NCBI RefSeq assembly: GCF_026341125.1
Contig: NZ_JAPEOR010000001.1
Coordinates: forward strand, 3,286,001 to 3,350,000
From: Streptomyces sp. NBC_01142
GTDB lineage: Bacteria; Actinomycetota; Actinomycetes; Streptomycetales; Streptomycetaceae
DNA: 64,000 nucleotides
Reading direction: 5' to 3'
The position numbers were made by a program, and so were the translations under genes. How positions within the stretch are numbered: the first letter of the stretch is position 1; each line of letters opens with the position of its first letter. Below are positions 1 through 64,000 of the stretch, in pieces. Below the pieces are notes generated by a model. That model was not told where the DNA came from. It saw nothing but the letters and a program-made list of their open reading frames with translations, and did not search any database.

Positions 1-1024
1 TGAACAGCAGTGTCTCGAAGGTCGAGACTTCCGTGCCCATGATCGCCTGGCTGACCAGGAGGATCGAGGTCTTGCCCTGCGGGTCGGCAAGCGTGATCTG
101 TTCGCGGCCGACGACCGCGGCGGCGCCGAAACCGATCACGGCGCTGAGCATGCCCATGACGACGACGGTGGAGACAGCCCAGGACATCGAGCGGCGTACG
201 GCGGGCGCACTGCGCGAGCTGAACATGCGCATGGTGATGTGGGGGAGGCAGGCCGCACCCAGGACGACGGTCAGCTGCGTGCTGATCATGTCGAGTCCAC
301 CGCCGTCGAACTGGAGACCCGGCGCGAGGTAGGCATCACCGGCTCCGCTGCCCCGCGCGGCGGCGTCCAGCAGGGCGGGCAGGCTGAAGTCGAAGCGGTT
401 CAGAACGAGCGCGGCGATGGCGACGGCAGCCGCGAGCAGCACCACGGTCTTGACCAGCTGGATGAAGGCGGTGCCCTTCATACCGCCGATGGCCGCGTAG
501 ATGATCATCAACAGGCCGAGCAGCACAATGGAGCCGGTCTTGAAGCCGGCGGCATCGATGCCCAGGACGAAGGCCAGCAGATCGCCCGCGCCCGCGAGCT
601 GGAAGATCAGCAGGGGGAAGAGGGCGACGAGGGTGACGACGCACGCGGTGATACGGACGGCGGCGCTCGGGGTGCGCCGGGTCAGCACGTCGCCCATGGT
701 GAACCGGCCGGCGTTGCGCAGGGGTTCCGCCAGCAGGAACATCAGCAGCACCAGTGAGAGTGCCGTGCTGAGGGCGAGCACGAGCCCGTCCTGGCCGACC
801 AGCGAGATGACGCCGATGGTGCCCAGCACACTGGCGGCGGATATGTAGTCGCCGGCGATGGCGAGGCCGCTCCGCATGGGGGAGAGGGAGCGGTAGCCGG
901 TGTAGAACTCGTCCAGGTCGTCGCGGTCCGGCCCGGTCATCACGCACAGCAGCAGGGTCACGGTGGTCACCGCGATAAAGGCGACGAAGGACATCGTCTG
1001 GGCCTCGGAACCGAATTCGGTCAT
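1..1024 (-). CDS. Sodium:solute symporter (SSS family, acetate/monocarboxylate permease type), 3' end outside window
   Basis: The frame opens at ATG 1024 and runs off the left edge with no stop, so 341 N-terminal codons are visible. The protein is strongly hydrophobic, with at least seven membrane segments. It has the SSS-type stretch GDYISAASVLG at residues 58-68 and the later GGMKGTAFIQ stretch seen in ActP/MctC-like transporters. The family couples sodium or proton influx to uptake of acetate, pyruvate or similar small acids. The start overlaps the stop of the upstream DUF485 gene in an ATGA arrangement (1021-1024), so the two are translationally coupled. This pairing is typical for actinobacterial acetate-type symporters. 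The exact substrate cannot be read from the sequence. Confidence 0.9.
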   Translation of the reverse strand, partial: MTEFGSEAQTMSFVAFIAVTTVTLLLCVMTGPDRDDLDEFYTGYRSLSPMRSGLAIAGDYISAASVLGTIGVISLVGQDGLVLALSTALSLVLLMFLLAEPLRNAGRFTMGDVLTRRTPSAAVRITACVVTLVALFPLLIFQLAGAGDLLAFVLGIDAAGFKTGSIVLLGLLMIIYAAIGGMKGTAFIQLVKTVVLLAAAVAIAALVLNRFDFSLPALLDAAARGSGAGDAYLAPGLQFDGGGLDMISTQLTVVLGAACLPHITMRMFSSRSAPAVRRSMSWAVSTVVVMGMLSAVIGFGAAAVVGREQITLADPQGKTSILLVSQAIMGTEVSTFETLLF

Positions 1025-1416
1025 CGGCGTGCTCCTTGCGGGCTCTGGGCGGCCTGGCGGCGGACGGCCTCGGCGAGCGGATCGACCCGGCGGCGTGCGG
1101 ACCTCTCGTACGCGGCCACGGCCACCAGCGTCACGGGGAGCTGGAGCAGGCCGAGCAGGAGGCCGAAGGTGAGGCCGCGGGTGATCTTGCCGGTCATCAG
1201 CCCCGGTGCGTAGGCGGAGAGGAGGAGGAAGAGGACGAAGTAGCCGAGCGCGGTCAGGGTCCCGACGCGGCGCAGCCGGCGGTAGGCACTGCTGAGCGCG
1301 GGCACATCGCTGGGGGGAGCGACGGGCGGCTCCGGGGGAGGAGGGGGATCCTGCCAGTAGTGCTGGGACGGTCCGGGCTGCTCGGGATATGAGGGCGGTG
1401 GGGAGTAGTACGACAT
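1021..1416 (-). CDS. DUF485 family small membrane protein
   Basis: This 131-residue protein has a proline-rich N-terminal tail (residues 1-40) followed by two hydrophobic segments (about 52-70 and 82-103) separated by a short loop, the usual DUF485 layout. DUF485 proteins are membrane partners encoded next to SSS-type acetate symporters; their precise role is unknown. The start at ATG 1416 is chosen over an upstream in-frame ATG (1476) because GAGGA lies at a good distance and the protein then begins MSYYSPPP, a typical disordered N-terminus. The stop overlaps the symporter start by four bases. Confidence 0.85.
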   Translation of the reverse strand: MSYYSPPPSYPEQPGPSQHYWQDPPPPPEPPVAPPSDVPALSSAYRRLRRVGTLTALGYFVLFLLLSAYAPGLMTGKITRGLTFGLLLGLLQLPVTLVAVAAYERSARRRVDPLAEAVRRQAAQSPQGARR

Positions 1417-1862
1417 CGCTGCGTTCCTCGTATGCCTCGCGGTCGGCCGGGGCAGGGCATGCCGCGAGACCGGCACACGTTACCCGCGGGTAGGTGAATG
1501 CCGGAGCATTGTTGCATGGACTGTCTGGTCGGTCAGTTGTCTCGCGGGGCCGGATCTTTCAGCCCGTTTCGGGCGCCGTCGCCTGGCTGCCGCCGGGGAA
1601 GGTGAGGGTCGACGCGGGACGGCATCGCGGCGGGCGCAACCGCCGTGCGCACGGCCGCGCATCTGCGAACCCGCAGCTCGGAGCGTGTACGGGGGCGGAA
1701 CCTCGGCTCCGTGCCGCAGCCGCAGACGGACCGGCCCTCGTGGCCCAGCCCCCTCGCGCAGTGCCGCCGCGACCACTGACCACCTACGGATGTCACGTTG
1801 CGGCGGCGGTGCGAAATCGTGACCCGCGCACACGAGCGGCTCGGTACAGCGACGGCAGGCGT
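1417..1862. other. Intergenic region without a supported gene
   Basis: Several long overlapping open frames cross this stretch on both strands, but none has a recognisable domain, a credible start or protein-like composition. It should hold the promoter of the DUF485-symporter operon at its left end. Nothing else was recognised. Confidence 0.5.
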
Positions 1863-1952
1863 TCAGGTGAGTCCGCCGGGGTGCTGCTCCATGCAGACGC
1901 GGAAGGCGACGCACGCGTCCGATGCGGCGCAGGCGCTGTTCTGCCACGCCAT
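1863..1952 (-). CDS. Possible 29-residue Cys-containing peptide
   Basis: A tiny frame starts at ATG 1952, inside a run of octamer repeats that also contains the stop codon of the upstream DMT exporter gene. It encodes MAWQNSACAASDACVAFRVC followed by nine residues ending in GGLT and TGA. The three Cys residues at positions 8, 14 and 20 are evenly spaced, which is unusual for random GC-rich sequence. There is no clear ribosome binding site, so translation would depend on coupling to the exporter gene. No family was recognised; chance cannot be excluded. Confidence 0.3.
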   Translation of the reverse strand: MAWQNSACAASDACVAFRVCMEQHPGGLT

Positions 1953-1974
1953 CACGCCATCACGCCATCACGCC
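1945..1974. repeat. Tandem octamer CACGCCAT, 3.75 copies
   Basis: Three full copies and one partial copy of CACGCCAT lie end to end. On the minus strand each unit supplies an ATG in a different frame. The run overlaps the stop codon of the DMT exporter gene (1968-1970) and provides the start of the 29-codon frame. Short tandem units of this kind are prone to slippage. Confidence 0.8.
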
Positions 1975-2924
1975 TCGGTCCGGCGCTCGGTGAGCGCCTT
2001 CTCCCTCGCCAGTTCCATGTCGACTGTCTCGAGCGGCGCCGGAGTCCGCTTGCGCCACTGCGTCATGCCGACACCGGCGAGTACGACCACCATCCCCGCG
2101 ACGATCCGGAAGGTGATCTCTTCGTTGAGCACGATGGCGCCCAGTGCCACCGAGACCACCGGCAGCAGATAGCCGACCGTGGCGGCATTGGTAGCGCCTT
2201 CGTCCGCGATGAGTCGGTAGTGGAGCGCGAAGGTGATTCCGGTGCCGAAGATCCCGAGGATGACGACCGCGGTCAGACCGGTCGCATTGACGTTCGCCGA
2301 CTCCAGATCGCCTGCGGGCAGAGCGAGCGTGCTCAGTCCCGTCGCGGTGACGAGTTGGGCCGCGGAGAGTGCCATGGGGGCGGTCCCCCTGCCGGTGAGC
2401 TTGCGTCCCATATAGGCGAAGGCGACGGCGTAGCTCAGCGCGGCACCGAGGATGGTGAGGGCACCCCAACTGGTCAGCCCGCCCTGCTGCCACGGGGCGA
2501 AGATCAGCAGCGTGCCCGCGAATCCGAGAAGGAGTCCGCCCAGCCGAACCCGGTGGATCGAGCGCTCCGCGCCGATGGCGAGGCCGATCAGCAGGGACCA
2601 CAGGGGAGTTGTCGCGTTCAGTACGCCGGCCACTCCGGAGTCGACCGTCTGCTGGCCGATGCTGAACAGGGCGAACGGCAGTGCGTTGCAGAAGAAGGCG
2701 GCCACGATGAGGTGACCCCAGATCGCACGGTCCCGGGGGAGACGCTGCCCTGCTGAGAAGCACAGGACGAGGAGAACGAGCGCGCCCAGGGTGCAGCGCG
2801 TGACAGTGATCTGGACCGGCGACAGGCCGTTGTTCAGGGCCAGATCGATCCACAGGAAGCCCGATCCCCACAGCAGGGCGAGCACACCCATGCGTATCAA
2901 CGTTCCACGTCCGCCGCTGAACAC
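1968..2924 (-). CDS. DMT-superfamily transporter (EamA family)
   Basis: This 318-residue integral membrane protein has about ten hydrophobic helices arranged as two EamA repeats, the normal size and layout for the drug/metabolite transporter superfamily. Such proteins usually export amino acids or other small metabolites. The GTG start at 2924 is preferred because GGGAG lies six bases upstream; an ATG at 2957 lacks a ribosome binding site. The C-terminal 35 residues are hydrophilic and charged. The gene diverges from a LysR regulator, a common arrangement in which the regulator controls the exporter in response to the exported compound. The substrate is unknown. Confidence 0.88.
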   Translation of the reverse strand: MFSGGRGTLIRMGVLALLWGSGFLWIDLALNNGLSPVQITVTRCTLGALVLLVLCFSAGQRLPRDRAIWGHLIVAAFFCNALPFALFSIGQQTVDSGVAGVLNATTPLWSLLIGLAIGAERSIHRVRLGGLLLGFAGTLLIFAPWQQGGLTSWGALTILGAALSYAVAFAYMGRKLTGRGTAPMALSAAQLVTATGLSTLALPAGDLESANVNATGLTAVVILGIFGTGITFALHYRLIADEGATNAATVGYLLPVVSVALGAIVLNEEITFRIVAGMVVVLAGVGMTQWRKRTPAPLETVDMELAREKALTERRTEA

Positions 2925-2973
2925 GTTTGTCTCCCCTGTCGGTTGCCTCGGGACCACGGTGCCTCAGTCGACT

Positions 2974-2984
2974 TGGTAAGACCA
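2974..2984. promoter_or_regulatory. Candidate LysR-type operator
   Basis: The short inverted repeat TGGT-AAG-ACCA lies in the 96-bp gap between the divergent DMT exporter and LysR genes. LysR proteins bind imperfect dyads in such gaps. The arms are only four bases long, so support is weak. Confidence 0.35.
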
Positions 2985-3020
2985 GTGAAAAGTGCTGCAT
3001 GGACCGTTAACCTCTACTAC

Positions 3021-3917
3021 ATGCTCGACGTGCGACGCATGCAGGTCCTCAGGGCGGTGGTCACCAGTGGCTCGGTCACCGCGGCAGCGGCGAATCTGGG
3101 ATACACGCCGTCCGCCGTCAGCCAGCAGGTGACGGCGCTGGAGAAGCAGGTCGGAATGGCGCTGCTCGAACGGGTAGGCCGCGGTGTACAGCCAACGGCC
3201 GCCGGGCGGCTGCTCACCGAGCACGCTGCCATCATCGGCAAGAACGTTGCCGAGGCGGAAACGGCCCTGGCCGACCTGAGAGACGGTCGTACCGGACGGC
3301 TGTCGATCCGGTACTTCGCCACGGCGGGCGCGACCCTGGTCGCGCCCGCCGTGGCACAGCTGCGCCGCGCGCATCCGGGTGTGCAGGTCGATCTGAGACT
3401 GATCGACCCCGACGACCCGCTGCCGGAGGTGAAGAAAGGCAGGGCAGACCTGGCAGTCGTGGTCCACCCGCGCGACCGGCCCCGCGACGATGTCCGTCTG
3501 GTGCACCTGCTCGACGATCCGTACCGTGCCGTGCTGCCCAAGGGGCACCGGCTCGCCGCCAAACGGGTACTCGAGCTGACCGATCTCGCCGACGAGCCGT
3601 GGGTCGGCAACGAGTGGCCGGAGGGTCCCTGCCTTCAGATCGTGCTCGACGCCTGCGCCTCGGCCGGCTTCAGTCCGGACTTCGTGGTCGACAGCGAGGA
3701 CTACGCCACGGCACAGGGCTTCGTCGCCGCCGGCCTCGGCATCGGCCTGATGCCGGGCATTGTGCTGGGCAGCCGCCATCCCGCCGTCGTCGTACGCAAG
3801 GTCCGCAACCCCGAGCCGATCAGAGGGATCTTCGCGGCGGTACGGGAGACTTCGCTGCCCCAGCCCGCGCTGCGCGGGCTGCTCGACGCACTCCGCGACG
3901 CGGCGGCGGCGCCGTAG
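3021..3917 (+). CDS. LysR-family transcriptional regulator
   Basis: The 298-residue protein has the LysR layout: an N-terminal winged helix-turn-helix (about residues 1-60, with the recognition region around GYTPSAVSQQVTALEKQVG), a linker helix, and a periplasmic-binding-like effector domain to the C-terminus. The ATG at 3021 is chosen because the protein then begins MLDVRRMQVLRAV, the usual LysR start; the longer open frame adds 26 residues unlike the family. It is transcribed divergently from the DMT exporter gene, which it probably regulates together with itself. The effector is unknown. Confidence 0.92.
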   Translation: MLDVRRMQVLRAVVTSGSVTAAAANLGYTPSAVSQQVTALEKQVGMALLERVGRGVQPTAAGRLLTEHAAIIGKNVAEAETALADLRDGRTGRLSIRYFATAGATLVAPAVAQLRRAHPGVQVDLRLIDPDDPLPEVKKGRADLAVVVHPRDRPRDDVRLVHLLDDPYRAVLPKGHRLAAKRVLELTDLADEPWVGNEWPEGPCLQIVLDACASAGFSPDFVVDSEDYATAQGFVAAGLGIGLMPGIVLGSRHPAVVVRKVRNPEPIRGIFAAVRETSLPQPALRGLLDALRDAAAAP

Positions 3918-4047
3918 TGGGAAGACCCGCTCTCGGTGTTTCGCGGGGATCGGAGCACTGTTTCTCCAGCGGCGGGTGTCAGCGTGGGCAGGGGTGGGGG
4001 CGGGGATGCCGGAACTGCGGGTCGCTCGTTGAACTGCGGTGCGCGGG

Positions 4048-5328
4048 TCAACCGCGGCCGCTCACTGTCCACTTCTGGTTGGCGGCGCCGGTGCAGGTCC
4101 AGATCTGCAGGCGGGTGCCGTTGGCCGAACTGTTGCCGGTGGCGTCGAGGCACTTGTCTGACTGGGGGTTGACGATGTCGTGTGCGGCGGTGACGCTCCA
4201 GCGCTGGGCGGGCGATCCGTTGCAGTCCCAGAGCTGGACGGTGGTGCCGTCGGCGGTGCCGCCCGAGGTGACGTCGAGGCACTTGCCGAGGGCCCGGACC
4301 GTGCTGTCCGTACCGACGCTCCACTGCTGGGAGCCGGTGCTGTTGCAGTCGTAGAGCTGTACGGGGGTGCCGTTGGCGCTGTTGGCTCCCGCCACATCCA
4401 CGCACTTGCCGCCCAGACCCGTGATGGGGCCGCCCGTACCCGGCCCGCCGTCGCTCGTGCTGACCCGTACGTGGTCGACGACGAGTTGCTGGGGGAAGAC
4501 GGTGCTTCCGTCGGGGTCGCCCGGCCAGTGGCCGCCGACCGCGAGATTGAGGATGAGGAAGAAGGGCTTGTTGAACACCCACGTACGGCCGCCGAGATCG
4601 GCGGGGGTGCGTCGCTGATAGACCGTGCCGTCCACGGACCAGGTCACCTGGTTCGGGGACCAGTCGACGGCGAAGGTGTGGAAGGCGTCGGCGAAGGCCT
4701 GGCCGCCGGGCAGGGTGTAGGCGGCGCCGATACCGCCGGAGCCGGAGTAGCCCGGACCGTGGAGGGTGCCGTGGACGGTGGAGGGTTCGAAGCCGACGTT
4801 CTCCATGACATCGATCTCGCCCGAGTTGGGCCAGCCGACCTGGCCGATGTCGTTGCCCAGCATCCAGAAGGCCGGCCACATGCCCTGGCCGCGCGGGACC
4901 TTGAGCCTGGCCTCGACATGTCCGTGGGTCTGGGTGAACTTGCCCGCGGTGTTCAGCCGGGCGGAGGTGTACTCGCATCGGCCGTACCAGCACTGGTAGT
5001 TGTGCGGGTTCTCCCGGCGGGCGGTGATGACCAGATGGCCCTGGCCGTCGAGAGCGGCGTTGCGGTTGCCGGCCGTGTAGTACTGCCGCTCGTGGTTGTT
5101 GACGTTGTCGCCCGTCTCGATCTGCCACTTGCCGGCGTCGACGGCCGAACCCGCCGGGCCTTCGAAGTCGTCGGAGAACGTGATCGCGGCGGAGGCGACG
5201 GCGGGCGCGGCGGCGAGCGCGCCGTGCGGTGCGGGTGCGCCGCTCGCGAGGCCGGCGGCGCTCGCGGCAAGCGCCAGGACCGAGACAACGGACACAAACA
5301 ATCGACGTGATAAGCGCGGGGAGTCCAT
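4048..5328 (-). CDS. Secreted GH16 beta-glucanase with C-terminal ricin-type lectin domain
   Basis: The 426-residue protein carries a signal peptide with Arg residues before the hydrophobic core (first about 50 residues), a GH16 domain (about 50-290) and a ricin-type beta-trefoil (CBM13) with three similar repeats (about 305-426). The GH16 catalytic signature is intact: E171-I-D173-V-M-E176, where the first Glu is the nucleophile and the second the acid/base. GH16 enzymes of this kind hydrolyse beta-1,3- or mixed-linkage glucans, and the lectin module binds polysaccharide. The ATG at 5328 has GGAAGGGAGAG just upstream; a longer frame from 5391 lacks this. A strong promoter with an overlapping operator lies 130-160 bases upstream. 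Confidence 0.93.
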   Translation of the reverse strand: MDSPRLSRRLFVSVVSVLALAASAAGLASGAPAPHGALAAAPAVASAAITFSDDFEGPAGSAVDAGKWQIETGDNVNNHERQYYTAGNRNAALDGQGHLVITARRENPHNYQCWYGRCEYTSARLNTAGKFTQTHGHVEARLKVPRGQGMWPAFWMLGNDIGQVGWPNSGEIDVMENVGFEPSTVHGTLHGPGYSGSGGIGAAYTLPGGQAFADAFHTFAVDWSPNQVTWSVDGTVYQRRTPADLGGRTWVFNKPFFLILNLAVGGHWPGDPDGSTVFPQQLVVDHVRVSTSDGGPGTGGPITGLGGKCVDVAGANSANGTPVQLYDCNSTGSQQWSVGTDSTVRALGKCLDVTSGGTADGTTVQLWDCNGSPAQRWSVTAAHDIVNPQSDKCLDATGNSSANGTRLQIWTCTGAANQKWTVSGRG

Positions 5329-5442
5329 GACTCTCCCTTCCGGGACGTGAAGAGGAAGGGGGGCACCTGTCATGGCTATGACAGGTGCCATGCAAAGGGG
5401 CTGCGAGGATGCGCCGACTGGGGTGGGGGGTGTGAGGGGGGC

Positions 5443-5475
5443 TTAGTTCACTACGTGATTTAAGAAGTGAACTAA
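5443..5475. promoter_or_regulatory. Operator: perfect 10-bp inverted repeat over the GH16 promoter
   Basis: TTAGTTCACT (5443-5452) and its exact reverse complement (5466-5475) flank the -10 element of the GH16 promoter. One half-site fills the -35/-10 spacer and the other lies around the transcription start, so a bound protein would block RNA polymerase. AGTT/AACT-type dyads of this shape resemble operators of ROK/XylR-type sugar repressors; that assignment is inference. Confidence 0.75.
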
Positions 5476-5486
5476 ATGACTGTCAA
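5458..5486 (-). promoter_or_regulatory. SigA-type promoter of the GH16 gene
   Basis: On the minus strand a perfect TTGACA -35 (5486-5481) is followed after exactly 17 bases by TTAAAT (5463-5458), four of six matches to the -10 consensus. This is unusually good for a Streptomyces vegetative promoter and points at the GH16 gene about 130 bases downstream. Confidence 0.7.
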
Positions 5487-5697
5487 GACCTTGGTGTGGA
5501 CCAATGCCCTTGGTGCCGACGTCGTTGGTGGGATTTCCGTCGCCGACGCGTGGCGAAAGGGATCCAGGGGGACAAGGCGGCCGGGGCGCGGGTGGCACGA
5601 TCGCCCGCCGGTGCCTCGATGCCGGCCCACCTGCGCTGTCGGATCGTCTCAAGCAGTGAAGGCAGTGAAGGCAATGACCGGATGCCAATGACCGGAT

Positions 5698-5750
5698 GGC
5701 CGGGACCGGGTGGCCGGGACCGATGCGGTTCCGGCCACCCGGTCCCGGCC
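5698..5750. terminator. Strong hairpin downstream of secDF
   Basis: Two perfectly complementary 20-base arms (5698-5717 and 5731-5750) are separated by a 13-base loop, 17 bases past the secDF stop. There is no U-tract, as is usual in Streptomyces. Partial direct repeats (AATGACCGGAT twice) abut the left arm. Confidence 0.75.
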
Positions 5751-5766
5751 ATGGCCGTACGGATGC

Positions 5767-8061
5767 CTAGACCACCGCTCCCGAACCGTCCCGGGTCTTG
5801 GCGCGGGCGGCCTCAGAGCGCTGTGGCTCCGGATGACGGGCCTGGAGGATCACGGCCAGCGGCATGGCGGTGAACACGGTCGAGGCGACGCCCGCCACCA
5901 CTCCCGCCAGCAGGGCGATCGAGAAATCGGCGAGCGAGTCGCCGCCGAGCACGGCGAGAGCGACCAGCACGAACAGAGCCCCCATCCCGGTGTTGACGGT
6001 ACGGGGCAGCGTCTGTGCGACGGCCTGGTCGGCCAGTTCCGGCCATTCCGCGGTCCGGTTCGTACGCCGCAGTTCGCGGAGCCGGTCGAGGACGACGACG
6101 GTGTCGTTGACGGAGTAGCCGACGACGGTCAGCAGCGCCGCGAGGAAGACGCTGTCGACGGGTTTACCCAGCCAGGCGAAGAGGCCGACCACAAGAAGGA
6201 CGTCCTGTGTCATCGCGGCGACCGCGGCGGTGGCGAAGGTCCAGCGGAACCGCACCGTGAGATAGAGGAGTTGCGCGGCGACGGCGACACCCAGCGCGAT
6301 CAGGGCGTGGGTACGCAGCTCGCTGCCCAGGCTGGGGCCGATCAGTTCATCCCGCTCGACGGTGACCTTCCCGACCGTTTTGTGCAGGGCGTCACGGATC
6401 TGCTCCTGCTGCTGGTTGGTCAACTGTCCGGTGCGTACGGTGATGCCCTTCTCGTCCGCCCTCTGGACGACGGCGTGCGGGAAGCCCGCATCGGCGACCG
6501 CATCGCGGGCCGTGTCGGCGTCCACCGGTCGCTCGGCGGCGTACTGAACGACTCGTCCGCCGGTGAACTCCACACCGAACTCCATCCCGCGCAGCCCGAT
6601 TCCGCCGACGGCGAGAAGTAGCAGGCCGGCGCAGACTCCGAGCCACCGGCGCCGGTGCCGCATCAGGCGTGGCCTGCGGCGCGCGAGACGGGCCCGCAGC
6701 CGGCCCGTCGTGGCCAGCCCGGTCAGCGCGGGACGGCGGCGAACGGATCGGCGCCGCACCGCCCACTCCGCGAGCACGCGGGTGATCACCATCGCCGAGA
6801 CCATGGAGGCCAGCACGCCGACGGCGAGCGTCACCCCGAACCCCTTCACGGGCCCCGTGGCGAAGAAGAACAGCAGACCGGCGGCGAGGAGTGTGGTCAC
6901 GTTCGAGTCGGCGACCGCACTCCAGGCCTTGGCGAAGCCGGTACGCAGCGGGCGGCGCATGTCCGGTGAGCGGGTGGCCGAGCGCGCGTACTCTTCCCGG
7001 GCCCGCTCGAAGACGAGAACGTTCGCGTCGACGGCGATACCGATCGCCAGGACGAAGCCGGCCAGGCCGGGGAGGGTGAGCGTGGCGCCGATCGCGACGA
7101 CGGCGGCGTAGGAGATCAGTCCGTACAGCGCGAGCGCGACGGTGGCCAGCGCTCCCAGGAGCCGGTAGACGGCGATGATGAACACGCCGGTGCAGATGAG
7201 CCCGATCACGGCGGCCTGCGCACTGGCCCTGATCGCGTCGGCGCCGAGGCTCGGACCGACGGTGGACTGCTCGACGGCCGTCACCGGCACCGGCAGTGCA
7301 CCGCCCTTCACCAGAGCCGCGAGCTCACGCGCCTCCGCAGCGCCGAAATCCCCGTTGATCTGCGCGGAGCCGCCGGTGATGCCGGCCCCGCAGGGCACCG
7401 ACTGCTGCATGCCGGGTGCGGAGACGACCCGGCCGTCGAGGACGATCGCCACCCGGCGGGCGGGATCCGCGGGCGCGGCGCAGGCCGCCTCGCCGGTGAT
7501 GCGGGCCCACTGTTTCGAGGCGTCGCCACGGAAGGAGAGATCGACTCCCCAGCCGCCCCCCGTCTGCGTATCGAGGACCGCATGGGCGTCCTTGACGCCT
7601 TCGCCGGTCAGGGCGGTCGCGCTCAGGCGGAGGAAGCGGCCGGGCGCGTCGGGATCCGGCAGCACCTGCGAGCCGTCCGCCGCCGGGCGGGTCTGCGGCC
7701 CGGCGGTTGCGCCGCGCACCGGATGGAAGGTGAGCTGCGCGGTACGGCCGATGGCTTCGGCGGCCTTCCGCGGATCCTGTACGCCGGGCAGTTCGACGAC
7801 GATGCGCCGCTCCCCGGAACGGGCGAGCGTCGGCTCGGCGACACCGAGCGCGTCGATCCGCTGCCGCAACACCTCCATCGCACGGTCGGTGGCCGCCGCG
7901 TCGGCGCGGCCGGTGGGGGAGTCCTGGGTCTGAAGGACGATTCGGGTACCGCCCCGCAGATCAAGCCCGAGTCGGGCAGGGGTGGTCAGGGCGAAGAACA
8001 GGGACACGGCGACGACGGCGAGCGCGATCAGCGCACGCCAGGCCGTGGCACGAGAAGACAT
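5767..8061 (-). CDS. secDF: Fused protein-export membrane protein SecDF
   Basis: The 764-residue protein joins a SecD half (about residues 1-440) and a SecF half (about 475-740). Each half has one N-terminal membrane helix, an extracytoplasmic P1-type region and a block of five helices. The SecD motif LGLDLRGGTRIVLQ lies near residues 30-43, and the SecF half has the matching EFGVEFTGG motif. SecDF uses the proton gradient to help pull secreted proteins through SecYEG. Streptomyces usually carry separate secD and secF plus such a fused paralogue; this is the fused form. The ATG at 8061 has GGAG six bases upstream. The many secreted hydrolases nearby fit a role in export. Confidence 0.93.
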   Translation of the reverse strand: MSSRATAWRALIALAVVAVSLFFALTTPARLGLDLRGGTRIVLQTQDSPTGRADAAATDRAMEVLRQRIDALGVAEPTLARSGERRIVVELPGVQDPRKAAEAIGRTAQLTFHPVRGATAGPQTRPAADGSQVLPDPDAPGRFLRLSATALTGEGVKDAHAVLDTQTGGGWGVDLSFRGDASKQWARITGEAACAAPADPARRVAIVLDGRVVSAPGMQQSVPCGAGITGGSAQINGDFGAAEARELAALVKGGALPVPVTAVEQSTVGPSLGADAIRASAQAAVIGLICTGVFIIAVYRLLGALATVALALYGLISYAAVVAIGATLTLPGLAGFVLAIGIAVDANVLVFERAREEYARSATRSPDMRRPLRTGFAKAWSAVADSNVTTLLAAGLLFFFATGPVKGFGVTLAVGVLASMVSAMVITRVLAEWAVRRRSVRRRPALTGLATTGRLRARLARRRPRLMRHRRRWLGVCAGLLLLAVGGIGLRGMEFGVEFTGGRVVQYAAERPVDADTARDAVADAGFPHAVVQRADEKGITVRTGQLTNQQQEQIRDALHKTVGKVTVERDELIGPSLGSELRTHALIALGVAVAAQLLYLTVRFRWTFATAAVAAMTQDVLLVVGLFAWLGKPVDSVFLAALLTVVGYSVNDTVVVLDRLRELRRTNRTAEWPELADQAVAQTLPRTVNTGMGALFVLVALAVLGGDSLADFSIALLAGVVAGVASTVFTAMPLAVILQARHPEPQRSEAARAKTRDGSGAVV

Positions 8062-8202
8062 GACAGCTCCACGGGCAGCACGCAGACGCCGGGCGCCTGC
8101 GGACACAGGGACGTACGGGCAGGAGGCGTGCCGCGCCTGCTGCCGGCGCGGCCTGCGGGTATGCCGCGCAGGCCGGGCGGGCGGGGCGGACGCCTGAGAA
8201 CG

Positions 8203-8616
8203 TCAGCTGCTCCGGGTGGAGGGTGGTGCGCGAGTACGGCGTGGATCGTACGGATCCCCGGGCGGCGCCCGCTCCTGGCGCGGCTGCGCCGTCTCGCCGC
8301 CGTGAACGGGCGGCTGGTACGCGGGCGGTACCGGACCTGCCGGCGCCGGGGGTGCATCGGGCGGCCGCGGGCTGCTCTCGGCGGCCACGATCTCCAGGAC
8401 GGCGACCGAGGCCGAGGCCGTGGCACGCCGTACCTCGGGCCGCGACTGCGCGGTCCGCTGTGGCCCGTCGAGGCGGGCGGAAGCGACCGGGGCGGCGACC
8501 TGACCGCCGGCCGCTGCGGACGGGGTGGCGCCGGTGAGGAGCAGAAACGCGGCCCACACCCCGATCAGCAGGGAGGGCAGGGTGGCCGAGACGAGGAGAC
8601 GTACGCGCTGCTGCAC
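8203..8616 (-). CDS. Small membrane-anchored or secreted proline-rich protein
   Basis: The 137-residue protein starts at GTG 8616 behind GGGGGAG. It has one hydrophobic segment (about residues 6-30) that could be a signal peptide or membrane anchor, followed by an Ala/Pro/Arg-rich low-complexity tail with no recognised domain. It lies 141 bases upstream of secDF in the same orientation and may be cotranscribed. No function can be proposed. Confidence 0.6.
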   Translation of the reverse strand: MQQRVRLLVSATLPSLLIGVWAAFLLLTGATPSAAAGGQVAAPVASARLDGPQRTAQSRPEVRRATASASVAVLEIVAAESSPRPPDAPPAPAGPVPPAYQPPVHGGETAQPRQERAPPGDPYDPRRTRAPPSTRSS

Positions 8617-8937
8617 CCGACTCCCCCGTCTATGGCCTGTTTTGCCCGCTTTTCTTGGCAGTCATCTGTCCGGCCGTCCGTCCGGTGAGCCAAGACTATG
8701 CGACGGGGCGAGGGCGTGGGAGAGGTCTCCGGTCGCGTATCCCAGGGCCATCCGGCGCCCGCCCCACGGGACCTGACGATGCTTCAGACCGGCAGCGGCA
8801 GGCCCGGCGCATTGAGGCCGTCGCAAGGGCCTGACGCGATGTGGACAGCTCCGTCACGCCGCCGCCCCAGTGGCTTACGATCTCGGACGGGCGTCTGCGT
8901 CATGCCGACCGCCCACCCGTACTCATGGAGGTCAACC
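8617..8937. other. Divergent intergenic region
   Basis: This region separates the small secreted protein gene (minus) from the amino acid ABC operon (plus) and should hold both promoters. Open frames through it extend the binding-protein gene upstream but encode no family-like sequence. No clear operator was seen. Confidence 0.45.
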
Positions 8938-9786
8938 GTGTTCTGGACGGCCAGTGGACACCGCACCCACCGCAGCATCATCCGTACCCGCGCCACTGCC
9001 GGTGCTGTGGCTGCCGGGATGTTCCTCGCCGTCGGTTGTTCCTCCGGCGACGACGGCCCCGGTGAAGCGGCGGGCGGCGTCCCCGTGGTCGCGAAAGGCA
9101 GCCTGACCACCTGCACCCACCTGCCCTATCCGCCGTTCCAGTTCGAGCGGGACGGCAAGGTCGTCGGCTTCGACGTGGCCCTGATCGATCTGGTGGCGAA
9201 GAACCTCAAGGTCGAACAGAAGATCCTCGACACACCGTTCGAGAACTTCAAGACCGGCGCGTTCCTCAATTCCGGCGAGTGTGATCTGGCCGCCGCAGGC
9301 ATGACGATCACCGCGGAGCGCAAGAAGAACGTGGACTTCTCCGTCCCGTACTTCGACGCCACCCAGGCGCTGCTCGCGACCAAGAAGAGCGGCGTGACCA
9401 CCCTGGCGGAGATCAAGTCCCAGAAGAAGAAACTGGGCGCCCAGGCGGAGACCACCGGCGAGAGCTACGCCAAGGAGCAGGGCTTCAACCCGGTGGCGTT
9501 CGAAAGCTCCGACGCGGTGCTCAACGGACTGCGTACCGGCCAGGTCGACGCCGTCGTCATCGACTACCCGGTTGTCCAGGGCTGGCTCAAGGACAAGGCC
9601 AACGCCGCCGAATTCGCCCTCGGCCAGAACATCGACACCGGTGAGCAGTACGGCTTCTCGGTGAAGAAGGGCAACGCCAAGCTGCTTGCGGCGGTCAACA
9701 AGGCGATCACGGACGCCCGGGCGGACGGCACGTACGACAAGCTGTACAAGCAGTGGATCGGCCCGCTTCCCAAGGCCAACTCGTGA
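8938..9786 (+). CDS. Polar amino acid ABC transporter substrate-binding lipoprotein
   Basis: The GTG at 8938 has GGAGG six bases upstream, giving 282 residues; the open frame extends 80 codons further upstream without family similarity. The N-terminus has Arg residues, a hydrophobic stretch and the lipobox LAVGC, predicting a lipid-anchored extracytoplasmic protein. The rest is a family 3 solute-binding protein: PPFQFERDGKVVGFDVALIDLVAK near residues 60-85, and the later DFSVPYFDATQALL block that lines the ligand cleft. It heads a three-gene operon with permease and ATPase. The ligand is probably a polar amino acid; which one is not evident. Confidence 0.92.
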   Translation: MFWTASGHRTHRSIIRTRATAGAVAAGMFLAVGCSSGDDGPGEAAGGVPVVAKGSLTTCTHLPYPPFQFERDGKVVGFDVALIDLVAKNLKVEQKILDTPFENFKTGAFLNSGECDLAAAGMTITAERKKNVDFSVPYFDATQALLATKKSGVTTLAEIKSQKKKLGAQAETTGESYAKEQGFNPVAFESSDAVLNGLRTGQVDAVVIDYPVVQGWLKDKANAAEFALGQNIDTGEQYGFSVKKGNAKLLAAVNKAITDARADGTYDKLYKQWIGPLPKANS

Positions 9787-10583
9787 CCTCTCGGCTCACC
9801 AGGCGGCAGCGGCGCCGCGTCTGGCAGGGTATTCAGTACGCACTGTTCGTTGCGGTGCTGATCCTCGTCGGCTTCCTCGCCGACTGGGACCGGCTGCAGA
9901 ACCAGTTCGCGCAGAAAGACCTCGCCAAAGAGCTCTTCCCGGCCATTATCACCACGGCGCTGCGCAACACCGTGGTGTACACCCTCTCCGGGTTCATCTT
10001 CGGCCTGGTGCTGGGGCTGATCATCGCGCTGATGCGGCTGTCGTCGGTTGCCCCCTACCGGTGGGTCGCGAGCATCTACATCGAGATCTTCCGCGGCCTG
10101 CCTGCCCTGCTGATCTTCATTTTCGTCGGTGTCGCCATTCCACTGGCGTTCCCCGGCACACAGATCCCCGGCGGCACCTACGGAAAGGTCGCCCTCGGTC
10201 TCGGTCTGGTCGCCGCGGCCTATATGGCCGAGACGATCAGGGCCGGCATCCAGGCGGTACCCAAGGGGCAGATGGAGGCCGCCCGCTCGCTGGGCTTCTC
10301 GCACGCCCGCGCGATGGTGTCGGTGATCATCCCGCAGGCGTTCCGTATCGTCATCCCGCCGCTCACCAATGAACTGGTGCTGCTGTTCAAGGACTCCTCG
10401 CTGGTGCTCTTCCTCGGCGTCACTCTCGAGGAACGCGAGCTGACCAAGTTCGGCAGGGACCTGGCCAGCCAGACCGCCAACTCCACCCCGATCCTCGTTG
10501 CCGGGCTCTGCTATCTGCTCGTGACGGTGCCGCTGAGTTTCGTGGTGCGCCGCCTCGAGGCCCGCGCCGACAAGGCGAAGTGA
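9783..10583 (+). CDS. Polar amino acid ABC transporter permease
   Basis: The 266-residue membrane protein starts at GTG 9783, overlapping the stop of the binding-protein gene (GTGA). It has about five membrane helices of the HisMQ type and the EAA-loop motif [22 protein letters not shown] that docks with the ATPase. Only one permease is present in the operon, so it would act as a homodimer. It is followed seven bases later by the ATPase gene. Confidence 0.92.
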
Positions 10584-10590
10584 GGACGAG

Positions 10591-11433
10591 ATGTCAGAGA
10601 AAACGGAGACGGTGGGACCCATGGGCGCGGGCACGGACGGCCCGGAGATCGAGATCCGGGGCCTGCACAAGTCGTTCGGGGACAACGAGGTCCTGCGGGG
10701 CATCGATCTGGAGATCGCCCGGGGCGAGGTGGTGTGTGTCATCGGGCCCTCCGGCTCGGGCAAGTCGACGCTGCTGCGCTGTGTGAACCTGCTGGAGGAA
10801 CCCACCCAGGGCCAGGTCTTTGTCGGCGGCACTGAGGTCACCGACCTCGACGTCGACATCGACGCGGTACGCCGCCGTATCGGCATGGTCTTCCAGCAGT
10901 TCAACCTGTTCCCGCATGTGAGCGTGACCGAGAACCTCACGCTGCCCCAGCGTCGTGTGCTGCGCCGGAACAAGGCACGTGCGGCGGCGGTGGCCAAGGA
11001 GAATCTGGAGCGGGTGGGGCTGGCCGACAAGGCGGACGCCTACCCCGCACAGCTGTCCGGCGGGCAGCAGCAACGGGTGGCCATCGCGCGGGCGCTGGTC
11101 ATGGGACCGGAAGTGATGCTCTTCGACGAGCCGACCTCCGCGCTCGACCCGGAGCTGGTCGGTGAAGTCCTGGCGGTGATGCGGGTGCTGGCCGCGGAGG
11201 GTATGACGATGATGGTCGTCACCCATGAGATGAGCTTCGCCAGGGAGGTTGCCGACCGGGTCGTGTTCATGGACGGCGGAGTGATCGTCGAGCAGGGTCC
11301 GGCGGCACAGGTCGTGGGCGATCCGCAGCACGAGCGGACCAGGAACTTCCTCAACCGCATCCTGGACCCGGCTGCGGCGGAACAGCCTGGCCAGGGGCCG
11401 GAGCCCGACACGGACGCGGACCAGGAAAAGTGA
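10591..11433 (+). CDS. Amino acid ABC transporter ATP-binding protein
   Basis: The 280-residue protein has all ABC ATPase motifs: Walker [10 protein letters not shown] (near residue 51), Q-loop VFQQFNLFP, signature LSGGQQQR, Walker [13 protein letters not shown], and the switch His in VVTHEMSFA. It is closest in feel to GlnQ/HisP-type ATPases of polar amino acid importers. A 17-residue N-terminal extension precedes the first strand, and an acidic tail of about 20 residues follows the domain. It completes the operon that begins at 8938. Confidence 0.93.
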
Positions 11434-11462
11434 GGAGTCCGGCCGGACGAACTGTTTGACGA

Positions 11463-11479
11463 ACCGCCCGGAGGGCGGT
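11463..11479. terminator. Hairpin after the amino acid ABC operon
   Basis: ACCGCCC-GGA-GGGCGGT forms a perfect seven-pair stem 29 bases downstream of the ATPase stop, a plausible terminator. Confidence 0.55.
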
Positions 11480-11581
11480 GGGTCCCACGTCGGCGTCGCG
11501 GTGTACTGGGCAGTAGACCACCGTGGACATGGAGGCGCCGCATCATGGGACAGCCGTGGACACACCCACCGGACGGCCCTC

Positions 11582-11630
11582 CCACCTCATGGTCCCGTCC
11601 TTGAGGAACTGAGGCGGGACCATGAGGTGG
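11582..11630. repeat. Perfect 16-bp inverted repeat
   Basis: CCACCTCATGGTCCCG (11582-11597) is exactly complementary to 11615-11630 across a 17-base loop. It could be a second terminator of the ABC operon or a relic of a lost element; no transposase or flanking repeat accompanies it. Confidence 0.6.
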
Positions 11631-11856
11631 TCTCCGAGAACCAGCGCTGACTGGAAGGCTCCTCGGTGGCCTCGAGCCGGATCCGGCCTGGTGGCGGGCA
11701 CGGGCACGCGCCCGGATCCGGGGGAGGCGCAACGCGTACGGGCTGAGCCGGACGGCCCCGCCGCCCCCCTGAGTCGCACTTCGTGTACGAGGAGAAGCGG
11801 CTCGTCGCGGCCGTCAACTCGCTGAAGATCCCGGCCGGAGAGGTCGAAGGAGTTCG

Positions 11857-12249
11857 TCAGTCGCTCACCGGCGGACTGGGGGTCTGTGCGCCCGTCGGCG
11901 GCTCGTGCAGGCCGAAGGGTGAGCCCTGGTCGTCGTGGCAGAGGGTGAAGCGGCCGAACCGGGCGACGGACTCGGCGTCGCCGCCGGGGTCGAAGTCGTC
12001 GACCGTACCGCCCAGCTCGCGTACGCGGTCCATCGCCGTCTTCATGTCGTCGACCTTGAAGAACAGATACGGGCTCGCACCGGAGTCGCCGCCGTGCACG
12101 CCGCCCGGGACGTTGGGGGTGCGGATCGCGAACCCGCCGCCCTCGGTCGGACCCGGCTCGAAGGTCCAGCCGAACAGGCCGCTGTAGAACGTGCGGGCCT
12201 GGTCGGCGTCGCCCGCGCCCAGTTCGAAGAAGGAGATCTCACCGGCCAT
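11857..12249 (-). CDS. VOC-superfamily (glyoxalase/bleomycin-resistance fold) protein
   Basis: The 130-residue protein starts at ATG 12249 with GGGAG six bases upstream. It has two beta-alpha-beta-beta-beta modules typical of the VOC fold: ISFFELGAGDADQARTFYSGLFGW at residues 5-28 and a second module ending in DDQGSPFGLHEP. Single-domain VOC proteins of this length act as dimers that bind metals, drugs or small metabolites. The function is not predictable, and there is no operon partner. Confidence 0.85.
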   Translation of the reverse strand: MAGEISFFELGAGDADQARTFYSGLFGWTFEPGPTEGGGFAIRTPNVPGGVHGGDSGASPYLFFKVDDMKTAMDRVRELGGTVDDFDPGGDAESVARFGRFTLCHDDQGSPFGLHEPPTGAQTPSPPVSD

Positions 12250-12423
12250 CGCGGGCTCCCGCCATCCGTACGGAGACTGTCGGTGCCACGGTACGCCGGG
12301 CCCGGTGCGCCTGCACCCGCCTCCGGCCGGAGGTGCGGCGGAACTGGTCGCCCCGCGGCTGGACCGGCTGTCGAACACCGCGGGGAGCCCGTAGCGCCGG
12401 TCCACCGGGCGCCGCACGGCAGA

Positions 12424-12457
12424 GGCCGGCGGCCCGCCCGAAGGCGGACCGCCGGCC
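12424..12457. terminator. Hairpin downstream of the streptogrisin gene
   Basis: A GC-rich stem (left arm from 12424, right arm to 12457) with a CGAA tetraloop at 12439-12442 and a single mismatch lies just after the protease stop on the minus strand. Confidence 0.65.
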
Positions 12458-12469
12458 GTGATCCGTGCG

Positions 12470-13390
12470 TCAGAAAACGCTCACCCCGTAGGCGCTGAGC
12501 GCCTCGGTCACGGGCTGGAAGAACGTGGTGCCGCCGGAGGAGCAGTTGCCGCTGCCGCCGGAGGTCAGACCGAGAGCGGTGCTGCCGGAGAACAGGGCGC
12601 CACCACTGTCGCCGGGCTCGGCGCAGACGTTGGTCTGGATCATGCCGTAGACGACATCGCCGCCGCCGTAGTTCACCGTCGCGTTGAGGCCGGTGACTGT
12701 TCCGCCGTGGAGGCCGGTGGTGCTGCCGCTGCGCTGAACGGACTGACCGACGGAGGCGTTGCCGGCGCCCGTGATGTCACGGTACGAGCCGTTGTAGAGG
12801 TAGACCCGGCCGTCCGCGGCGGAGGCGTTGGAGTGCCGGATGATGCCGTAGTCGTTGGTCGGGAAGCTCGAACCGGCCGTGGAACCCAGCACCGTGGTCT
12901 GGGCGGAGTTGGTGTACCAGGTGCTGCCGATGTTGGTGCAGTGGCCGGCGGTGAGGGCGTAGTACGTACTTCCGCTGCGGACGTTGAAGCCGAGTGAGCA
13001 GCGTCCGCCGCCGGTGTAGATGGCCTGTCCGCCCGCGATGAGCTTGTTGAACGTGCCAGAGGTGCGCTCGATCTCAAGGGACCCGGCCCGTGCGCCCGCA
13101 GCCTTTTTGATCTTGGCTATCTCGGCGGCCGAGACAGTGTCGTCCGCCGTGACGACGAGCTTGCCCGACGCCTTGTCCGTGTACCAGGCGGTACCGGGCA
13201 CGTCGGCCCTGAGCACGGCATCGTCGGCCTGGGCGAGTTGGGCGGTGGTGGCGCGTACGCCGTCGCCGCCCGATTCGGCCACGGCGGTGGGGGCGGCAAG
13301 CGCGGAAACGGTGAGCAGAGTGGATGCGACGGCGATCAGCCGTGCACGTCTCGCGACACCGACGCGGGGGGAGAAGCGCTTGATGTTCAC
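12470..13390 (-). CDS. Streptogrisin-type secreted serine protease (S1E family)
   Basis: The 306-residue preproprotein has a signal peptide (to about residue 38), an alpha-lytic-type prodomain (about 40-116) and a chymotrypsin-fold catalytic domain (from about I118). The triad is complete: H150 in LTAGHC, D180 in NDYGIIR, and S262 in GDSGG. Cys residues at 131/151 and 256/283 can form the two conserved disulfides. The prodomain acts as a folding chaperone and is then cleaved off by the enzyme itself. The protein resembles secreted Streptomyces SGPA/B/D-type proteases used in nutrient scavenging. Confidence 0.95.
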
Positions 13391-14123
13391 TACATCCTCC
13401 GATGGGGGGATCCGGGGCCCGCTGGGTGGACGGGTCCTCAGCGCGCGGATGTCCGGACCGTGGTGGCTCGACCACGGTCATGATCCTGACAATCCGTGCG
13501 GTAGGAATCCTGGGCTCCGGATCGTTGTGCGGCAAGATCGCCTTTCGGCCGCTCTACGCGCGTCAGCCGGGACGAGTGTCGCGCGGAAGCTTGGAGGAGG
13601 GCGTGCGTAAAGAGGGGTGGAGGTGAAGGATGTTTGCTGATGCATTCTCAACTGACGTGAAAGTCAGCTGCGAAGGGACCTCGCCCCCGGGAAGAGGGGA
13701 TCCAGCAACCGGAATGCCGCTTGCCGTTTGTGCTGCTCAAGGTTGATGGGAGATGCCGACGGGTCATCCGGCGCGACAAGGAACTCCCGTGCGTCCCCTT
13801 GCCGGTGTGCACCCCAGGTGTCGAGTTGCCGTGATGGCTCCCGCACATGCAAGGCCCGGCATCGGCCCGCCCCGGCTGAACCACCGCCCCGCGCAATCCC
13901 GTTCCGCGTCGCTCGGTGAATGCGGCCGACCGCCCGCCGCACGGCGTTATGCGTCAATCACCAGGGTTCGCCCACACGGATCGCGTGTCCGGTTCTCGTC
14001 ATCGGCTTTCGTGTTCTGACAGCCAGTACGGCCGGGATGGGTTCACCTCCCTCGGCGAACCGTTCGAGTGTCGGGCCCACGGTGCCCAGTGCGCGTGCAC
14101 AGCACCCGCCTTGGGTGTGACCG
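13391..14123. other. Long intergenic region without a supported gene
   Basis: Overlapping open frames occur on both strands, including a 97-codon minus-strand frame ending at 13664, but none has a ribosome binding site with family-like sequence. The left end should hold the streptogrisin promoter. Nothing else was recognised. Confidence 0.45.
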
Positions 14124-14576
14124 TCACGAGGACGGGGCGACCGCCAGCTCGGCATTGGCCCGGGCCGTAACAGCGGTCAGCACACGGCCCGCCGCTGCCA
14201 GGTCCTCGGCCGAGAGACCGCCGTACAGTCGCGCGGTGATCTCCTTGACGGTCGTACGGATCTGGTGATTGAGCGCCTCGCCCGCGTCGGTGACCCCGGC
14301 GCGGGGCTGCTCGCCGGGCAGGGTCTCCAGCAGCTCGGCGTCGGTCAGCTCGGTGATCGTCGCCCGCGCGGCTGATGCGTCGATCTTCAGGGTGCTGGTC
14401 ATCCGGTCGATGAGCCGGTCGTGGTCGATCGCCCCGCCGCTGTCGGCGGCGGCGTTGAGCGCCACCGACTGGTGGAACGTGGTGCCGGAACCGGCCAGCA
14501 CGCGCTCCAGGACGGCTCGCGTGGCGTAGTGGGCCTGGCCGATGACCTGGCCGTTGACGGTCGGTGTGGTGGGCAT
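14124..14576 (-). CDS. MarR-like winged-helix protein, second gene of a MarR pair
   Basis: The 150-residue protein has an N-terminal helical part, a winged-helix-like middle (about residues 40-100, including DASAARATITELTDAELLET followed by a wing and TDAGEALNHQI) and a long C-terminal helix used for dimerisation. It follows the upstream MarR gene with a two-base gap, so the two form one operon. It is less typical than its neighbour and may be a DNA-binding-like partner rather than an independent repressor. Confidence 0.7.
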   Translation of the reverse strand: MPTTPTVNGQVIGQAHYATRAVLERVLAGSGTTFHQSVALNAAADSGGAIDHDRLIDRMTSTLKIDASAARATITELTDAELLETLPGEQPRAGVTDAGEALNHQIRTTVKEITARLYGGLSAEDLAAAGRVLTAVTARANAELAVAPSS

Positions 14577-14578
14577 GG

Positions 14579-15046
14579 CTACTCCTTGGACGAAGAATCG
14601 AGTGGGACGTCGAGAAGGATGGCCAGCTCGCGGGCGAACACCTCGGTACGGGGGCCGTCGAGGCCTCCCAGTGGCGCCAGAAGCTGGTCGAGGAGCTGTT
14701 GTACGACGGCGATCGCTCGTCGGGTGACCTCACGTCCGTGGGCGGTGAGCGAGAGCTGGACCGCTCGTGTGTCGGCGGGGTCGGGGGTGCGCTCGAGGAG
14801 GCCGGCGGCTTCCAGTGCGCGGGCGAGCTTCGAGACGTAGAGCGGTTCGAGGCCGGTGTGGTCGGCGAGTTGGCGCTGGCTGGGACGCGTTCCGGAACGC
14901 TGCATGCCGAGCAGCGACGCCAGCAGTGAGTACTGCGCATGGGTCAGCCCCAGTGGCGCGACCGCCCGGTCGACGGCCACTCGCCACTTCGTCGACAGGC
15001 GCCAGACCAGGAAGCCGGGCGTGGGGCCCGTGGATGCTGTACTCAT
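14579..15046 (-). CDS. MarR-family transcriptional regulator
   Basis: The 155-residue protein is a standard MarR repressor: an N-terminal dimerisation helix, a winged helix-turn-helix (SQRQLADHTGLEPLYVSKLARALEAAGLLERTPDPADTRAVQLSLT at about residues 55-100) and C-terminal dimerisation helices. The DxR wing signature is present as DPADTR. It starts at ATG 15046 close to a palindrome that brackets a TATAAT box, so autorepression is likely. The ligand and other targets are unknown. Confidence 0.9.
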   Translation of the reverse strand: MSTASTGPTPGFLVWRLSTKWRVAVDRAVAPLGLTHAQYSLLASLLGMQRSGTRPSQRQLADHTGLEPLYVSKLARALEAAGLLERTPDPADTRAVQLSLTAHGREVTRRAIAVVQQLLDQLLAPLGGLDGPRTEVFARELAILLDVPLDSSSKE

Positions 15047-15059
15047 GACAGTTAGAGTA

Positions 15060-15078
15060 CATGGAGATTATATCCATG
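15060..15078 (-). promoter_or_regulatory. MarR operator around a TATAAT -10 box
   Basis: CATGGA (15060-15065) and TCCATG (15073-15078) form a perfect dyad spaced by seven bases. The spacer holds TATAAT on the minus strand (15072-15067), a perfect -10 hexamer, about 20 bases before the marR start. No good -35 is visible. This arrangement fits repression of its own promoter. Confidence 0.65.
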
Positions 15079-15098
15079 GCTACTATCTGCGCGCCACA

Positions 15099-15125
15099 CA
15101 CCTCGGACGGCAGCCGTCCGAGGTG
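15099..15125. terminator. Hairpin after the carbonic anhydrase gene
   Basis: CACCTCGGACGG and its exact complement are separated by a three-base loop, 19 bases past the carbonic anhydrase stop on the minus strand. Confidence 0.7.
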
Positions 15126-15144
15126 ATGGCCGGGAGGGTGCGGG

Positions 15145-15885
15145 TCAGTCGATCGCGTGGACGAGCTGGTTGTGGAGTTCGTAGCGGGCGCCGACAACGG
15201 CCAGGTCGCCGGTGGCGATCCTGGTCGCGAGGTCGGGCTCCGTGGCGAGGCGACGGCGGACGAGTCCGACGTTGCGGCTGATGCTGGAGTCGATACGGGC
15301 GTTGCCGTGCTGGCTGTGGTCTATGGCCGGCCGTATCTGCTCAGCCAAATACTGTATGTGCGAGGGCAGTTGCTCACCCGTCTCGTCCGCGTGAACGGCC
15401 GCGGTCACGGCGCCGCAGGACTGGTGCCCGAGAACGAGGATCAGGGGTATGTCCAGTTCCAGGACGCCGTACGCGACGCTGCCGAGGACGGCCTCGTCCA
15501 GGACCTGGCCGGCCGACCGTACCGTCAGCAGATCGCCGAGCCCCTGGTCGAAGACCAGCTCCGGCGGCACGCGGGAGTCGACACACCCCAGGATGACGGC
15601 GAAGGGGTCCTGACCCGAGACCATGGCGCGGCGTACGGACGGGCTCTCGTCCGGGTGTTGCTGACGGTACGTCCGCCAGCGCCGATTGCCTGCGGCCAGT
15701 TCGTGCATCGCCTGAGAAGGGGTGGTCGGCCGGGCGCCGGTCCGCGCCGTGCGGGGTGCGGCTGCGGCCGGTGCCGAGCCGAGCCCGAGACCGCTGGTGG
15801 CCACTGCGCTGCCTGCGAGCGCCGCGCGGAGCAGTGCACGACGTCCCGTACCGGGACGGAGGTCATCCTGTCGCTTCAATATCAC
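15145..15885 (-). CDS. Exported beta-carbonic anhydrase
   Basis: The 246-residue frame from GTG 15885 has an N-terminal RR motif followed by a hydrophobic, Ala-rich stretch (residues 15-44) that looks like a Tat signal peptide. The beta-carbonic anhydrase domain follows, with zinc ligands C101, H154 and C157 and the catalytic dyad D103-R105 in CVDSR. The enzyme interconverts CO2 and bicarbonate, here probably outside the membrane. The open frame extends 105 codons upstream through a decayed DUF6461 gene in the same frame, which is not part of this protein. The GTG lacks a clear ribosome binding site, so the true start is uncertain and may be leaderless. Confidence 0.85.
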   Translation of the reverse strand: MILKRQDDLRPGTGRRALLRAALAGSAVATSGLGLGSAPAAAAPRTARTGARPTTPSQAMHELAAGNRRWRTYRQQHPDESPSVRRAMVSGQDPFAVILGCVDSRVPPELVFDQGLGDLLTVRSAGQVLDEAVLGSVAYGVLELDIPLILVLGHQSCGAVTAAVHADETGEQLPSHIQYLAEQIRPAIDHSQHGNARIDSSISRNVGLVRRRLATEPDLATRIATGDLAVVGARYELHNQLVHAID

Positions 15886-16019
15886 GGAGGGAACGTAGCT
15901 GTCGCACTCGACAGGGTGTTCATATTTTGCACGTTGCTTTACATGTCGTTGAACGAAACCTGAGAAATGGCGATCGCGGTTCAACCATATGAATGCAAAG
16001 GTGAGTTGACCGGCCGTCA

Positions 16020-16387
16020 CTGCCGGGGGAAGCGCCGCCGTTCCGCAGGCGAACTTCGCGCCGTCCAGCAGCTGGGGCGTGAGCCGTATGCCCGTGAGCC
16101 GCTCCGCGAAGGCGAACGCCGCCTCTGTCGTGGGACCGATGTCCCGGTCTTCGTCCTCGCTGAGGTCGAAACCGGGCCCGCTCCGTCGTGCTCCTCCCAC
16201 ACTTCGTACGACGCCTCGATCAGCGTGTGAACCCCCGATACGGAGCTCACCCGACGGGCTCCCATCCGCGCCGGCAGCCCATCGCTCGTGAACCCTTCGA
16301 GAGGGTGCGGCAGTACGCCTCGGTCAGGTGCGCACAGTGGTCGTCCAGCCAGTCGTAGTCGGCGGCGGTTGCGTTCGTCCGAGACAT
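16020..16387 (-). pseudogene. Decayed DUF6461-family gene
   Basis: Three pieces of one protein lie in three different minus-strand frames. From ATG 16387 comes MSRTNATAADYDWLDDHCAHLTEAYCRTL. A second frame gives EGFTSDGLPARMGARR...GVHTLIEASYEVWEEHDG. A third gives TTEAAFAFAERLTGIRLTPQLL to about 16020. In order they match the start and end of the DUF6461 family as I know it, with the central part missing and two frameshifts. It cannot make a full product. Confidence 0.7.
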
Positions 16388-16519
16388 GAGGACATCGTGG
16401 CAGCCGCCACTGACAATGCGTGCGGCTCGCTCGTACGGGTCGCCTCACAACAACAGCCCCCCTCGGCACTGCCCCGGAGCGTCGTCGTGCCCGGGCGCCG
16501 GACCGGCCAGAGCGCGATT

Positions 16520-16550
16520 CGGTCAGTGGCGCGCGATCGCGCGCCGACCG
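16520..16550. terminator. Hairpin after the SPFH/NAD-kinase-like operon
   Basis: An 18-base perfect palindrome (16528-16545) is extended by CGGTC/GACCG outer arms, about 34 bases past the stop of the NAD-kinase-like gene on the minus strand. Confidence 0.6.
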
Positions 16551-16583
16551 GCTCGGCCCAGAGCCGCGGTGGGTTACGCGTAC

Positions 16584-17492
16584 TCAACCGAGCAGGTGAA
16601 GTGATGTGTCCGACATGCCGATGCGGACCGTCTGGCCCCAGGTGAGTTCCAGCGCATCGCTCTCGATTCCGTCGCCGAAGGCCACCAACCGGTCGGACTC
16701 GACAACGAGTCGGAGCCTGTCGGACCGTGTCAGCATCCCTTCCACCAGCGACGTGCCAGTGGTGGGGGAGGGCCAGGCCTCGCGTACGAACCAGATGAGC
16801 CGGGGATCGGCGGGGCCCGGCAGGGGCAAGGCGCTGCCGCGCTCCTGCCACAGGGAGCGCAGCCAGCCGGTGGCGCCGGTGCCGGTGCCGACCAGGACCC
16901 CTGAGGAGGCCTGGAGTTCAGCCCGTTCTGCGCGGGCGCCTTCGGAGCCGGGGCTCAGCCGGTAGCGAGAGGTCTGGTGGTCGGGCCGGCCGAGGTAGAT
17001 CTCATTGAGGGCGAGCAGCCTCTCTCCGTCGTCGGCGACCGCCTCCACCATGGTGAGCTCCTCCACGGTGGCCCGCGGTGAGACGGCGGCCCCGAGCAGC
17101 AGGGCGGCGTCCTCCGCCCGGTGGCGTACCAGGATGCCGGGGTTGCGCCCGGGGTCGGTGTCGATGCCCACGACCGGCTGGCCCGACAGGTACTTGGCGG
17201 TGTTGGCGACGAGCCCGTCCTGGCCCACGACGATCACCACGTCCTCCGGGGCGAAGAGAAAACGGTCGAGATCCGCACGTTCCACCCGGGTCTGCCGCCA
17301 CTGCAGCGGAACCGTAGCCGCCACCTCGGCGAGGGTGCGCCGCGTGCGGTGGTGCCGCTCCGCCACCTCCTTGATGCTGCGGCCGCGCGAGGAGAGGAAG
17401 AAGTCGGCCTGGCCGTGCGTGCCGTGCCGGGCGAGCAACTCCTCGTACTCGGTGGTGCGGTGCACCAGCACCGCCCGGGGTGCGAGGCTCAC
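16584..17492 (-). CDS. NAD-kinase-like protein
   Basis: The 302-residue protein has the fold signature of ATP-NAD kinases, but with altered motifs. VVIVVGQDGLVANTAKYL (about residues 85-102) stands where GGDGT is expected, GIDTDPGRNPGIL follows, and VGTGTGATGWLRSL (about 200-213) corresponds to the conserved STGSTAY-type loop. NAD kinases phosphorylate NAD to NADP; here GGDG reads GQDG, so activity or substrate may differ. Its start overlaps the stop of the SPFH gene by four bases, which implies a shared function. A separate housekeeping NAD kinase is expected elsewhere in the genome. Confidence 0.8.
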   Translation of the reverse strand: MSLAPRAVLVHRTTEYEELLARHGTHGQADFFLSSRGRSIKEVAERHHRTRRTLAEVAATVPLQWRQTRVERADLDRFLFAPEDVVIVVGQDGLVANTAKYLSGQPVVGIDTDPGRNPGILVRHRAEDAALLLGAAVSPRATVEELTMVEAVADDGERLLALNEIYLGRPDHQTSRYRLSPGSEGARAERAELQASSGVLVGTGTGATGWLRSLWQERGSALPLPGPADPRLIWFVREAWPSPTTGTSLVEGMLTRSDRLRLVVESDRLVAFGDGIESDALELTWGQTVRIGMSDTSLHLLG

Positions 17493-18529
17493 GTCCGCTC
17501 CGAGCCGGCCGGGGTCGCCGAACCGGCCCGTCCACCGGGTCCTCCGAGTGTGGTGAGCAGTGTGGTGAGGATGTCGGGGGAGAGGGTGAGGCTGTCGATC
17601 CGGGGCACGTTCTCGGCGAGCCGGGCGATGGCCAGTGCGTGCAGCGTCGCGGAGTCCACGTCGTCGTGCACTTGCAGCCAGGCGGCCTGGGCATGCGCCC
17701 GGGCCGCGCCGACCTCACGGGCCGCTTCGGCCTCGGCCCGGGCCAGCCGCACCGTGCGCCGGGCCTCCGCCTCGGCCCGGACGGCGTCGGCGGCCGCGCG
17801 CTCCTCGGCCTCGCGCCGGGCGTTGGTGCCGTGCTGGTCGACCAACTGCTCCTCGCGCCGCGCCAGTTCGATCCGGCTGGCCAGTTCGTTCTCCGCGATG
17901 GTCCGCTCGCGTTCCACCGCGACGGCCCGCCGCTCGTACGTCGCCCGGTCCGCCTCCTGCTGGATCTGCTCGCGCGCGGGAGTACGCAGCGCCCGCTCCA
18001 CCTCAGGCTCGGGGCGGATGGCGACCGCACGTACGGCCACCACGGCGATGCCGGTGGCGGAGAGCCGGGGCTCCGCGCCCAGCCCGTCGGAGATCCGTTC
18101 CCGCACCGATGCGACCCCGTCCACGAGTGCGGCCGACAGCGGGGTGCGGGCGAGGACGTCGAGGGCGTGCTGCTGCGCGGTCTCGGTGAGCAGGGTGGAG
18201 AGCTGCTCGAGCGGCGTACCGCGCCAGATGCCAGTGTCCGGATCGACGGAGAAGTCCAGCCGGGCCGCGGCGGTGGCGGGCTCACTGATCCGGTACGTCA
18301 CCGTCGCCTGCACGGTGACGTCCTGGAAGTCGGACGTACGGGCGTGGAACGCCATGGTCAGTTCCCGGTCGTCGACCGGAACTTCGGAGAGTGCGGCGGT
18401 CAGCGCGCGGAACCAGAAGCTCAGTCCGGGCCCGTCATGGACGAGCTGTCCGCGCTTGTAGTGGCGGATGTGGGCGGTGGGCGCGGAACGGAGGTGGCGC
18501 CATCCCCAGCGCCTGATGATGTCAGCCAT
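17489..18529 (-). CDS. SPFH/band 7 domain protein
   Basis: The 346-residue protein has an SPFH domain in the first 170 residues, without an obvious N-terminal membrane hairpin. A long Arg/Glu/Ala-rich helix (about 180-290), probably coiled coil, is followed by a short conserved tail. SPFH proteins such as stomatin and flotillin assemble into ring-like scaffolds at membranes. The ATG at 18529 has GGGGGAG six bases upstream. It is translationally coupled to the NAD-kinase-like gene, and a repeat-type operator lies immediately upstream. Confidence 0.88.
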   Translation of the reverse strand: MADIIRRWGWRHLRSAPTAHIRHYKRGQLVHDGPGLSFWFRALTAALSEVPVDDRELTMAFHARTSDFQDVTVQATVTYRISEPATAAARLDFSVDPDTGIWRGTPLEQLSTLLTETAQQHALDVLARTPLSAALVDGVASVRERISDGLGAEPRLSATGIAVVAVRAVAIRPEPEVERALRTPAREQIQQEADRATYERRAVAVERERTIAENELASRIELARREEQLVDQHGTNARREAEERAAADAVRAEAEARRTVRLARAEAEAAREVGAARAHAQAAWLQVHDDVDSATLHALAIARLAENVPRIDSLTLSPDILTTLLTTLGGPGGRAGSATPAGSERT

Positions 18530-18545
18530 GACAGTCTCCCCCTTG

Positions 18546-18578
18546 TCGTCATTATGACGATAGTCAGTATGACGATAG
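18546..18578. promoter_or_regulatory. Operator region of the SPFH/NAD-kinase-like operon
   Basis: A perfect palindrome TCGTCAT-T-ATGACGA (18546-18560) overlaps a 15-base direct repeat (TCATTATGACGATAG at 18549-18563, TCAGTATGACGATAG at 18564-18578). The AT-rich block begins about 17 bases before the SPFH start codon and stands out from the surrounding GC-rich DNA. Two protein dimers could bind side by side. Given the NAD-kinase-like product, a Nudix-type NAD regulator is one candidate, but this is only inference. Confidence 0.7.
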
Positions 18579-18730
18579 AGGGAGACCCCGTTAACGTCAA
18601 TGCGACGAGATCCGGGGCCGTTGGGGGAAATCGCCGGGTCATCCCGGAGTGCGGGCCGACTCGCGACCCGCGGTCGCCGCTCCGGTGTGAATACTCGTAC
18701 CGCGTCCGGGGTGGCAGACGGAAGGAAAGC

Positions 18731-18799
18731 GGTCATGCTCACGAATTCGAGTTCACGGACCCGGCCGGCAATATCTTCTCGGTGCTCCAGCTGGACTGA
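18731..18799 (+). pseudogene. C-terminal fragment of a VOC-superfamily gene
   Basis: The plus strand reads GHAHEFEFTDPAGNIFSVLQLD and then TGA, which is the usual C-terminal strand set of VOC proteins. No upstream VOC sequence or start is present. It sits tail-to-tail with an intact VOC gene nine bases away, so it is probably the remainder of a deleted relative. Confidence 0.6.
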
Positions 18800-18808
18800 C
18801 GCCCACTC

Positions 18809-19225
18809 TCACGGATCGATGTACTGATCCGCGTACGACGTGTCGGGCGCGATGGGTGTGATCACGTCGATCAGGACGCCGTTCGGGTCTGCCACGATGA
18901 AGTGCCTCTGCCCGAAGTCCTCGCTGCGCAGCTCCAGTTCGGGCCGAAGTCCCCTCCGGACCACGAGGCGCTCCCACTCCGCGTCGACGTCCTCCACCTC
19001 GAAGTTGAGCAGCAGTCCCTGTGCGGGGGTGCGGTACGCCTCGGGCAGGGTCGGGTGGCTGTGATCGAGCAGGGCGAGTTCGTACGGCAGTGCTCCCGGC
19101 CGCCGCAGACTCACGTACCAGTCGGCCTCGAATGTCGGCTCGAACCCCAGCAGCCCGGTGTAGAAGTCCCGGGACTCCTGAAGTCTTGAGGTGCAGATGA
19201 CCGGATAGAAGCTGGTCAGCATCAT
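18809..19225 (-). CDS. VOC-superfamily protein
   Basis: The 138-residue protein begins at ATG 19225 with GGGAG six bases upstream. It has the two-module VOC fold: [25 protein letters not shown] at the N-terminus, and [13 protein letters not shown] followed by [16 protein letters not shown] in the second module. It is divergent from a TetR gene with two palindromic operators between them, so its expression is probably induced by a compound it binds or degrades. The ligand is unknown. Confidence 0.88.
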
Positions 19226-19239
19226 GGCGAACTCCCTCG

Positions 19240-19254
19240 CATACCGTTGGTATG
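19240..19254. promoter_or_regulatory. TetR operator 1
   Basis: CATACC-GTT-GGTATG is a perfect palindrome with a three-base centre. It lies 14 bases before the VOC start codon and is the exact reverse complement of the second site at 19271. Confidence 0.85.
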
Positions 19255-19270
19255 TCAAGTAATCTATTGG

Positions 19271-19285
19271 CATACCAACGGTATG
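19271..19285. promoter_or_regulatory. TetR operator 2
   Basis: CATACC-AAC-GGTATG repeats operator 1 in inverted orientation, 31 bases away centre to centre (about three helical turns). It lies 18 bases before the tetR start, so one repressor could control both divergent genes. Confidence 0.85.
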
Positions 19286-19303
19286 TCAACGGATGGGAGC
19301 GCG

Positions 19304-19894
19304 ATGACGAACGGCGGCAGGGCTCAGCAGCGGGAACAGACCAGGCGCACCCTTCTGGACGAGAGCAGACGCCTGTTCGCGACCAGGGGCTACGGCGCAG
19401 TGGGACTGTCGGAGATCGTCCGCGCCGCCGGGGTCACCAAGGGCGCGCTCTACCACCACTTCGACAGCAAGGCCGCTCTGTTCCGGGCCGTCCTGGAAGA
19501 GGTACAGCAGCAGGTCGCCGAGACGGTGGCCGCGACCGCCGAGGCGCAGGACGATCCATGGATGCAGTTCACCGCCGGGTGTCAGGCGTTCCTCACCGCC
19601 AGTACCGACCCGGACGTCCAGCGCATCATGCTCGTCGACGGGCCCGCCGTACTGGGCTGGAGCGAATGGCGTGCGCTCGACGAGGCCGCCTCGGCCCGCC
19701 ACCTGGCCGACGTGCTCACGGCCCTGATCGAGGCGGGAACGATCACCCGGCAGCCGGTCGCGCCGCTGACGCATCTGCTGTCGGGCGCGATGAACGAGGC
19801 GGCCCTGTGGCTGGCAGGGTCGCAGGAACCGGAAGACCTGACCGACACCAGGGCCGCCCTGTCGCAGATGCTGGAGGCGCTGCGCGCCGGATGA
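19304..19894 (+). CDS. TetR-family transcriptional regulator
   Basis: The 196-residue protein has a classical TetR N-terminal DNA-binding domain (about residues 8-60; recognition helix region LSEIVRAAGVTKGALYHHFDSKAALF) and an all-helical ligand-binding C-terminal domain. The ATG at 19304 is preceded by GGGAG; a longer frame from 19247 would start inside operator DNA. It probably represses itself and the divergent VOC gene through the two identical palindromes. Confidence 0.93.
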   Translation: MTNGGRAQQREQTRRTLLDESRRLFATRGYGAVGLSEIVRAAGVTKGALYHHFDSKAALFRAVLEEVQQQVAETVAATAEAQDDPWMQFTAGCQAFLTASTDPDVQRIMLVDGPAVLGWSEWRALDEAASARHLADVLTALIEAGTITRQPVAPLTHLLSGAMNEAALWLAGSQEPEDLTDTRAALSQMLEALRAG

Positions 19895-19919
19895 CCCGCC
19901 CGACACGCACAGCCCGGGG

Positions 19920-21860
19920 TCACGGCACCTCGCTGCTGCCCGCCACCTCGTCGCCGGTCCCTTCCCCGTCCGAGGACTCGGTCGGGGGCGGGGGCGGGGT
20001 CGGGGCCGGGGATGAGGCCGACGACTCGTCCTGCAGCACCTCCTGGGTGTACATGTTCCAGATTCTGGCGGCAAAGCCGTCGCCGATGTTGTCCAGGGCG
20101 ACCTGTTTCCGGGTCTTGGTGTCCTCGCCGAAGAAGCCGATCGACGTGACCAGTTCCGGGGTCCCTCCGACGAACCAGTGGGCCTTCCTGTCGTCCGAGG
20201 GACCCGTTGCGCGCGCGGCGATCCGCCCGTTCCTGCCCACCGCCACGGGGCCGGCGGTGCTGAATCCGCCCGTTCGCGGGTCGACGGCATCGCTGAGCGA
20301 CTTGGTGACGATGTCGGCGGTCCCTGGATCGATCACCTGACCGCCGACCGCTCCCTGCAGCTGCGTGCGAAAGTCGTCGCGCTGCGCGGACTTCACGATC
20401 GAGGGAGTGACCTTCTTCCCCTCGTTGTTGAGGGTGGCATGGACACCGACCATCTCCAGCGGACTGGTGCCCATCAGGCCCAGCGACGTCGCCCGCGGCG
20501 CGTTGAAGCCGCTCGCGGTGGGGTCCATTCCGAGATCCGCGGCGGTTTCCCTGATCTGCTTCAGGCCGACGTCGAAGTTGTTCTCCCGCTGAGCCTCCAG
20601 CGTGGCCGCGAGGACGACCGGCTCGAAGGTGGGGCCGGCCTGGTAGTCGGAACGTGTCGCGTTGTTGAGGTAGTGCTTGAAGTAGTCGCGACCGCCGTAC
20701 AGCGCCACGATGCTGCCGTTCCTCGGATCGACCGAGACCGCCCCGGCCTGCTGGTTACTGTCCTCGGCGCCGAGCCCCAACCCGATCGCGCGCTCCAGCG
20801 CCTGCTGCTTGTCCGGCTCGATGTTGAGCGTGATCCGCCAGCCGCCGCCCGCCAGTTCCTGCTCGCTGATGCCCGAGGCAGTCAGCTCCCGCCGGGCAGC
20901 GTCCACCAGATAACCGGCCTGCCCGCCGAGTCCCGCCGCGGGCTTGGGTTCCACCGGCTCGGGGAAGCGCATCGGCTGCCGCTGGCCCTTGTCCAGCCAG
21001 CCCACGTCGACCATGTTGTCCAGCACATAGCCCCACCGCTCCTGCACCAGCCGCTTGCCGGCCGGGGACGCGACCGTCCAGTCGTACTGGCTGGGCGCCT
21101 GCAGCAGCGCCGCGAGGTACGCGCCCTCCTCGACGGTCAGGTCCTCGACATCCTTGTCGTAGTACGCGCGGGCCGCGGCCTGGATTCCGTACGCCTGCCT
21201 GCCGTAATAGCTGCTGTTCAGGTATCCGGCGAGGATGTCGTCCTTGGTGTTGTGCCGGTCGACCTTCAAGGAGATGACCAGCTCCTTCACCTTCCGGCTG
21301 ACGGTCTGTTCCTGGCTGAGGTAGTAGTTCTTGACGTACTGCTGGGTGATGGTCGAGCCACCCTGCTTGCCCTGGCCCGTCACGGTGTTGACGATGCCGC
21401 GGGCGGTGCCGGTCAGGGAGACGCCGGAGTCGCTGTAGAAGTCCTTGTTCTCCGCCGCGACGAACGCGTGCCGCACACCCTCGGGCACCTTGCTCAGCGG
21501 GACGGTCTCACGGTTGATCTCCCCGGTGCGGGCGATGCGGGTGCCGTCGCTGTAGACGTAGACGTTGCTCTGCGCCTTCGCCAGAGCATTTGCCCGGGGG
21601 ATGTCGATGACGAGGTAGAGAACGGTGAAGCCTCCGACCAGCAGTACGAACAGGCAGACGACACCGACGAGCGCTTTCCTCCAGGTGAAGAAGCGGCGGA
21701 GGCCGGTTCGCCGCCGGCGCTCACGGTGCATCTTCCGGTCCGGCTTCTTGCTGCGGTCTTCGTCCTCGGCCTCTCTCGCCTCTCTGGGCGTGCCGACAGC
21801 GCTGATCCAGCTCGCTTTCTGCCGCTCCGTCGTCCGGTCCGGACTCCACCAGGTACGCAT
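19920..21860 (-). CDS. Class A penicillin-binding protein with intact transglycosylase and degenerate transpeptidase domain
   Basis: The 646-residue protein has a basic cytoplasmic tail, one membrane helix (about residues 60-85), a GT51 transglycosylase domain and a C-terminal transpeptidase-like domain with a Pro/Ser-rich tail. The GT51 motifs are present: AAENKDFYSDSGV, QGGSTITQQYVKNYY, RKVKELVISLKVD and ILAGYLNSSYYG. In the transpeptidase part the nucleophile motif SxxK reads P410-T-F-E413 within QAGPTFEPVV, the KTG box reads A551-T-G, and the segment that should carry SxN is shortened. The protein should polymerise glycan strands but not cross-link them or bind beta-lactams covalently. 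The start is ambiguous: ATG 21860 has GAGG upstream; ATG 21908 is also open. Confidence 0.88.
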   Translation of the reverse strand: MRTWWSPDRTTERQKASWISAVGTPREAREAEDEDRSKKPDRKMHRERRRRTGLRRFFTWRKALVGVVCLFVLLVGGFTVLYLVIDIPRANALAKAQSNVYVYSDGTRIARTGEINRETVPLSKVPEGVRHAFVAAENKDFYSDSGVSLTGTARGIVNTVTGQGKQGGSTITQQYVKNYYLSQEQTVSRKVKELVISLKVDRHNTKDDILAGYLNSSYYGRQAYGIQAAARAYYDKDVEDLTVEEGAYLAALLQAPSQYDWTVASPAGKRLVQERWGYVLDNMVDVGWLDKGQRQPMRFPEPVEPKPAAGLGGQAGYLVDAARRELTASGISEQELAGGGWRITLNIEPDKQQALERAIGLGLGAEDSNQQAGAVSVDPRNGSIVALYGGRDYFKHYLNNATRSDYQAGPTFEPVVLAATLEAQRENNFDVGLKQIRETAADLGMDPTASGFNAPRATSLGLMGTSPLEMVGVHATLNNEGKKVTPSIVKSAQRDDFRTQLQGAVGGQVIDPGTADIVTKSLSDAVDPRTGGFSTAGPVAVGRNGRIAARATGPSDDRKAHWFVGGTPELVTSIGFFGEDTKTRKQVALDNIGDGFAARIWNMYTQEVLQDESSASSPAPTPPPPPTESSDGEGTGDEVAGSSEVP

Positions 21861-21929
21861 GACGCCATCCTCAGCGCCGAAGATCTTCGTAAACCCAAAG
21901 GGAGACATCGGCTGTGACTCGGAGATGTA

Positions 21930-23228
21930 TCAGCTGTGTATCGGCTCCCGCTCCGGCGCGGGAGCGACGGGCAGCTTGAGCGTGGCCAGCGCGCCCCCGT
22001 CGGGGGCGTTGGCGAACTCCAGTACGGCACCGATGACTTCAGCCTGTCCCAGCGCGATGGTGAGCCCCAGCCCATGGCCCGTACCGCGCTCGCGTGCACC
22101 GGTGCGGAACCGCTGCGGTCCGTCCTTGAGGAGGGACTCCGGGAAGCCCGGGCCACGGTCCCGTACGGTCACGGTCCTGCCGTCCACCCCGACCGCCACC
22201 GTCACCGTGACCGGAGGGCGGCCGTGCCGGTGCGCGTTTCCGACCAGATTGGTGATGATGCGTTCCAGCCTGCGCGGGTCGGTCCAGACCGTCGCGGTCC
22301 CGTCCGCTGGCTGTCCGTGCCTGTCGCGCCCGGCGGGTACGGCGGGCGCGTCCCCGGCAACGAGCTGTGCCGACAGGCCGGTACGGGCGAGGATCTCCTC
22401 CACCAGAGGACCCAGAGGGCAGGGAGCCAGATCCGCCTCCTCCGCCCCGGCGTCCAGCCGGGAGATCTCCAGCAGTTCCCCGACCAGGGTGCTGAGCACG
22501 CGTACGCGATCACGTACATACCCGGCCGCCTCACTCTCCGGCAGCAGCTCGGCGGAGGTGACCAACCCCATGAGCGGCGTGCGGAGTTCGTGGGCCACAT
22601 CGGCGGTGAAGCGCTGTTCGCGGCGCAGGCGCTCCTGGAGAGCGGCCGCCATCGTGTCCACTGCCATGGAGATGTCGGCGATTTCGTCGTGAGGGCGTGA
22701 CTCGGCCGAGATCCGGGCATCCAGATCCCCGGCCGCGATGCGCCGCGCGGTACCGGCGGCGGTCCGCAGGCGGCGGCTCATCCGCCCTGCGGTCAGCACA
22801 CCCACCGGCAGAACCACCGCGGTGGTGAGCACACCGGCCAGGACGATGCTTCCGTCGAGCGCGCTGATGTCCCGCATCGTGGTGCTCATGTCGACGCGTA
22901 CGGACAGGACTCGCCCGTCGGCAGGTCTCGCGGCCCACATCGCGGGCCCTGCCGATCCGGCAGTGAACTCGGTTCCCTGACGCCCGTTCGCCACCAGCTC
23001 GCGAAGGCCTCCGGGCAGACCCGGCGCGTCCAGAGCGGCGCCCGAACCCTGGACCGCGCCGGTGCGGGCGTAGGTGACAGCGGCCCGGTCGAGCGTGGTG
23101 CGGGCGGCGTCGCGTGCCTGCGACAGCTCGCGATCCCGCGAGGCTTCGTGCACCAGAACGCCGACGGCCGCGGCGACGGCGCACGTGGCCGCGGCCACCA
23201 GGGCGGCGATCCGCCATCTCAACGCCAT
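21930..23228 (-). CDS. Two-component sensor histidine kinase (CseC-like)
   Basis: The 432-residue protein has two membrane helices (about residues 5-25 and 125-147) around an extracytoplasmic sensor of about 100 residues. A HAMP domain, a HisKA dimerisation domain with the phospho-accepting His in FTADVAHELRTPL, and a HATPase domain (N-box NLVGNAHRHG, G-boxes DRGPGF and GTGHGLGLTI) follow. Order and size resemble the envelope-stress kinase CseC of Streptomyces. It starts two bases after the stop expected for the response regulator gene, and the lipoprotein gene precedes both. Confidence 0.9.
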   Translation of the reverse strand: MALRWRIAALVAAATCAVAAAVGVLVHEASRDRELSQARDAARTTLDRAAVTYARTGAVQGSGAALDAPGLPGGLRELVANGRQGTEFTAGSAGPAMWAARPADGRVLSVRVDMSTTMRDISALDGSIVLAGVLTTAVVLPVGVLTAGRMSRRLRTAAGTARRIAAGDLDARISAESRPHDEIADISMAVDTMAAALQERLRREQRFTADVAHELRTPLMGLVTSAELLPESEAAGYVRDRVRVLSTLVGELLEISRLDAGAEEADLAPCPLGPLVEEILARTGLSAQLVAGDAPAVPAGRDRHGQPADGTATVWTDPRRLERIITNLVGNAHRHGRPPVTVTVAVGVDGRTVTVRDRGPGFPESLLKDGPQRFRTGARERGTGHGLGLTIALGQAEVIGAVLEFANAPDGGALATLKLPVAPAPEREPIHS

Positions 23229-23230
23229 GA

Positions 23231-23957
23231 TCAGCGCCGCAGCTTGTAGCCGAAGCCCCGGACCGTCTCGATCCGTTCGGCGCCTATCTTCGCCCGCAGG
23301 CGCTGCACATGGAGGTCGACCACACCGGGTGTCGCCGTGCCAGGCGTGGTCCCATACCCGGCTGAGCAGAGTCCGCCGCTCCAGTACGACACCGGGCGAG
23401 GCGGCGAATTCAAGAAGCATCCGCAACTCGGTCGGCGTCAGGGCGAGTTCCCGTCCCCCGCGCCGTACCTCCATCCCACGGGTGTCGATCGTCAGATCAC
23501 CGAAGGCCAGTGGGTGCTCGCTGTCCGCCGCCTCGGGCGCCGCGCCGACGGCAGGGGGGAACGAGGCACGGCGCAGCAGCGAGCGGATGCGGGCGACGAG
23601 CACCGCGCTCTCGCACGGCTTGACGACATAGTCGTCGGCGCCCGCCTCCAGCCCCGACACGACATCGAGTGAGTCGCCGCGTGCCGACATCATCAGAATC
23701 GGCGCCAGGCTCAGTTCGCGGACCCTGCGGCACAGCCCGATCCCGTCCAGCTCGGGGAGCATGACGTCCAGCAGCAGCAGATCCGGACTCGTTTCGCGGA
23801 AGATCTCCAGACCGGTCAGGCCGTCGCCCGCCGTGGACACGGTGAAGCCGTAGCGCTCGAGCAGCATGCGGACGGTGTTACGGATCACCTCGTCGTCCTC
23901 GACGAGCAGCAGATGCGCCTCGGCCGTGGAGGGGGCTGGGGGAAAGGCGGTCGTCAT
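23231..23957 (-). pseudogene. OmpR-family response regulator (CseB-like) with a frameshift in the DNA-binding domain
   Basis: From ATG 23957 the frame encodes a complete receiver domain (phospho-acceptor Asp in LLLLDVMLPELDG) and most of a winged-helix domain as far as VWDHAWHGDT. The expected continuation VVDLHVQRLRAKIGAERIETVRGFGYKLRR, with stop at 23231, is present but in another frame. Four bases (23327-23324) lie where one codon should be, so there is one extra base. The shifted frame reads on without a stop into the kinase gene. As written, the recognition helix is lost. A sequencing error is possible. Confidence 0.7.
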
Positions 23958-24712
23958 CCGGTCGTCCTCGTCCTTGTCGGCGAGGTCCTTGGCTGCGGGC
24001 TGGTGGGCGAGGCCGTCGGCCCGTCCGCGGGTGGCGTGGTCACGCCCGGGGTCGGTGAGGGGTCGTCCTCGTCCTGGCGGACGCCGGCGGTCATCACCGT
24101 GCCGTTCCACCGGTAGTGGGTGGTGAACCGGCCGTCGTCACCGGTCGATGTGAGCACCAGGTCGTGGCCGAAGGTCTCGCCGGTGAGGCCGAGACGACCC
24201 CAACTGATGAGCACTGGACGCACCGTGCTGCCCGAGGCCCGGTAGACCTGGATCAACGTCAGCCCGGCCGACGCCTCGTCCACCGCGACGATCAGCTCGT
24301 CCCGGCCGTCACCGGTCAGGTCGCGGTAGACCGGTTTCCGCAGGCCGCAGCGGGGACCGGGGCAGGCCTCCACCGCGACCCGTACGAGCTTGGGCACATT
24401 GGGATCCTGCGCCAGCAGCGTCTGCGCCGACACTTCCCTCAGCCCGCCCGCGGGCACCAAGACGCCCTCGACGGCCGGATACTGCGTGAACGTGGGGGTG
24501 GGATCGCCTGCCAGAGGCGGGGCGGGCGGGGCGTACTCGGGCCACAACGGCGACGCGCTGGTCGGCGGGGACAGGCTTGGCGCGATGCCCCCGTCCCGCG
24601 GCCCGGTGTCCGACGCGCAGGCGGTCGGCCCTGCCATGGCCGCGCCGACGGCCAGCGCGACCAGGAGAGGCCGCCCGCGGCGAGGGGGTCTGGTGTGGAG
24701 GGAGCGGAACAT
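23954..24712 (-). CDS. Lipoprotein of a CseABC-type envelope stress cluster
   Basis: The 252-residue protein starts at ATG 24712 and has a signal peptide ending near PTACAS, a lipobox-like site although the -3 residue is unusual. The mature part has a Pro/Ser-rich region, a beta-rich domain with the calcium-loop-like motif DLTGDGRDELIVAVDE, and a Thr/Pro-rich tail. In Streptomyces, cseA encodes a lipoprotein upstream of cseB and cseC that dampens the envelope-stress response. Position and type match, but no sigE gene is adjacent here. The stop overlaps the response regulator start by four bases. Confidence 0.75.
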   Translation of the reverse strand: MFRSLHTRPPRRGRPLLVALAVGAAMAGPTACASDTGPRDGGIAPSLSPPTSASPLWPEYAPPAPPLAGDPTPTFTQYPAVEGVLVPAGGLREVSAQTLLAQDPNVPKLVRVAVEACPGPRCGLRKPVYRDLTGDGRDELIVAVDEASAGLTLIQVYRASGSTVRPVLISWGRLGLTGETFGHDLVLTSTGDDGRFTTHYRWNGTVMTAGVRQDEDDPSPTPGVTTPPADGPTASPTSPQPRTSPTRTRTTG

Positions 24713-24786
24713 AGGCACATCAGAGTACCGGCGGGCGTACGAGGCTCCGCGGCGCGGGGCGGGTACGGACCGCGAGGCCTGACCGG

Positions 24787-24824
24787 CCGGTGCCGGGGCG
24801 GCCCGTGCCACGCCCCGGCACCGG
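24787..24824. terminator. Hairpin after the secreted-protein gene
   Basis: Two perfect 14-base arms (24787-24800, 24811-24824) with a 10-base loop end 10 bases before the stop codon at 24834 on the minus strand, a strong terminator candidate. Confidence 0.75.
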
Positions 24825-24833
24825 CGCGGTGGT

Positions 24834-25481
24834 TCAGGGTTTGGGCGGCTGTGCGGCCTGTCCCAGCGTGAGGGTGATGGTGTTGCCCTCTCCGGGGATC
24901 ACCAGATTGATGAGCGGTGTGGCCAGCAGGCAGTGCTTGAATCTGGGGATCGTGTATGTGCCGGAGAGCTTGCCGCCCCGGAGCGGGTTGAAGCCCGGCT
25001 CGGAGGCGAGGTTCAACACGGCAGGCACCTCGGTCTGGCACGCGTTGCCGACCGGGGTGGGGATTCCGGCAACTTTCAGATTCTTGAGCCGCAGTGTCAG
25101 TTTGGTGGTGCTCTTGATGGCTCCGGTCTTGAGATCGATGGTGCCGGTTGTCGGCTCCGTCTCGATGAACTCGGTGGTCACGCTGACCGGGATGGCGCCG
25201 ATCATCTTGAACGACCCCGGCGCGGGTGGCAGTTTGGTGTTCGCGGTCAGCGTCCCCACCTTGAGGTCCGTCTGTGCTTCCAGGACGCCGGGCCCCAACG
25301 TGAGACTCGACCCCGTCCCTTCGAGGAAGGTGGTGCCGGTCAGCGGGTAGTCGAGGCGGACCGGCACCGCGTGCGCCGTACCTGCGGTGGCGGACACCAG
25401 GCCCAGCCCCGCGGCGAGGGCAATGCCCGCGCGGAAAATGGCTCTTCGGTCTCCGGACGGGGCGGATTTCAGACGCTTCAT
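24834..25481 (-). CDS. Secreted beta-rich protein of unknown function
   Basis: The 215-residue protein starts at ATG 25481 behind GGAGCTGAG. Its signal peptide has Arg residues before an Ala-rich core and a cleavage site near AHA-VPV. The mature part is rich in Thr, Leu and Val in alternating patterns (TLTANTKLPPAP, TIDLKTGAIKSTTKLTLRLKNLKVAG), suggesting a beta-sandwich. Two Cys residues could form a disulfide. Similar secreted proteins are common in Streptomyces, but no function is known to me. It precedes the CseABC-like set in the same orientation, separated by a strong terminator. Confidence 0.75.
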   Translation of the reverse strand: MKRLKSAPSGDRRAIFRAGIALAAGLGLVSATAGTAHAVPVRLDYPLTGTTFLEGTGSSLTLGPGVLEAQTDLKVGTLTANTKLPPAPGSFKMIGAIPVSVTTEFIETEPTTGTIDLKTGAIKSTTKLTLRLKNLKVAGIPTPVGNACQTEVPAVLNLASEPGFNPLRGGKLSGTYTIPRFKHCLLATPLINLVIPGEGNTITLTLGQAAQPPKP

Positions 25482-25962
25482 CTCAGCTCCAGGAAATCGA
25501 CGGTGCGCGGGCGGACACGCTGGCGATCGGGTGAACGCAGAAGTGTGCGGGAACGAATCCGGGGGCAGGGAAATCATCTGCCGGGAATTGGCCGGAGAGT
25601 TTCGCGAACTCTGCGGCCTGAAGTGCGGGAGAGACGCTACGCACGGGTAACCCGGCAGGCAATAGCGTTGCCCGACATTCCAGGAGGAGGCCTCCCCGTG
25701 CCTGTTTTCTTGTCGCCGGTGCAGTAGACCGCTCCGGTTTCTTGTCCCTGAGTGAGCGCCCCTCGTCCATGGCGCACGGGTTCGGACAAACCCGAACCGA
25801 GCGCAGAGCCCAACGGCGCCGCCCGCCGGCGTTCGGGCCGTCCGTCCTGCGATCGGTCATCACTGTGCCGACGGACGCTCACCGGCAGCCCGTTTTTCGT
25901 TTTCTGTTATCGGCTCGGCCGCACCAGCATCTCCCACTTGGGGAGGCGTCAAGGCCGCAGTC
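25482..25962. other. Divergent intergenic region
   Basis: This region separates the secreted-protein gene (minus) from the sigma-CAP fusion gene (plus) and should hold both promoters. A very strong Shine-Dalgarno-like run AGGAGGAGG (25682-25690) precedes a nine-codon frame starting GTG 25698 and ending TAG 25727 (VPVFLSPVQ), which could be a leader peptide or chance. No other structure was recognised. Confidence 0.4.
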
Positions 25963-27612
25963 ATGAGAGAGAGTGGACAGAGCGTGAGCAGTGAACTCGA
26001 GGCAGCGGTGATCGTGGCGGCACAGGCCGGGGACCAGCAGGCCCAGGACCGACTCGTCGCCGAGTCTCTGCCCCTGGTGCACAACATCGTCGGCCGGGCA
26101 CTGCACGGTCACGCGGACGTGGACGATGTGGCGCAGGAGAGCATGCTCCGTGTGCTGAGCAGCCTTGACGGGCTGCGCGAGCCGGGCAGTTTCCGGTCCT
26201 GGCTGGTGACCATCACGATGAATCAGGTACGCGGTCACCGGCGGCAGGACCAGGCCGTACCGGTCGACGGCGGACTGGAGGACGCCTACGACGTCGCCGA
26301 TCCCCGCGCCGACTTCGTCGATCTGACCATCATGCGTCTCGGACTGTCGGGGCAGCGCCGTGAGGTCGCGGAAGCCACCCGCTGGCTCGACGACGAGGAC
26401 CATGAGGTGCTGTCCCTGTGGTGGCTGGAGGCCACCGATGAGCTCACCCGTGCGGAGGTCGCCGCCGCGCTGGGACTCTCCCCTCAGCACACGGCCGTCC
26501 GGATCCAGCGGATGAAGGCCCAGCTGGAGACGGGCCGGGTGGTGGTGCGCGCACTGTCGGCGGACCATCGCTGTGTCCTGCTCGAGCTGCTCGTCGAACA
26601 GTGGGACGGCATGCCCTCCGCGCCGTGGCGCAAGCGCATCGCCCTGCACGCCCGCGACTGCACGGTCTGCTCCGGATCCTCGGCCGGCCTGGTACCGGCG
26701 GAACGGCTCCTCGTCGGTCTGGCGCTGGTGCCGCTGGCGACCGCCTTCGCCCCCTCCGGGGCTCCGGACTTCGTCGACGTGTCCGCCGGCCACGAGATGT
26801 CCCCCGGCGGCGGACGCGCGGAGACCCGGGACGCGCTGCGTCGTAGTCGCCGTGCACGTCGCCGACGTGCCGCCACCGTGGCCGCCACTGTCGCGGCGCT
26901 GGTCACGGCGGGCGGCGCCGTCCACCTCTTCACGGGTGAACCGGAGGAAGACGTGATGCAGCCGTCGGTCGCCGCGGCAGCCGGAGCGGTGCTTCCGCTG
27001 ACGGTCGTGACGGACTCCGCGTCGCTGTCTGCGAGCCCTTCACCGTCTCGAAGCAGCGAGAGCCCGAAGCCTTCGCCGACCCACTCGCCCTCGGCCCACT
27101 CGCCCTCGGCCCACTTGCCCTCGACGCTGTCGCCCTCGACGCGGCCGCCCGAGCCGAGCAAGCCGGCCCCCCGCGCCTCCGCCGCCAAGCCCGCTCCCGC
27201 CCCGGCGCCCGAGGCCGGTGGCGACAGGGCTGCCTTCGTCCACCAGGTCACCCAACTGGTCAACGCCGAGCGGGCAAAGCGGGGCTGCGCCCCCGTGAGC
27301 GCCAATGGGCGGCTCGTCGCGGCGGCTCAGCGCCACTCCGAGGACATGGCGGCCAGGCACTACTTCTCCCACACCAGCCCCGGCGGCACGGACCCGGGCG
27401 ACCGTATCGATGCCGCCGGCTACCCATGGCGTACGTACGGCGAGAACATCGCCAGGGGCCACCAGAGCCCTGCCGACGTGATGAACGGGTGGATGAACAG
27501 CCCCGGCCACCGGGCCAACATTCTCAACTGCGCTTTCAGGGAGATCGGCATCGGCGTCCACGACGCCTCGGGCGGGCCGTGGTGGACGCAGGCGTTCGGA
27601 GCGAGGAGCTGA
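25963..27612 (+). CDS. ECF-type sigma factor fused to a membrane segment and an extracytoplasmic CAP domain
   Basis: The 549-residue protein has sigma region 2 (about residues 30-98, with ADVDDVAQES and FRSWLVTITMNQVRGHRR) and sigma region 4 (about 145-195, WLEATDELTRAEVAAALGLS). A zinc-type H229-x3-C233-x2-C236 motif like that of anti-sigma factors follows, then one membrane helix (about 303-323) after a run of Arg. A Ser/Pro linker (350-420) leads to a CAP/SCP domain (about 424-549; HYFSHTSPGG, YGENIARGHQ, HRANILNC). The sigma part is predicted cytoplasmic and the CAP part outside, so the molecule looks like a membrane-tethered transcription factor. A GTG at 25984 is an alternative start. 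Confidence 0.88.
   Translation: MRESGQSVSSELEAAVIVAAQAGDQQAQDRLVAESLPLVHNIVGRALHGHADVDDVAQESMLRVLSSLDGLREPGSFRSWLVTITMNQVRGHRRQDQAVPVDGGLEDAYDVADPRADFVDLTIMRLGLSGQRREVAEATRWLDDEDHEVLSLWWLEATDELTRAEVAAALGLSPQHTAVRIQRMKAQLETGRVVVRALSADHRCVLLELLVEQWDGMPSAPWRKRIALHARDCTVCSGSSAGLVPAERLLVGLALVPLATAFAPSGAPDFVDVSAGHEMSPGGGRAETRDALRRSRRARRRRAATVAATVAALVTAGGAVHLFTGEPEEDVMQPSVAAAAGAVLPLTVVTDSASLSASPSPSRSSESPKPSPTHSPSAHSPSAHLPSTLSPSTRPPEPSKPAPRASAAKPAPAPAPEAGGDRAAFVHQVTQLVNAERAKRGCAPVSANGRLVAAAQRHSEDMAARHYFSHTSPGGTDPGDRIDAAGYPWRTYGENIARGHQSPADVMNGWMNSPGHRANILNCAFREIGIGVHDASGGPWWTQAFGARS
27082..27141 (+). repeat. Four 15-bp tandem units coding the Ser/Pro linker
   Basis: CACTCGCCCTCGGCC is repeated exactly once and then twice with changes, encoding HSPSA-HSPSA-HLPST-LSPST in the linker of the sigma-CAP fusion. 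Such repeats can change copy number and thus linker length without a frameshift. Confidence 0.8.
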
Positions 27613-27672
27613 CGGGACCGGATGCGCGCGGGCATCACGGCTCCTCACCACCCATCACGGCTCATCGGCACA

Positions 27673-28554
27673 CTACGGGTTCACGGCCCGGGCCTTGAAG
27701 AACGTGTAGTGGAAGGTCCCGTCGTCCTCTGCCGTCCGGCTCAGATCGGCCATCCCCCAGTCCCAGTCGGCCGGGGTGGTGAGTCCCGCGGCCAGTGCGT
27801 CCTCCCGGACAGATTCGATCATGGCGATGAACGTGTTGCGGGTGAACCCCTCGACGAGTGAAGGCCGGGTCCGGTCGGCGTAGACCGTACGCGGGCGGAC
27901 CACGACATCGGCGTATCCGGCACGGGCCAGCAGCGGCTGCAACTGCCGGCCGATCAGCGCGTTGCCGCCGGCTGCCGACTGCAACCGGATCTGCTGGTCG
28001 ATCACCGCGCGGGCGCCGGCGCTGTCGGGGTGGAAGAACGCAGACCCGTGGTCTCCCTCGATCACGGTGATGGTGCCCCCCGGCCGCAGTACGCGACGCA
28101 GGCCGGCCAGCGCCTGCTGGGGGTCCGCCAGATGCTCGAGGACGAAGCACACAAAAAGGTGATCGAAGGCGGCGTCGCCGTACGGCAGATCGAACAGGTC
28201 GGCGCGACACCACTCCACCGTCGCCGTGGGGGCGTCGGCCGCGACGCGGGCGCGAGCCTGGGCGAGGGAGTCCTCGGACACGTCGACAGCGGTGAGGTAC
28301 GCCTCCGGACCGGCCGTGACCAGGTGAACCGTCTGAGCACCGACCCCGCAGCCGACCTCCAACACCCGGCTGCCGGCGGGGTACACGGATCCCGTATGCA
28401 GCAACGCCGCCAGGGTGTCCGCCTGATCACCCAACCGGCGGGCCTCGTGCTCCGAATAGCCGTGCACATAGCCGACTGCTGTCACCGCGGGTCCCCGTCC
28501 GTGCTGTGCTCGCTCGGGCGGCGTTGGGGTCCGTTGAGTCGTTTCCGTATCCAT
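27673..28554 (-). CDS. SAM-dependent methyltransferase (class I)
   Basis: The 293-residue protein has a Rossmann-fold methyltransferase core with motif I VLEVGCGVGAQTVHL (about residues 63-77), the acidic residue in LTAVDVSE, and the post-I block FDHLFVCFVLEHLADP. A C-terminal extension of about 100 residues follows. The start at ATG 28554 is chosen because an upstream in-frame ATG would overlap the divergent MocR gene. The substrate is unknown. It diverges from the MocR gene across only 28 bases, so the regulator probably controls it. Confidence 0.87.
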   Translation of the reverse strand: MDTETTQRTPTPPERAQHGRGPAVTAVGYVHGYSEHEARRLGDQADTLAALLHTGSVYPAGSRVLEVGCGVGAQTVHLVTAGPEAYLTAVDVSEDSLAQARARVAADAPTATVEWCRADLFDLPYGDAAFDHLFVCFVLEHLADPQQALAGLRRVLRPGGTITVIEGDHGSAFFHPDSAGARAVIDQQIRLQSAAGGNALIGRQLQPLLARAGYADVVVRPRTVYADRTRPSLVEGFTRNTFIAMIESVREDALAAGLTTPADWDWGMADLSRTAEDDGTFHYTFFKARAVNP

Positions 28555-28582
28555 GCCTGGAGCCTGTCGCCACAATGGCCTG

Positions 28583-30079
28583 ATGCACAGGTCCAATGGG
28601 AATGCCTCCGGCAGGTCCATAACTGTCGGTTCCGACTTCCTTCAGCTCAACGCCGACCATGCACCGATGGGTGGACTCTCCGCATGGCTGGCTCGCCAAC
28701 TCCGCCTCGCGATCTCGGACGGCCGTCTGCCGGTCGGGAGCAGGCTGCCGGCCACGCGGGTGCTCGCCGGTGAACTGCAGGTATCTCGTGGAGTGGTCAC
28801 CGAGGCCTACCAGCGTCTGACCGAGGACGGGCACGTCGTGGGGCGCGGGCGAGGCGGCACCATCGTCGTTGCCGCTCCGGTGGCACCACCGCCACCGCCA
28901 CCGCTACCGCCACCGGCGCAAGCGGACCGGCCGACGGCGCACGCTGTGTTCGGCGCCCCGCCCGATGCGGAGGTCTTCGACCGGCTCCGAACCTTGCCGG
29001 CTCGTATCGACCTCTCGCCCGGCGTACCCGATCTGGGCGCATTTCCGCGAACAGCATGGCTGCGCGCCGAACGCCAGGTGCTGAGCGGCCTGTCGGCCTC
29101 CCACTTCGGCTACGGCGATCCCCGGGGAACACCCGCACTGCGTCTCGCCGTAGCCAATTGGCTGGCCCGCAGCCGTGGCATCAGGGCCGACCCGAGCGAG
29201 GTGCTCATCGTCGCCGGCACCGCCCAGGCACTCGGACTGCTCGCCCAGGTCCTCCGTCATGACGGCATCCGCGAGGTGGCGGTCGAGGATCCGGGATCGC
29301 TCGGGGCCCGTCAGCATCTGCGTCACTGGCAGATGGACACCCCACCGGTCCCGGTCGACCCCGAAGGAATTCGTGTCGATGCGTTGCGTGCGACGAACGC
29401 TCCGGCCGTTCTGGTCACCCCGGCCCATCAATTCCCGACCGGGGTGGTGCTCGGCGGCGAAAGACGCCGCGCACTGATGCGGTGGGCCGGGGAGGGCGGA
29501 CTCGTCATCGAGGACGACTACGACTCCGAGCACCGCTACGACCGTCCGCCGGTGCCTGCACTGCGGTCGATGTTCGCGGAGCGGGTCTGCTACGCCGGGA
29601 GCGTGTCCAAACTCCTCGCGCCCGCCCTGAGAACCGGCTGGGTCCTCGCACCCCCGAAGTACCAGGACGCCCTCGTGGACGCCAAACGGTTCGCCGACCT
29701 CGGCAACGCCGCGCTGCCGCAACTGGTCCTGGCCCAGCTGATGGAGTCGGGCGCAATGGAACGCCAGCTGCGCCTGCTCCGCGGACGCCACCGCCGACGC
29801 AGGGACGCCATGATCGAGGCGATCAGAACCCACCTTCCTGGCGCGGTCGTACACGGAGCCGCGGCGGGCCTGCACCTGATGATCACCTTCGAGGACGACT
29901 TCCCCGACACGGACCTCGCGGCCGCGTCGCTCGAGCGCGGCGTGAAGGTGCAGCCGCTGTCGTGGCACAGTCGGCGCACCGATCGGCCAGGACTGGTCCT
30001 GGGCTACGCCGCAAGCACGGCGACCGACATCGGCGAAGGTGTGGCAATCCTCGGCAGCGTCTTGCGACGTCTGTGCTGA
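28583..30079 (+). CDS. MocR/PdxR-family regulator (GntR helix-turn-helix plus aminotransferase-like domain)
   Basis: The 498-residue protein has an N-terminal GntR-type winged helix (about residues 35-95), a Pro-rich linker, and a fold-type I aminotransferase-like domain. The PLP-binding Lys lies in YAGSVSKLLAPALRTGW, and the Asp contacting the pyridine nitrogen probably lies in VIEDDYDSEHRY. MocR proteins sense PLP or PLP adducts and regulate vitamin B6, GABA or other amino-compound genes. ATG 28583 gives the usual start; an ATG ten codons earlier overlaps the divergent methyltransferase start. TGG-CCT and AGG-TCCA half-sites around 28577-28598 may be its operator. Confidence 0.92.
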   Translation: MHRSNGNASGRSITVGSDFLQLNADHAPMGGLSAWLARQLRLAISDGRLPVGSRLPATRVLAGELQVSRGVVTEAYQRLTEDGHVVGRGRGGTIVVAAPVAPPPPPPLPPPAQADRPTAHAVFGAPPDAEVFDRLRTLPARIDLSPGVPDLGAFPRTAWLRAERQVLSGLSASHFGYGDPRGTPALRLAVANWLARSRGIRADPSEVLIVAGTAQALGLLAQVLRHDGIREVAVEDPGSLGARQHLRHWQMDTPPVPVDPEGIRVDALRATNAPAVLVTPAHQFPTGVVLGGERRRALMRWAGEGGLVIEDDYDSEHRYDRPPVPALRSMFAERVCYAGSVSKLLAPALRTGWVLAPPKYQDALVDAKRFADLGNAALPQLVLAQLMESGAMERQLRLLRGRHRRRRDAMIEAIRTHLPGAVVHGAAAGLHLMITFEDDFPDTDLAAASLERGVKVQPLSWHSRRTDRPGLVLGYAASTATDIGEGVAILGSVLRRLC

Positions 30080-30186
30080 TGGGCGGTCACCTCAGCTGGC
30101 CGCAGAGGCAGTTCGCCAAAAGAGTCGAGGAGATCACTCGGTTGGATTCTCCGACCCTGAGGAACTGGGGTCGGGCCAAGCACCAC

Positions 30187-30237
30187 CGGCCCTTCCCGTG
30201 CGGGTGTCCGCGGACCGGACTCGTACCGGAAGGGCCG
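30187..30237. terminator. Bidirectional hairpin between convergent genes
   Basis: CGGCCCTTCC (30187-30196) pairs perfectly with 30228-30237 and lies between the stops of the MocR gene (plus) and the DUF2993 gene (minus). Confidence 0.55.
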
Positions 30238-30254
30238 CCTCGCAGCTCGTTCCG

Positions 30255-31472
30255 TCAGGAACCGCCGGAAGTGCCCTTCCCGACGCGCAGACCGGAGCCC
30301 ACCACACGGGCCCTGACGCCGTCGCGCTCCACGGTGATGTCCCGCAGCCGCAACTCCCTCAGTGAGTCGGGCAGTTCGAACGACAGCGACAGCCGTTCCG
30401 AGAGCTCCGGAGGCTTGAGCGCGAGCAGGCCCTCGACCAGGCCGGGGTCGATACCCGCCTTGCGCAGCAGCTGCGGATGCTCAAGGACCACATCGATGAG
30501 GTTGACCTTCATCAGACGCTCGATGAACTTGGGTGCGTTGGTGAGCCGGTGGAGCTCTTCCTCGCTCCGCAGCGCCCGGTCCACCTGCGACTCGGGCACT
30601 CCCAGCCGGTCGACCACCGCGGGCACCGACAGCAGCGCCTTCAGGCGGGCCGCTTCGCGGCTGATCCGCTCGGCCGTCTCACGGTGCAGCCGCAGGCCGG
30701 CGTGGTCCGGGTCCTTGCCCGGCCGATAGGTCGCCACACGGGGAATGTCGAGCTGCATGCCGTCCAGTGTGGTGGTGAGCGCCCGTCCGTTGTCGCGCCG
30801 GATGTGCGCCTGTGCCCGTACGCGCAGATCCTGACCGGCCACGGTGAGTTCACCGTTCACGCGGACCGCGTTCGAGCCGCTTCCGGTGAACCGGAGTTGT
30901 GAGGCGCCCAGCTCGCGGTTCAAGTCGTCGAAGGAGAGCAGGACTTCGCCGTCCATCGTGCCGATGACGGCACCCTTGATCGAGGTAGGGGCGTCGCCGA
31001 CGATACGTATGTCCTTGGCGGTGGCGCGGACTTCGGCCAGCGAGACACGGTCGGCGGAGACGTCCGGCACGGTGACGTCGACCCGGTCGATCCGCTCAGC
31101 GAGCAGCTGGGTGAGGAACGGGAAGCCATGGATGTCGACGTCGGGCCTGGTGGCGAGCCCGAGCGACTGCTGGAGCTTGTCCGCCGCCTTGTTCTGCGCG
31201 TACGCCTCGGCCAGGCGGTCGGCGAGCAGCACGCAGACGGTGCACAGGAGGACCGCGACGGTGAGCTTCACCATTGCGGGCAACGCGGCGAACCGGCTCT
31301 TGCCGCGGTGGTTGGGCGGTGTCCAGTCATCGTCGTCAGGATCCGAGGTGAGCCCGAGCTCGAGCGGGTCCCGCGGATCGTAGATGCTGAAATCTGGTTC
31401 AGGGTCTGCCAGTTGAGCGAGTTCGTCGTATGGATTTCGTGGAGGCGCGGATATGCGTGTGGGGGGTCGCAT
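30255..31472 (-). CDS. DUF2993 (LmeA-type) membrane-anchored protein
   Basis: The 405-residue protein has an acidic, Pro-rich cytoplasmic tail (residues 1-55), one membrane helix (about 66-86), and an extracytoplasmic DUF2993 domain that begins DIHGFPFLTQLLAERIDRVDVTVPDV. DUF2993 proteins such as mycobacterial LmeA bind phospholipids and act in lipoglycan assembly. In Streptomyces they are usually single-pass membrane proteins of unknown detail. A C-terminal region of about 120 residues repeats the strand pattern. It stands alone in the window. Confidence 0.85.
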   Translation of the reverse strand: MRPPTRISAPPRNPYDELAQLADPEPDFSIYDPRDPLELGLTSDPDDDDWTPPNHRGKSRFAALPAMVKLTVAVLLCTVCVLLADRLAEAYAQNKAADKLQQSLGLATRPDVDIHGFPFLTQLLAERIDRVDVTVPDVSADRVSLAEVRATAKDIRIVGDAPTSIKGAVIGTMDGEVLLSFDDLNRELGASQLRFTGSGSNAVRVNGELTVAGQDLRVRAQAHIRRDNGRALTTTLDGMQLDIPRVATYRPGKDPDHAGLRLHRETAERISREAARLKALLSVPAVVDRLGVPESQVDRALRSEEELHRLTNAPKFIERLMKVNLIDVVLEHPQLLRKAGIDPGLVEGLLALKPPELSERLSLSFELPDSLRELRLRDITVERDGVRARVVGSGLRVGKGTSGGS

Positions 31473-31702
31473 CGCCTCATCCCACCACGAGGGCCACCCT
31501 CACATGCAAGTCCTACCGTGCGTACGTAGTGGTTTGAGCCGAATATCTCATCTCTCGGCGCTTCACCCAGGCGGTGGTCCAGCAGTGGAGGTGACCGGAT
31601 TCACTGTGGCTCTCTGCCGGCTCCAGGTTCGTTCGCCGGCTGCCCTCGGAAGACGTTGGCGGCGAAGGCGGTCAGCCGGTACCCGTCCACATTCTCGTTC
31701 TC

Positions 31703-32803
31703 CTACGTGTTCTGAATCGCGTTCACCAGTCCAGCAACAAGGTTCGCCCGCTCGGCCATGAATTCGACCACCAGGTACTCGTGGTCGGCGTGGGCACCAC
31801 CCCCGACTGCTCCAAGGCCGTCAAGTGTTGGCACTCCCAGTGCGGCGGTGAAGTTGCCGTCGCTTCCGCCGCCGACCGCCGTGCCTTCGAGGTCAGGAAG
31901 CAGCTGCTTTGCCACCACAAAGAGCCCGGCCGACGCCGACTCGGGCATCGGGGGTCGGCTGATGGCTCCCTGGACCGCGATTTCCGCCTCATCGAGATGC
32001 GGAGCCAGTGCTGCGAAAGCAGATTCGATTCGTTCCTTCTCGCCGGCCGACTCGACCCGGACGTCGACGATGACGGTCGCCTCTGCGGGAACGACGTTGT
32101 CCAGGGTTCCTGCGGACGCGACGGTCGGGGTAACAGTCGTGCCCATATCGGGTCGGCCGAGCGCTGCGATGTCCAGTACCTGGTGTGACGCTTCGATCAG
32201 GGCGTTGACCCCGGCTGCGGGCTCGAGGCCCGCGTGCGACGCCCGGCCCGCGATGGAGACTTGGAACGTGCCGCAGCCTTTACGGCCGGTCTTCAGGGCT
32301 CCGCCATCAGCGGCGCCCTCGAGCACAAGTACAGCGCCGCAAGCAAGGGCTCGATCTTCGATGAGAGCTCGAGAGGAGCGGGAGCCGACCTCTTCGTCGG
32401 CGGTCACCAGGATCTCGACGCCTGACCGGTCATCGAGCGTTGCCAGGCCATGAACCGCCTGTACCAAACCGCCGAGCATGTCAAAGACCCCGGGGCCGGT
32501 CGCATGCCCGTCTTCGACCATGAACGGGCGGCGTTCAAGGGTGCCGAGCGGAAACACCGTGTCATGGTGACCGAGGATCAGTACTTTGGGATCGCCACCG
32601 GCCGACCAGTGGACGTGCGGCCCGGCTCCGCTCTCCACGAGGATGGCCTGCCCGCCGAGGCGGCTCTCGATGACAGCGGCGACAGCTTTGGCCGATGCCG
32701 TCAAGGCGTCGAGATCGCGCGATGGGGACTCGATTTCGACGAGTGTCCTGAGGTCCTCAATCATCGCGTCAACACTCACACGGACGGTCTTGTGCATCGT
32801 CAT
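31703..32803 (-). CDS. M20-family metallopeptidase (carboxypeptidase G2-like)
   Basis: The 366-residue protein has the M20 metal sites: HHDTVFPLG (first His and the catalytic Asp), the bridging Asp in GPGVFDMLGG, and the Glu pair in VTADEEVGS. A dimerisation domain lies around GRASHAGLEP, and the last metal His is near the C-terminus in GGGAHADHEYLV. These enzymes remove C-terminal Glu or other residues from folates or small peptides. The start at ATG 32803 lacks a strong ribosome binding site; another ATG lies two codons later. Codon choice is slightly less GC-biased than in the neighbours, which might reflect transfer. Confidence 0.88.
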   Translation of the reverse strand: MTMHKTVRVSVDAMIEDLRTLVEIESPSRDLDALTASAKAVAAVIESRLGGQAILVESGAGPHVHWSAGGDPKVLILGHHDTVFPLGTLERRPFMVEDGHATGPGVFDMLGGLVQAVHGLATLDDRSGVEILVTADEEVGSRSSRALIEDRALACGAVLVLEGAADGGALKTGRKGCGTFQVSIAGRASHAGLEPAAGVNALIEASHQVLDIAALGRPDMGTTVTPTVASAGTLDNVVPAEATVIVDVRVESAGEKERIESAFAALAPHLDEAEIAVQGAISRPPMPESASAGLFVVAKQLLPDLEGTAVGGGSDGNFTAALGVPTLDGLGAVGGGAHADHEYLVVEFMAERANLVAGLVNAIQNT

Positions 32804-33109
32804 GTTGCAAGGGTACGTACCTTCCCGAGCAGGTCTGGAAGGTGGCACCCAAGCAGGCCGCCAGGCCGCGCTGCCCGTACCTGCGTGCAGTCGGGGGCCG
32901 GCCGGCATCACACCCGGCTCGCCGCCTCGCGCTGCGCGGCCCTCTCCCCGACGGTGACCGAAGGGCGCGTCCGGCGCCTCAGGAGGATGCGCACAGTGGG
33001 ATCAGCTTCCGCTCATGCGCCGCCCCGGGCCCGTCGCCCCGTTCGCTCTCCTTCGCGGTCGAACCCGACGTCGAGGGGCCACTCGGTCAGGGGCATACCG
33101 TCTGCGGCT
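32804..33109. other. Intergenic region without a supported gene
   Basis: No protein-like frame, hairpin or operator stood out. It should contain the M20 peptidase promoter and the sortase terminator. Confidence 0.4.
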
Positions 33110-33835
33110 TCACTCCGAAGCCGCGGACGGGACCAGCACGCCGACCTTGTCGATGCGGTGCTCGGGGTTGCTCTTGTCGTCGCGCCAGTAGTTTCCGGCT
33201 GCGTTGTCCTCCGGGGTCGCACAGGTGGAGAGCGTGATCATCGCCTTCGTGGGGCGCTTGCCGGGGGAGCCCGGGACCGCCGCCCGTTGCTCGGCGAGCG
33301 AGCGCTCGGAGCGGAAGGAGGTCTGCCTGGTCTCGGTGATCTTGTACGTGTAGACCTTGCCGCCCGACGTGACGAGGACCGCGTCGCCCACGTCGAGGGA
33401 CGGGAGGTTGCGCAGGGGGCCGCCGGCGGAGAGGCGGTGGGCCGTGACGAGGTAGTTGCCGACCTCGCCGGGCCCGACACCGCCATGGTCGCCGTACGGG
33501 CTGGCGGCCACACCGCGGTCCTGGATCCGCGTACCGGGCCAGTCATCGGTCGTCCCCTCGTAGGGGATCACGCGCAGGCCTTTGAGGCCGATCGACGGGA
33601 TGCTCAGTGAGGCGGTCCGGGTGCGCGTGCCGGCCCTGCGCTGGGCCGGCTCCGTGGAGGCGGGGGCGGGAGCCGGCTCGAGGACCGTCGACGCCGGAGC
33701 CTGGGCCGCCGAGGGCGTGGCCGGCGCGTCGCCGTCACCACCGGTGGAGCAGCCGAGAAGCACGATGAGCGCGCCTGCCAGTGCGACGGGAAGAGCTCGT
33801 GAAATGGCTCTTGAAGTGGCTCGTGAAGTGGACAT
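33110..33835 (-). CDS. Sortase-family transpeptidase with an N-terminal lipobox
   Basis: The 241-residue protein has a sortase fold with the catalytic His in NYLVTAHRL, Cys in TLSTCATPEDN, and a downstream Arg in NYWRDD or EHRID. Its size and single domain suit class F or E actinobacterial sortases. The N-terminus has three near-identical TSRA-type repeats, a hydrophobic stretch and LLGC at residues 26-29, a good lipobox. It may therefore be lipid-anchored rather than held by a transmembrane helix, which is unusual for sortases. No LPXTG-like substrate gene is adjacent. Confidence 0.88.
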   Translation of the reverse strand: MSTSRATSRAISRALPVALAGALIVLLGCSTGGDGDAPATPSAAQAPASTVLEPAPAPASTEPAQRRAGTRTRTASLSIPSIGLKGLRVIPYEGTTDDWPGTRIQDRGVAASPYGDHGGVGPGEVGNYLVTAHRLSAGGPLRNLPSLDVGDAVLVTSGGKVYTYKITETRQTSFRSERSLAEQRAAVPGSPGKRPTKAMITLSTCATPEDNAAGNYWRDDKSNPEHRIDKVGVLVPSAASE

Positions 33836-34141
33836 GGCACCCTGGATCGTTGGCGGGCACAGGGCCACAGCACATCGACAGTGGCCGCCTCAGGGGCGAC
33901 AACAACGGGGGGAGGCCGACTGTTCCCCGCTCCGGGCAGTGCTCGGTGACCGAGGCCGTGCAGTGACGCCCGATGGGAGCTCTGACCTGCAGGTACGGGA
34001 ACACCGGGGATGTGCCACTGCTCGCCTCATGGACTTGTCGCTTCTTGAGCGGTCCTGTCCCCCCGGATGTGTGTTCCGGCGGTGTGGTGTCCACCGCTCC
34101 GGCCTGCCCCTGGCCGGCCCCTCGCTCACGCGAACCGCAGC
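33836..34141. other. Intergenic region without a supported gene
   Basis: This lies between the sortase start and the nucleoside hydrolase stop, both on the minus strand. Short frames are present but none is protein-like. The sortase promoter is expected at its left end. Confidence 0.4.
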
Positions 34142-35086
34142 TCAGGCCGTACGTTTTCCGAGCTCTTCGACGGCCGAGATCACCCGGTCCCAGAAAAGTT
34201 CGCGTTCCAGGGTCACTGCGACTCGCGCGTTCACGGGCCGGCCGAGGTACTGGTGCAGGTCCACCACTGTCGCCCCACGCGTGTGCTGTCCGTGCAGTTC
34301 GACCGCCACGCTCGCGTCGACACAGTGCACGATGGCCGGGTCGATGACCCGGGCGACCGCGACAGGATCATGGAGCGGCGGCGATGCGAAGCCCCACAGC
34401 CGCCGGTAGGTGGATGCGAAGAACGTCATCAACTGGGCGCACGTCCGCCCGAGTTCGGTGCCGAGTCCTTCGAGGCGGGCCAGGACTTCGGGCGTGGCGA
34501 GTGCCTGGTGGGTGACGTTGAGCCCGCACATGGTGACCGGAACTCCGCTGCGGAAGACGATGTCCGCGGCTTCGGGGTCGACGTAGATGTTGAATTCGGC
34601 GGCCGGGGTCCTGTTGCCGCGTCCGGTGGAGCCGCCCATGAGCACGATCTCGCGGATGTGTGCGGCACTGTCGGGGTACCGGGTCAGCAGCAGGGCGATG
34701 TTGGTCAGCGGCGCTGTCGGGATGAGAGTGACGGGTTCCGGATGTTCGGTCAGGATCCGGTACATCAGATCCACCGCGTGCTCGGGGACCGTATCCACTG
34801 TGGGTTGTGCGAACTGCGGCCCGTCCAGGCCGGAGTCCCCGTGGACGTCGTCCGCCACGAGCAGGGGCTGGACGAGCGGCTGTGCGCATCCGGCCGCGAT
34901 CGGAACTCCCGTGATTCCCGCGACGGTGCAGACCCGGCGCGCGTTCAGGGTGGTCTTCTCGACCGTCTGATTGCCGGCGACCGTCGTGATGGCGAGCAGG
35001 TCGATCGCCGGATCTCCCGCCGCGAGCATGATGGCGAGGGGATCGTCGTGCCCGGGATCGCAGTCAATGATGATCGGGACAGGCAC
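34142..35086 (-). CDS. Inosine-uridine preferring nucleoside hydrolase family protein
   Basis: The 314-residue protein begins at GTG 35086 behind GGAG. It carries the calcium-binding cluster DCDPGHDD at residues 8-15, the family segments APLTNIALLL and VLMGGS, and the conserved FNIYVDPEAA and HDPVAVA stretches that complete the active site. These enzymes hydrolyse the N-glycosidic bond of nucleosides for purine or pyrimidine salvage; base preference cannot be read from the sequence. It is monocistronic as far as can be seen. Confidence 0.93.
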   Translation of the reverse strand: MPVPIIIDCDPGHDDPLAIMLAAGDPAIDLLAITTVAGNQTVEKTTLNARRVCTVAGITGVPIAAGCAQPLVQPLLVADDVHGDSGLDGPQFAQPTVDTVPEHAVDLMYRILTEHPEPVTLIPTAPLTNIALLLTRYPDSAAHIREIVLMGGSTGRGNRTPAAEFNIYVDPEAADIVFRSGVPVTMCGLNVTHQALATPEVLARLEGLGTELGRTCAQLMTFFASTYRRLWGFASPPLHDPVAVARVIDPAIVHCVDASVAVELHGQHTRGATVVDLHQYLGRPVNARVAVTLERELFWDRVISAVEELGKRTA

Positions 35087-35344
35087 GGTGCTCCTCGGCG
35101 TCCGGGACGGCAATGCCTTCAGTGTGCCTCTGCGACGTGCCGGGAGGGGAGAGGCCGCCGGGAGCGTGCACTCAGCTGCGCGTCACCGGCGTTCCCCCGC
35201 GCGCTGTCCGGCTTGCGTACCGGCGACCGGTTCACGGCGACCGGACCGGTCCCGTGCCGTCCGAGCGCGGCCGGGCCGGCGGTCCAGAAGGCGTCGTCGA
35301 CGGGTACGTATCACGTCGGACAAGTCGGTGGCAGAGTGAGGCAC

Positions 35345-36139
35345 ATGGACTACGTGCCCCAGTTCCATCGGGAGATCCTGGCGTTCGAGGCCGCGGTCCG
35401 TCGGGCGGCCCAATCCGACAGTGCGCCCATGGTCCCCTCCTGCCCCGAGTGGTCGGTGTCCGATCTGGCCGCGCACCTGGGCGGGGTGCACCGTTTCGTG
35501 AGCCGCATCATCGAGGACCGGCTCCTGGAGCCGCCGGACACCACCGATCTCACCCTGTTCGCGCTCCCCGCAGACCTCCAGGGCTGGCCGGTACCGGCGA
35601 ACGCACCGAATCGTGGACCGGTGCCGGTGTGCCTGACCGACTGGTTCGCGGACGGGGCCCGTGCGCTGGCGTCACTGTTCAGAGACTGCGATCCGGGCGA
35701 GAGGGTGTGGACGTGGTCGCGGGAGCAGACCACAGGGTTCTGGTTGCGCATGCAGACCATCGAGGCTGCCGTGCACCGCTGGGACGCAGAGAACGCGGTC
35801 GGAGCGGCCCAGCCGGTCGAGGCTGAACTCGCAGCGGATGCCGTCGGCCAGACGTTCGAGGTCATGGCGCCGGCCAGGCGGGCCGACAAGAACGCCCCGC
35901 CCGCATCGGGCGAGCGGTTCCGGATCAGCCAGAGCGACGGCCCGGGCATCTGGACGGCGGAATTCGAAGGCGATGGCGTCCGGCTCACCGCGAGTGCCGA
36001 ACCCTGCGACGTCGAGGTGACCGGTACGGCGTCGGACCTGATGCTGTACCTCTGGCACCGGATCCCCGCAGACCGGCTCGAGGTAGCAGGCGACCGGGAG
36101 TTGTTCGACCGCTACTTCACCCTCGTCCCGCCCATGTGA
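35345..36139 (+). CDS. Maleylpyruvate isomerase-family, mycothiol-dependent enzyme
   Basis: The 264-residue protein has the N-terminal DinB-like helical bundle of the mycothiol-dependent maleylpyruvate isomerase family (VPSCPEWSVSDLAAHLGGVHRFV at residues 31-53) with metal-ligand His residues, including those in LGGVHR and EAAVHRWDAE. The C-terminal MDMPI-type domain ends near WHRIPADRLEVAGD. Such enzymes use mycothiol as cofactor or substrate, which fits an actinomycete. ATG 35345 is preceded by GTGAGG; the open frame extends far upstream without similarity. Confidence 0.9.
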   Translation: MDYVPQFHREILAFEAAVRRAAQSDSAPMVPSCPEWSVSDLAAHLGGVHRFVSRIIEDRLLEPPDTTDLTLFALPADLQGWPVPANAPNRGPVPVCLTDWFADGARALASLFRDCDPGERVWTWSREQTTGFWLRMQTIEAAVHRWDAENAVGAAQPVEAELAADAVGQTFEVMAPARRADKNAPPASGERFRISQSDGPGIWTAEFEGDGVRLTASAEPCDVEVTGTASDLMLYLWHRIPADRLEVAGDRELFDRYFTLVPPM

Positions 36140-36157
36140 CGTCCCCGCGTCACAGGT

Positions 36158-38617
36158 TCAGCGCCGTGCCTTCGCGACGTCCGGCGGAGGGGAGGGCAGC
36201 TCCTGCTCGGTCCAGACGGTCTTTCCCTCGTGGGCGTGTCGCGTGCCCCAACGCGCTGTCAGCTGGGCGACGAGCAGCAGACCTCGGCCGCCCTCGTCGG
36301 TACTGCGGGCGCGCCGAAGGTGGGGGGAGGTACTACTGGGGTCGGAGACCTCGCAGATGAGGCGGTGGAGGCGGATGAGCCGCAGGGTCACGGGCCCGCC
36401 GGCATAGCGGTAGGCGTTGGTGACGAGTTCGCTGACGATCAACTCCGTGGTGAAGATCATCTCTTCGAGTCCCCACTCGGTGAGCTGCTCGGCGGTCAGT
36501 CGCCGGGCTCGAGCCGGTGCGGTGGGCTCTGCCGGCAGCTCCCAGGTTGCCACCTGCTCCGAGGCCAGCGTGCGGGTCTGGGCCAGCAGGAGAGCGACGT
36601 CGTCGGACGGCCGGGCAGGCAGCAACGCGTCGACCACTGCCTGCGAAGTCTCCTCCAACGGCCGGCCCGTACCGGCCAGCGCGGCGCAAAGGTGAGAGAG
36701 CCCGGCTTCCATGTCGTGTTCGTCGCCCTCGACGAGCCCGTTGGTGTAGAGGGCCAGCACGCTGCCTTCGGGAAGCTCCAGTTCGGCGGCTTCGAACGGC
36801 AGCCCGCCCAGGCCCAGTGGTGGACCGGCAGGGAGGTCGGGGAGACTCACGTCTCCGTCCGGTGTCACCACCGCCGGAGGGGGGTGGCCGGCGCGAGCTA
36901 GGGAGCAGAGCCGGGACACGGGGTCGTACACGGCGTAGAGGCAGGTGGCGCCCACTACCTGTTCGCCCGGGGAAATCTCGCTGTCGGACTCCTGTTCGCC
37001 GGCCAGCCGCGTCACCAGATCGTCGAGGTGGGAGATCACCTCGTCTGGCTCGAGATCGAGGTCGGCCAGTGTGTGGATCGCGGTACGCAGCCGGCCCATC
37101 GTGGCCGCTGCGTTGATGCCGTGACCGACCACATCGCCGACGACAAGGGCGACCCGAGCCCCGGAGAGCGGAATGACGTCGAACCAGTCGCCGCCCACTC
37201 CTGCGGCGCCGCCGGCCGGCAGGTAGCGATGGGCGACGACGACCGCCGGGTGATCGGGAAAACCACTCGGCAGCAACCGGCGTTGCAGGGCCAGAGCGGT
37301 GCGACGCTGCTGGGTGTAGCGGCGGGCATTGTCGATGGAGAGCGCGGCGCGAGTGGCGAACTCACCGGCCAGAGTGAGGTCGTCGTCCTCGAACGGTTCG
37401 GGAAGCCGGTGCCGCCACAGGCTGAGGAGGCCCAGGACGAGACCGCGGGCGGTCAGCGGAACCACCATCAGGGAGTGGACGCCACGGGTACGCGCATGCT
37501 CGGCCCTTTCCGGGTCGAGGCCGGACGCCGCGTCCGACGGGTCGAAGTCGGCTTCCAGAACGGGGCGCCCGCTGGAAAGACACCGCCCCTGTGGTGTGTC
37601 CACGGGGAGCGACCTGAGTGAGCCCACCGGGTACAGCAGGTTCTCCGCCGTCGGCGAGACCGTCTTGAGTGCCACTCTGCGGAGAGCACCGATCGCGCCC
37701 GGCTCGGGCTCCTCACCCAGGCTGAGCGACTCGAAGAGATCGACCGTTACGCAGTCGGCGAGGCCTGGAACCGCGACCTCGACGAGTTCCGTCGCGGTGG
37801 TCACCACGTCCAGCGTGGTCCCGATGAGGGCACTCGCCTCGTTGAGCATCGCCAGTCGGCGGCGTGCCCGATGCCGGTCGGTGACATCTTCGACGAGCTG
37901 GGTCACACCCAGCGTCGCGCCGGCGGAGTCTTCCATGCGGAACGCGGAAACGGCGACGAGCCGCTCACGATGGGGGTCGCGGCGCGTCCGGCACAACTGC
38001 TCCGTGGAGATCATCGGAGTCCCGGTCTCCAGCACCTCTGTCAGCCGGTTCTCGATCACCTCCGCGTCCGCACGGACAAGGAAGTCGCCGATACGGTGGC
38101 CGCGCGCATGCTCGCTCGGGATCCCGCCGAGGTGCGCGATCGCCCGGTTGACCCGCAGGATCTCCAGCCCCGGGTTGTGCACGGAGAGGCCGATCGGCGA
38201 CCGGCGGAACATCCCGTCCATGACCGACCGGTCGATTTCCCACTGGGCGACCTCCTCGGCCGGCGCACCCACCAGATACCACTCGGCGGTCCGGTCGGCC
38301 CTGGCCACGCGCCGGGCACGGACGCCGAAACCGAGCCTTCGCCCGTCGTGGCCCCGGACAGGCAGGATCCCGAACCAGCCGCTGTTCCTGACGCAGGCAG
38401 AGGCGGCCTCCCGTACGACGTCGCGGTCGCGGCGATCCACGAGAAGCTCGGCAGCGAGCCGGCCAAGAACCTCCTCGGCCGTATATCCCAGCAGCTCACG
38501 AGCACGGTCGCTCCAGCCGACCACCGAGCCGCGGCGGTCCAGCACGACGGAGACGGCGCGAGCCACCGAGAACGGGTCCTCCGGGCTCTCACTGATCAGG
38601 GTCACGGATCCGGTCAT
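36158..38617 (-). CDS. PAS-GAF-SpoIIE phosphatase-HATPase protein, with an altered metal-binding motif
   Basis: The 819-residue protein has two PAS-like domains (about residues 10-125 and 135-255), a GAF domain (about 265-440), a PP2C-type SpoIIE phosphatase domain (about 455-680) and a C-terminal anti-sigma-type HATPase (about 700-805; ELIVSELVTNAYRYAGG). Such proteins set the phosphorylation of anti-anti-sigma factors and can inhibit a sigma factor. VGDVVGHGINAAATMG is intact, but the usual YTDGLVE metal motif reads YTN626GLVE. Loss of this Asp should impair metal binding. The start is uncertain among nearby ATGs (38626, 38617). A paralogue lies at 60901. Confidence 0.9.
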   Translation of the reverse strand: MTGSVTLISESPEDPFSVARAVSVVLDRRGSVVGWSDRARELLGYTAEEVLGRLAAELLVDRRDRDVVREAASACVRNSGWFGILPVRGHDGRRLGFGVRARRVARADRTAEWYLVGAPAEEVAQWEIDRSVMDGMFRRSPIGLSVHNPGLEILRVNRAIAHLGGIPSEHARGHRIGDFLVRADAEVIENRLTEVLETGTPMISTEQLCRTRRDPHRERLVAVSAFRMEDSAGATLGVTQLVEDVTDRHRARRRLAMLNEASALIGTTLDVVTTATELVEVAVPGLADCVTVDLFESLSLGEEPEPGAIGALRRVALKTVSPTAENLLYPVGSLRSLPVDTPQGRCLSSGRPVLEADFDPSDAASGLDPERAEHARTRGVHSLMVVPLTARGLVLGLLSLWRHRLPEPFEDDDLTLAGEFATRAALSIDNARRYTQQRRTALALQRRLLPSGFPDHPAVVVAHRYLPAGGAAGVGGDWFDVIPLSGARVALVVGDVVGHGINAAATMGRLRTAIHTLADLDLEPDEVISHLDDLVTRLAGEQESDSEISPGEQVVGATCLYAVYDPVSRLCSLARAGHPPPAVVTPDGDVSLPDLPAGPPLGLGGLPFEAAELELPEGSVLALYTNGLVEGDEHDMEAGLSHLCAALAGTGRPLEETSQAVVDALLPARPSDDVALLLAQTRTLASEQVATWELPAEPTAPARARRLTAEQLTEWGLEEMIFTTELIVSELVTNAYRYAGGPVTLRLIRLHRLICEVSDPSSTSPHLRRARSTDEGGRGLLLVAQLTARWGTRHAHEGKTVWTEQELPSPPPDVAKARR

Positions 38618-38677
38618 CACCCTCATGCTCCACCGGGTCCGGTGGACGCGCACGCGCTGGTCTCCGCATTCCACTGC

Positions 38678-38726
38678 GGGCGACGGGCGACGGGTGACGG
38701 GTGACGGGCGGCGGGCGGCGGGCGGC
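38678..38726. repeat. Seven tandem GGGYGRC heptamers
   Basis: Two GGGCGAC, two GGGTGAC and three GGGCGGC units follow each other without gaps, about 60 bases upstream of the SpoIIE-type phosphatase gene. The run could form G-rich secondary structure or vary in copy number. Confidence 0.85.
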
Positions 38727-38836
38727 GGCCGCACCGCAGGACCGCGGGACCGCCGCTGCCTTCGGCCTTCGCGATTGCAGCGGGGCCGGCCGTCCCCGCT
38801 GCACGTGGAGGCTGTGCCGTCCGCGCACGGAAAGGT

Positions 38837-39349
38837 TCACACGTCGGCGTTGCGCTCGCGCCACACCCGGCTCTCCGCGTAGTGGTTGTCGTACTGCTCC
38901 GAGGAGTCCTTGATGTCCTGGACGGTCGCCTCGCCGTCGTGCACCCGGCCGAGCAGTCGGTAGTAGTCGAATCGGTCCATGCCCGGGGTGAAGCCGACAA
39001 GCACCTCGGCGGTGGAGTCGAGGGCGGGGGCGAAGGCGTGCGGGGTGTGCGGCGGCACGGCGAGGAAGTCGCCCTTCGTCAGGGTCAGGACCTCCTCGCC
39101 GACCAGCACCTGGAGCGATCCGTCGAGGACGAAGAAGAACTCCGTGGCACGGGTGTGGAAGTGCACCGGAGCCCCGGCTGCTCCTTTCTCGAAGCGCGCG
39201 CTGTTGACCGTGAGCGCTCCGCCCGTGGTGTCCGAGTCGGCGAGGAGGGTGATCAGGCTGCCGGGGGCGTCGGACAGCCGCTCGGCGGTGGCGGCCCGGG
39301 TGAGAAGCGGCTGGTGGGGGCGGTTCTGGGAGTTCTTCGTCTCGTTCAT
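38837..39349 (-). CDS. Cupin-domain protein (quercetinase-like)
   Basis: The 170-residue protein is a single cupin. Metal-binding motif 1 is PVHFHTRATEFFFVLDGSLQV (His-x-His, Glu, spaced as in cupins), and motif 2 is centred on AVPPHTPHAF. Mononuclear cupins of this type include quercetin 2,3-dioxygenases and other small-molecule oxygenases or sensors. The start at ATG 39349 is chosen over a longer frame with no family similarity. The substrate is unknown. Confidence 0.88.
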   Translation of the reverse strand: MNETKNSQNRPHQPLLTRAATAERLSDAPGSLITLLADSDTTGGALTVNSARFEKGAAGAPVHFHTRATEFFFVLDGSLQVLVGEEVLTLTKGDFLAVPPHTPHAFAPALDSTAEVLVGFTPGMDRFDYYRLLGRVHDGEATVQDIKDSSEQYDNHYAESRVWRERNADV

Positions 39350-39415
39350 GACACCAAAATTACGCCGCCAGGTGACCGGATGCATGGTGCATTTGGCCGC
39401 CATAATCTCGGGTCA

Positions 39416-39526
39416 ATTCTGCTCGACGAAGCCGCAGAGGCGCCGACCGTCACGGCGGGCTGCACGTTCACGGGCGGCCGGTGGTTCTCGTACTACGACG
39501 AGCAGTACGTCACCGACAGCGGGAGC
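39416..39526 (+). pseudogene. N-terminal-half fragment of an HNH (DUF1524/GmrSD C-terminal type) endonuclease gene
   Basis: The plus strand reads ILLDEAAEAPTVTAGC followed by TFTGGRWFSYYDEQYVTDSGS, which matches the region just before the catalytic DIDH motif in secreted Streptomyces HNH endonuclease-family proteins. It breaks off three bases before the stop codon of the response regulator gene on the other strand. The matching C-terminal half lies 3.9 kb away at 43386-43665, same strand. Confidence 0.7.
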
Positions 39527-39529
39527 AGA

Positions 39530-40204
39530 TCACCGAAGCGAGGGCGAGGTGGGTGGCGGTGTGACCAAGCCTGTTTCGTAGGCGAGGATGACGAGGTGGA
39601 CCCGGTCGCGGGCATTGAGTTTGGACAGCAGTCGTGCCACGTGTGCCTTGGCAGTGGCCACACTGATGCAGAGCCGGGCGGCGATCTCGCTGTTGGACAT
39701 GCCGCGTCCGATGAGTGTCAGTACCTCGCGCTCCCGCTCGGTGATGCCCTCGACTGGGCGTGGCCGGGGGGTGGGTTCGGGGCGGGCGGCGAACTCCTCG
39801 ATCAGACGGCGGGTGACGCTCGGCGCGATCAGGGCGTCTCCCGCGGCGACCACGCGGATCGCGGTAAGGATGTCGTCCAGATCCATGTTCTTGACGAGGA
39901 ATCCGCTCGCACCGGAGCGCAGAGCGGCGTAGACGTAGTCGTCGTCCTCGAAAGTGGTGAGGATCAGGACCCGTGTCGTCGTGGAGTCTGCCGTGATCAT
40001 CCGGGTGGCCTCGATGCCGTCCATTCCGGGCATGCGGATGTCCATCACCACCACGTCGGGCTGGACATCCCCCACGAGCTGGAGTGCTTCGGTGCCCGTC
40101 GCGGCCTCTCCGGCGACATGGATGTCGTGGGTGCCGGCCATCAGCACGCGCAGGCCGGAACGTACCAGCGGCTGATCGTCGGCGAGCACGACGCGGATCG
40201 TCAT
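39530..40204 (-). CDS. NarL/FixJ-family response regulator
   Basis: The 224-residue protein has a receiver domain (phospho-acceptor Asp in VVVMDIRMPGMDG, near residue 54) and a LuxR-type helix-turn-helix at the C-terminus (about 155-215; ITEREREVLTLIGRGMSNSEIAARLCIS). The start at ATG 40204 overlaps the kinase stop (ATGA), so kinase and regulator are coupled. It probably controls the divergent ABC exporter genes, as is usual for this arrangement. Confidence 0.94.
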   Translation of the reverse strand: MTIRVVLADDQPLVRSGLRVLMAGTHDIHVAGEAATGTEALQLVGDVQPDVVVMDIRMPGMDGIEATRMITADSTTTRVLILTTFEDDDYVYAALRSGASGFLVKNMDLDDILTAIRVVAAGDALIAPSVTRRLIEEFAARPEPTPRPRPVEGITEREREVLTLIGRGMSNSEIAARLCISVATAKAHVARLLSKLNARDRVHLVILAYETGLVTPPPTSPSLR

Positions 40205-41382
40205 GGAAGGTGGACTCCTTCGGGCAGGGGAAGCCGGGCCGCCACACGGAAGCCGCCTCCGGGACGCGGACCGGCCGTGAACTGGCCGCGCAGCAGGGCG
40301 ATACGCTCGCGCATTCCGACGATGCCCCAACCGGTGGCGCCGCCAGTACCCGGAACGAGGCCACTGCGACCGCCGTTCTCGACCTCGATGGACAGCTCAC
40401 CGGCCCGGTAGTCGACGGTGACGTGGCAGTCGCGGGTGCCGGCGTGGCGTGCGACGTTGGTGAGTGACTCCTGAACGATCCGGTAGGCGGCCAGCTCGAT
40501 GTCGGCGGGCAGCGGCCGTCGCTCGCCGAGCCACCGTATGTCGACACGGATACCGGCGCCTTTCGCCGATGCGGCCAGGCGGTCAAGATCGTCCAGGCCC
40601 GGTGCCGGATCACGAGGCGCGGGATTCGCCCGGGCGCCCGCATCGGCGCGGCGCAGTGCGCCCAACGTCCGCCCCAGACCGGCCAGGGTCTCCTTGCTGG
40701 TGGCCTCGATGGCGGCGAGCGCGTTGCGGGCCTCGTCCGGCTGCGTGTCGATGACCCGTCTGCCGACGCCGGCCTGGATGGCGATGACGCCGACGCTGTG
40801 CGCGATCATGTCGTGCAGTTCGCGTGCGATCCGAAGCCGTTCCGCGGTGACGGCCTGAGCCGTGGCCTGGGAATACAACGCCTTGGCGTGCTCCCGGCGC
40901 TCGCGGATCGAATCACCGGCCGTCCATGCGGCGGCGAGGGCCACCACGATGAAGGCAAGCGTCTGGACGTACGCGCCCTGCCCGGACGGAAGGTAGAGCG
41001 CGGATGCCGCTTGCGCGCCGAGCGCCACGATGGCGGCGGTGAGCGAGGTGCGGCGCGGGCGTGTGGCCGCAATGTAGCCGACAGCGAGGTCGCTGATCAG
41101 CACCTGCAGGAAACCGACCTCCAGCATGCCCCTCGCCGACGCTGTGGCGAACCCGCCGGCGAGCAGCAGCGCAAGTGCCGACAGCGGTCTGTGTCGCAGC
41201 AGACTAGCCGTCAGCACCGTGAGGACGGCCACCAACAGGAGCATCGGGGCAGAGAAGCCCTGCCGGCTGCCACGCATCGTGACGTGGAGAATCACCGGGT
41301 ACGCGATGGCTCCGCACCAGGTCAGAGCCTCCCCCGCGACGCGAGCGCCCCTCGGCAGCGGTAGATGTGGGATGGCGGGCAT
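40201..41382 (-). CDS. Two-component sensor histidine kinase (HisKA_3 type)
   Basis: The 393-residue protein has about five to six membrane helices in the first 165 residues with almost no extracytoplasmic loop, so it probably senses within the membrane. A HisKA_3 domain follows, with the phospho-His in RIARELHDMIAHSVGVIAIQAG, and then a HATPase domain (ESLTNVARHAG, GWGIVGMRERIALL). Such kinases often pair with NarL regulators and ABC exporters in drug or lipid stress responses. ATG 41382 has only a weak ribosome binding site. Confidence 0.92.
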   Translation of the reverse strand: MPAIPHLPLPRGARVAGEALTWCGAIAYPVILHVTMRGSRQGFSAPMLLLVAVLTVLTASLLRHRPLSALALLLAGGFATASARGMLEVGFLQVLISDLAVGYIAATRPRRTSLTAAIVALGAQAASALYLPSGQGAYVQTLAFIVVALAAAWTAGDSIRERREHAKALYSQATAQAVTAERLRIARELHDMIAHSVGVIAIQAGVGRRVIDTQPDEARNALAAIEATSKETLAGLGRTLGALRRADAGARANPAPRDPAPGLDDLDRLAASAKGAGIRVDIRWLGERRPLPADIELAAYRIVQESLTNVARHAGTRDCHVTVDYRAGELSIEVENGGRSGLVPGTGGATGWGIVGMRERIALLRGQFTAGPRPGGGFRVAARLPLPEGVHLP

Positions 41383-41514
41383 GCCCTGATCGTAGATGTC
41401 GTACTCCCTGGCGGGTATTGGCCCGCGGGCGTACGCCCACGGGCCACCGGAGAGCACGGGACTGTGGCCGACGGCCCGATGCCCCGCGGGCCGGCCCGCG
41501 GCACCGTTGGCCGG

Positions 41515-42435
41515 GTGATCGAAGTCAACGAACTGACCAAGCGATACGGAAAGACCACGGCCGTGAGCGGTCTGACCTTCACCGTCCGACCCGGCCACGT
41601 GACCGGGTTCCTCGGCCCGAACGGCGCCGGCAAGAGCACCACCCTGCGGATGCTCCTCGGCTTGAACCAGCCCACCAGCGGTACCGCCACCATCGACGGT
41701 CTCCCTTTCCGGGCCCGCCCGCGCGGGCTCCGCCACGTCGGCGCGCTCCTCGACGCCCACGACGTACACGGAGGCCGGACCGCTGTGGGGTACCTGTCGG
41801 CCCTGGCCCGCAGTAACGGCATTCCGCGGCGCCGGGCGGACGAGGTCCTGCGCGAGGTGGGGCTGGACGGTGCGGCCCGCCGCCGTATCGGCGGGTTCTC
41901 CCTCGGTATGAAGCAGCGGCTCGGCATCGCCGGCGCACTGCTCGGCGACCCACCCGTGCTGCTGTTCGACGAGCCGATCAACGGCCTGGACCCGGAGGGG
42001 GTGCTGTGGGTACGCGGCCTGTTCCGGCGGCTGGCCGCCGAGGGACGCACCGTGTTCGTCTCCAGCCATCTGATGAGCGAGATGGAGCAGACGGCCGAGC
42101 ACCTCATCGTCATCGGCAGGGGCGAGTTGATCGCCGCGGAGAGCGTGACGGAGTTCGCGGCCCGCGGCGCCCGTCTGAGCGTCTCCGTGCGCACCCCGGA
42201 CCCCGCTGCGCTTACGGCGGTGCTGGCCGCCGAGGGCGCCTCGGTTCACTCCGACGGCCCGGAAGGAGCGAAGGAGCTCAAGGTGACTGGCCTGAGCGCG
42301 GACCGCGTCGGCGAACTCGCCCTCCAGCACCGCGTCGTGCTGCAGGAACTGGCCACGCGTACCTCCTCTCTGGAGGAGGCCTTCATGGAACTCACCGCCG
42401 ACAGCGTCGAATACCCCGCAGGAGAACCCCAATGA
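41515..42435 (+). CDS. ABC exporter ATP-binding protein
   Basis: The 306-residue protein has an N-terminal ABC ATPase domain: Walker A GPNGAGKST, signature FSLGMKQR, Walker B VLLFDEPINGLDPEG, and switch His in VSSHLMSEM. A C-terminal extension of about 90 residues is typical of DrrA/CcmA-like exporters. The GTG at 41515 gives the canonical VIEVNELTKRYG start; an ATG a few codons upstream is possible and neither has a strong ribosome binding site. It is coupled to the permease gene by a four-base overlap and is divergent from the two-component genes. Confidence 0.93.
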   Translation: MIEVNELTKRYGKTTAVSGLTFTVRPGHVTGFLGPNGAGKSTTLRMLLGLNQPTSGTATIDGLPFRARPRGLRHVGALLDAHDVHGGRTAVGYLSALARSNGIPRRRADEVLREVGLDGAARRRIGGFSLGMKQRLGIAGALLGDPPVLLFDEPINGLDPEGVLWVRGLFRRLAAEGRTVFVSSHLMSEMEQTAEHLIVIGRGELIAAESVTEFAARGARLSVSVRTPDPAALTAVLAAEGASVHSDGPEGAKELKVTGLSADRVGELALQHRVVLQELATRTSSLEEAFMELTADSVEYPAGEPQ

Positions 42436-43286
42436 CCCCGATCCACTCGGCGCCCACGCAGACGGCGGCCGCATCCACCGCCGCACGCGCCCGCTTCCGC
42501 GACCTCCTCGCCGCCGAATGGATCAAGCTGTGGTCGCTGCGCTCCACACCCTGGGCCTTCGGGATCAGCGCGTTGGCCATCATCGGCATCAACGTGAACG
42601 CCGCCATCGCCGACTACAACAACTATCCGAACTATCCCCAAGGCACCAAGGACCTCTTCGTGCCGATCTGGGCGATGCGGGACGCCTTCACCGTCGGCGC
42701 CGGCATGGTCCTCATGCTTGCCGCCGGCAGTATCGGGGCACTCACGCTCGTCAGCGAGTACAGCACCGGACAGATCCGTACGACCTTCGCTGCCGTCCCC
42801 GCTCGCCGCTCGGTGGTGGCAGCCAAGCTGGCCGTCGTGACAGCGATCATGCTCGTCTACGGTGCATTCGTCGCGGCCGCCTCTTTCGGCGTGACGCAGG
42901 CCATCCTGTCCGGGCGGCACATCGGTCTCCCGCTCGACTACCCCGGCTCGCTCCGCGCCACTGCGGCATCCGCCCTGCTCGCGCCGGTGTGCGCGCTCAT
43001 CGGCATGGGCCTCGGCGCGCTCATCCGGCACACCGCGACCAGCATCGTCACGATCACCGGCGTCCTCCTGCTGCTGCCCTCCCTGATCAACAACCGTAAC
43101 GAATGGTCGGCGGCCCTCCTCCACGCCCTGCCCCGAGGCGCCTGGGATCGGCTGACCGAGGTGGGCGACTCGCCTGTGCCGGTGCTCTACCCAGCGACGA
43201 TCACCGAGGCGTGGATCGTGTACGCGGCCTGGCCACTCGCCGCCGCAGCGATCGCCACTGTCGTCGTCCACCGGCGTGACCTGTGA
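42432..43286 (+). CDS. ABC-2 type transporter permease
   Basis: The 284-residue membrane protein has six hydrophobic segments separated by a large loop after the first (YNNYPNYPQGTKDLFV), the usual layout of ABC-2 permeases. LVSEYSTGQIRTTFAAVPAR is the conserved cytoplasmic coupling segment. The start ATG 42432 overlaps the ATPase stop. With the ATPase it forms an exporter for an unknown hydrophobic compound, probably regulated by the divergent two-component system. Confidence 0.92.
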   Translation: MTPIHSAPTQTAAASTAARARFRDLLAAEWIKLWSLRSTPWAFGISALAIIGINVNAAIADYNNYPNYPQGTKDLFVPIWAMRDAFTVGAGMVLMLAAGSIGALTLVSEYSTGQIRTTFAAVPARRSVVAAKLAVVTAIMLVYGAFVAAASFGVTQAILSGRHIGLPLDYPGSLRATAASALLAPVCALIGMGLGALIRHTATSIVTITGVLLLLPSLINNRNEWSAALLHALPRGAWDRLTEVGDSPVPVLYPATITEAWIVYAAWPLAAAAIATVVVHRRDL

Positions 43287-43385
43287 ACACACCGGTGGCT
43301 GCCGCCAGCCGCCCTGCCCCGTGTAAACGCGCGTCTGCCCGTGAGGCAGCCGGGCCCGACGGACGGGGAATCCCGCACCACCGGA

Positions 43386-43665
43386 ATGACGCTCCCCGCC
43401 GACTGGAGCCTCGGGTCTGGACTGCGGCCCGCCGCGAGGCCTACGCGAACGATCAGGATGCCGCCACGTCTCTGGCCGCGGTCAGCGCCCGCGCGCCGGC
43501 CGGACCAAGGCCGACAAGGACCCGGGTGAGTGGCTGCCGACAGCCGCGAGCCGGCACTGCCGATACGTCTCCGAGCGGGTCACCACCAAACTCCGCTGGG
43601 GCCTGACCGCCGACAAGGCCGAGGCCGGGGCCGAGGCGCTGAAGGTCTTCGCCGACGGCCCCTGC
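43386..43665 (+). pseudogene. C-terminal-half fragment of an HNH (DUF1524/GmrSD C-terminal type) endonuclease gene
   Basis: Three consecutive plus-strand pieces in three frames match the part of Streptomyces HNH endonuclease-family proteins after the DIDH motif: MTLPADWSLGS (from 43386), VWTAARREAYANDQDAATSL, and TKADKDPGEWLPTAASRHC continuing to KLRWGLTADKAEA and ending near GPC. Two frameshifts show long decay. Together with 39416-39526 it makes up one gene, now separated by the two-component/ABC module. The rest of 43287-43820 shows no other feature. Confidence 0.7.
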
Positions 43666-43820
43666 GAAGAGGGTCATCATCTTCACCCCTGCTGCGTAGG
43701 GACGAACGGGGCCGCGGTCACGACCGGTGATCACGCGTCGGCGCGCCTGCTCCGCCTGCCCCTTTCCCCGCGCTTGACCTCAGCGTGCGACCCACTCGAG
43801 TCGGACGGAGGATGAAGCCG

Positions 43821-44603
43821 ATGAGCGAAGCGGTGGTAACCAAGGGAGATACCCAGCCAGGCGCGCACGATGCCCTGGTCGTGCTGAAGGACGTCAACAA
43901 GCACTTCGGCGCGCTGCATGTGCTCCAGGACATCGACCTGACCATCGTCCGTGGCGAGGTCGTGGTTGTCATCGGCCCGTCCGGGTCCGGGAAGTCCACA
44001 CTGTGCCGGGCCATCAATCGTCTGGAGACCATCGACTCGGGCGAGATCGCCATCGACGGCAAGGCGCTGCCCGCCGAGGGCCGCGAGCTGGCCGCACTGC
44101 GGGCCGATGTGGGCATGGTCTTCCAGTCCTTCAACCTCTTCGCGCACAAGACGGTGCTGCAGAACGTGACGCTGGGCCAGATCAAGGTCCGTAAGAAGGA
44201 CAAGAAGGCGGCCGAGGAACGGGCGCGCTCGTTGCTCGACCGGGTGGGGGTCGCCGATCAGGCGGACAAGTACCCCGCGCAGCTTTCCGGCGGACAGCAG
44301 CAGCGCGTGGCCATCGCCAGAGCGCTCGCCATGGACCCGAAAGTCATGCTCTTCGACGAGCCGACCTCGGCCCTCGACCCCGAGATGATCAACGAGGTAC
44401 TGGAGGTCATGCAGCAGCTCGCCCGCGACGGAATGACCATGGCCGTCGTCACCCACGAGATGGGATTCGCCCGTTCGGCCGCCAACCGTGTGGTGTTCAT
44501 GGCGGACGGCAGGATCGTGGAGGAGACGACGCCCGACCAGTTCTTCAGCAACCCGCGCAGCGACCGCGCCAGGGACTTCCTCTCGAAGATCCTTCGCCAC
44601 TGA
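43821..44603 (+). CDS. gluA: Glutamate-type ABC transporter ATP-binding protein
   Basis: The 260-residue protein has Walker [11 protein letters not shown]-loop [12 protein letters not shown], signature LSGGQQQR, Walker [13 protein letters not shown] and switch His THEMGF. It is the first gene of an A-B-C-D set in the order of the actinobacterial glutamate importer gluABCD. ATG 43821 has GGAGG nine bases upstream, whereas ATG 43812 would abut it. The tail [20 protein letters not shown] is typical of the family. Confidence 0.92.
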
Positions 44604-44674
44604 CCGGGACCTGCGGGAATCACATCCCGCTCCGCAGATCGCCCACCACACGTCAATCCCTAGGGATGATCACC

Positions 44675-45514
44675 ATGAAGCTTCGCAAGGTCACCGCCGC
44701 GGCCGCCGCTGCGTTCGCGCTGTCCCTGACCGCCACGGCCTGCGGCTCCGACGACGGCAACGGCAGCGGTTCGGGCAGTGGCGACGACAAGATCACCGTC
44801 GGCATCAAGTTCGACCAGCCGGGCATCGGCCTGAAGACCCCGGACGGCAAGTACACCGGCTTCGACGTCGACGTGGCGACCTATGTCGCCAGACAGCTCG
44901 GCTACAAGCCGGGCGACATCGAGTGGAAGGAAGCCAAGAGCGCCGACCGCGAGACGCTGCTCCAGCGCGGCGATGTCGACTTCATCGCGGCCTCCTACTC
45001 GATCAACGACGAGCGCCAGAAGAAGGTCGACTTCGCCGGTCCTTATCTCCTGGCGCACCAGGACGTCCTGGTCCGTTCGGACGACGACTCCATCACCAAG
45101 CCCGCGGACCTGAACAACAAGAGGCTCTGCTCGGTCACCGGGTCCACTTCCGCGCAGAACGTCAAGACGAAGCTCGCGCCGCAGGCTGAGCTGCAGGAGT
45201 ACGGCGGCTACTCCGAGTGCCTCACCGGCCTGGAGAACAAGGCTGTCGACGCCCTGACCACCGATGACTCGATCCTCGCCGGCTATGCCGCGCAGGATCA
45301 GTTCAAGGGCAAGTTCAAGCTGGGTGGCTTCAAGATGAGCAACGAGAACTACGGCATCGGAGTCCAGAAGGGCAGCGAACTCAAGGCCAAGATCAACACT
45401 GCCCTGGAGAAGATGGTCTCCGACGGCACGTGGGACGCCTATGTGAAGAAGAACTTCGGCCCGGCCGATTACAAGAACGAGCCCGCCCCGAAGATCGGCG
45501 TCGTCGTCAGCTGA
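44675..45514 (+). CDS. gluB: Glutamate-type ABC transporter substrate-binding lipoprotein
   Basis: The 279-residue protein has a lipoprotein signal peptide with the Cys in LTATACGSDD, a Gly/Ser-rich linker and a family 3 binding domain. GFDVDVATYVARQLGY (about residues 65-80) and ETLLQRGDVDFIAASYSIN form the amino acid cleft. ATG 44675 gives a normal signal peptide; ATG 44666 is three codons earlier. It lies 71 bases after the ATPase gene in the same transcription unit. Confidence 0.92.
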   Translation: MKLRKVTAAAAAAFALSLTATACGSDDGNGSGSGSGDDKITVGIKFDQPGIGLKTPDGKYTGFDVDVATYVARQLGYKPGDIEWKEAKSADRETLLQRGDVDFIAASYSINDERQKKVDFAGPYLLAHQDVLVRSDDDSITKPADLNNKRLCSVTGSTSAQNVKTKLAPQAELQEYGGYSECLTGLENKAVDALTTDDSILAGYAAQDQFKGKFKLGGFKMSNENYGIGVQKGSELKAKINTALEKMVSDGTWDAYVKKNFGPADYKNEPAPKIGVVVS

Positions 45515-45590
45515 AGCAGGTTGCCGACCGGCGCGCCGCCCACAGGTGCGGCGCGCCACGCCGTCCACGCACGCGGAAATGTGGGTGACC

Positions 45591-46256
45591 GTGTTCGACT
45601 TTCTCGAGGGTTATGACCTGTTGGGGGCCTTCTGGGCGACGGTGCAGCTCACCTTCTATTCCGCCATCGGCTCCCTGGTCTGGGGAACGCTCCTTGCTGC
45701 CATGCGGGTCAGCCCCGTGCCCCTCATGCGAGGCTTCGGCACCGTCTATATCAACGTGGTGCGGAACATCCCGCTCACGGTGATCATTGTGTTCACCTCG
45801 CTGGGCCTCTTCCAGACACTCGGTGTCAACCTCGGCGCGACCGCCTTCGAGAGCATTAACTTCAGGCTCGCCGTGCTCGGCATGAGCGCCTATACCGCCG
45901 CGTTCGTGTGCGAAGCGCTGCGGTCCGGCATCAACACGGTGCCCATCGGCCAGACGGAGGCTGCGCGCGCCATCGGCTTGAGCTTCCCCCAGGTGCTGTG
46001 GCTCATCGTCCTCCCGCAGGCCTTCCGCTCTGTGGTGGGTCCGCTGGCGAACGTACTGATCGCACTGACCAAGAACACCACAGTGGCGGCCGCGATCGGT
46101 GTCGCGGAGGCGGCGCTGCTGATGCGGGAAATGATCGAGAACGAGGCTCAGCTCATTCTCATCTCCGCCATCTTCGCGGTCGGATTCATCTGCCTCACCC
46201 TCCCGACCGGACTGTTCCTCGGCTGGGTCAGCAAGAAGGTGGCGGTGAAGCGGTGA
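45591..46256 (+). CDS. gluC: Glutamate-type ABC transporter permease C
   Basis: The 221-residue HisMQ-type permease has about five membrane helices and the EAA-loop stretch TEAARAIGLSFPQVLWLIVLPQAFR. The start is ambiguous: GTG 45591 gives a VFDFLEGYDLL N-terminus typical of the family, while ATG 45579 adds four residues. It overlaps the next permease gene by four bases and should form a heterodimer with it. Confidence 0.9.
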   Translation: MFDFLEGYDLLGAFWATVQLTFYSAIGSLVWGTLLAAMRVSPVPLMRGFGTVYINVVRNIPLTVIIVFTSLGLFQTLGVNLGATAFESINFRLAVLGMSAYTAAFVCEALRSGINTVPIGQTEAARAIGLSFPQVLWLIVLPQAFRSVVGPLANVLIALTKNTTVAAAIGVAEAALLMREMIENEAQLILISAIFAVGFICLTLPTGLFLGWVSKKVAVKR

Positions 46257-47194
46257 CCTCCGTCCTCTACGACGCCCCCGGGCCGCGCGCCAAGCGGCGC
46301 AACGTCCTGTTCACGGTGGTGTTCCTGGTCGCCCTCGCGGCGCTGATCTGGTGGGTGGTCCAGAGCCTCGCCGAAAAGAATCAACTTGAGTGGGACAAGT
46401 GGAAGCCGTTCGTCACGGACCCCCGCACCTGGACCACGTACATCCTGCCGGGGCTTGAGAACACGCTCATCGGCGCCGCTCTCGCCATGGCCATCGCGCT
46501 GCCGCTCGGTGCGCTCTTCGGTATCGCCCGGCTCTCCGACCACCGGTGGGTGCGGGGCGCGGCCGGCACGGTCGTGGAGTTCTTCCGCGCGATCCCGGTA
46601 CTGATCCTGATGCTCTTCGCCAACGCGGCCTACTCCGAGTTCACCGACGTCAGTCCGGACAACCGGCCGCTGTACGCCGTGGTCACCGGTCTCGTCCTCT
46701 ACAACGCCTCGGTGCTCGCCGAGGTGGTGCGGGCCGGAATCCTGTCCCTGCCCGCCGGCCAGACCGACGCGGCGAAGGCGATCGGCATGCGCAAAGGCCA
46801 GACGATGCGCCTCGTGCTGCTGCCGCAGTCCGTCACCGCGATGCTGCCGGCGATCGTCAGCCAGCTGGTCGTCATCGTGAAGGACACCGCACTCGGGGGC
46901 GCGATGCTCGGCTTCTCCGAACTGCTGGCATCGGTACGCCCTATGAGCGCGAACTACGGGGCGAACACCATCGCCAGCTTCACCGTCGTCGCCGTGGTCT
47001 TCGTCGTGCTGAACTTCGCGCTCACCACCTTCGCGAGCTGGCTGGAGGGCAGGCTGCGGCGAGGCAAGAAGTCCACGGGTGCGGTGGTCGGCGTCGACGC
47101 GGTCGCGGAGCTCGCGACGCCGGGTGAGCACTTCCTCCCGGGCGGGCCCGGCGGCTCGGCGGGACCGACGAGGCGAAGTGACGATACGAGATAA
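46253..47194 (+). CDS. gluD: Glutamate-type ABC transporter permease D
   Basis: The 313-residue protein starts at GTG 46253, overlapping the stop of the previous permease. It has an N-terminal cytoplasmic segment, about five to six membrane helices and the EAA-loop motif TDAAKAIGMRKGQTMRLVLLPQSV. An extra basic and Gly-rich tail of about 60 residues follows the last helix. It completes the gluABCD set. Confidence 0.92.
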   Translation: MTSVLYDAPGPRAKRRNVLFTVVFLVALAALIWWVVQSLAEKNQLEWDKWKPFVTDPRTWTTYILPGLENTLIGAALAMAIALPLGALFGIARLSDHRWVRGAAGTVVEFFRAIPVLILMLFANAAYSEFTDVSPDNRPLYAVVTGLVLYNASVLAEVVRAGILSLPAGQTDAAKAIGMRKGQTMRLVLLPQSVTAMLPAIVSQLVVIVKDTALGGAMLGFSELLASVRPMSANYGANTIASFTVVAVVFVVLNFALTTFASWLEGRLRRGKKSTGAVVGVDAVAELATPGEHFLPGGPGGSAGPTRRSDDTR

Positions 47195-47376
47195 GACAAG
47201 TGAACGAAGGACCCAGTGGCAGCCGGGGCTCCCGCGGCAGCGGGCGGCACCGGGCGACGAACACACTGCGGGCAGGCCCGGCCGACGACCGCCTCGACGG
47301 CGGGGCGAACACCCGTCGGTGGGCGTACGGGGCTGGGCCGTGCCCCGAAGCCAGGAGCCGCCGCTCGTGCGGCACA

Positions 47377-47411
47377 GGCCCCCTGCCCCGCTCTGCGGAG
47401 GGCAGGGGGCC
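47377..47411. terminator. Bidirectional hairpin between gluD and a convergent gene
   Basis: GGCCCCCTGCCC (47377-47388) pairs perfectly with 47400-47411 across an 11-base loop, between the stops of gluD (plus) and the secreted-protein gene (minus). No supported gene occurs between 47195 and 47430. Confidence 0.75.
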
Positions 47412-47430
47412 CGTGTGCGGCGGCTGTGGA

Positions 47431-48105
47431 TCAGCGCTGCTGGGTGAACGTCCTCCCCTCGTGGGCGTCCGCCGAGCAGGACTGCTTCTCCGTAGCCGTC
47501 ATCTTGCGGCTCTTGACGACCACTGCGTTGTTCCTGCCGTCCGTGCCGTTCTTGGCCGGGCCGGTGATGGTGTCCTGGAAGAACCAGTAGTAGTGGCCCC
47601 ACTTGGGGCTGTCGTAGTGGGTCTGCCAGGTGCCCGAGACCTTCTGCATCACCTGGGCGCGGGAGATCCAGCCCACTTCACCGGGCTTCACCGTCATGTT
47701 CAGGGAACTGCTCTCCGAGTGAGTGCTCGACCAGCTGTGGTTGTAGCTCGCCGTCACACTCAGGTCCACTATGCCCGCGATCTTGCCGCCCGCGGTGACC
47801 GAGACGCCGACCGAATCGGTGGAGCCCACGGTGTCGCCCCAGGTCATGGACTGAGTGGCGTCCGAGGTACTGCAGTTGAACAGTGAATCGGAGACCTGGC
47901 GGAACTGACCGAGGTACGCCTCCCCGAGTTCGGGGGAGTTGAAGGTGCATTTACCCAAGCCTGAGCCGCAGTCCGCCGTGAGCTCCTGCCGGGTCGGCTG
48001 CTCTTCGGCAGCCGCGGACGGGGCCGCCGCCGCCGCGATTCCGCAAGCCGTCACTGCGACGGCCAGTAGCCGGCCGCCGTGCCGCAGGACGCGGTTGATT
48101 GTCAT
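47431..48105 (-). CDS. Secreted beta-rich protein, possibly of an aerolysin/ETX-MTX2-like fold
   Basis: The 224-residue protein has a signal peptide (about residues 1-33, ending SAAA-EEQ). The mature chain is dominated by Ser/Thr-rich alternating strands such as GDTVGSTDSVGVSVTAG and SASYNHSWSSTHSESSSLNM, followed by VKPGEVGWISRAQVMQ. Long amphipathic Ser/Thr strands followed by a Pro-Gly turn are typical of small beta-pore-forming toxins, but I could not assign a family with certainty. Four Cys residues remain in the mature protein and may form disulfides. It is monocistronic. Confidence 0.75.
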   Translation of the reverse strand: MTINRVLRHGGRLLAVAVTACGIAAAAAPSAAAEEQPTRQELTADCGSGLGKCTFNSPELGEAYLGQFRQVSDSLFNCSTSDATQSMTWGDTVGSTDSVGVSVTAGGKIAGIVDLSVTASYNHSWSSTHSESSSLNMTVKPGEVGWISRAQVMQKVSGTWQTHYDSPKWGHYYWFFQDTITGPAKNGTDGRNNAVVVKSRKMTATEKQSCSADAHEGRTFTQQR

Positions 48106-48633
48106 CTTTGGTGCCCTTCGTGCCGTGCTGGGGGGTCGGTGAACTGACGTGTGCGGCAAGGGATTTGAGGCATCCCTGACGTCACGTCGGGGGATCACCG
48201 CCTGGTGTATGTGAGGTTGTCCCAACAGCTGACGCAGCCACACCAAGAACAGGCAAAGTTGTAGTTGACGACGAAACGGACGGCCGTGTTCGTACCCGCG
48301 CCGTGGGGGCCTGACGACCGCTCGGTCTCATACCTCTGGCGGACCTGCCCGGCGACTGGGGTGACGACCGCCCTCAGCGGGGCCTGGGCAGACCTTTCCC
48401 CTTGACCGGGACGTGGCTGTGGGAGGACGACCCGCGACCGGACATCAGTGGCGAAGGGGCCGCCCCCTTCGGTGCTCGGTGCTCCGTTCGGCTTCACGAC
48501 CGGGGATGCGGGGTTCGCCGGATGGGCCAGGTGCCGGGCCGGTATCAAGCCCTGGTTCGCGGGCCAGGCACAGGGCCGGTATCAAGCCCTGGTTCGACGA
48601 ACAAGCCCTGGTTCGACGCCGTATGAGGCAGAG
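48106..48633. other. Intergenic region with direct repeats
   Basis: This lies between the secreted-protein gene start and the stop of the glutamate-cysteine ligase-family gene. Besides the repeats at 48536-48618, nothing was recognised. The secreted-protein promoter is expected near 48110-48250. Confidence 0.45.
48536..48618. repeat. Direct repeats with core CAAGCCCTGGTTCG
   Basis: A 24-base unit occurs identically at 48536-48559 and 48573-48596 (37-base period). Its last 14 bases recur at 48602-48615, and flanking GACG is shared by copies two and three. The array lies just past the stop of the glutamate-cysteine ligase-family gene. Confidence 0.8.
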
Positions 48634-50112
48634 TCAGTCGACCGGCCAGGTGTGTGCCGGGGCGTTGAGGTGCATGTAGTCGATGTACTGCCGTGTCATC
48701 CGTCGCAGCGCTTCATGGTGGTCGACGTGGGTGGTGTCGTAGATGTGGTGGAACATCTCCGCCTGCCATACCGCGCCGTTGCGGCCGGTGACGCACCGCT
48801 GCTCGATGATGCCCAGCAGCGGTTCCCGCCACGCCGTGTCCATGCCCGCCTGTTCCAGCCCCCGGTGTGCCAGGGGCAGCAGTCGCCGCAGTACGAGTTC
48901 GGCCACCGGCACCTCGCCCATCCCGGGCCAGTACAGGCGCGCTTCGATCCCGTGCCGGGCGGCAGCGTGCAGGTTGTCCTCCGCGGCCGAGAACGACATC
49001 CGTGACCAGACCGGCCGTTCCTCGTCGACCAGGGCGCGCGTCAGCCCGTAGTAGAAGGCGCCGTTCGCCAGGGTGTCGGCCACCGTCGGGCCGGCGGGCA
49101 GCACCCGGTTCTCCACCCGCAGATGCGGTTTGCCGTGAGCGACGGCGTAGACCGGGCGGTTCCATCGATAGACCGTGCCGTTGTGCAGGGTGAGTTCGGC
49201 CAGCTCGGGGTTGTCGCCGGCGTCGAGCGTCTCCTGCGGATCCTCGTCCTCGCACAGCGGCAGCAGCGCGGGGAAGTAGCGCACATTCTCCTCGAACAGA
49301 TCGAAGACGCTGGTGATCCACCGCTCGCCGAACCACACCCGGGGCCGCACCCCCTGCACCTTGATCTCCTCCGAGCGGGTGTCGGTGGCCTGCTCGAAGA
49401 GGGGGATACGGGTCTCGCGCCAGAGTTCCTTACCGAACAGGAAGGGAGAGTTCGCCGCCAGGGCCACTTGCACCCCCGCGATCGCCTGCGCGGCGTTCCA
49501 GTAGTCCGCGAACTCGTCCGGCGAGACCTGCAGGTGGAACTGGGTGCTGGTGCACGCCGCCTCGGGCGTGATGGTGTCCGCGTAGGTCCGCAGGCGGTCC
49601 ACCCCGTCCATCGAGATCCGCAGGTCCTCGCCCCGGGCCGCAAATATCTGCTCGTTCAGCAGCCGGTATCGCGGGTCCTCCGACAGCGCCGCCTCACCCA
49701 CATCCCTCTGCCGCAGCGTCGGCAGGATCCCGATCATGGCCAGATGTGCCCCCACTGCCGCCGCCCGGTTCTCGGCATGGTTGAGCGCGTCCCGGATCTC
49801 CTGCTCCCACGCATCGGGACCACCGGCCGTCAGCCGTCGCGGCGGGATGTTGATCTCCAGGTTGAAGCGGCCCAGCTCACTGTCCCAGGCAGGATTTGCG
49901 ATCGCCTCGAGTACCTCGATGCTCCGCATGGCCGGCTCCCCGGCGGAGTCCACCAGGTTCAGCTCGATCTCCAGACCCACCTGAGGCCGTTCGAATTCGA
50001 AACGTGCCTCACGCAGCATCTGCGCGAACGCGTCGAGGCATTTCTGCATCTTGTTCCGGTACCGGCGACGGTCATCACGGGTGAACACCAGCGCCGGGAC
50101 GTCGCGTCCCAT
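48634..50112 (-). CDS. Glutamate-cysteine ligase family protein (GCS2-like)
   Basis: The 492-residue protein has the carboxylate-amine ligase features of the GCS2/YbdK-EgtA group: VGLEIELNLVD (about residues 45-55) with metal-binding Glu residues, FNLEINIPPR, the STQFHLQVSP block, and LRVENRVLPAGPTVADTLANGAFYYGL. Such enzymes join an amino group to the gamma-carboxyl of glutamate using ATP. Since actinomycetes use mycothiol rather than glutathione, the product may be gamma-glutamylcysteine for ergothioneine or another amide. It stands alone, 940 bases from the next intact start. Confidence 0.88.
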   Translation of the reverse strand: MGRDVPALVFTRDDRRRYRNKMQKCLDAFAQMLREARFEFERPQVGLEIELNLVDSAGEPAMRSIEVLEAIANPAWDSELGRFNLEINIPPRRLTAGGPDAWEQEIRDALNHAENRAAAVGAHLAMIGILPTLRQRDVGEAALSEDPRYRLLNEQIFAARGEDLRISMDGVDRLRTYADTITPEAACTSTQFHLQVSPDEFADYWNAAQAIAGVQVALAANSPFLFGKELWRETRIPLFEQATDTRSEEIKVQGVRPRVWFGERWITSVFDLFEENVRYFPALLPLCEDEDPQETLDAGDNPELAELTLHNGTVYRWNRPVYAVAHGKPHLRVENRVLPAGPTVADTLANGAFYYGLTRALVDEERPVWSRMSFSAAEDNLHAAARHGIEARLYWPGMGEVPVAELVLRRLLPLAHRGLEQAGMDTAWREPLLGIIEQRCVTGRNGAVWQAEMFHHIYDTTHVDHHEALRRMTRQYIDYMHLNAPAHTWPVD

Positions 50113-50213
50113 CGGCCCTCCGCAGTCTCCTGGGCGGACACCCCTCTACAGAGTCCCACCCCACGGCCGCCCGGACCACTGCGGGCGACGCCGCCTGGGG
50201 GTTCCCGCGGCTG

Positions 50214-51053
50214 TCATACGGGTGCCTGCTCCGGCCTCCACCCCCAGGCGGTGATCATCCCGGGGGAGAGTCCGGCGCAGTCGGGTGACGCCAGATACCG
50301 GACCGCTTCGTCGACCCGTGCGTCGTCGACCAGACCGGTGGCCACGATGGCGTCCCGCGCGCGTTCCCATGTCCCGGCCCAGAAGCGGCTGATGGGACTG
50401 CCGGGCAGCAGGGGCGGCACATGTATCTCCGCCGCCACGGATTCGAGCCCCGCTTCCCGCAGCAGCCGGGGATACTCCGGAACCTAGGAGACGTCGGTCC
50501 CGATGCTGTCCCGCAGCCCTTGCCACATCTCGCGCATCACCTCGGTGTACGCAGTGGTGGGAGCCGTGGCGGTGGTCAGATCCACGGCGTCGCTGAGGAC
50601 CAGCACACCGCCGGGAGCGAGGAAGGAGCTCAGCCTGGTGACCATCTGCTGCGGGGAACGCAGATGCATGAGGACGAACCGTGCGTGCACGAGCTGGAAC
50701 CGGCCGGGGTCGAAGTCCGGGGCGGTGATGTCCGCTTCCAGGGCGGTGAGTCCGCGGGTGCGGTCGGCGCTGAGAAACCGTACGTCGCGGTCCACGGCGA
50801 GCACCGCGGCGACACCGGCCCGGTGCAGCAGCAGGCGGGCGACCGTACCGGTTCCCGCGCCCACGTCCAGGCAGTGCCATCCCGGTCCGGCCCCCAGCCG
50901 CTGCAGCCGTGTCGCGGTGACCTCGTCGTATGTGAGAGCGCCGAGGTCGATCCGGTCGTCCTCGCCCGCCTGCTCCGGGCGGAACACCCGCTCGCCGTAG
51001 CGTCCACCTTCTTGGGAGGGCGCCGGGGAGTGCTCGTGCGGCTGTGCAGGCAT
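50214..51053 (-). pseudogene. SAM-dependent methyltransferase interrupted by an in-frame amber codon
   Basis: From ATG 51053 the frame encodes a class I methyltransferase core (motif I LDVGAGTGTVARLLL, acidic Asp in AVDRD, post-I ARFVLMHLRSP) up to GTDVS. It then meets TAG at 50484-50486. The same frame continues directly with VPEYPRLLREAGLESVAAEIH and a normal C-terminal lid to the stop at 50214. A single base change from TAC or a similar codon would explain this. The product is 189 residues instead of about 279 unless the codon is read through. Confidence 0.75.
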
Positions 51054-51239
51054 GCGTCACCGCCTTTCACCACCTCTTGCCGCCTCGGGCCCTCGCAAGG
51101 AGCAGAAGGGGGGAAGGAGCGTGAGGCGGCGTGGGGCTGCCCGGGCGCGGAGTGTCCGGCTCAGGCGCCTGTCATCCCAAGTATGACGCGGCCGGCCGAC
51201 GTGCTCCTGCCGGAGCCGCTGTCTCCGTCATGCCGGGCA

Positions 51240-51284
51240 GGCTGAGCTCCGTCACCACCGGGTGGGCGGTGGCGGAGCTCAGCC
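51240..51284. terminator. Hairpin after the cyclophilin gene
   Basis: Seventeen-base arms (51240-51256, 51268-51284) with one mismatch and an 11-base loop lie about 50 bases past the cyclophilin stop on the minus strand. Confidence 0.65.
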
Positions 51285-51332
51285 GCGGGCTCAAGGACGT
51301 ACGCGTACGTACGCCGGTGAAGCCGCAGGTCC

Positions 51333-51830
51333 TCAGATGACTCCGCAGTCCGCGATGGTGATCTTGGCCTGGGTCTTCCCGCTCTGCGTGCCGTATCCCT
51401 CGATCTTCTGGACCAGGGCGAGGCTTTCGTTGTCGGCGACCTCACCGAACACGACGTGCTTGCCGTCCAGCCATGACGTCACCGCGGTGGTGATGAAGAA
51501 CTGGGAGCCGTTGGTGTTCGGACCGGCGTTGGCCATCGACAGCAGGCCCGGCTTGGTGTGCTTGAGCTGGAAGTTCTCGTCCGCGAAGCGGTCGCCGTAG
51601 ATGCTCTTGCCGCCGGTGCCGTTACCCCTGGTGAAGTCACCGCCCTGCAGCATGAAGTCCGGGATGACGCGGTGGAAGGACGAACCCTTGTATCCGTACC
51701 CGTGCTCACCGGTGGCCAGCGCGCGGAAGTTCTCCGCCGTCTTGGGGACCACGTCGTCGAACAGATTGAAGTTGATCCGCCCCGCGGGCGCGTCGTCGAT
51801 GGTGATGTCGAAGTAGATCTTGATGGTCAT
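51333..51830 (-). CDS. Cyclophilin-type peptidyl-prolyl cis-trans isomerase
   Basis: The 165-residue single-domain cyclophilin has the active-site residues of the family: [20 protein letters not shown] (catalytic Arg), the TNGSQFFIT block, and the Trp/His region [12 protein letters not shown]. It lacks a signal peptide, so it is cytoplasmic. It catalyses rotation about peptidyl-proline bonds during folding. ATG 51830 gives the canonical start [12 protein letters not shown]. Confidence 0.95.
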
Positions 51831-51889
51831 GGTCCCATCCTGACATTCCCAGTCGCCCTGCACGAATTCGACCGCTGGGACGCCCCCGG

Positions 51890-52225
51890 TTCGCGTGCCG
51901 GGAGGCAGGCCTGCTGGGTGTTCTCCGTCCCGTCCGGCTTGCGGAGCAGCCGGGCGTGCACGTCGAGCCCGACGGCGCTCAACCGCTCGGCTACCGCACG
52001 GTCGGGTGACGCCCGGTGGACGTCGAGCTACAGCGCGTGGCCGTACGTGTGCTCAAGGCGTGCACAGTCGTCGCAGGGTCCGGGCCGGTCATCGAGCCCT
52101 CGTCGAACCGCGGCTTCGGGTGCCTCCGACGGGCAACCGCGACCAATTGCCGGGGACAGGTCGACTGCCGGGGACAGGTCGACGCCGAACGCGCTCAGTC
52201 CGAGCGAGCGCAGGTGTGCCGTCAC
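51890..52225 (-). pseudogene. Remnant of a SAM-dependent methyltransferase gene
   Basis: Near the right end the minus strand reads TAHLRSLGLSAFGVDLSPA, a typical motif I/II region of class I methyltransferases. Near the left end, in another frame, it reads [20 protein letters not shown] followed by [10 protein letters not shown], a typical C-terminus of the same group. The catalytic middle is gone and VDLSPA is duplicated. The pieces suggest one gene that lost its centre; assignment rests on pattern recognition only. Confidence 0.5.
52148..52183. repeat. Perfect 18-bp tandem duplication
   Basis: TGCCGGGGACAGGTCGAC is present twice in direct succession and duplicates six codons (VDLSPA on the minus strand) inside the methyltransferase remnant. 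This is a typical slippage event. Confidence 0.85.
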
Positions 52226-52899
52226 GTGGCCAGGTCGAGCACCCTGTATTCCACCAAGGTCGAGACAAGGGCGATCCTCTGCTCGTCGGGAAGCTCTCCC
52301 GGTAGCTCCCGGACGAAGAAAGTTCCTGTGCAGGTGATGAACTCGAGTGCGGCGCGGGCGACCTGATCGACCGCGAAGACCGCTTCGCCCTTGGCGTTCA
52401 GCAACTCGACCATGTCGTCGTCGTCACGCAGACTGAAGCTGCCGACACGGGCGTTGACGATTCGGCGACCCAACGTCACGTTGTTCCCGTCGTACCACAG
52501 GTCCGGCAGCGGCTCACCGAAGAGCTGCTCGTAGGTATCGGCGAACAGGTGGAACGTCGACGGTGTGAGACGTTCCATGCCCTCGACCACGGGCGCTGTA
52601 CTCGGCGCGTGCTGAATGTACTTGTCGAAATTCCGAAGGCAGTAGTCGATGTACTGACGGGTGAACAGGATGAACTGGTGCCAGATCTGGTCCACCCTGA
52701 GCGAGTACATGGCCCACGCGACCGTACGGTCGGCAGCAGTCAGCACCAGGAATCGCTTCACCTCCCGGAACAGCGCCTGGGCTTCTGCGGCGGACTCGAC
52801 GACGTGATCCTTCAGCAGTTTCTCGATGAGGAAGGGGGCATCGAACTCCAGCGCCTCGGAAGGGAGTTCTGCTGCGACGGGCTCGGTCGTCGTCGTCAT
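52222..52899 (-). CDS. Glycine-rich domain-containing protein-like (GRDP/DUF1399-like) protein
   Basis: The 225-residue protein has a helical N-terminal half with the conserved W73-H74-Q-F-I-L-F-T-x2-Y-x3-C87 motif and H97, as in bacterial relatives of plant glycine-rich domain proteins; the His and Cys residues could bind a metal. A basic-acidic C-terminal half contains DDDDMVELLNAKGEAVFAVDQVARAA. No signal peptide or membrane helix is present. Its start overlaps the stop of the Cys-rich gene by four bases (ATGA), so both proteins are made together. The function is unknown. Confidence 0.75.
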   Translation of the reverse strand: MTTTTEPVAAELPSEALEFDAPFLIEKLLKDHVVESAAEAQALFREVKRFLVLTAADRTVAWAMYSLRVDQIWHQFILFTRQYIDYCLRNFDKYIQHAPSTAPVVEGMERLTPSTFHLFADTYEQLFGEPLPDLWYDGNNVTLGRRIVNARVGSFSLRDDDDMVELLNAKGEAVFAVDQVARAALEFITCTGTFFVRELPGELPDEQRIALVSTLVEYRVLDLAT

Positions 52900-53375
52900 T
52901 GAGGCTGCGCCAAGCATTCGCATGTGCACGGAACACACTGTGTCCCGTCGCAGATGTACTCGCATGTGCAGGTATCGCGGGCTTCGGGCCGGACCTTCAT
53001 CCGGAGCCCGCTGCGTCGTACGTTCGTCAGCCCGGTACCGGCTCCGGCGCCCGTCGTCCGGGCCGCACACGCCTCTGCCTTCTCGGTGAGCCGGTGGTGG
53101 AGCGCCGCGTCCCGCTTCACCCAGACGGCCACCGCGCCGAGACCGGATTTCGGCAGTTCCACGGTCGCGACAATGTCGCTTTCGGCAATCTCGATGCTTC
53201 TTGACATGTTGTTGAGCCCGGGAAACAGGCGAACGTGGCCCTCGTGGCCCGACGGGGCGAGAAAGCCCGTGAGCGTGATGGCGTTCTCGCTCCCGGCGTC
53301 CAGCAATCTGGAGACCAGGGGATTCGTTTCGATACGCTTCCCCGAATCCGATCCCAAGCCCTTTTCCTTGGCCAT
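52896..53375 (-). CDS. Beta-rich protein with a Cys-rich C-terminus, first gene of a coupled pair
   Basis: The 159-residue protein has a beta-rich middle (about residues 32-92: ITLTGFLAPS, HVRLFPGLNN, SIEIAESDIVATVELP, AVAVWVKRDAAL). A Gly/Arg spacer leads to a tail with seven Cys in the last 26 residues (136, 138, 142, 147, 150, 152, 154), largely in C-x-C and C-x2-C pairs. There is no signal peptide. The tail could bind metals or be a substrate for modification. ATG 53375 is chosen as the first good start. No characterised family was recognised. Confidence 0.75.
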   Translation of the reverse strand: MAKEKGLGSDSGKRIETNPLVSRLLDAGSENAITLTGFLAPSGHEGHVRLFPGLNNMSRSIEIAESDIVATVELPKSGLGAVAVWVKRDAALHHRLTEKAEACAARTTGAGAGTGLTNVRRSGLRMKVRPEARDTCTCEYICDGTQCVPCTCECLAQPQ

Positions 53376-53524
53376 GGCCGATCTCCTGTCCGTGATGCCG
53401 ACCTGCGGGACACAACACCACCAGGCTCATCGGAGCACACGCGAGGAAGCCTCGCCCCTCGTACGACTCCATTCAGGTGTGACGTCTGCCCGCAGTTGAG
53501 GGATGGAGGGAGAACCGGCCCGGG

Positions 53525-56416
53525 TCAGTCGGCCACAGGGCTGTCGGTCGTGTCCGCCGTCGACCGGTGACCGGGCCATGCGTTCAGGGCGGTCGCCAGC
53601 TGGGCACGCGAACGGACGTCCAGTTTCTGGTAGATGCGGGTGAGACGCGCCTCGACGGTCTTCACACTGAGGTACAGCTTCGCCGCCGCTTCCTGATTGC
53701 TGGCTCCCTGGCGGACCAGCAGGGCGAGGCGCAGCTCCGCCTCCGTGAGGGAGGACAGGGCGCCGCCACGGGCCGGGTCGGGTTCGGTCGTACGGGACGG
53801 AGTCTCCGTCACCAGTGCCAGCCAGGGCAGCGCCCCCGCCCGTTCGAAGACGGCGGCAGCGCTCTGCAGCGCGTTCTGTGCGGCCGACCGTCTGCGGCGG
53901 CGGCGCTCGACCCGGGCGAGCGCGATGAGTGCCCGTCCACGCTCCAGCGGCAGGCCCTCCGCCGCGAAGCGATCGGCGGTCCGGGTCAGCAGCCCCGCCG
54001 CCTCCTCGGACTTCCCGTTCGCTGCCAGGTACAGCGCGTACGCCCGGTCGCAGCCGAGCAGCACCGTCGCGCGGCCCAGGCGTTCCGCGACGGGACGCAC
54101 ATCGGCGAGGAGGGTTGCCGCTTCCTCCGGGGCGTCGTTCGCCACCAGTGCCTCCGCCAGCTCCTCGTGCCAGCGCAGCATCGACGGGTCGACCGTGGAC
54201 TGGGCGTGTTCGCCGACCTGGACCTTGCGCAGGGTCTCCAGGGCGTTCGCCACATCCCCGGCGGCGAGCTGGACCCGGCCCAGTGCGTACAGGCTGCGGG
54301 AGAGAAAGACGTGATCGCCCTCCTCCTCGGAGGCCTGGGCGCTGCGTCGTGCGTAGCTGGCGGCGCGGGCGAAGCTGCCACCTGCGGTCTCCGCGAGCGC
54401 CAGCGCGTACCAGGCGGGCCCCGGCGAGAGCCCGGCCTCGAGTGTCAGGGCGAGCGACCGGCCGGCGTGCGAGAGTGCCGCGGCGCACTGCCCCTGCCGG
54501 GCCCCGATCTCCGCGAGGGTGCGGAACAGTTCGATGGCGTCCTCGACCGGGCCGCGCCGCTCGACCAGTGGCAACAGGGCGTTCAGCTGGTCGCGTGCAG
54601 GGGTGAGGCGGTCGTCGAACAGGGCATGACGGATCGTCAGGATCTGGGCGGCGTTGCGAATGCCGAGTGGCCGCTCGAACACTTCGAGGGCCCGCGCCTC
54701 GGCGAGCACCCGTTCGGCGTCCGCCGAGCCGAGGACCCGGTCCATGCGCGCCTGCACGGTCAGCGCCCTCGCCGCCGTCCTCCGGTCGCCCACCGAGGCG
54801 GCCAGCGCGGCGGACTCGACGGCGGCGGTCCGGGACCGCACGGGATCTCCGTCGGCCAGCACGTACTTCACCGCCAGCCGGAGCTGGACGGCAGCCCGCA
54901 GTGCCGCGTCGCCCTCGGAGTCCTCCATGGCATGTACATAGATCTCGTCGAGGTCGGTCAGCCCCTGCCCGGCCGTGTCCAGCACCGCCAGCCGGGCGCG
55001 CACTCGGTCGGCAGGCGCGGCGTCGCGGGCGAGGAGATCGGTCGCGGCGCGGATTGCAAGGTCCGCCCGGGCGGCGCGGGCAGCTTCCTCGGCGGCGTCG
55101 ACGAGCCGGGCGAGTCGCTGCGGGCCGTGCTGGACGGGCGTGGACTCGGCGGCGAGCAGGGCGAGTTCGGCAGCCAGCGCGCTGTTGCCGCGGCGTCGCG
55201 CGGTGTCGGCCGCAGCCGCGACCTCCGCTGCCCGTTGCTCGTCGGGAGTGTCCGTGGCCAGCGCCCGGTGCCGTACCGCCTCGACGGGGTCGTCCACGAC
55301 GTGCGCGAGCGCCGCGTGACCGTTGCTGCGTTCGCTCCAGCAGGCGTCGTGCACCAGCGTGGACGGCAGCACCCCGGCGGTGAAGGCGACGGTGCCGTCC
55401 TCCTTGAGGGAGACTAGATTCGCCCGCTCGGCGGCGGCGAGATCGGCCTCGGCCGTGGGGCGGCCCGCGCGGCGGATCAGCGAAGCTGTCGGGCGCAGCG
55501 CCAGTGCGGCCAGCAGGAGCGTGCTGCGCACGTCGGGGGAGGCGGCGCCGAGCAGTTGCCGGGCGAGATCGCGGGCGCGCCCGGACAGGGACAGCGCCTC
55601 GGCGTGGTGCACGGGCGTGCGTGCGTCCGCGAGGGAGCGGCCGACGGCCAGCGCGAGACGCGGATTTCCACCGCTTGCCTTGTGGATACGGCCGGCCATC
55701 CGGGACGGCAGCCGGTGGTGGATGAGGAGTTCGGCGATCTCATCGGCGTGCAGCGGCGGTACGAACAGGACGTCGGCCTCGGACGGCACCCAGAGGGGTT
55801 CCGGGCCGGCCGCGTCCGGCTGCTGCGTACTCGTGGCGGGTGTGTCGGGGCCGTATGCCGCCGGTGTCTCGACGGCGATGACCCGTAGCGTCGGGGGAGC
55901 GAGATGGAGGGCGAAACGCAGCAGGTCGGCGCTGTCGGCGTCGATGCGCTGGACACCGTCGACGACGAGAAGGACGGGGCCCTGCGCGGCGAAGGTCCGC
56001 AGGGTCTGTGCGAGGGCAAGCCGCAGGGCGATGGGGTCCCAGCCGTCGTCGGGGACGGGGGCCTCGCGGCACAGCATGGCGACGGCGGTCCGCTGCGGAC
56101 CGGGCAGCCTTTCGAGAATGTCGTACGCGCCGGGGCCGCCGTGGGACCGGGCCGCGGGCCAGGAGCACGCCGACAGGGAAGCGACGAGGGCGGCGGCAAC
56201 GGCGCCGGGTATGTCCCGGTCGGCGGGCAGCGTGGCGACCCAGAGCACGGTCTCGCCGCGGGACTCGGCACGCGTGGCGGCAGCCAGGGCGACTTCGGTC
56301 TTGCCGACTCCGGCGTGGCCGGTGAGCAGGGCACGCCCGCGGGTGTGCAGGACACGTTGCGCGAGGAGATCCGCCCGCCCGACCGGCGCAGGCCGGTACG
56401 CCGACGCAGTCGTCAC
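53525..56416 (-). CDS. LAL-type LuxR-family transcriptional regulator
   Basis: The 963-residue protein begins at GTG 56416 behind a GGGGGTGG run. An AAA/NTPase domain at the N-terminus has Walker A GHAGVGKT (residues 33-40) and Walker B VLLVVDGVQ. A long helical TPR-like region (about 400-880) follows, then a C-terminal LuxR helix-turn-helix (LTEAELRLALLVRQGASNQEAAAKLYLSVKTVEARLTRIYQKL). Large ATP-binding LuxR proteins of this type are pathway-specific activators. It lies directly upstream of the Cys-rich/GRDP-like pair in the same orientation, 149 bases apart, and may control it. Confidence 0.92.
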   Translation of the reverse strand: MTTASAYRPAPVGRADLLAQRVLHTRGRALLTGHAGVGKTEVALAAATRAESRGETVLWVATLPADRDIPGAVAAALVASLSACSWPAARSHGGPGAYDILERLPGPQRTAVAMLCREAPVPDDGWDPIALRLALAQTLRTFAAQGPVLLVVDGVQRIDADSADLLRFALHLAPPTLRVIAVETPAAYGPDTPATSTQQPDAAGPEPLWVPSEADVLFVPPLHADEIAELLIHHRLPSRMAGRIHKASGGNPRLALAVGRSLADARTPVHHAEALSLSGRARDLARQLLGAASPDVRSTLLLAALALRPTASLIRRAGRPTAEADLAAAERANLVSLKEDGTVAFTAGVLPSTLVHDACWSERSNGHAALAHVVDDPVEAVRHRALATDTPDEQRAAEVAAAADTARRRGNSALAAELALLAAESTPVQHGPQRLARLVDAAEEAARAARADLAIRAATDLLARDAAPADRVRARLAVLDTAGQGLTDLDEIYVHAMEDSEGDAALRAAVQLRLAVKYVLADGDPVRSRTAAVESAALAASVGDRRTAARALTVQARMDRVLGSADAERVLAEARALEVFERPLGIRNAAQILTIRHALFDDRLTPARDQLNALLPLVERRGPVEDAIELFRTLAEIGARQGQCAAALSHAGRSLALTLEAGLSPGPAWYALALAETAGGSFARAASYARRSAQASEEEGDHVFLSRSLYALGRVQLAAGDVANALETLRKVQVGEHAQSTVDPSMLRWHEELAEALVANDAPEEAATLLADVRPVAERLGRATVLLGCDRAYALYLAANGKSEEAAGLLTRTADRFAAEGLPLERGRALIALARVERRRRRRSAAQNALQSAAAVFERAGALPWLALVTETPSRTTEPDPARGGALSSLTEAELRLALLVRQGASNQEAAAKLYLSVKTVEARLTRIYQKLDVRSRAQLATALNAWPGHRSTADTTDSPVAD

Positions 56417-56535
56417 GTACCCACCACCCCCTTCCGACCTGCGGGTCACTGCCCGTGAGAGCAGAGAATACGAAGCAGGCCGCCGCAGTCCAGGCCCTGT
56501 GTCCGGCATTCGGACGGACACCATGGACAGACGGC

Positions 56536-56572
56536 GGGGCGCGCCCGCGGCAGCATGCCGCGAACGCGCCCC
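56536..56572. terminator. Hairpin after the S8 protease gene
   Basis: A long GC-rich, slightly imperfect stem built on GGGGCGCG...CGCGCCCC with inner CGCGGCA/TGCCGCG arms lies 33-69 bases past the protease stop on the minus strand. Confidence 0.65.
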
Positions 56573-56604
56573 TGACCAGCCATGTTGCCGCTGTGGCGGG
56601 TGTT

Positions 56605-58431
<1,827 letters not shown>

Positions 58432-59215
58432 GGTGTTCCCTTTCAACTGACGCTGCGGAGCGCGGCGGGCGGCGCAGGAATCACGGTTCGCTGTGGGGGT
58501 GCGATCCGTGGTCCCCTGGGCCGGGTTCGCCCGCGCGCCGCCGCCGACGCGACAGCCCCTGGTCAAGGGCCGCCACCGACGGAGCTCATGATTTACATGC
58601 ACCTGACATTGAAGAGTCAGAGGATGAGATCTGCCGGTGCGGCAGACAGTAGGGAACGCCGAGATGAACCCGATACGGGGAAAACCCTTGTCACCCCGTG
58701 CGGGCTCCCTGGCCGGCCTCCGTGGTGCGGGAGGCGGGGGGAGGCATGAGAGGTGTGGCGGGCCCGGAAGCTGACGGTCCGTCGGTCCTTTTGTGGCGAT
58801 ACCGCCGGACTTACGGCCCTGTCACTGTGCGGCCGGACCGCGGAGGAGAAGCGGAAGCCGTGGAGCCCCCCGGACGGATCTGCTCACCGACCGGATTGCT
58901 GCCGTCTCTCGTCCGGACGGCTCCCCGCTCGCCGGTATCCGAAATACGGAACAGGCTCGTCGATATCCGGTAGAAGCAGGGCTGGTCCCCGCGCCGAAGC
59001 CGCCCTGCATCGTTCCGTCGGCGAGCTTCGCCAAGGGACCGCCCGCTCGGTGCCTCGCCCTTGCCCGCACCGGCTCTCACCGGAGTGCGCGGACCTCGCA
59101 GGCTGTCGCGGCGACCGGGACCGCCCGGTGCGGCTTCGCCGCACGTACCGGCGTGCACCAAGCGGGGTGGTGGCACCGCCGGCCGCGGGTGACGCCCCCG
59201 GGCCGGTGCCCACGG
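58432..59215. other. Long intergenic region without a supported gene
   Basis: Open frames are abundant but none shows family-like sequence or a convincing start. The segment 58580-58660 is AT-richer (CATG-ATTTA-CATG dyad at 58588-58600; CTGAC/GTCAG dyad nearby) and probably holds the protease promoter. The rest shows nothing recognisable. Confidence 0.45.
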
Positions 59216-60655
59216 TCAGGGGTTACGAGCGCTGCCGCCGGCGTCCGCGGGCGGCCGGGGCGCGTGCAGGGACAACGGCGGCACCTTGCCCTGCAGGGCG
59301 AGCCGGTGGCGTACGGCCATGACAACGACGGACACCAGCAGGATCACGGCTCCGCCCACCCGCAGGATCGTGTCGTAGACCTCTTCGGGCGGCCGCTCAG
59401 GGGTCATCGCCGTGATCGTGGTCGCCGCCGCGGCGAGGGCGATGGCCCCCAGCGTGACCAGGAAGGTCAGCAGGACGCCGGACGCCTCGCCCGCTCTGGC
59501 GGTCGGTACGACCTGCTGGGTGGCGACGCTGGAGAAGGTCCAGCCCAGCCCCAGGCCGAGCCCGCACCAGGCGAACACGGGTACGTAGAGCCACCACGCG
59601 GTCACATGACTGAGCGTGATCATCCCCGTCCCGGCGATCGCTCCGGCGAGGGCCATCACCGCTGTGGGGCGCATCCGCGGTGCCAGCCGGGCCCCCAACG
59701 GCCCGGCGAGGGCCACGAGCACTGCGGGAGCCAGGAACACAATGCCCGCCATCAGCGGGGACAGGCCGCGCACGCCCTGAAGGTAGAGCGTCGCCACGAA
59801 GACGGTGACGCAGTAGCCCATGTTGGCGACGGAGCCCATGCCGGTCACCAGGACGTAGGGGACGTTGCGGAACAGGCGCAGGTCGACCAGCGGATGCCGG
59901 GCGAGGCGTTCCCTCAGCAGGAAGAGCCCGCCCGTCAGCACCGACGTCCCGAGGAGGGTGAGGGTGCGGACGCTGTCCCAGCCCCAGGCGCTGCCGCGTT
60001 CCACGGCTGTGGTGAGGGCCGCCAGCGTGCACACGATGGTGAAGCAGCCGATCAGGTCGAGCTGGCGGGGCGCCGAGGTGTCCCGGGAGTCGGGGACGTA
60101 GCGGACCGCGATGAGGAGTGCCACCGCGCTGAGCGGTGCGAGCAGCCAGAAGATCCAGCGCCATCCCGGTCCTTCGGTGAACCCGCCGCCCACGAACGGG
60201 CCCAGTGCGGTGCCAATGTTCGCGATACCGAACGCAGCGCCCAGCGCGCGGGCCCGGCTCGCTTCGGGGAAGGCGTTGCTGATCACGGCGACGGACACCG
60301 GGAAGACGAAGCCGGCGCCGATCCCCTGCACGATCCGGGCGGCCACCAGCAGCGCCAGCCCGGGGGCGAGCGCACACCCCACGGAACCGGCCGCGAACAG
60401 GGCGATGCCGACGAGCAGAGTGCCCCGGCGCCCGAAGACGTCCCCCAGCCTGCCGCCCACGATGAAGAAGCAGCCGATGGCGAGCATGTACGCGGAGAGG
60501 GTCCACTGGGCGGCCGAGGGCGTGACACCGAGCTCGTCCGCGATACCGGGGATGGCCAGGTTCAGGGCGAAGAAATCGACCTGAATACAGAACAGCGCGA
60601 CCGCGACCGCGATGAAGGCCCCCGTCCGCGCGGCCGATGGGGACTCTGCGCGCAT
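59216..60655 (-). CDS. MFS drug transporter (DHA2/EmrB-QacA type)
   Basis: The 479-residue membrane protein has about 14 hydrophobic helices. The MFS motif A is present as GGRLGDVFGRRGTLL between helices 2 and 3, and an antiporter motif C-like stretch GIANIGTALGPFVGGG in helix 5. DHA2 proteins export drugs or metabolites by proton antiport. ATG 60655 gives a typical start (MRAESPSAARTGAFIAVAVALFC). It is divergent from the SpoIIE-type phosphatase gene. The substrate is unknown. Confidence 0.92.
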   Translation of the reverse strand: MRAESPSAARTGAFIAVAVALFCIQVDFFALNLAIPGIADELGVTPSAAQWTLSAYMLAIGCFFIVGGRLGDVFGRRGTLLVGIALFAAGSVGCALAPGLALLVAARIVQGIGAGFVFPVSVAVISNAFPEASRARALGAAFGIANIGTALGPFVGGGFTEGPGWRWIFWLLAPLSAVALLIAVRYVPDSRDTSAPRQLDLIGCFTIVCTLAALTTAVERGSAWGWDSVRTLTLLGTSVLTGGLFLLRERLARHPLVDLRLFRNVPYVLVTGMGSVANMGYCVTVFVATLYLQGVRGLSPLMAGIVFLAPAVLVALAGPLGARLAPRMRPTAVMALAGAIAGTGMITLSHVTAWWLYVPVFAWCGLGLGLGWTFSSVATQQVVPTARAGEASGVLLTFLVTLGAIALAAAATTITAMTPERPPEEVYDTILRVGGAVILLVSVVVMAVRHRLALQGKVPPLSLHAPRPPADAGGSARNP

Positions 60656-60900
60656 GGGCACGTTCCTCTCGGGCGAGGCTGTCGCAACGTCGGGACTGGG
60701 TCGGGCGTGCCCTTCACCCAATTGTCTGCTCGCCCTCACCGCTCCGCAGCCGGGCCGGTCCGGGTACCACATGGCCTCGTCCGGAAACGCTTGCCGCACG
60801 ACCGCGGCGGCCGTCCGCGGGCCGCACACGCGCACATGCTGCTGCGCGGATCGGCGCATCGCGCTTGTGCCTGTCCCGGTGAGGGCGGATTCTGGAGGCA

Positions 60901-63342
60901 ATGAACCGGGCCGGTGGCGCTATGAGCGCATGGAACGCGGCGCAGAGTGCCGATTTCCGTGGTCCGCTCGACATCACCCGGGCTGCCACGGCGGTTCTCG
61001 ACGCCCAGGACACGGTCGTCGGATGGAGCCGCGCGGCCGAGGTTCTCCTCGGTTACCCGCAGCACGAGATCATCGGAAAGCCCCTGGACACGTTCCTGTC
61101 GCCCCGGCAGGCGTCCGGGCTCACCCCGGCGCAGGAGTCTGCACCGGCCTTGGGCACCCGGTTGAGCGGCAGTGAGATCCGTGTCGCCCGGCACCGGGAC
61201 GGCCGCGAGCTGCTGGTCGCCACGGCAGTGTGTCCCCTGCTCGACAGCGGCGCCGCGGCCCGCGTCCTTGTTGCGGCCGAGCTGGAGAGTCTGCGGCTGT
61301 GGGAATCCCGGTTGGCCATGCTTCACGGACTGGCCACCCAGTCACCCGTCGGTCTGGCCATCTACGACACCGACCTGCGCCTGACGTGGTGCAACGCCGC
61401 GTACGAACAGGAGATCGGGCTACCGTTCGCCGAGTTCCGCGGTATGCGGGCCGACGAGCTGTACTCCGAGGGCAGGTTTCTGACCGAGGGCTATCCGCGC
61501 ACTCTCGATGCGGTCATGCACCACGTGCTCGACACCGGTGAGCCGATCCTCGACCTGCACTTCCTCGGTGAGCCGCCCAGCGACCCCGGAACGGACCATC
61601 TCTGGTCATGTTCCTACTACCGACTCCAGGACGCTGCCGGGCATGTGTTCGGAGTGTGCGAGGACGCATTCGACATTACCGATCGCTACGAGGTCCAGCG
61701 GCGGCTTGCCCTGCTCGTCGAGGCCGGCCGCGGAATCGGCACAACCCTGGACGTGATCGTCACTGCCGAGGACCTCGCCGAGGTGGCGGTCCCCGATTTC
61801 GCCGCCACCGTGACGGTCGACCTCGCGAAAGAGGTCCTGGAAGGCGAGGTGCTGAGCGGCGCCGGCAGCCCGGCAGTGACGAGTCTCGTACGAGTCGCCT
61901 TCCGATCGGCCCGGGCGGCGAACGGCCAGGGCGGCCGGGGGAAGCCGCCTCAGCCTTCCCCTGTCGACCACCCGCCGGGTTCGCCCCAGGACCGCAGTCT
62001 CGCCTCGGGCGGGCTCGTGCTCGAAGACGACACCCTGGTCGTGCCGTTGCGGGCCGGGGGCAGCATGCTGGGACTCGTCACGTTCCTCCGCGACGGTCCG
62101 TCGGCCACCTTCGACAACGGCGAGGTCGCACTCGCCGACGAGCTCGCGACCCGTACGGCAGTGAGCATCGACAACGCCCGGCGCTTCACCCGTGAACGCA
62201 CGGCCTCGCTCGCCCTGCAGCGCCAACTGCTGCCGCAACACCTGCCGCAGCAATCGGCTGTCGACGTGGCCCATCGCTACCTGCCCACGGACGACCTGAC
62301 GGGTGTCGGCGGTGACTGGTTCGACGTCATCCCGCTCTCCGGAACCCGGGTCGGACTCGTGGTCGGGGATGTGGTCGGCCACGGCCTGCAGGCGGCGGCC
62401 ACCATGGGACGGCTGCGCACGACCGTACGCGCGCTCGCCCAGATGGACTTGTCGCCCGATGAGTTGCTCACGCGACTCGACGATCTGGTGAGCCAGTCGG
62501 CGGAGGAGCAGACGGACCCCCTCGGCGGGCCTGCCGATCCTTACGAGGATGACGCCACCGGTGCGACCTGCCTCTACGCGGTCTACGATCCGGTCTCGCG
62601 ACGATGCACCATGGCCCGGGCGGGGCACCTGCCACCGGCGGTCGTGGACTCCGAGGGCGCCCTGTCCTACCCGAACCTCCCGGCCGGCCCGCCACTGGGG
62701 CTCGGCGGCCTGCCGTTCGAGTCCTTGGAGATCGAGCTGCCGGTGGGCAGCCTGATGGCCCTCTTCACCGACGGCCTGGTCGAAGCCCGCGACCGCGACA
62801 TCGATCTGGGGATCGACATCCTGGGGCGGGTGCTCAGCGACCCTCGCGGGTCCCTGGAGGAGCTGTGCGACCGCGCTCTGTCGGAACTCCTGCCGGACGG
62901 CACGACAGCCGACGACACGGCCCTGCTACTCGTCCGTACCCGCGAACTCGACGCCGGGCACGTCGCCGAATGGGAGCTGCCTGCCGAACCGGTCGCGGTG
63001 GGCCATGCACGGGATCTCGCTACCGGACAACTGCACAAATGGGGCCTGGAGGAGCTGTCGTTCTCGACCGAGCTCGTGGTGAGCGAGCTGGTCACCAACG
63101 CGGTCAGGCATGCTGAGGGGCCGCTGCGACTGCGCCTCATCCGTGATCGCACACTCCTGTGCGAGGTCGCGGACACCGGTCACACCTCACCACATCTCCG
63201 CCACAGTGCGGAGGACGACGAAGGCGGGCGCGGACTGTTCATCGTCGCGCAGCTCGTGCACCGATGGGGAACGCGCTACACCCCGTCCGGGAAGACCATC
63301 TGGACGGAACAGGCCTTTCCTTCGGCGGGACGCCCGGCCTGA
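60901..63342 (+). CDS. PAS-GAF-SpoIIE phosphatase-HATPase protein
   Basis: The 813-residue protein has two PAS domains (about residues 20-130 and 140-265), a GAF-like domain (about 270-430), a SpoIIE PP2C-type phosphatase domain (about 445-680) and an anti-sigma-type HATPase (about 690-800). The phosphatase metal motifs are complete, including VGDVVGHGLQAAATMG and LFTD624GLVEA. Its C-terminal half is closely similar to the protein at 36158, so the two are paralogues. It probably senses a small ligand or redox signal and sets the phosphorylation of an anti-anti-sigma factor. ATG 60901 is close behind GGAGG; ATG 60922 is an alternative. Confidence 0.92.
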   Translation: MNRAGGAMSAWNAAQSADFRGPLDITRAATAVLDAQDTVVGWSRAAEVLLGYPQHEIIGKPLDTFLSPRQASGLTPAQESAPALGTRLSGSEIRVARHRDGRELLVATAVCPLLDSGAAARVLVAAELESLRLWESRLAMLHGLATQSPVGLAIYDTDLRLTWCNAAYEQEIGLPFAEFRGMRADELYSEGRFLTEGYPRTLDAVMHHVLDTGEPILDLHFLGEPPSDPGTDHLWSCSYYRLQDAAGHVFGVCEDAFDITDRYEVQRRLALLVEAGRGIGTTLDVIVTAEDLAEVAVPDFAATVTVDLAKEVLEGEVLSGAGSPAVTSLVRVAFRSARAANGQGGRGKPPQPSPVDHPPGSPQDRSLASGGLVLEDDTLVVPLRAGGSMLGLVTFLRDGPSATFDNGEVALADELATRTAVSIDNARRFTRERTASLALQRQLLPQHLPQQSAVDVAHRYLPTDDLTGVGGDWFDVIPLSGTRVGLVVGDVVGHGLQAAATMGRLRTTVRALAQMDLSPDELLTRLDDLVSQSAEEQTDPLGGPADPYEDDATGATCLYAVYDPVSRRCTMARAGHLPPAVVDSEGALSYPNLPAGPPLGLGGLPFESLEIELPVGSLMALFTDGLVEARDRDIDLGIDILGRVLSDPRGSLEELCDRALSELLPDGTTADDTALLLVRTRELDAGHVAEWELPAEPVAVGHARDLATGQLHKWGLEELSFSTELVVSELVTNAVRHAEGPLRLRLIRDRTLLCEVADTGHTSPHLRHSAEDDEGGRGLFIVAQLVHRWGTRYTPSGKTIWTEQAFPSAGRPA

Positions 63343-63514
63343 CCACGACCACGCCTGACCACACCGGGCCGCGCCGGCCACCACCTGCCGCTGTGCGTCC
63401 TTGAGATGAGCTTCTGCCTCGGCGGCCCCGACCGGGGACTGCCCGGATGCCGACGAGCCGTTTGGCCGACGGATTCCAGGTAACTCGCTTTGATGAGGGC
63501 CTCTGTCGAGACGA

Positions 63515-63527
63515 GTACGAGTCGTAC
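63515..63527. promoter_or_regulatory. Palindrome upstream of the small membrane protein gene
   Basis: GTACGA-G-TCGTAC is a perfect dyad about 40 bases before the start codon at 63569 and may be an operator; no regulator gene is adjacent. Confidence 0.4.
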
Positions 63528-63568
63528 ACCGCATCGAACACACCGAGTAGTGAACCAGGAAGGCAGCC

Positions 63569-64000
63569 ATGTCCACAGTCCTGATCGTCGTCGCTCTGGT
63601 AGCGGTGCTTGCGATCGTCGCCGCCGCGGTGTTCGTCCTCGGGCCGGGCAGGGGAGGCGGGCGGAGGGGCCTCAAGCGCCGGTTCGGCCCCGAGTACGAG
63701 CAGACCCTCGCCCGCCACGACGGCGACACCAAGGCCGCGGAACGCGAACTGAACGAACGCGTCAAGCGCCACGGCGGTCTGAAGCCGAAGCCGCTGGCCA
63801 ATGAGACGCGTGAGCAGTACGTCGCCCTGTGGGCCGGCCTCCAGGAGCGCTTCGTCGACTCCCCGGACCAGTCGGTCGCCGCGGCGGACCAGTTGCTGGG
63901 CAAGCTGGCGGGGGAGCGCGGCTTCCCCGAGGCCACGGAGTACGAGGACCAGCTCGCCGCGCTCTCCGTCCATCACCCGGAACGGGTCGGCGGCTACCGC
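63569..64000 (+). CDS. Small membrane-anchored protein of unknown function, 3' end outside window
   Basis: The frame from ATG 63569 (AGGA upstream) is open to the window edge, giving 144 codons. It has one N-terminal membrane helix (residues 3-26), a Gly/Arg-rich stop-transfer segment, and a charged helical part (FGPEYEQTLARHDGDTKAAERELNERVKRH...). The layout FGPEYDRxVxxxGdxxxAExELxxRxxR is common in Streptomyces membrane proteins of unknown function. No further prediction is possible without the C-terminus. Confidence 0.8.
   Translation, partial: MSTVLIVVALVAVLAIVAAAVFVLGPGRGGGRRGLKRRFGPEYEQTLARHDGDTKAAERELNERVKRHGGLKPKPLANETREQYVALWAGLQERFVDSPDQSVAAADQLLGKLAGERGFPEATEYEDQLAALSVHHPERVGGYR

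Follow-up and report, generated by a model that had tools for sequence, protein, structure and literature searches.

How a complete regulator and exporter module came to lie within a broken nuclease gene is the question raised by this locus of Streptomyces sp. NBC_01142, part of the window, the whole stretch of 64,000 nucleotides analysed here. Comparison of the window with L004, an intact 241-codon HNH paralogue from the same genome, revealed that 39416–39526 and 43405–43699 are collinear parts of one secreted HNH (GmrSD_C) nuclease gene (Table 1). The left piece aligns with L004 1432–1506 at 75% identity and the right piece with L004 1561–1817 at 73%; the latter corresponds to residue 147 onwards of L004 and ends on a native-like stop at 43697–43699. 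An earlier note on this DNA had taken the two fragments for one broken gene, and their shared strand, right order, lack of overlap and collinearity with L004 bear this out. Its estimate that only a few codons were lost proved too low, as the gap from the left piece to the junction codon takes in approximately 16 codons (131–146 of L004) and approximately 94 N-terminal codons are also missing, the DNA upstream being the upstream side of a cupin gene. Likewise, HNH sequence is present in the right segment that the note placed at 43386–43665, but the remnant itself begins and ends later, the start of that segment belongs to a different feature described below, and three frame changes were read instead of two further frameshifts. 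Four further GmrSD_C genes are located elsewhere in the genome.

Table 1. Features of the interrupted HNH locus (window coordinates).
Feature	Position	Strand	Remarks
Left HNH (GmrSD_C) remnant	39416..39526	+	Approximately residues 95–130 of 241; translation ILLDEAAEAPTVTAGCTFTGGRWFSYYDEQYVTDSGS; E 6.5e-17 against a profile built from intact homologues
26 bp between HNH remnant and module	39527..39552		Minus strand supplies most of the PTSPSLR tail and the response regulator stop
Response regulator, NarL/LuxR type	39530..40204	-	PF00072, PF00196; last native codon and stop replaced
Sensor histidine kinase	40201..41382	-	Pfam domains HisKA_3, HATPase_c, DUF7134
ABC exporter ATP-binding subunit	41515..42435	+	PF00005
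ABC-2 type permease	42432..43286	+	PF12679
Spacer, end of module homology to element right end	43291..43366		76 bp; 92% homology to G225 stops at 43290
Right end of HNH-targeting Tn554-like transposon	43367..43404	+	32/40 to consensus when the following two bases are included
Right HNH remnant	43405..43699	+	Gly of EAWDS/GAS to stop; three frame changes; E 2e-22 against the C-terminal half of the intact-homologue profile

The four genes between the pieces, encoding a HisKA_3 kinase, a LuxR-type regulator, an ABC ATPase and an ABC-2 permease, are adjacent and intact, as coordinates and domains confirmed for the earlier reading, and constitute a NarL-type two-component/ABC-2 exporter module. Judging by their adjacency and by general knowledge of such modules, the kinase/regulator pair probably controls the exporter. 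LnrJK-LnrLMN of Bacillus subtilis likewise joins a NarL-family two-component system to an ABC-2 exporter; unlike that system, the module here has one permease gene, not two. A paralogous regulator/kinase/ABC module (G000:C1:3540443-3543922, L159) is found approximately 211 kb from the window module, with stretches that are 71–75% identical.

The left join coincides exactly with a cut in the response regulator gene, which has lost its last codon and stop there. Its relatives in G225, G105, G185 and G092 end in GLVTPPR followed by the stop; the homology of the window to module relatives, which starts at 39553, breaks off within this ending, and the reading frame continues into the novel tail PTSPSLR and a stop. 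With the left HNH piece ending at 39526 and the regulator at 39530, the break lies three bases from the regulator stop, just as had been noted before. An alignment of 39524–39552 with the HNH left half or the element left end is suggestive but not significant: its score was reached by 105 of 2000 shuffled sequences and by 136 of the 1278 other 29-mers in the window.

Inspection of the right join disclosed the end of a mobile element. Positions 43367–43406 match the right-end consensus at 32 of 40 bases, while the next best match in the 64 kb, on both strands, reaches 24 of 40. Directly behind this sequence the HNH gene resumes, between the Ser and Gly codons of EAWDS/GAS. Several HNH homologues share both this point of interruption and the sequence ahead of their right half, and at least 22 of the matches listed besides the window extend into the right-end sequence (query start 10 or lower). 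Preceded by a Ser codon (TCN or AGC), the elements start with AAGTAGGCGGAGTTG.. and finish with ..GGAATACCGCAC....CGAATGACGCTCCCCGCCAGCT before GGN GCN, i.e., between Ser and Gly; no target-site duplication was seen by eye at the joins read. The left end is absent from the window. The previous statement that neither transposase nor direct repeats are visible thus stands as regards a recombinase gene, since the HNH pieces enclose only the four module genes, and as regards a duplication, but it overlooked the right end of the element.

A 24-base right-end pattern, with three mismatches or fewer, occurred at 49 places in 33 of the 392 genomes of the genus, window included, and its reversed form at 12. 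The window right end has three mismatches in this 24-base core, as chance matches may have, though not at this codon. Across the loci examined, 44 of 48 right ends were followed within 290 bases by an HNH right half at E 0.01 or better, with marginal values near 0.003 for the second sites in G285 and G261, compared to 2 of 48 control stretches. These 48 include the window and two identical G370 copies, and 28 of them are the window or loci selected by a match to HNH, recombinase or right end plus HNH. For right ends picked from the pattern list, the proportion was 17/20, two of the 20 being also in the HNH list. The right ends in G055, G000:C3 and G004 had no HNH profile match despite HNH-like first codons, and behind one in G285 lies unrelated, non-HNH sequence. 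Similarly, 11 of 12 left-end matches follow an HNH left half, most of the loci having been selected by a match to HNH, right end or recombinase; the remaining one, from Amycolatopsis, has two mismatches. The right-end and left-end counts, from loci partly selected for HNH or recombinase matches, agree on one fixed insertion codon. A search of plasmids with the right end plus HNH start returned 124 records, many matching the HNH part only, and is not usable as a count. The right-end match in G000:C3 (1746652-1746675, L284; three mismatches) lies in the window's own genome and is perhaps another, more decayed remnant.

Complete elements at this codon elsewhere carry, in this order, a tyrosine recombinase (integrase), an HTH protein and a long protein. 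Both ends are present in ten elements, which span 462–8761 bp. Five of these retain all three genes (one with a frameshifted integrase), four hold pieces only and one has no detectable piece; because the block is wholly or partly lost in half of the bounded elements, its absence from the window is not unusual, and for lack of recombinase genes we regard the window copy as a remnant and not a working member. The recombinase of the G151 element (374 aa, Phage_integrase E 8.3e-15) is of typical size (about 350 aa), and among its relatives of solved structure are XerA, a XerC-like protein and IntI4; this gene is missing from the window copy. It is accompanied by a long tyrosine recombinase, as in the Tn554-related class discussed below, where this second protein measures 611–828 aa and has an N-terminal extension; the class also has a TnpC-like third protein, and here a gene for a 111-aa HTH_26 protein separates the two recombinase genes. 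In the 659-aa long protein of G151, a tyrosine-recombinase fold was recognised in residues 367–654 by a fold comparison that covers residues from about 367 on, while a profile comparison between it and the short recombinase detected no relationship. Conserved cysteine pairs are numerous in the long protein. Elsewhere in the window's genome, G000:C6:57334-60382 encodes relatives of this recombinase-like protein (43% and 39%).

Cargo is present in several elements, where non-recombinase genes lie ahead of the right end; G178 and G215 have a different kinase/regulator pair just before it (Pfam on G178 only). Three of the ten bounded elements have an HNH gene of their own. At L291, L292 and L233, a whole HNH gene lies inside an element that split an HNH gene; in the two plasmid elements of this list, it comes immediately after the long recombinase and is visibly of a different subtype from the split gene. 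An intron or intein at the HNH codon was discarded as an explanation, as the interruptions hold recombinase genes and varied other genes. In the plasmid records listed, the long protein with 55–71% identity over nearly its full length lies between HNH halves in 6 of 6 cases, and the diverged plasmid long proteins checked (32–33%) in 0 of 3. Diverged cousins at L322 and L323 (long protein about 33%) are directly behind a PhlD gene on plasmids of S. anulatus and S. cyaneofuscatus, which suggests another target gene. Since the few diverged cousins checked, two of them behind PhlD, are outside HNH genes, target choice may follow the recombinase clade.

Tn554 of Staphylococcus aureus inserts at att554 in radC and carries resistance genes as cargo. 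The target here is an HNH gene instead; the likeness to Tn554 lies in a three-gene transposition block and one preferred site. A fixed insertion site is also ascribed to Tn554 in the account by Van Houdt et al. (2012, PMC3414803) of Tn554-related transposons in actinobacteria. As in the class outlined there, a typical-size tyrosine recombinase adjoins an abnormally long one on the same strand, with a small third gene, on actinobacterial plasmids and chromosomes. The complete elements described here belong to this published class. They differ from the other transposons in their target, an HNH/GmrSD_C nuclease gene, in the order integrase, HTH, long protein, in the conserved cysteine pairs of the long protein, and in the cargo that several of them carry, including some HNH genes. 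In the literature searched, mainly titles and the starts of abstracts, HNH genes were not reported as a Tn554-like landing site; within that literature, the class is known, and there appears to be no description of its target gene, the fixed codon or elements that bear an HNH gene.

Comparison of the module DNA with the genus gave matches in all 326 genomes scored (of 392; 66 without a score), many of them weak and partial. The best long matches (G225, G105, G185, G092, G281) cover almost exactly the four genes. G225 has the closest copy seen by DNA, at 92% identity over 39553–43290, with other flanks; apart from the module, the window has nothing in common with the 19.5 kb around that copy, which has neither an element right end nor an HNH match beside it. 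By comparison, a 17-kb core stretch matched one G225 contig at 63–87% identity among the ten matches listed, eight of them at 74–87%. Protein search identified closer kinases in NPDC041003 (88%) and NBC_01233 (86%). Because a copy at 92% lies elsewhere with other flanks, against 63–87% for the core matches listed, the module is foreign to the HNH gene and, on these sequence comparisons, an exchangeable unit that is shared horizontally. Permease, right end and HNH gene were never joined among the matches listed from 370 genomes of the family (two candidates scored per genome), and no intact element carrying the four-gene module was found in the genomes sampled.

Searches of relatives for the same chromosomal place found no uninterrupted HNH gene there among the matches listed. 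The window arrangement was absent from the matches listed for the cupin gene plus left piece in the 392 genus genomes, where the best cupin outside the own genome reached 84%, from those listed when 370 genomes of the family were searched with permease plus right piece, and from named genomes searched with the cupin protein (best 80 of 207 relatives). At three loci of the S. niveus clade, the cupin gene lies near a gluABCD operon in different order and orientation, and no blastn match to the HNH pieces was obtained. The window cupin (38837–39403) is 79–82% identical to that of the clade as protein, and the window gluABCD (43785–47194) 76–77% as DNA; the glu operon is also 86% identical to one in G006, which has other neighbours.

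We consider it likely that an HNH-targeting Tn554-like transposon carried the module as cargo and then decayed. A Tn554-related tyrosine-recombinase transposon, moved by its recombinases, would have split the HNH gene between the Ser and Gly codons, with the two-component/ABC-2 exporter module as cargo adjoining the right end. One deletion could then have taken the left end, any recombinase genes, the approximately 16 HNH codons and the last regulator codon and stop, and a separate loss the 5' portion of the nuclease gene. The module would have stayed intact, its regulator now ending on a stop read from DNA beyond the join. Confidence stops short of certainty because the sampled genomes hold no complete element with this module and because 39527–39552 and 43291–43366 have no assigned origin.

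It is unlikely, though worth weighing, that a transposon with other or no cargo split the gene first and that illegitimate recombination afterwards placed the module between the HNH left half and the element's right end, in exchange for the element interior. The sharp stops of module homology at 39553 and 43290, the absence of any recognised element part on the left and the location of the closest copy seen, in G225, outside any such element are all in agreement with this sequence of events. It requires, however, an extra insertion at just this place, and the non-recombinase genes before the right end in several elements, with regulator/kinase pairs in two loci, argue against it. That the module entered an intact HNH gene directly, with no transposon involved, as the earlier note read the locus, is very improbable: the HNH halves do flank the module, no transposase gene was recognised between them, and the note was right that the module is foreign and sits inside a once-whole gene, but the element right end stands between module and right half, and that half starts at the fixed insertion codon of the family. 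We give hardly any credence to the two pieces being independent remnants of different HNH copies that flank the module by chance, for while the genome has four other copies and some loci have several such genes close together, the pieces share strand and order without overlap and the right join is common to many interrupted HNH genes.

With cargo carriage by a transposon as the preferred reading, an apparently unexplained case of a module within a gene becomes one instance of a process that recurs and can be recognised by its defined ends and target codon, which allow remnants to be found after the recombinases are lost. A target gene can thereby be named for a clade of Tn554-related transposons, and the locus hints at how sensor/exporter modules may pass from one Streptomyces to another; taken alone, it is an old remnant of modest interest. 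Tentatively, we propose a Streptomyces family of cargo-carrying Tn554-like transposons that lands at one codon of secreted HNH-nuclease genes and is dedicated to it. Some members might bring an intact HNH gene of another subtype, so that the host stays nuclease-positive and the next site is supplied, and HNH genes might serve as docking platforms that accumulate cargo (regulators, exporters, enzymes) left when recombinases decay. Several of the interrupted HNH genes, in G370, G401, G285, G114 and G334, were seen to lie near the ends of contigs the size of chromosomes, at distances of 12–46 kb; G370 has them at both ends.
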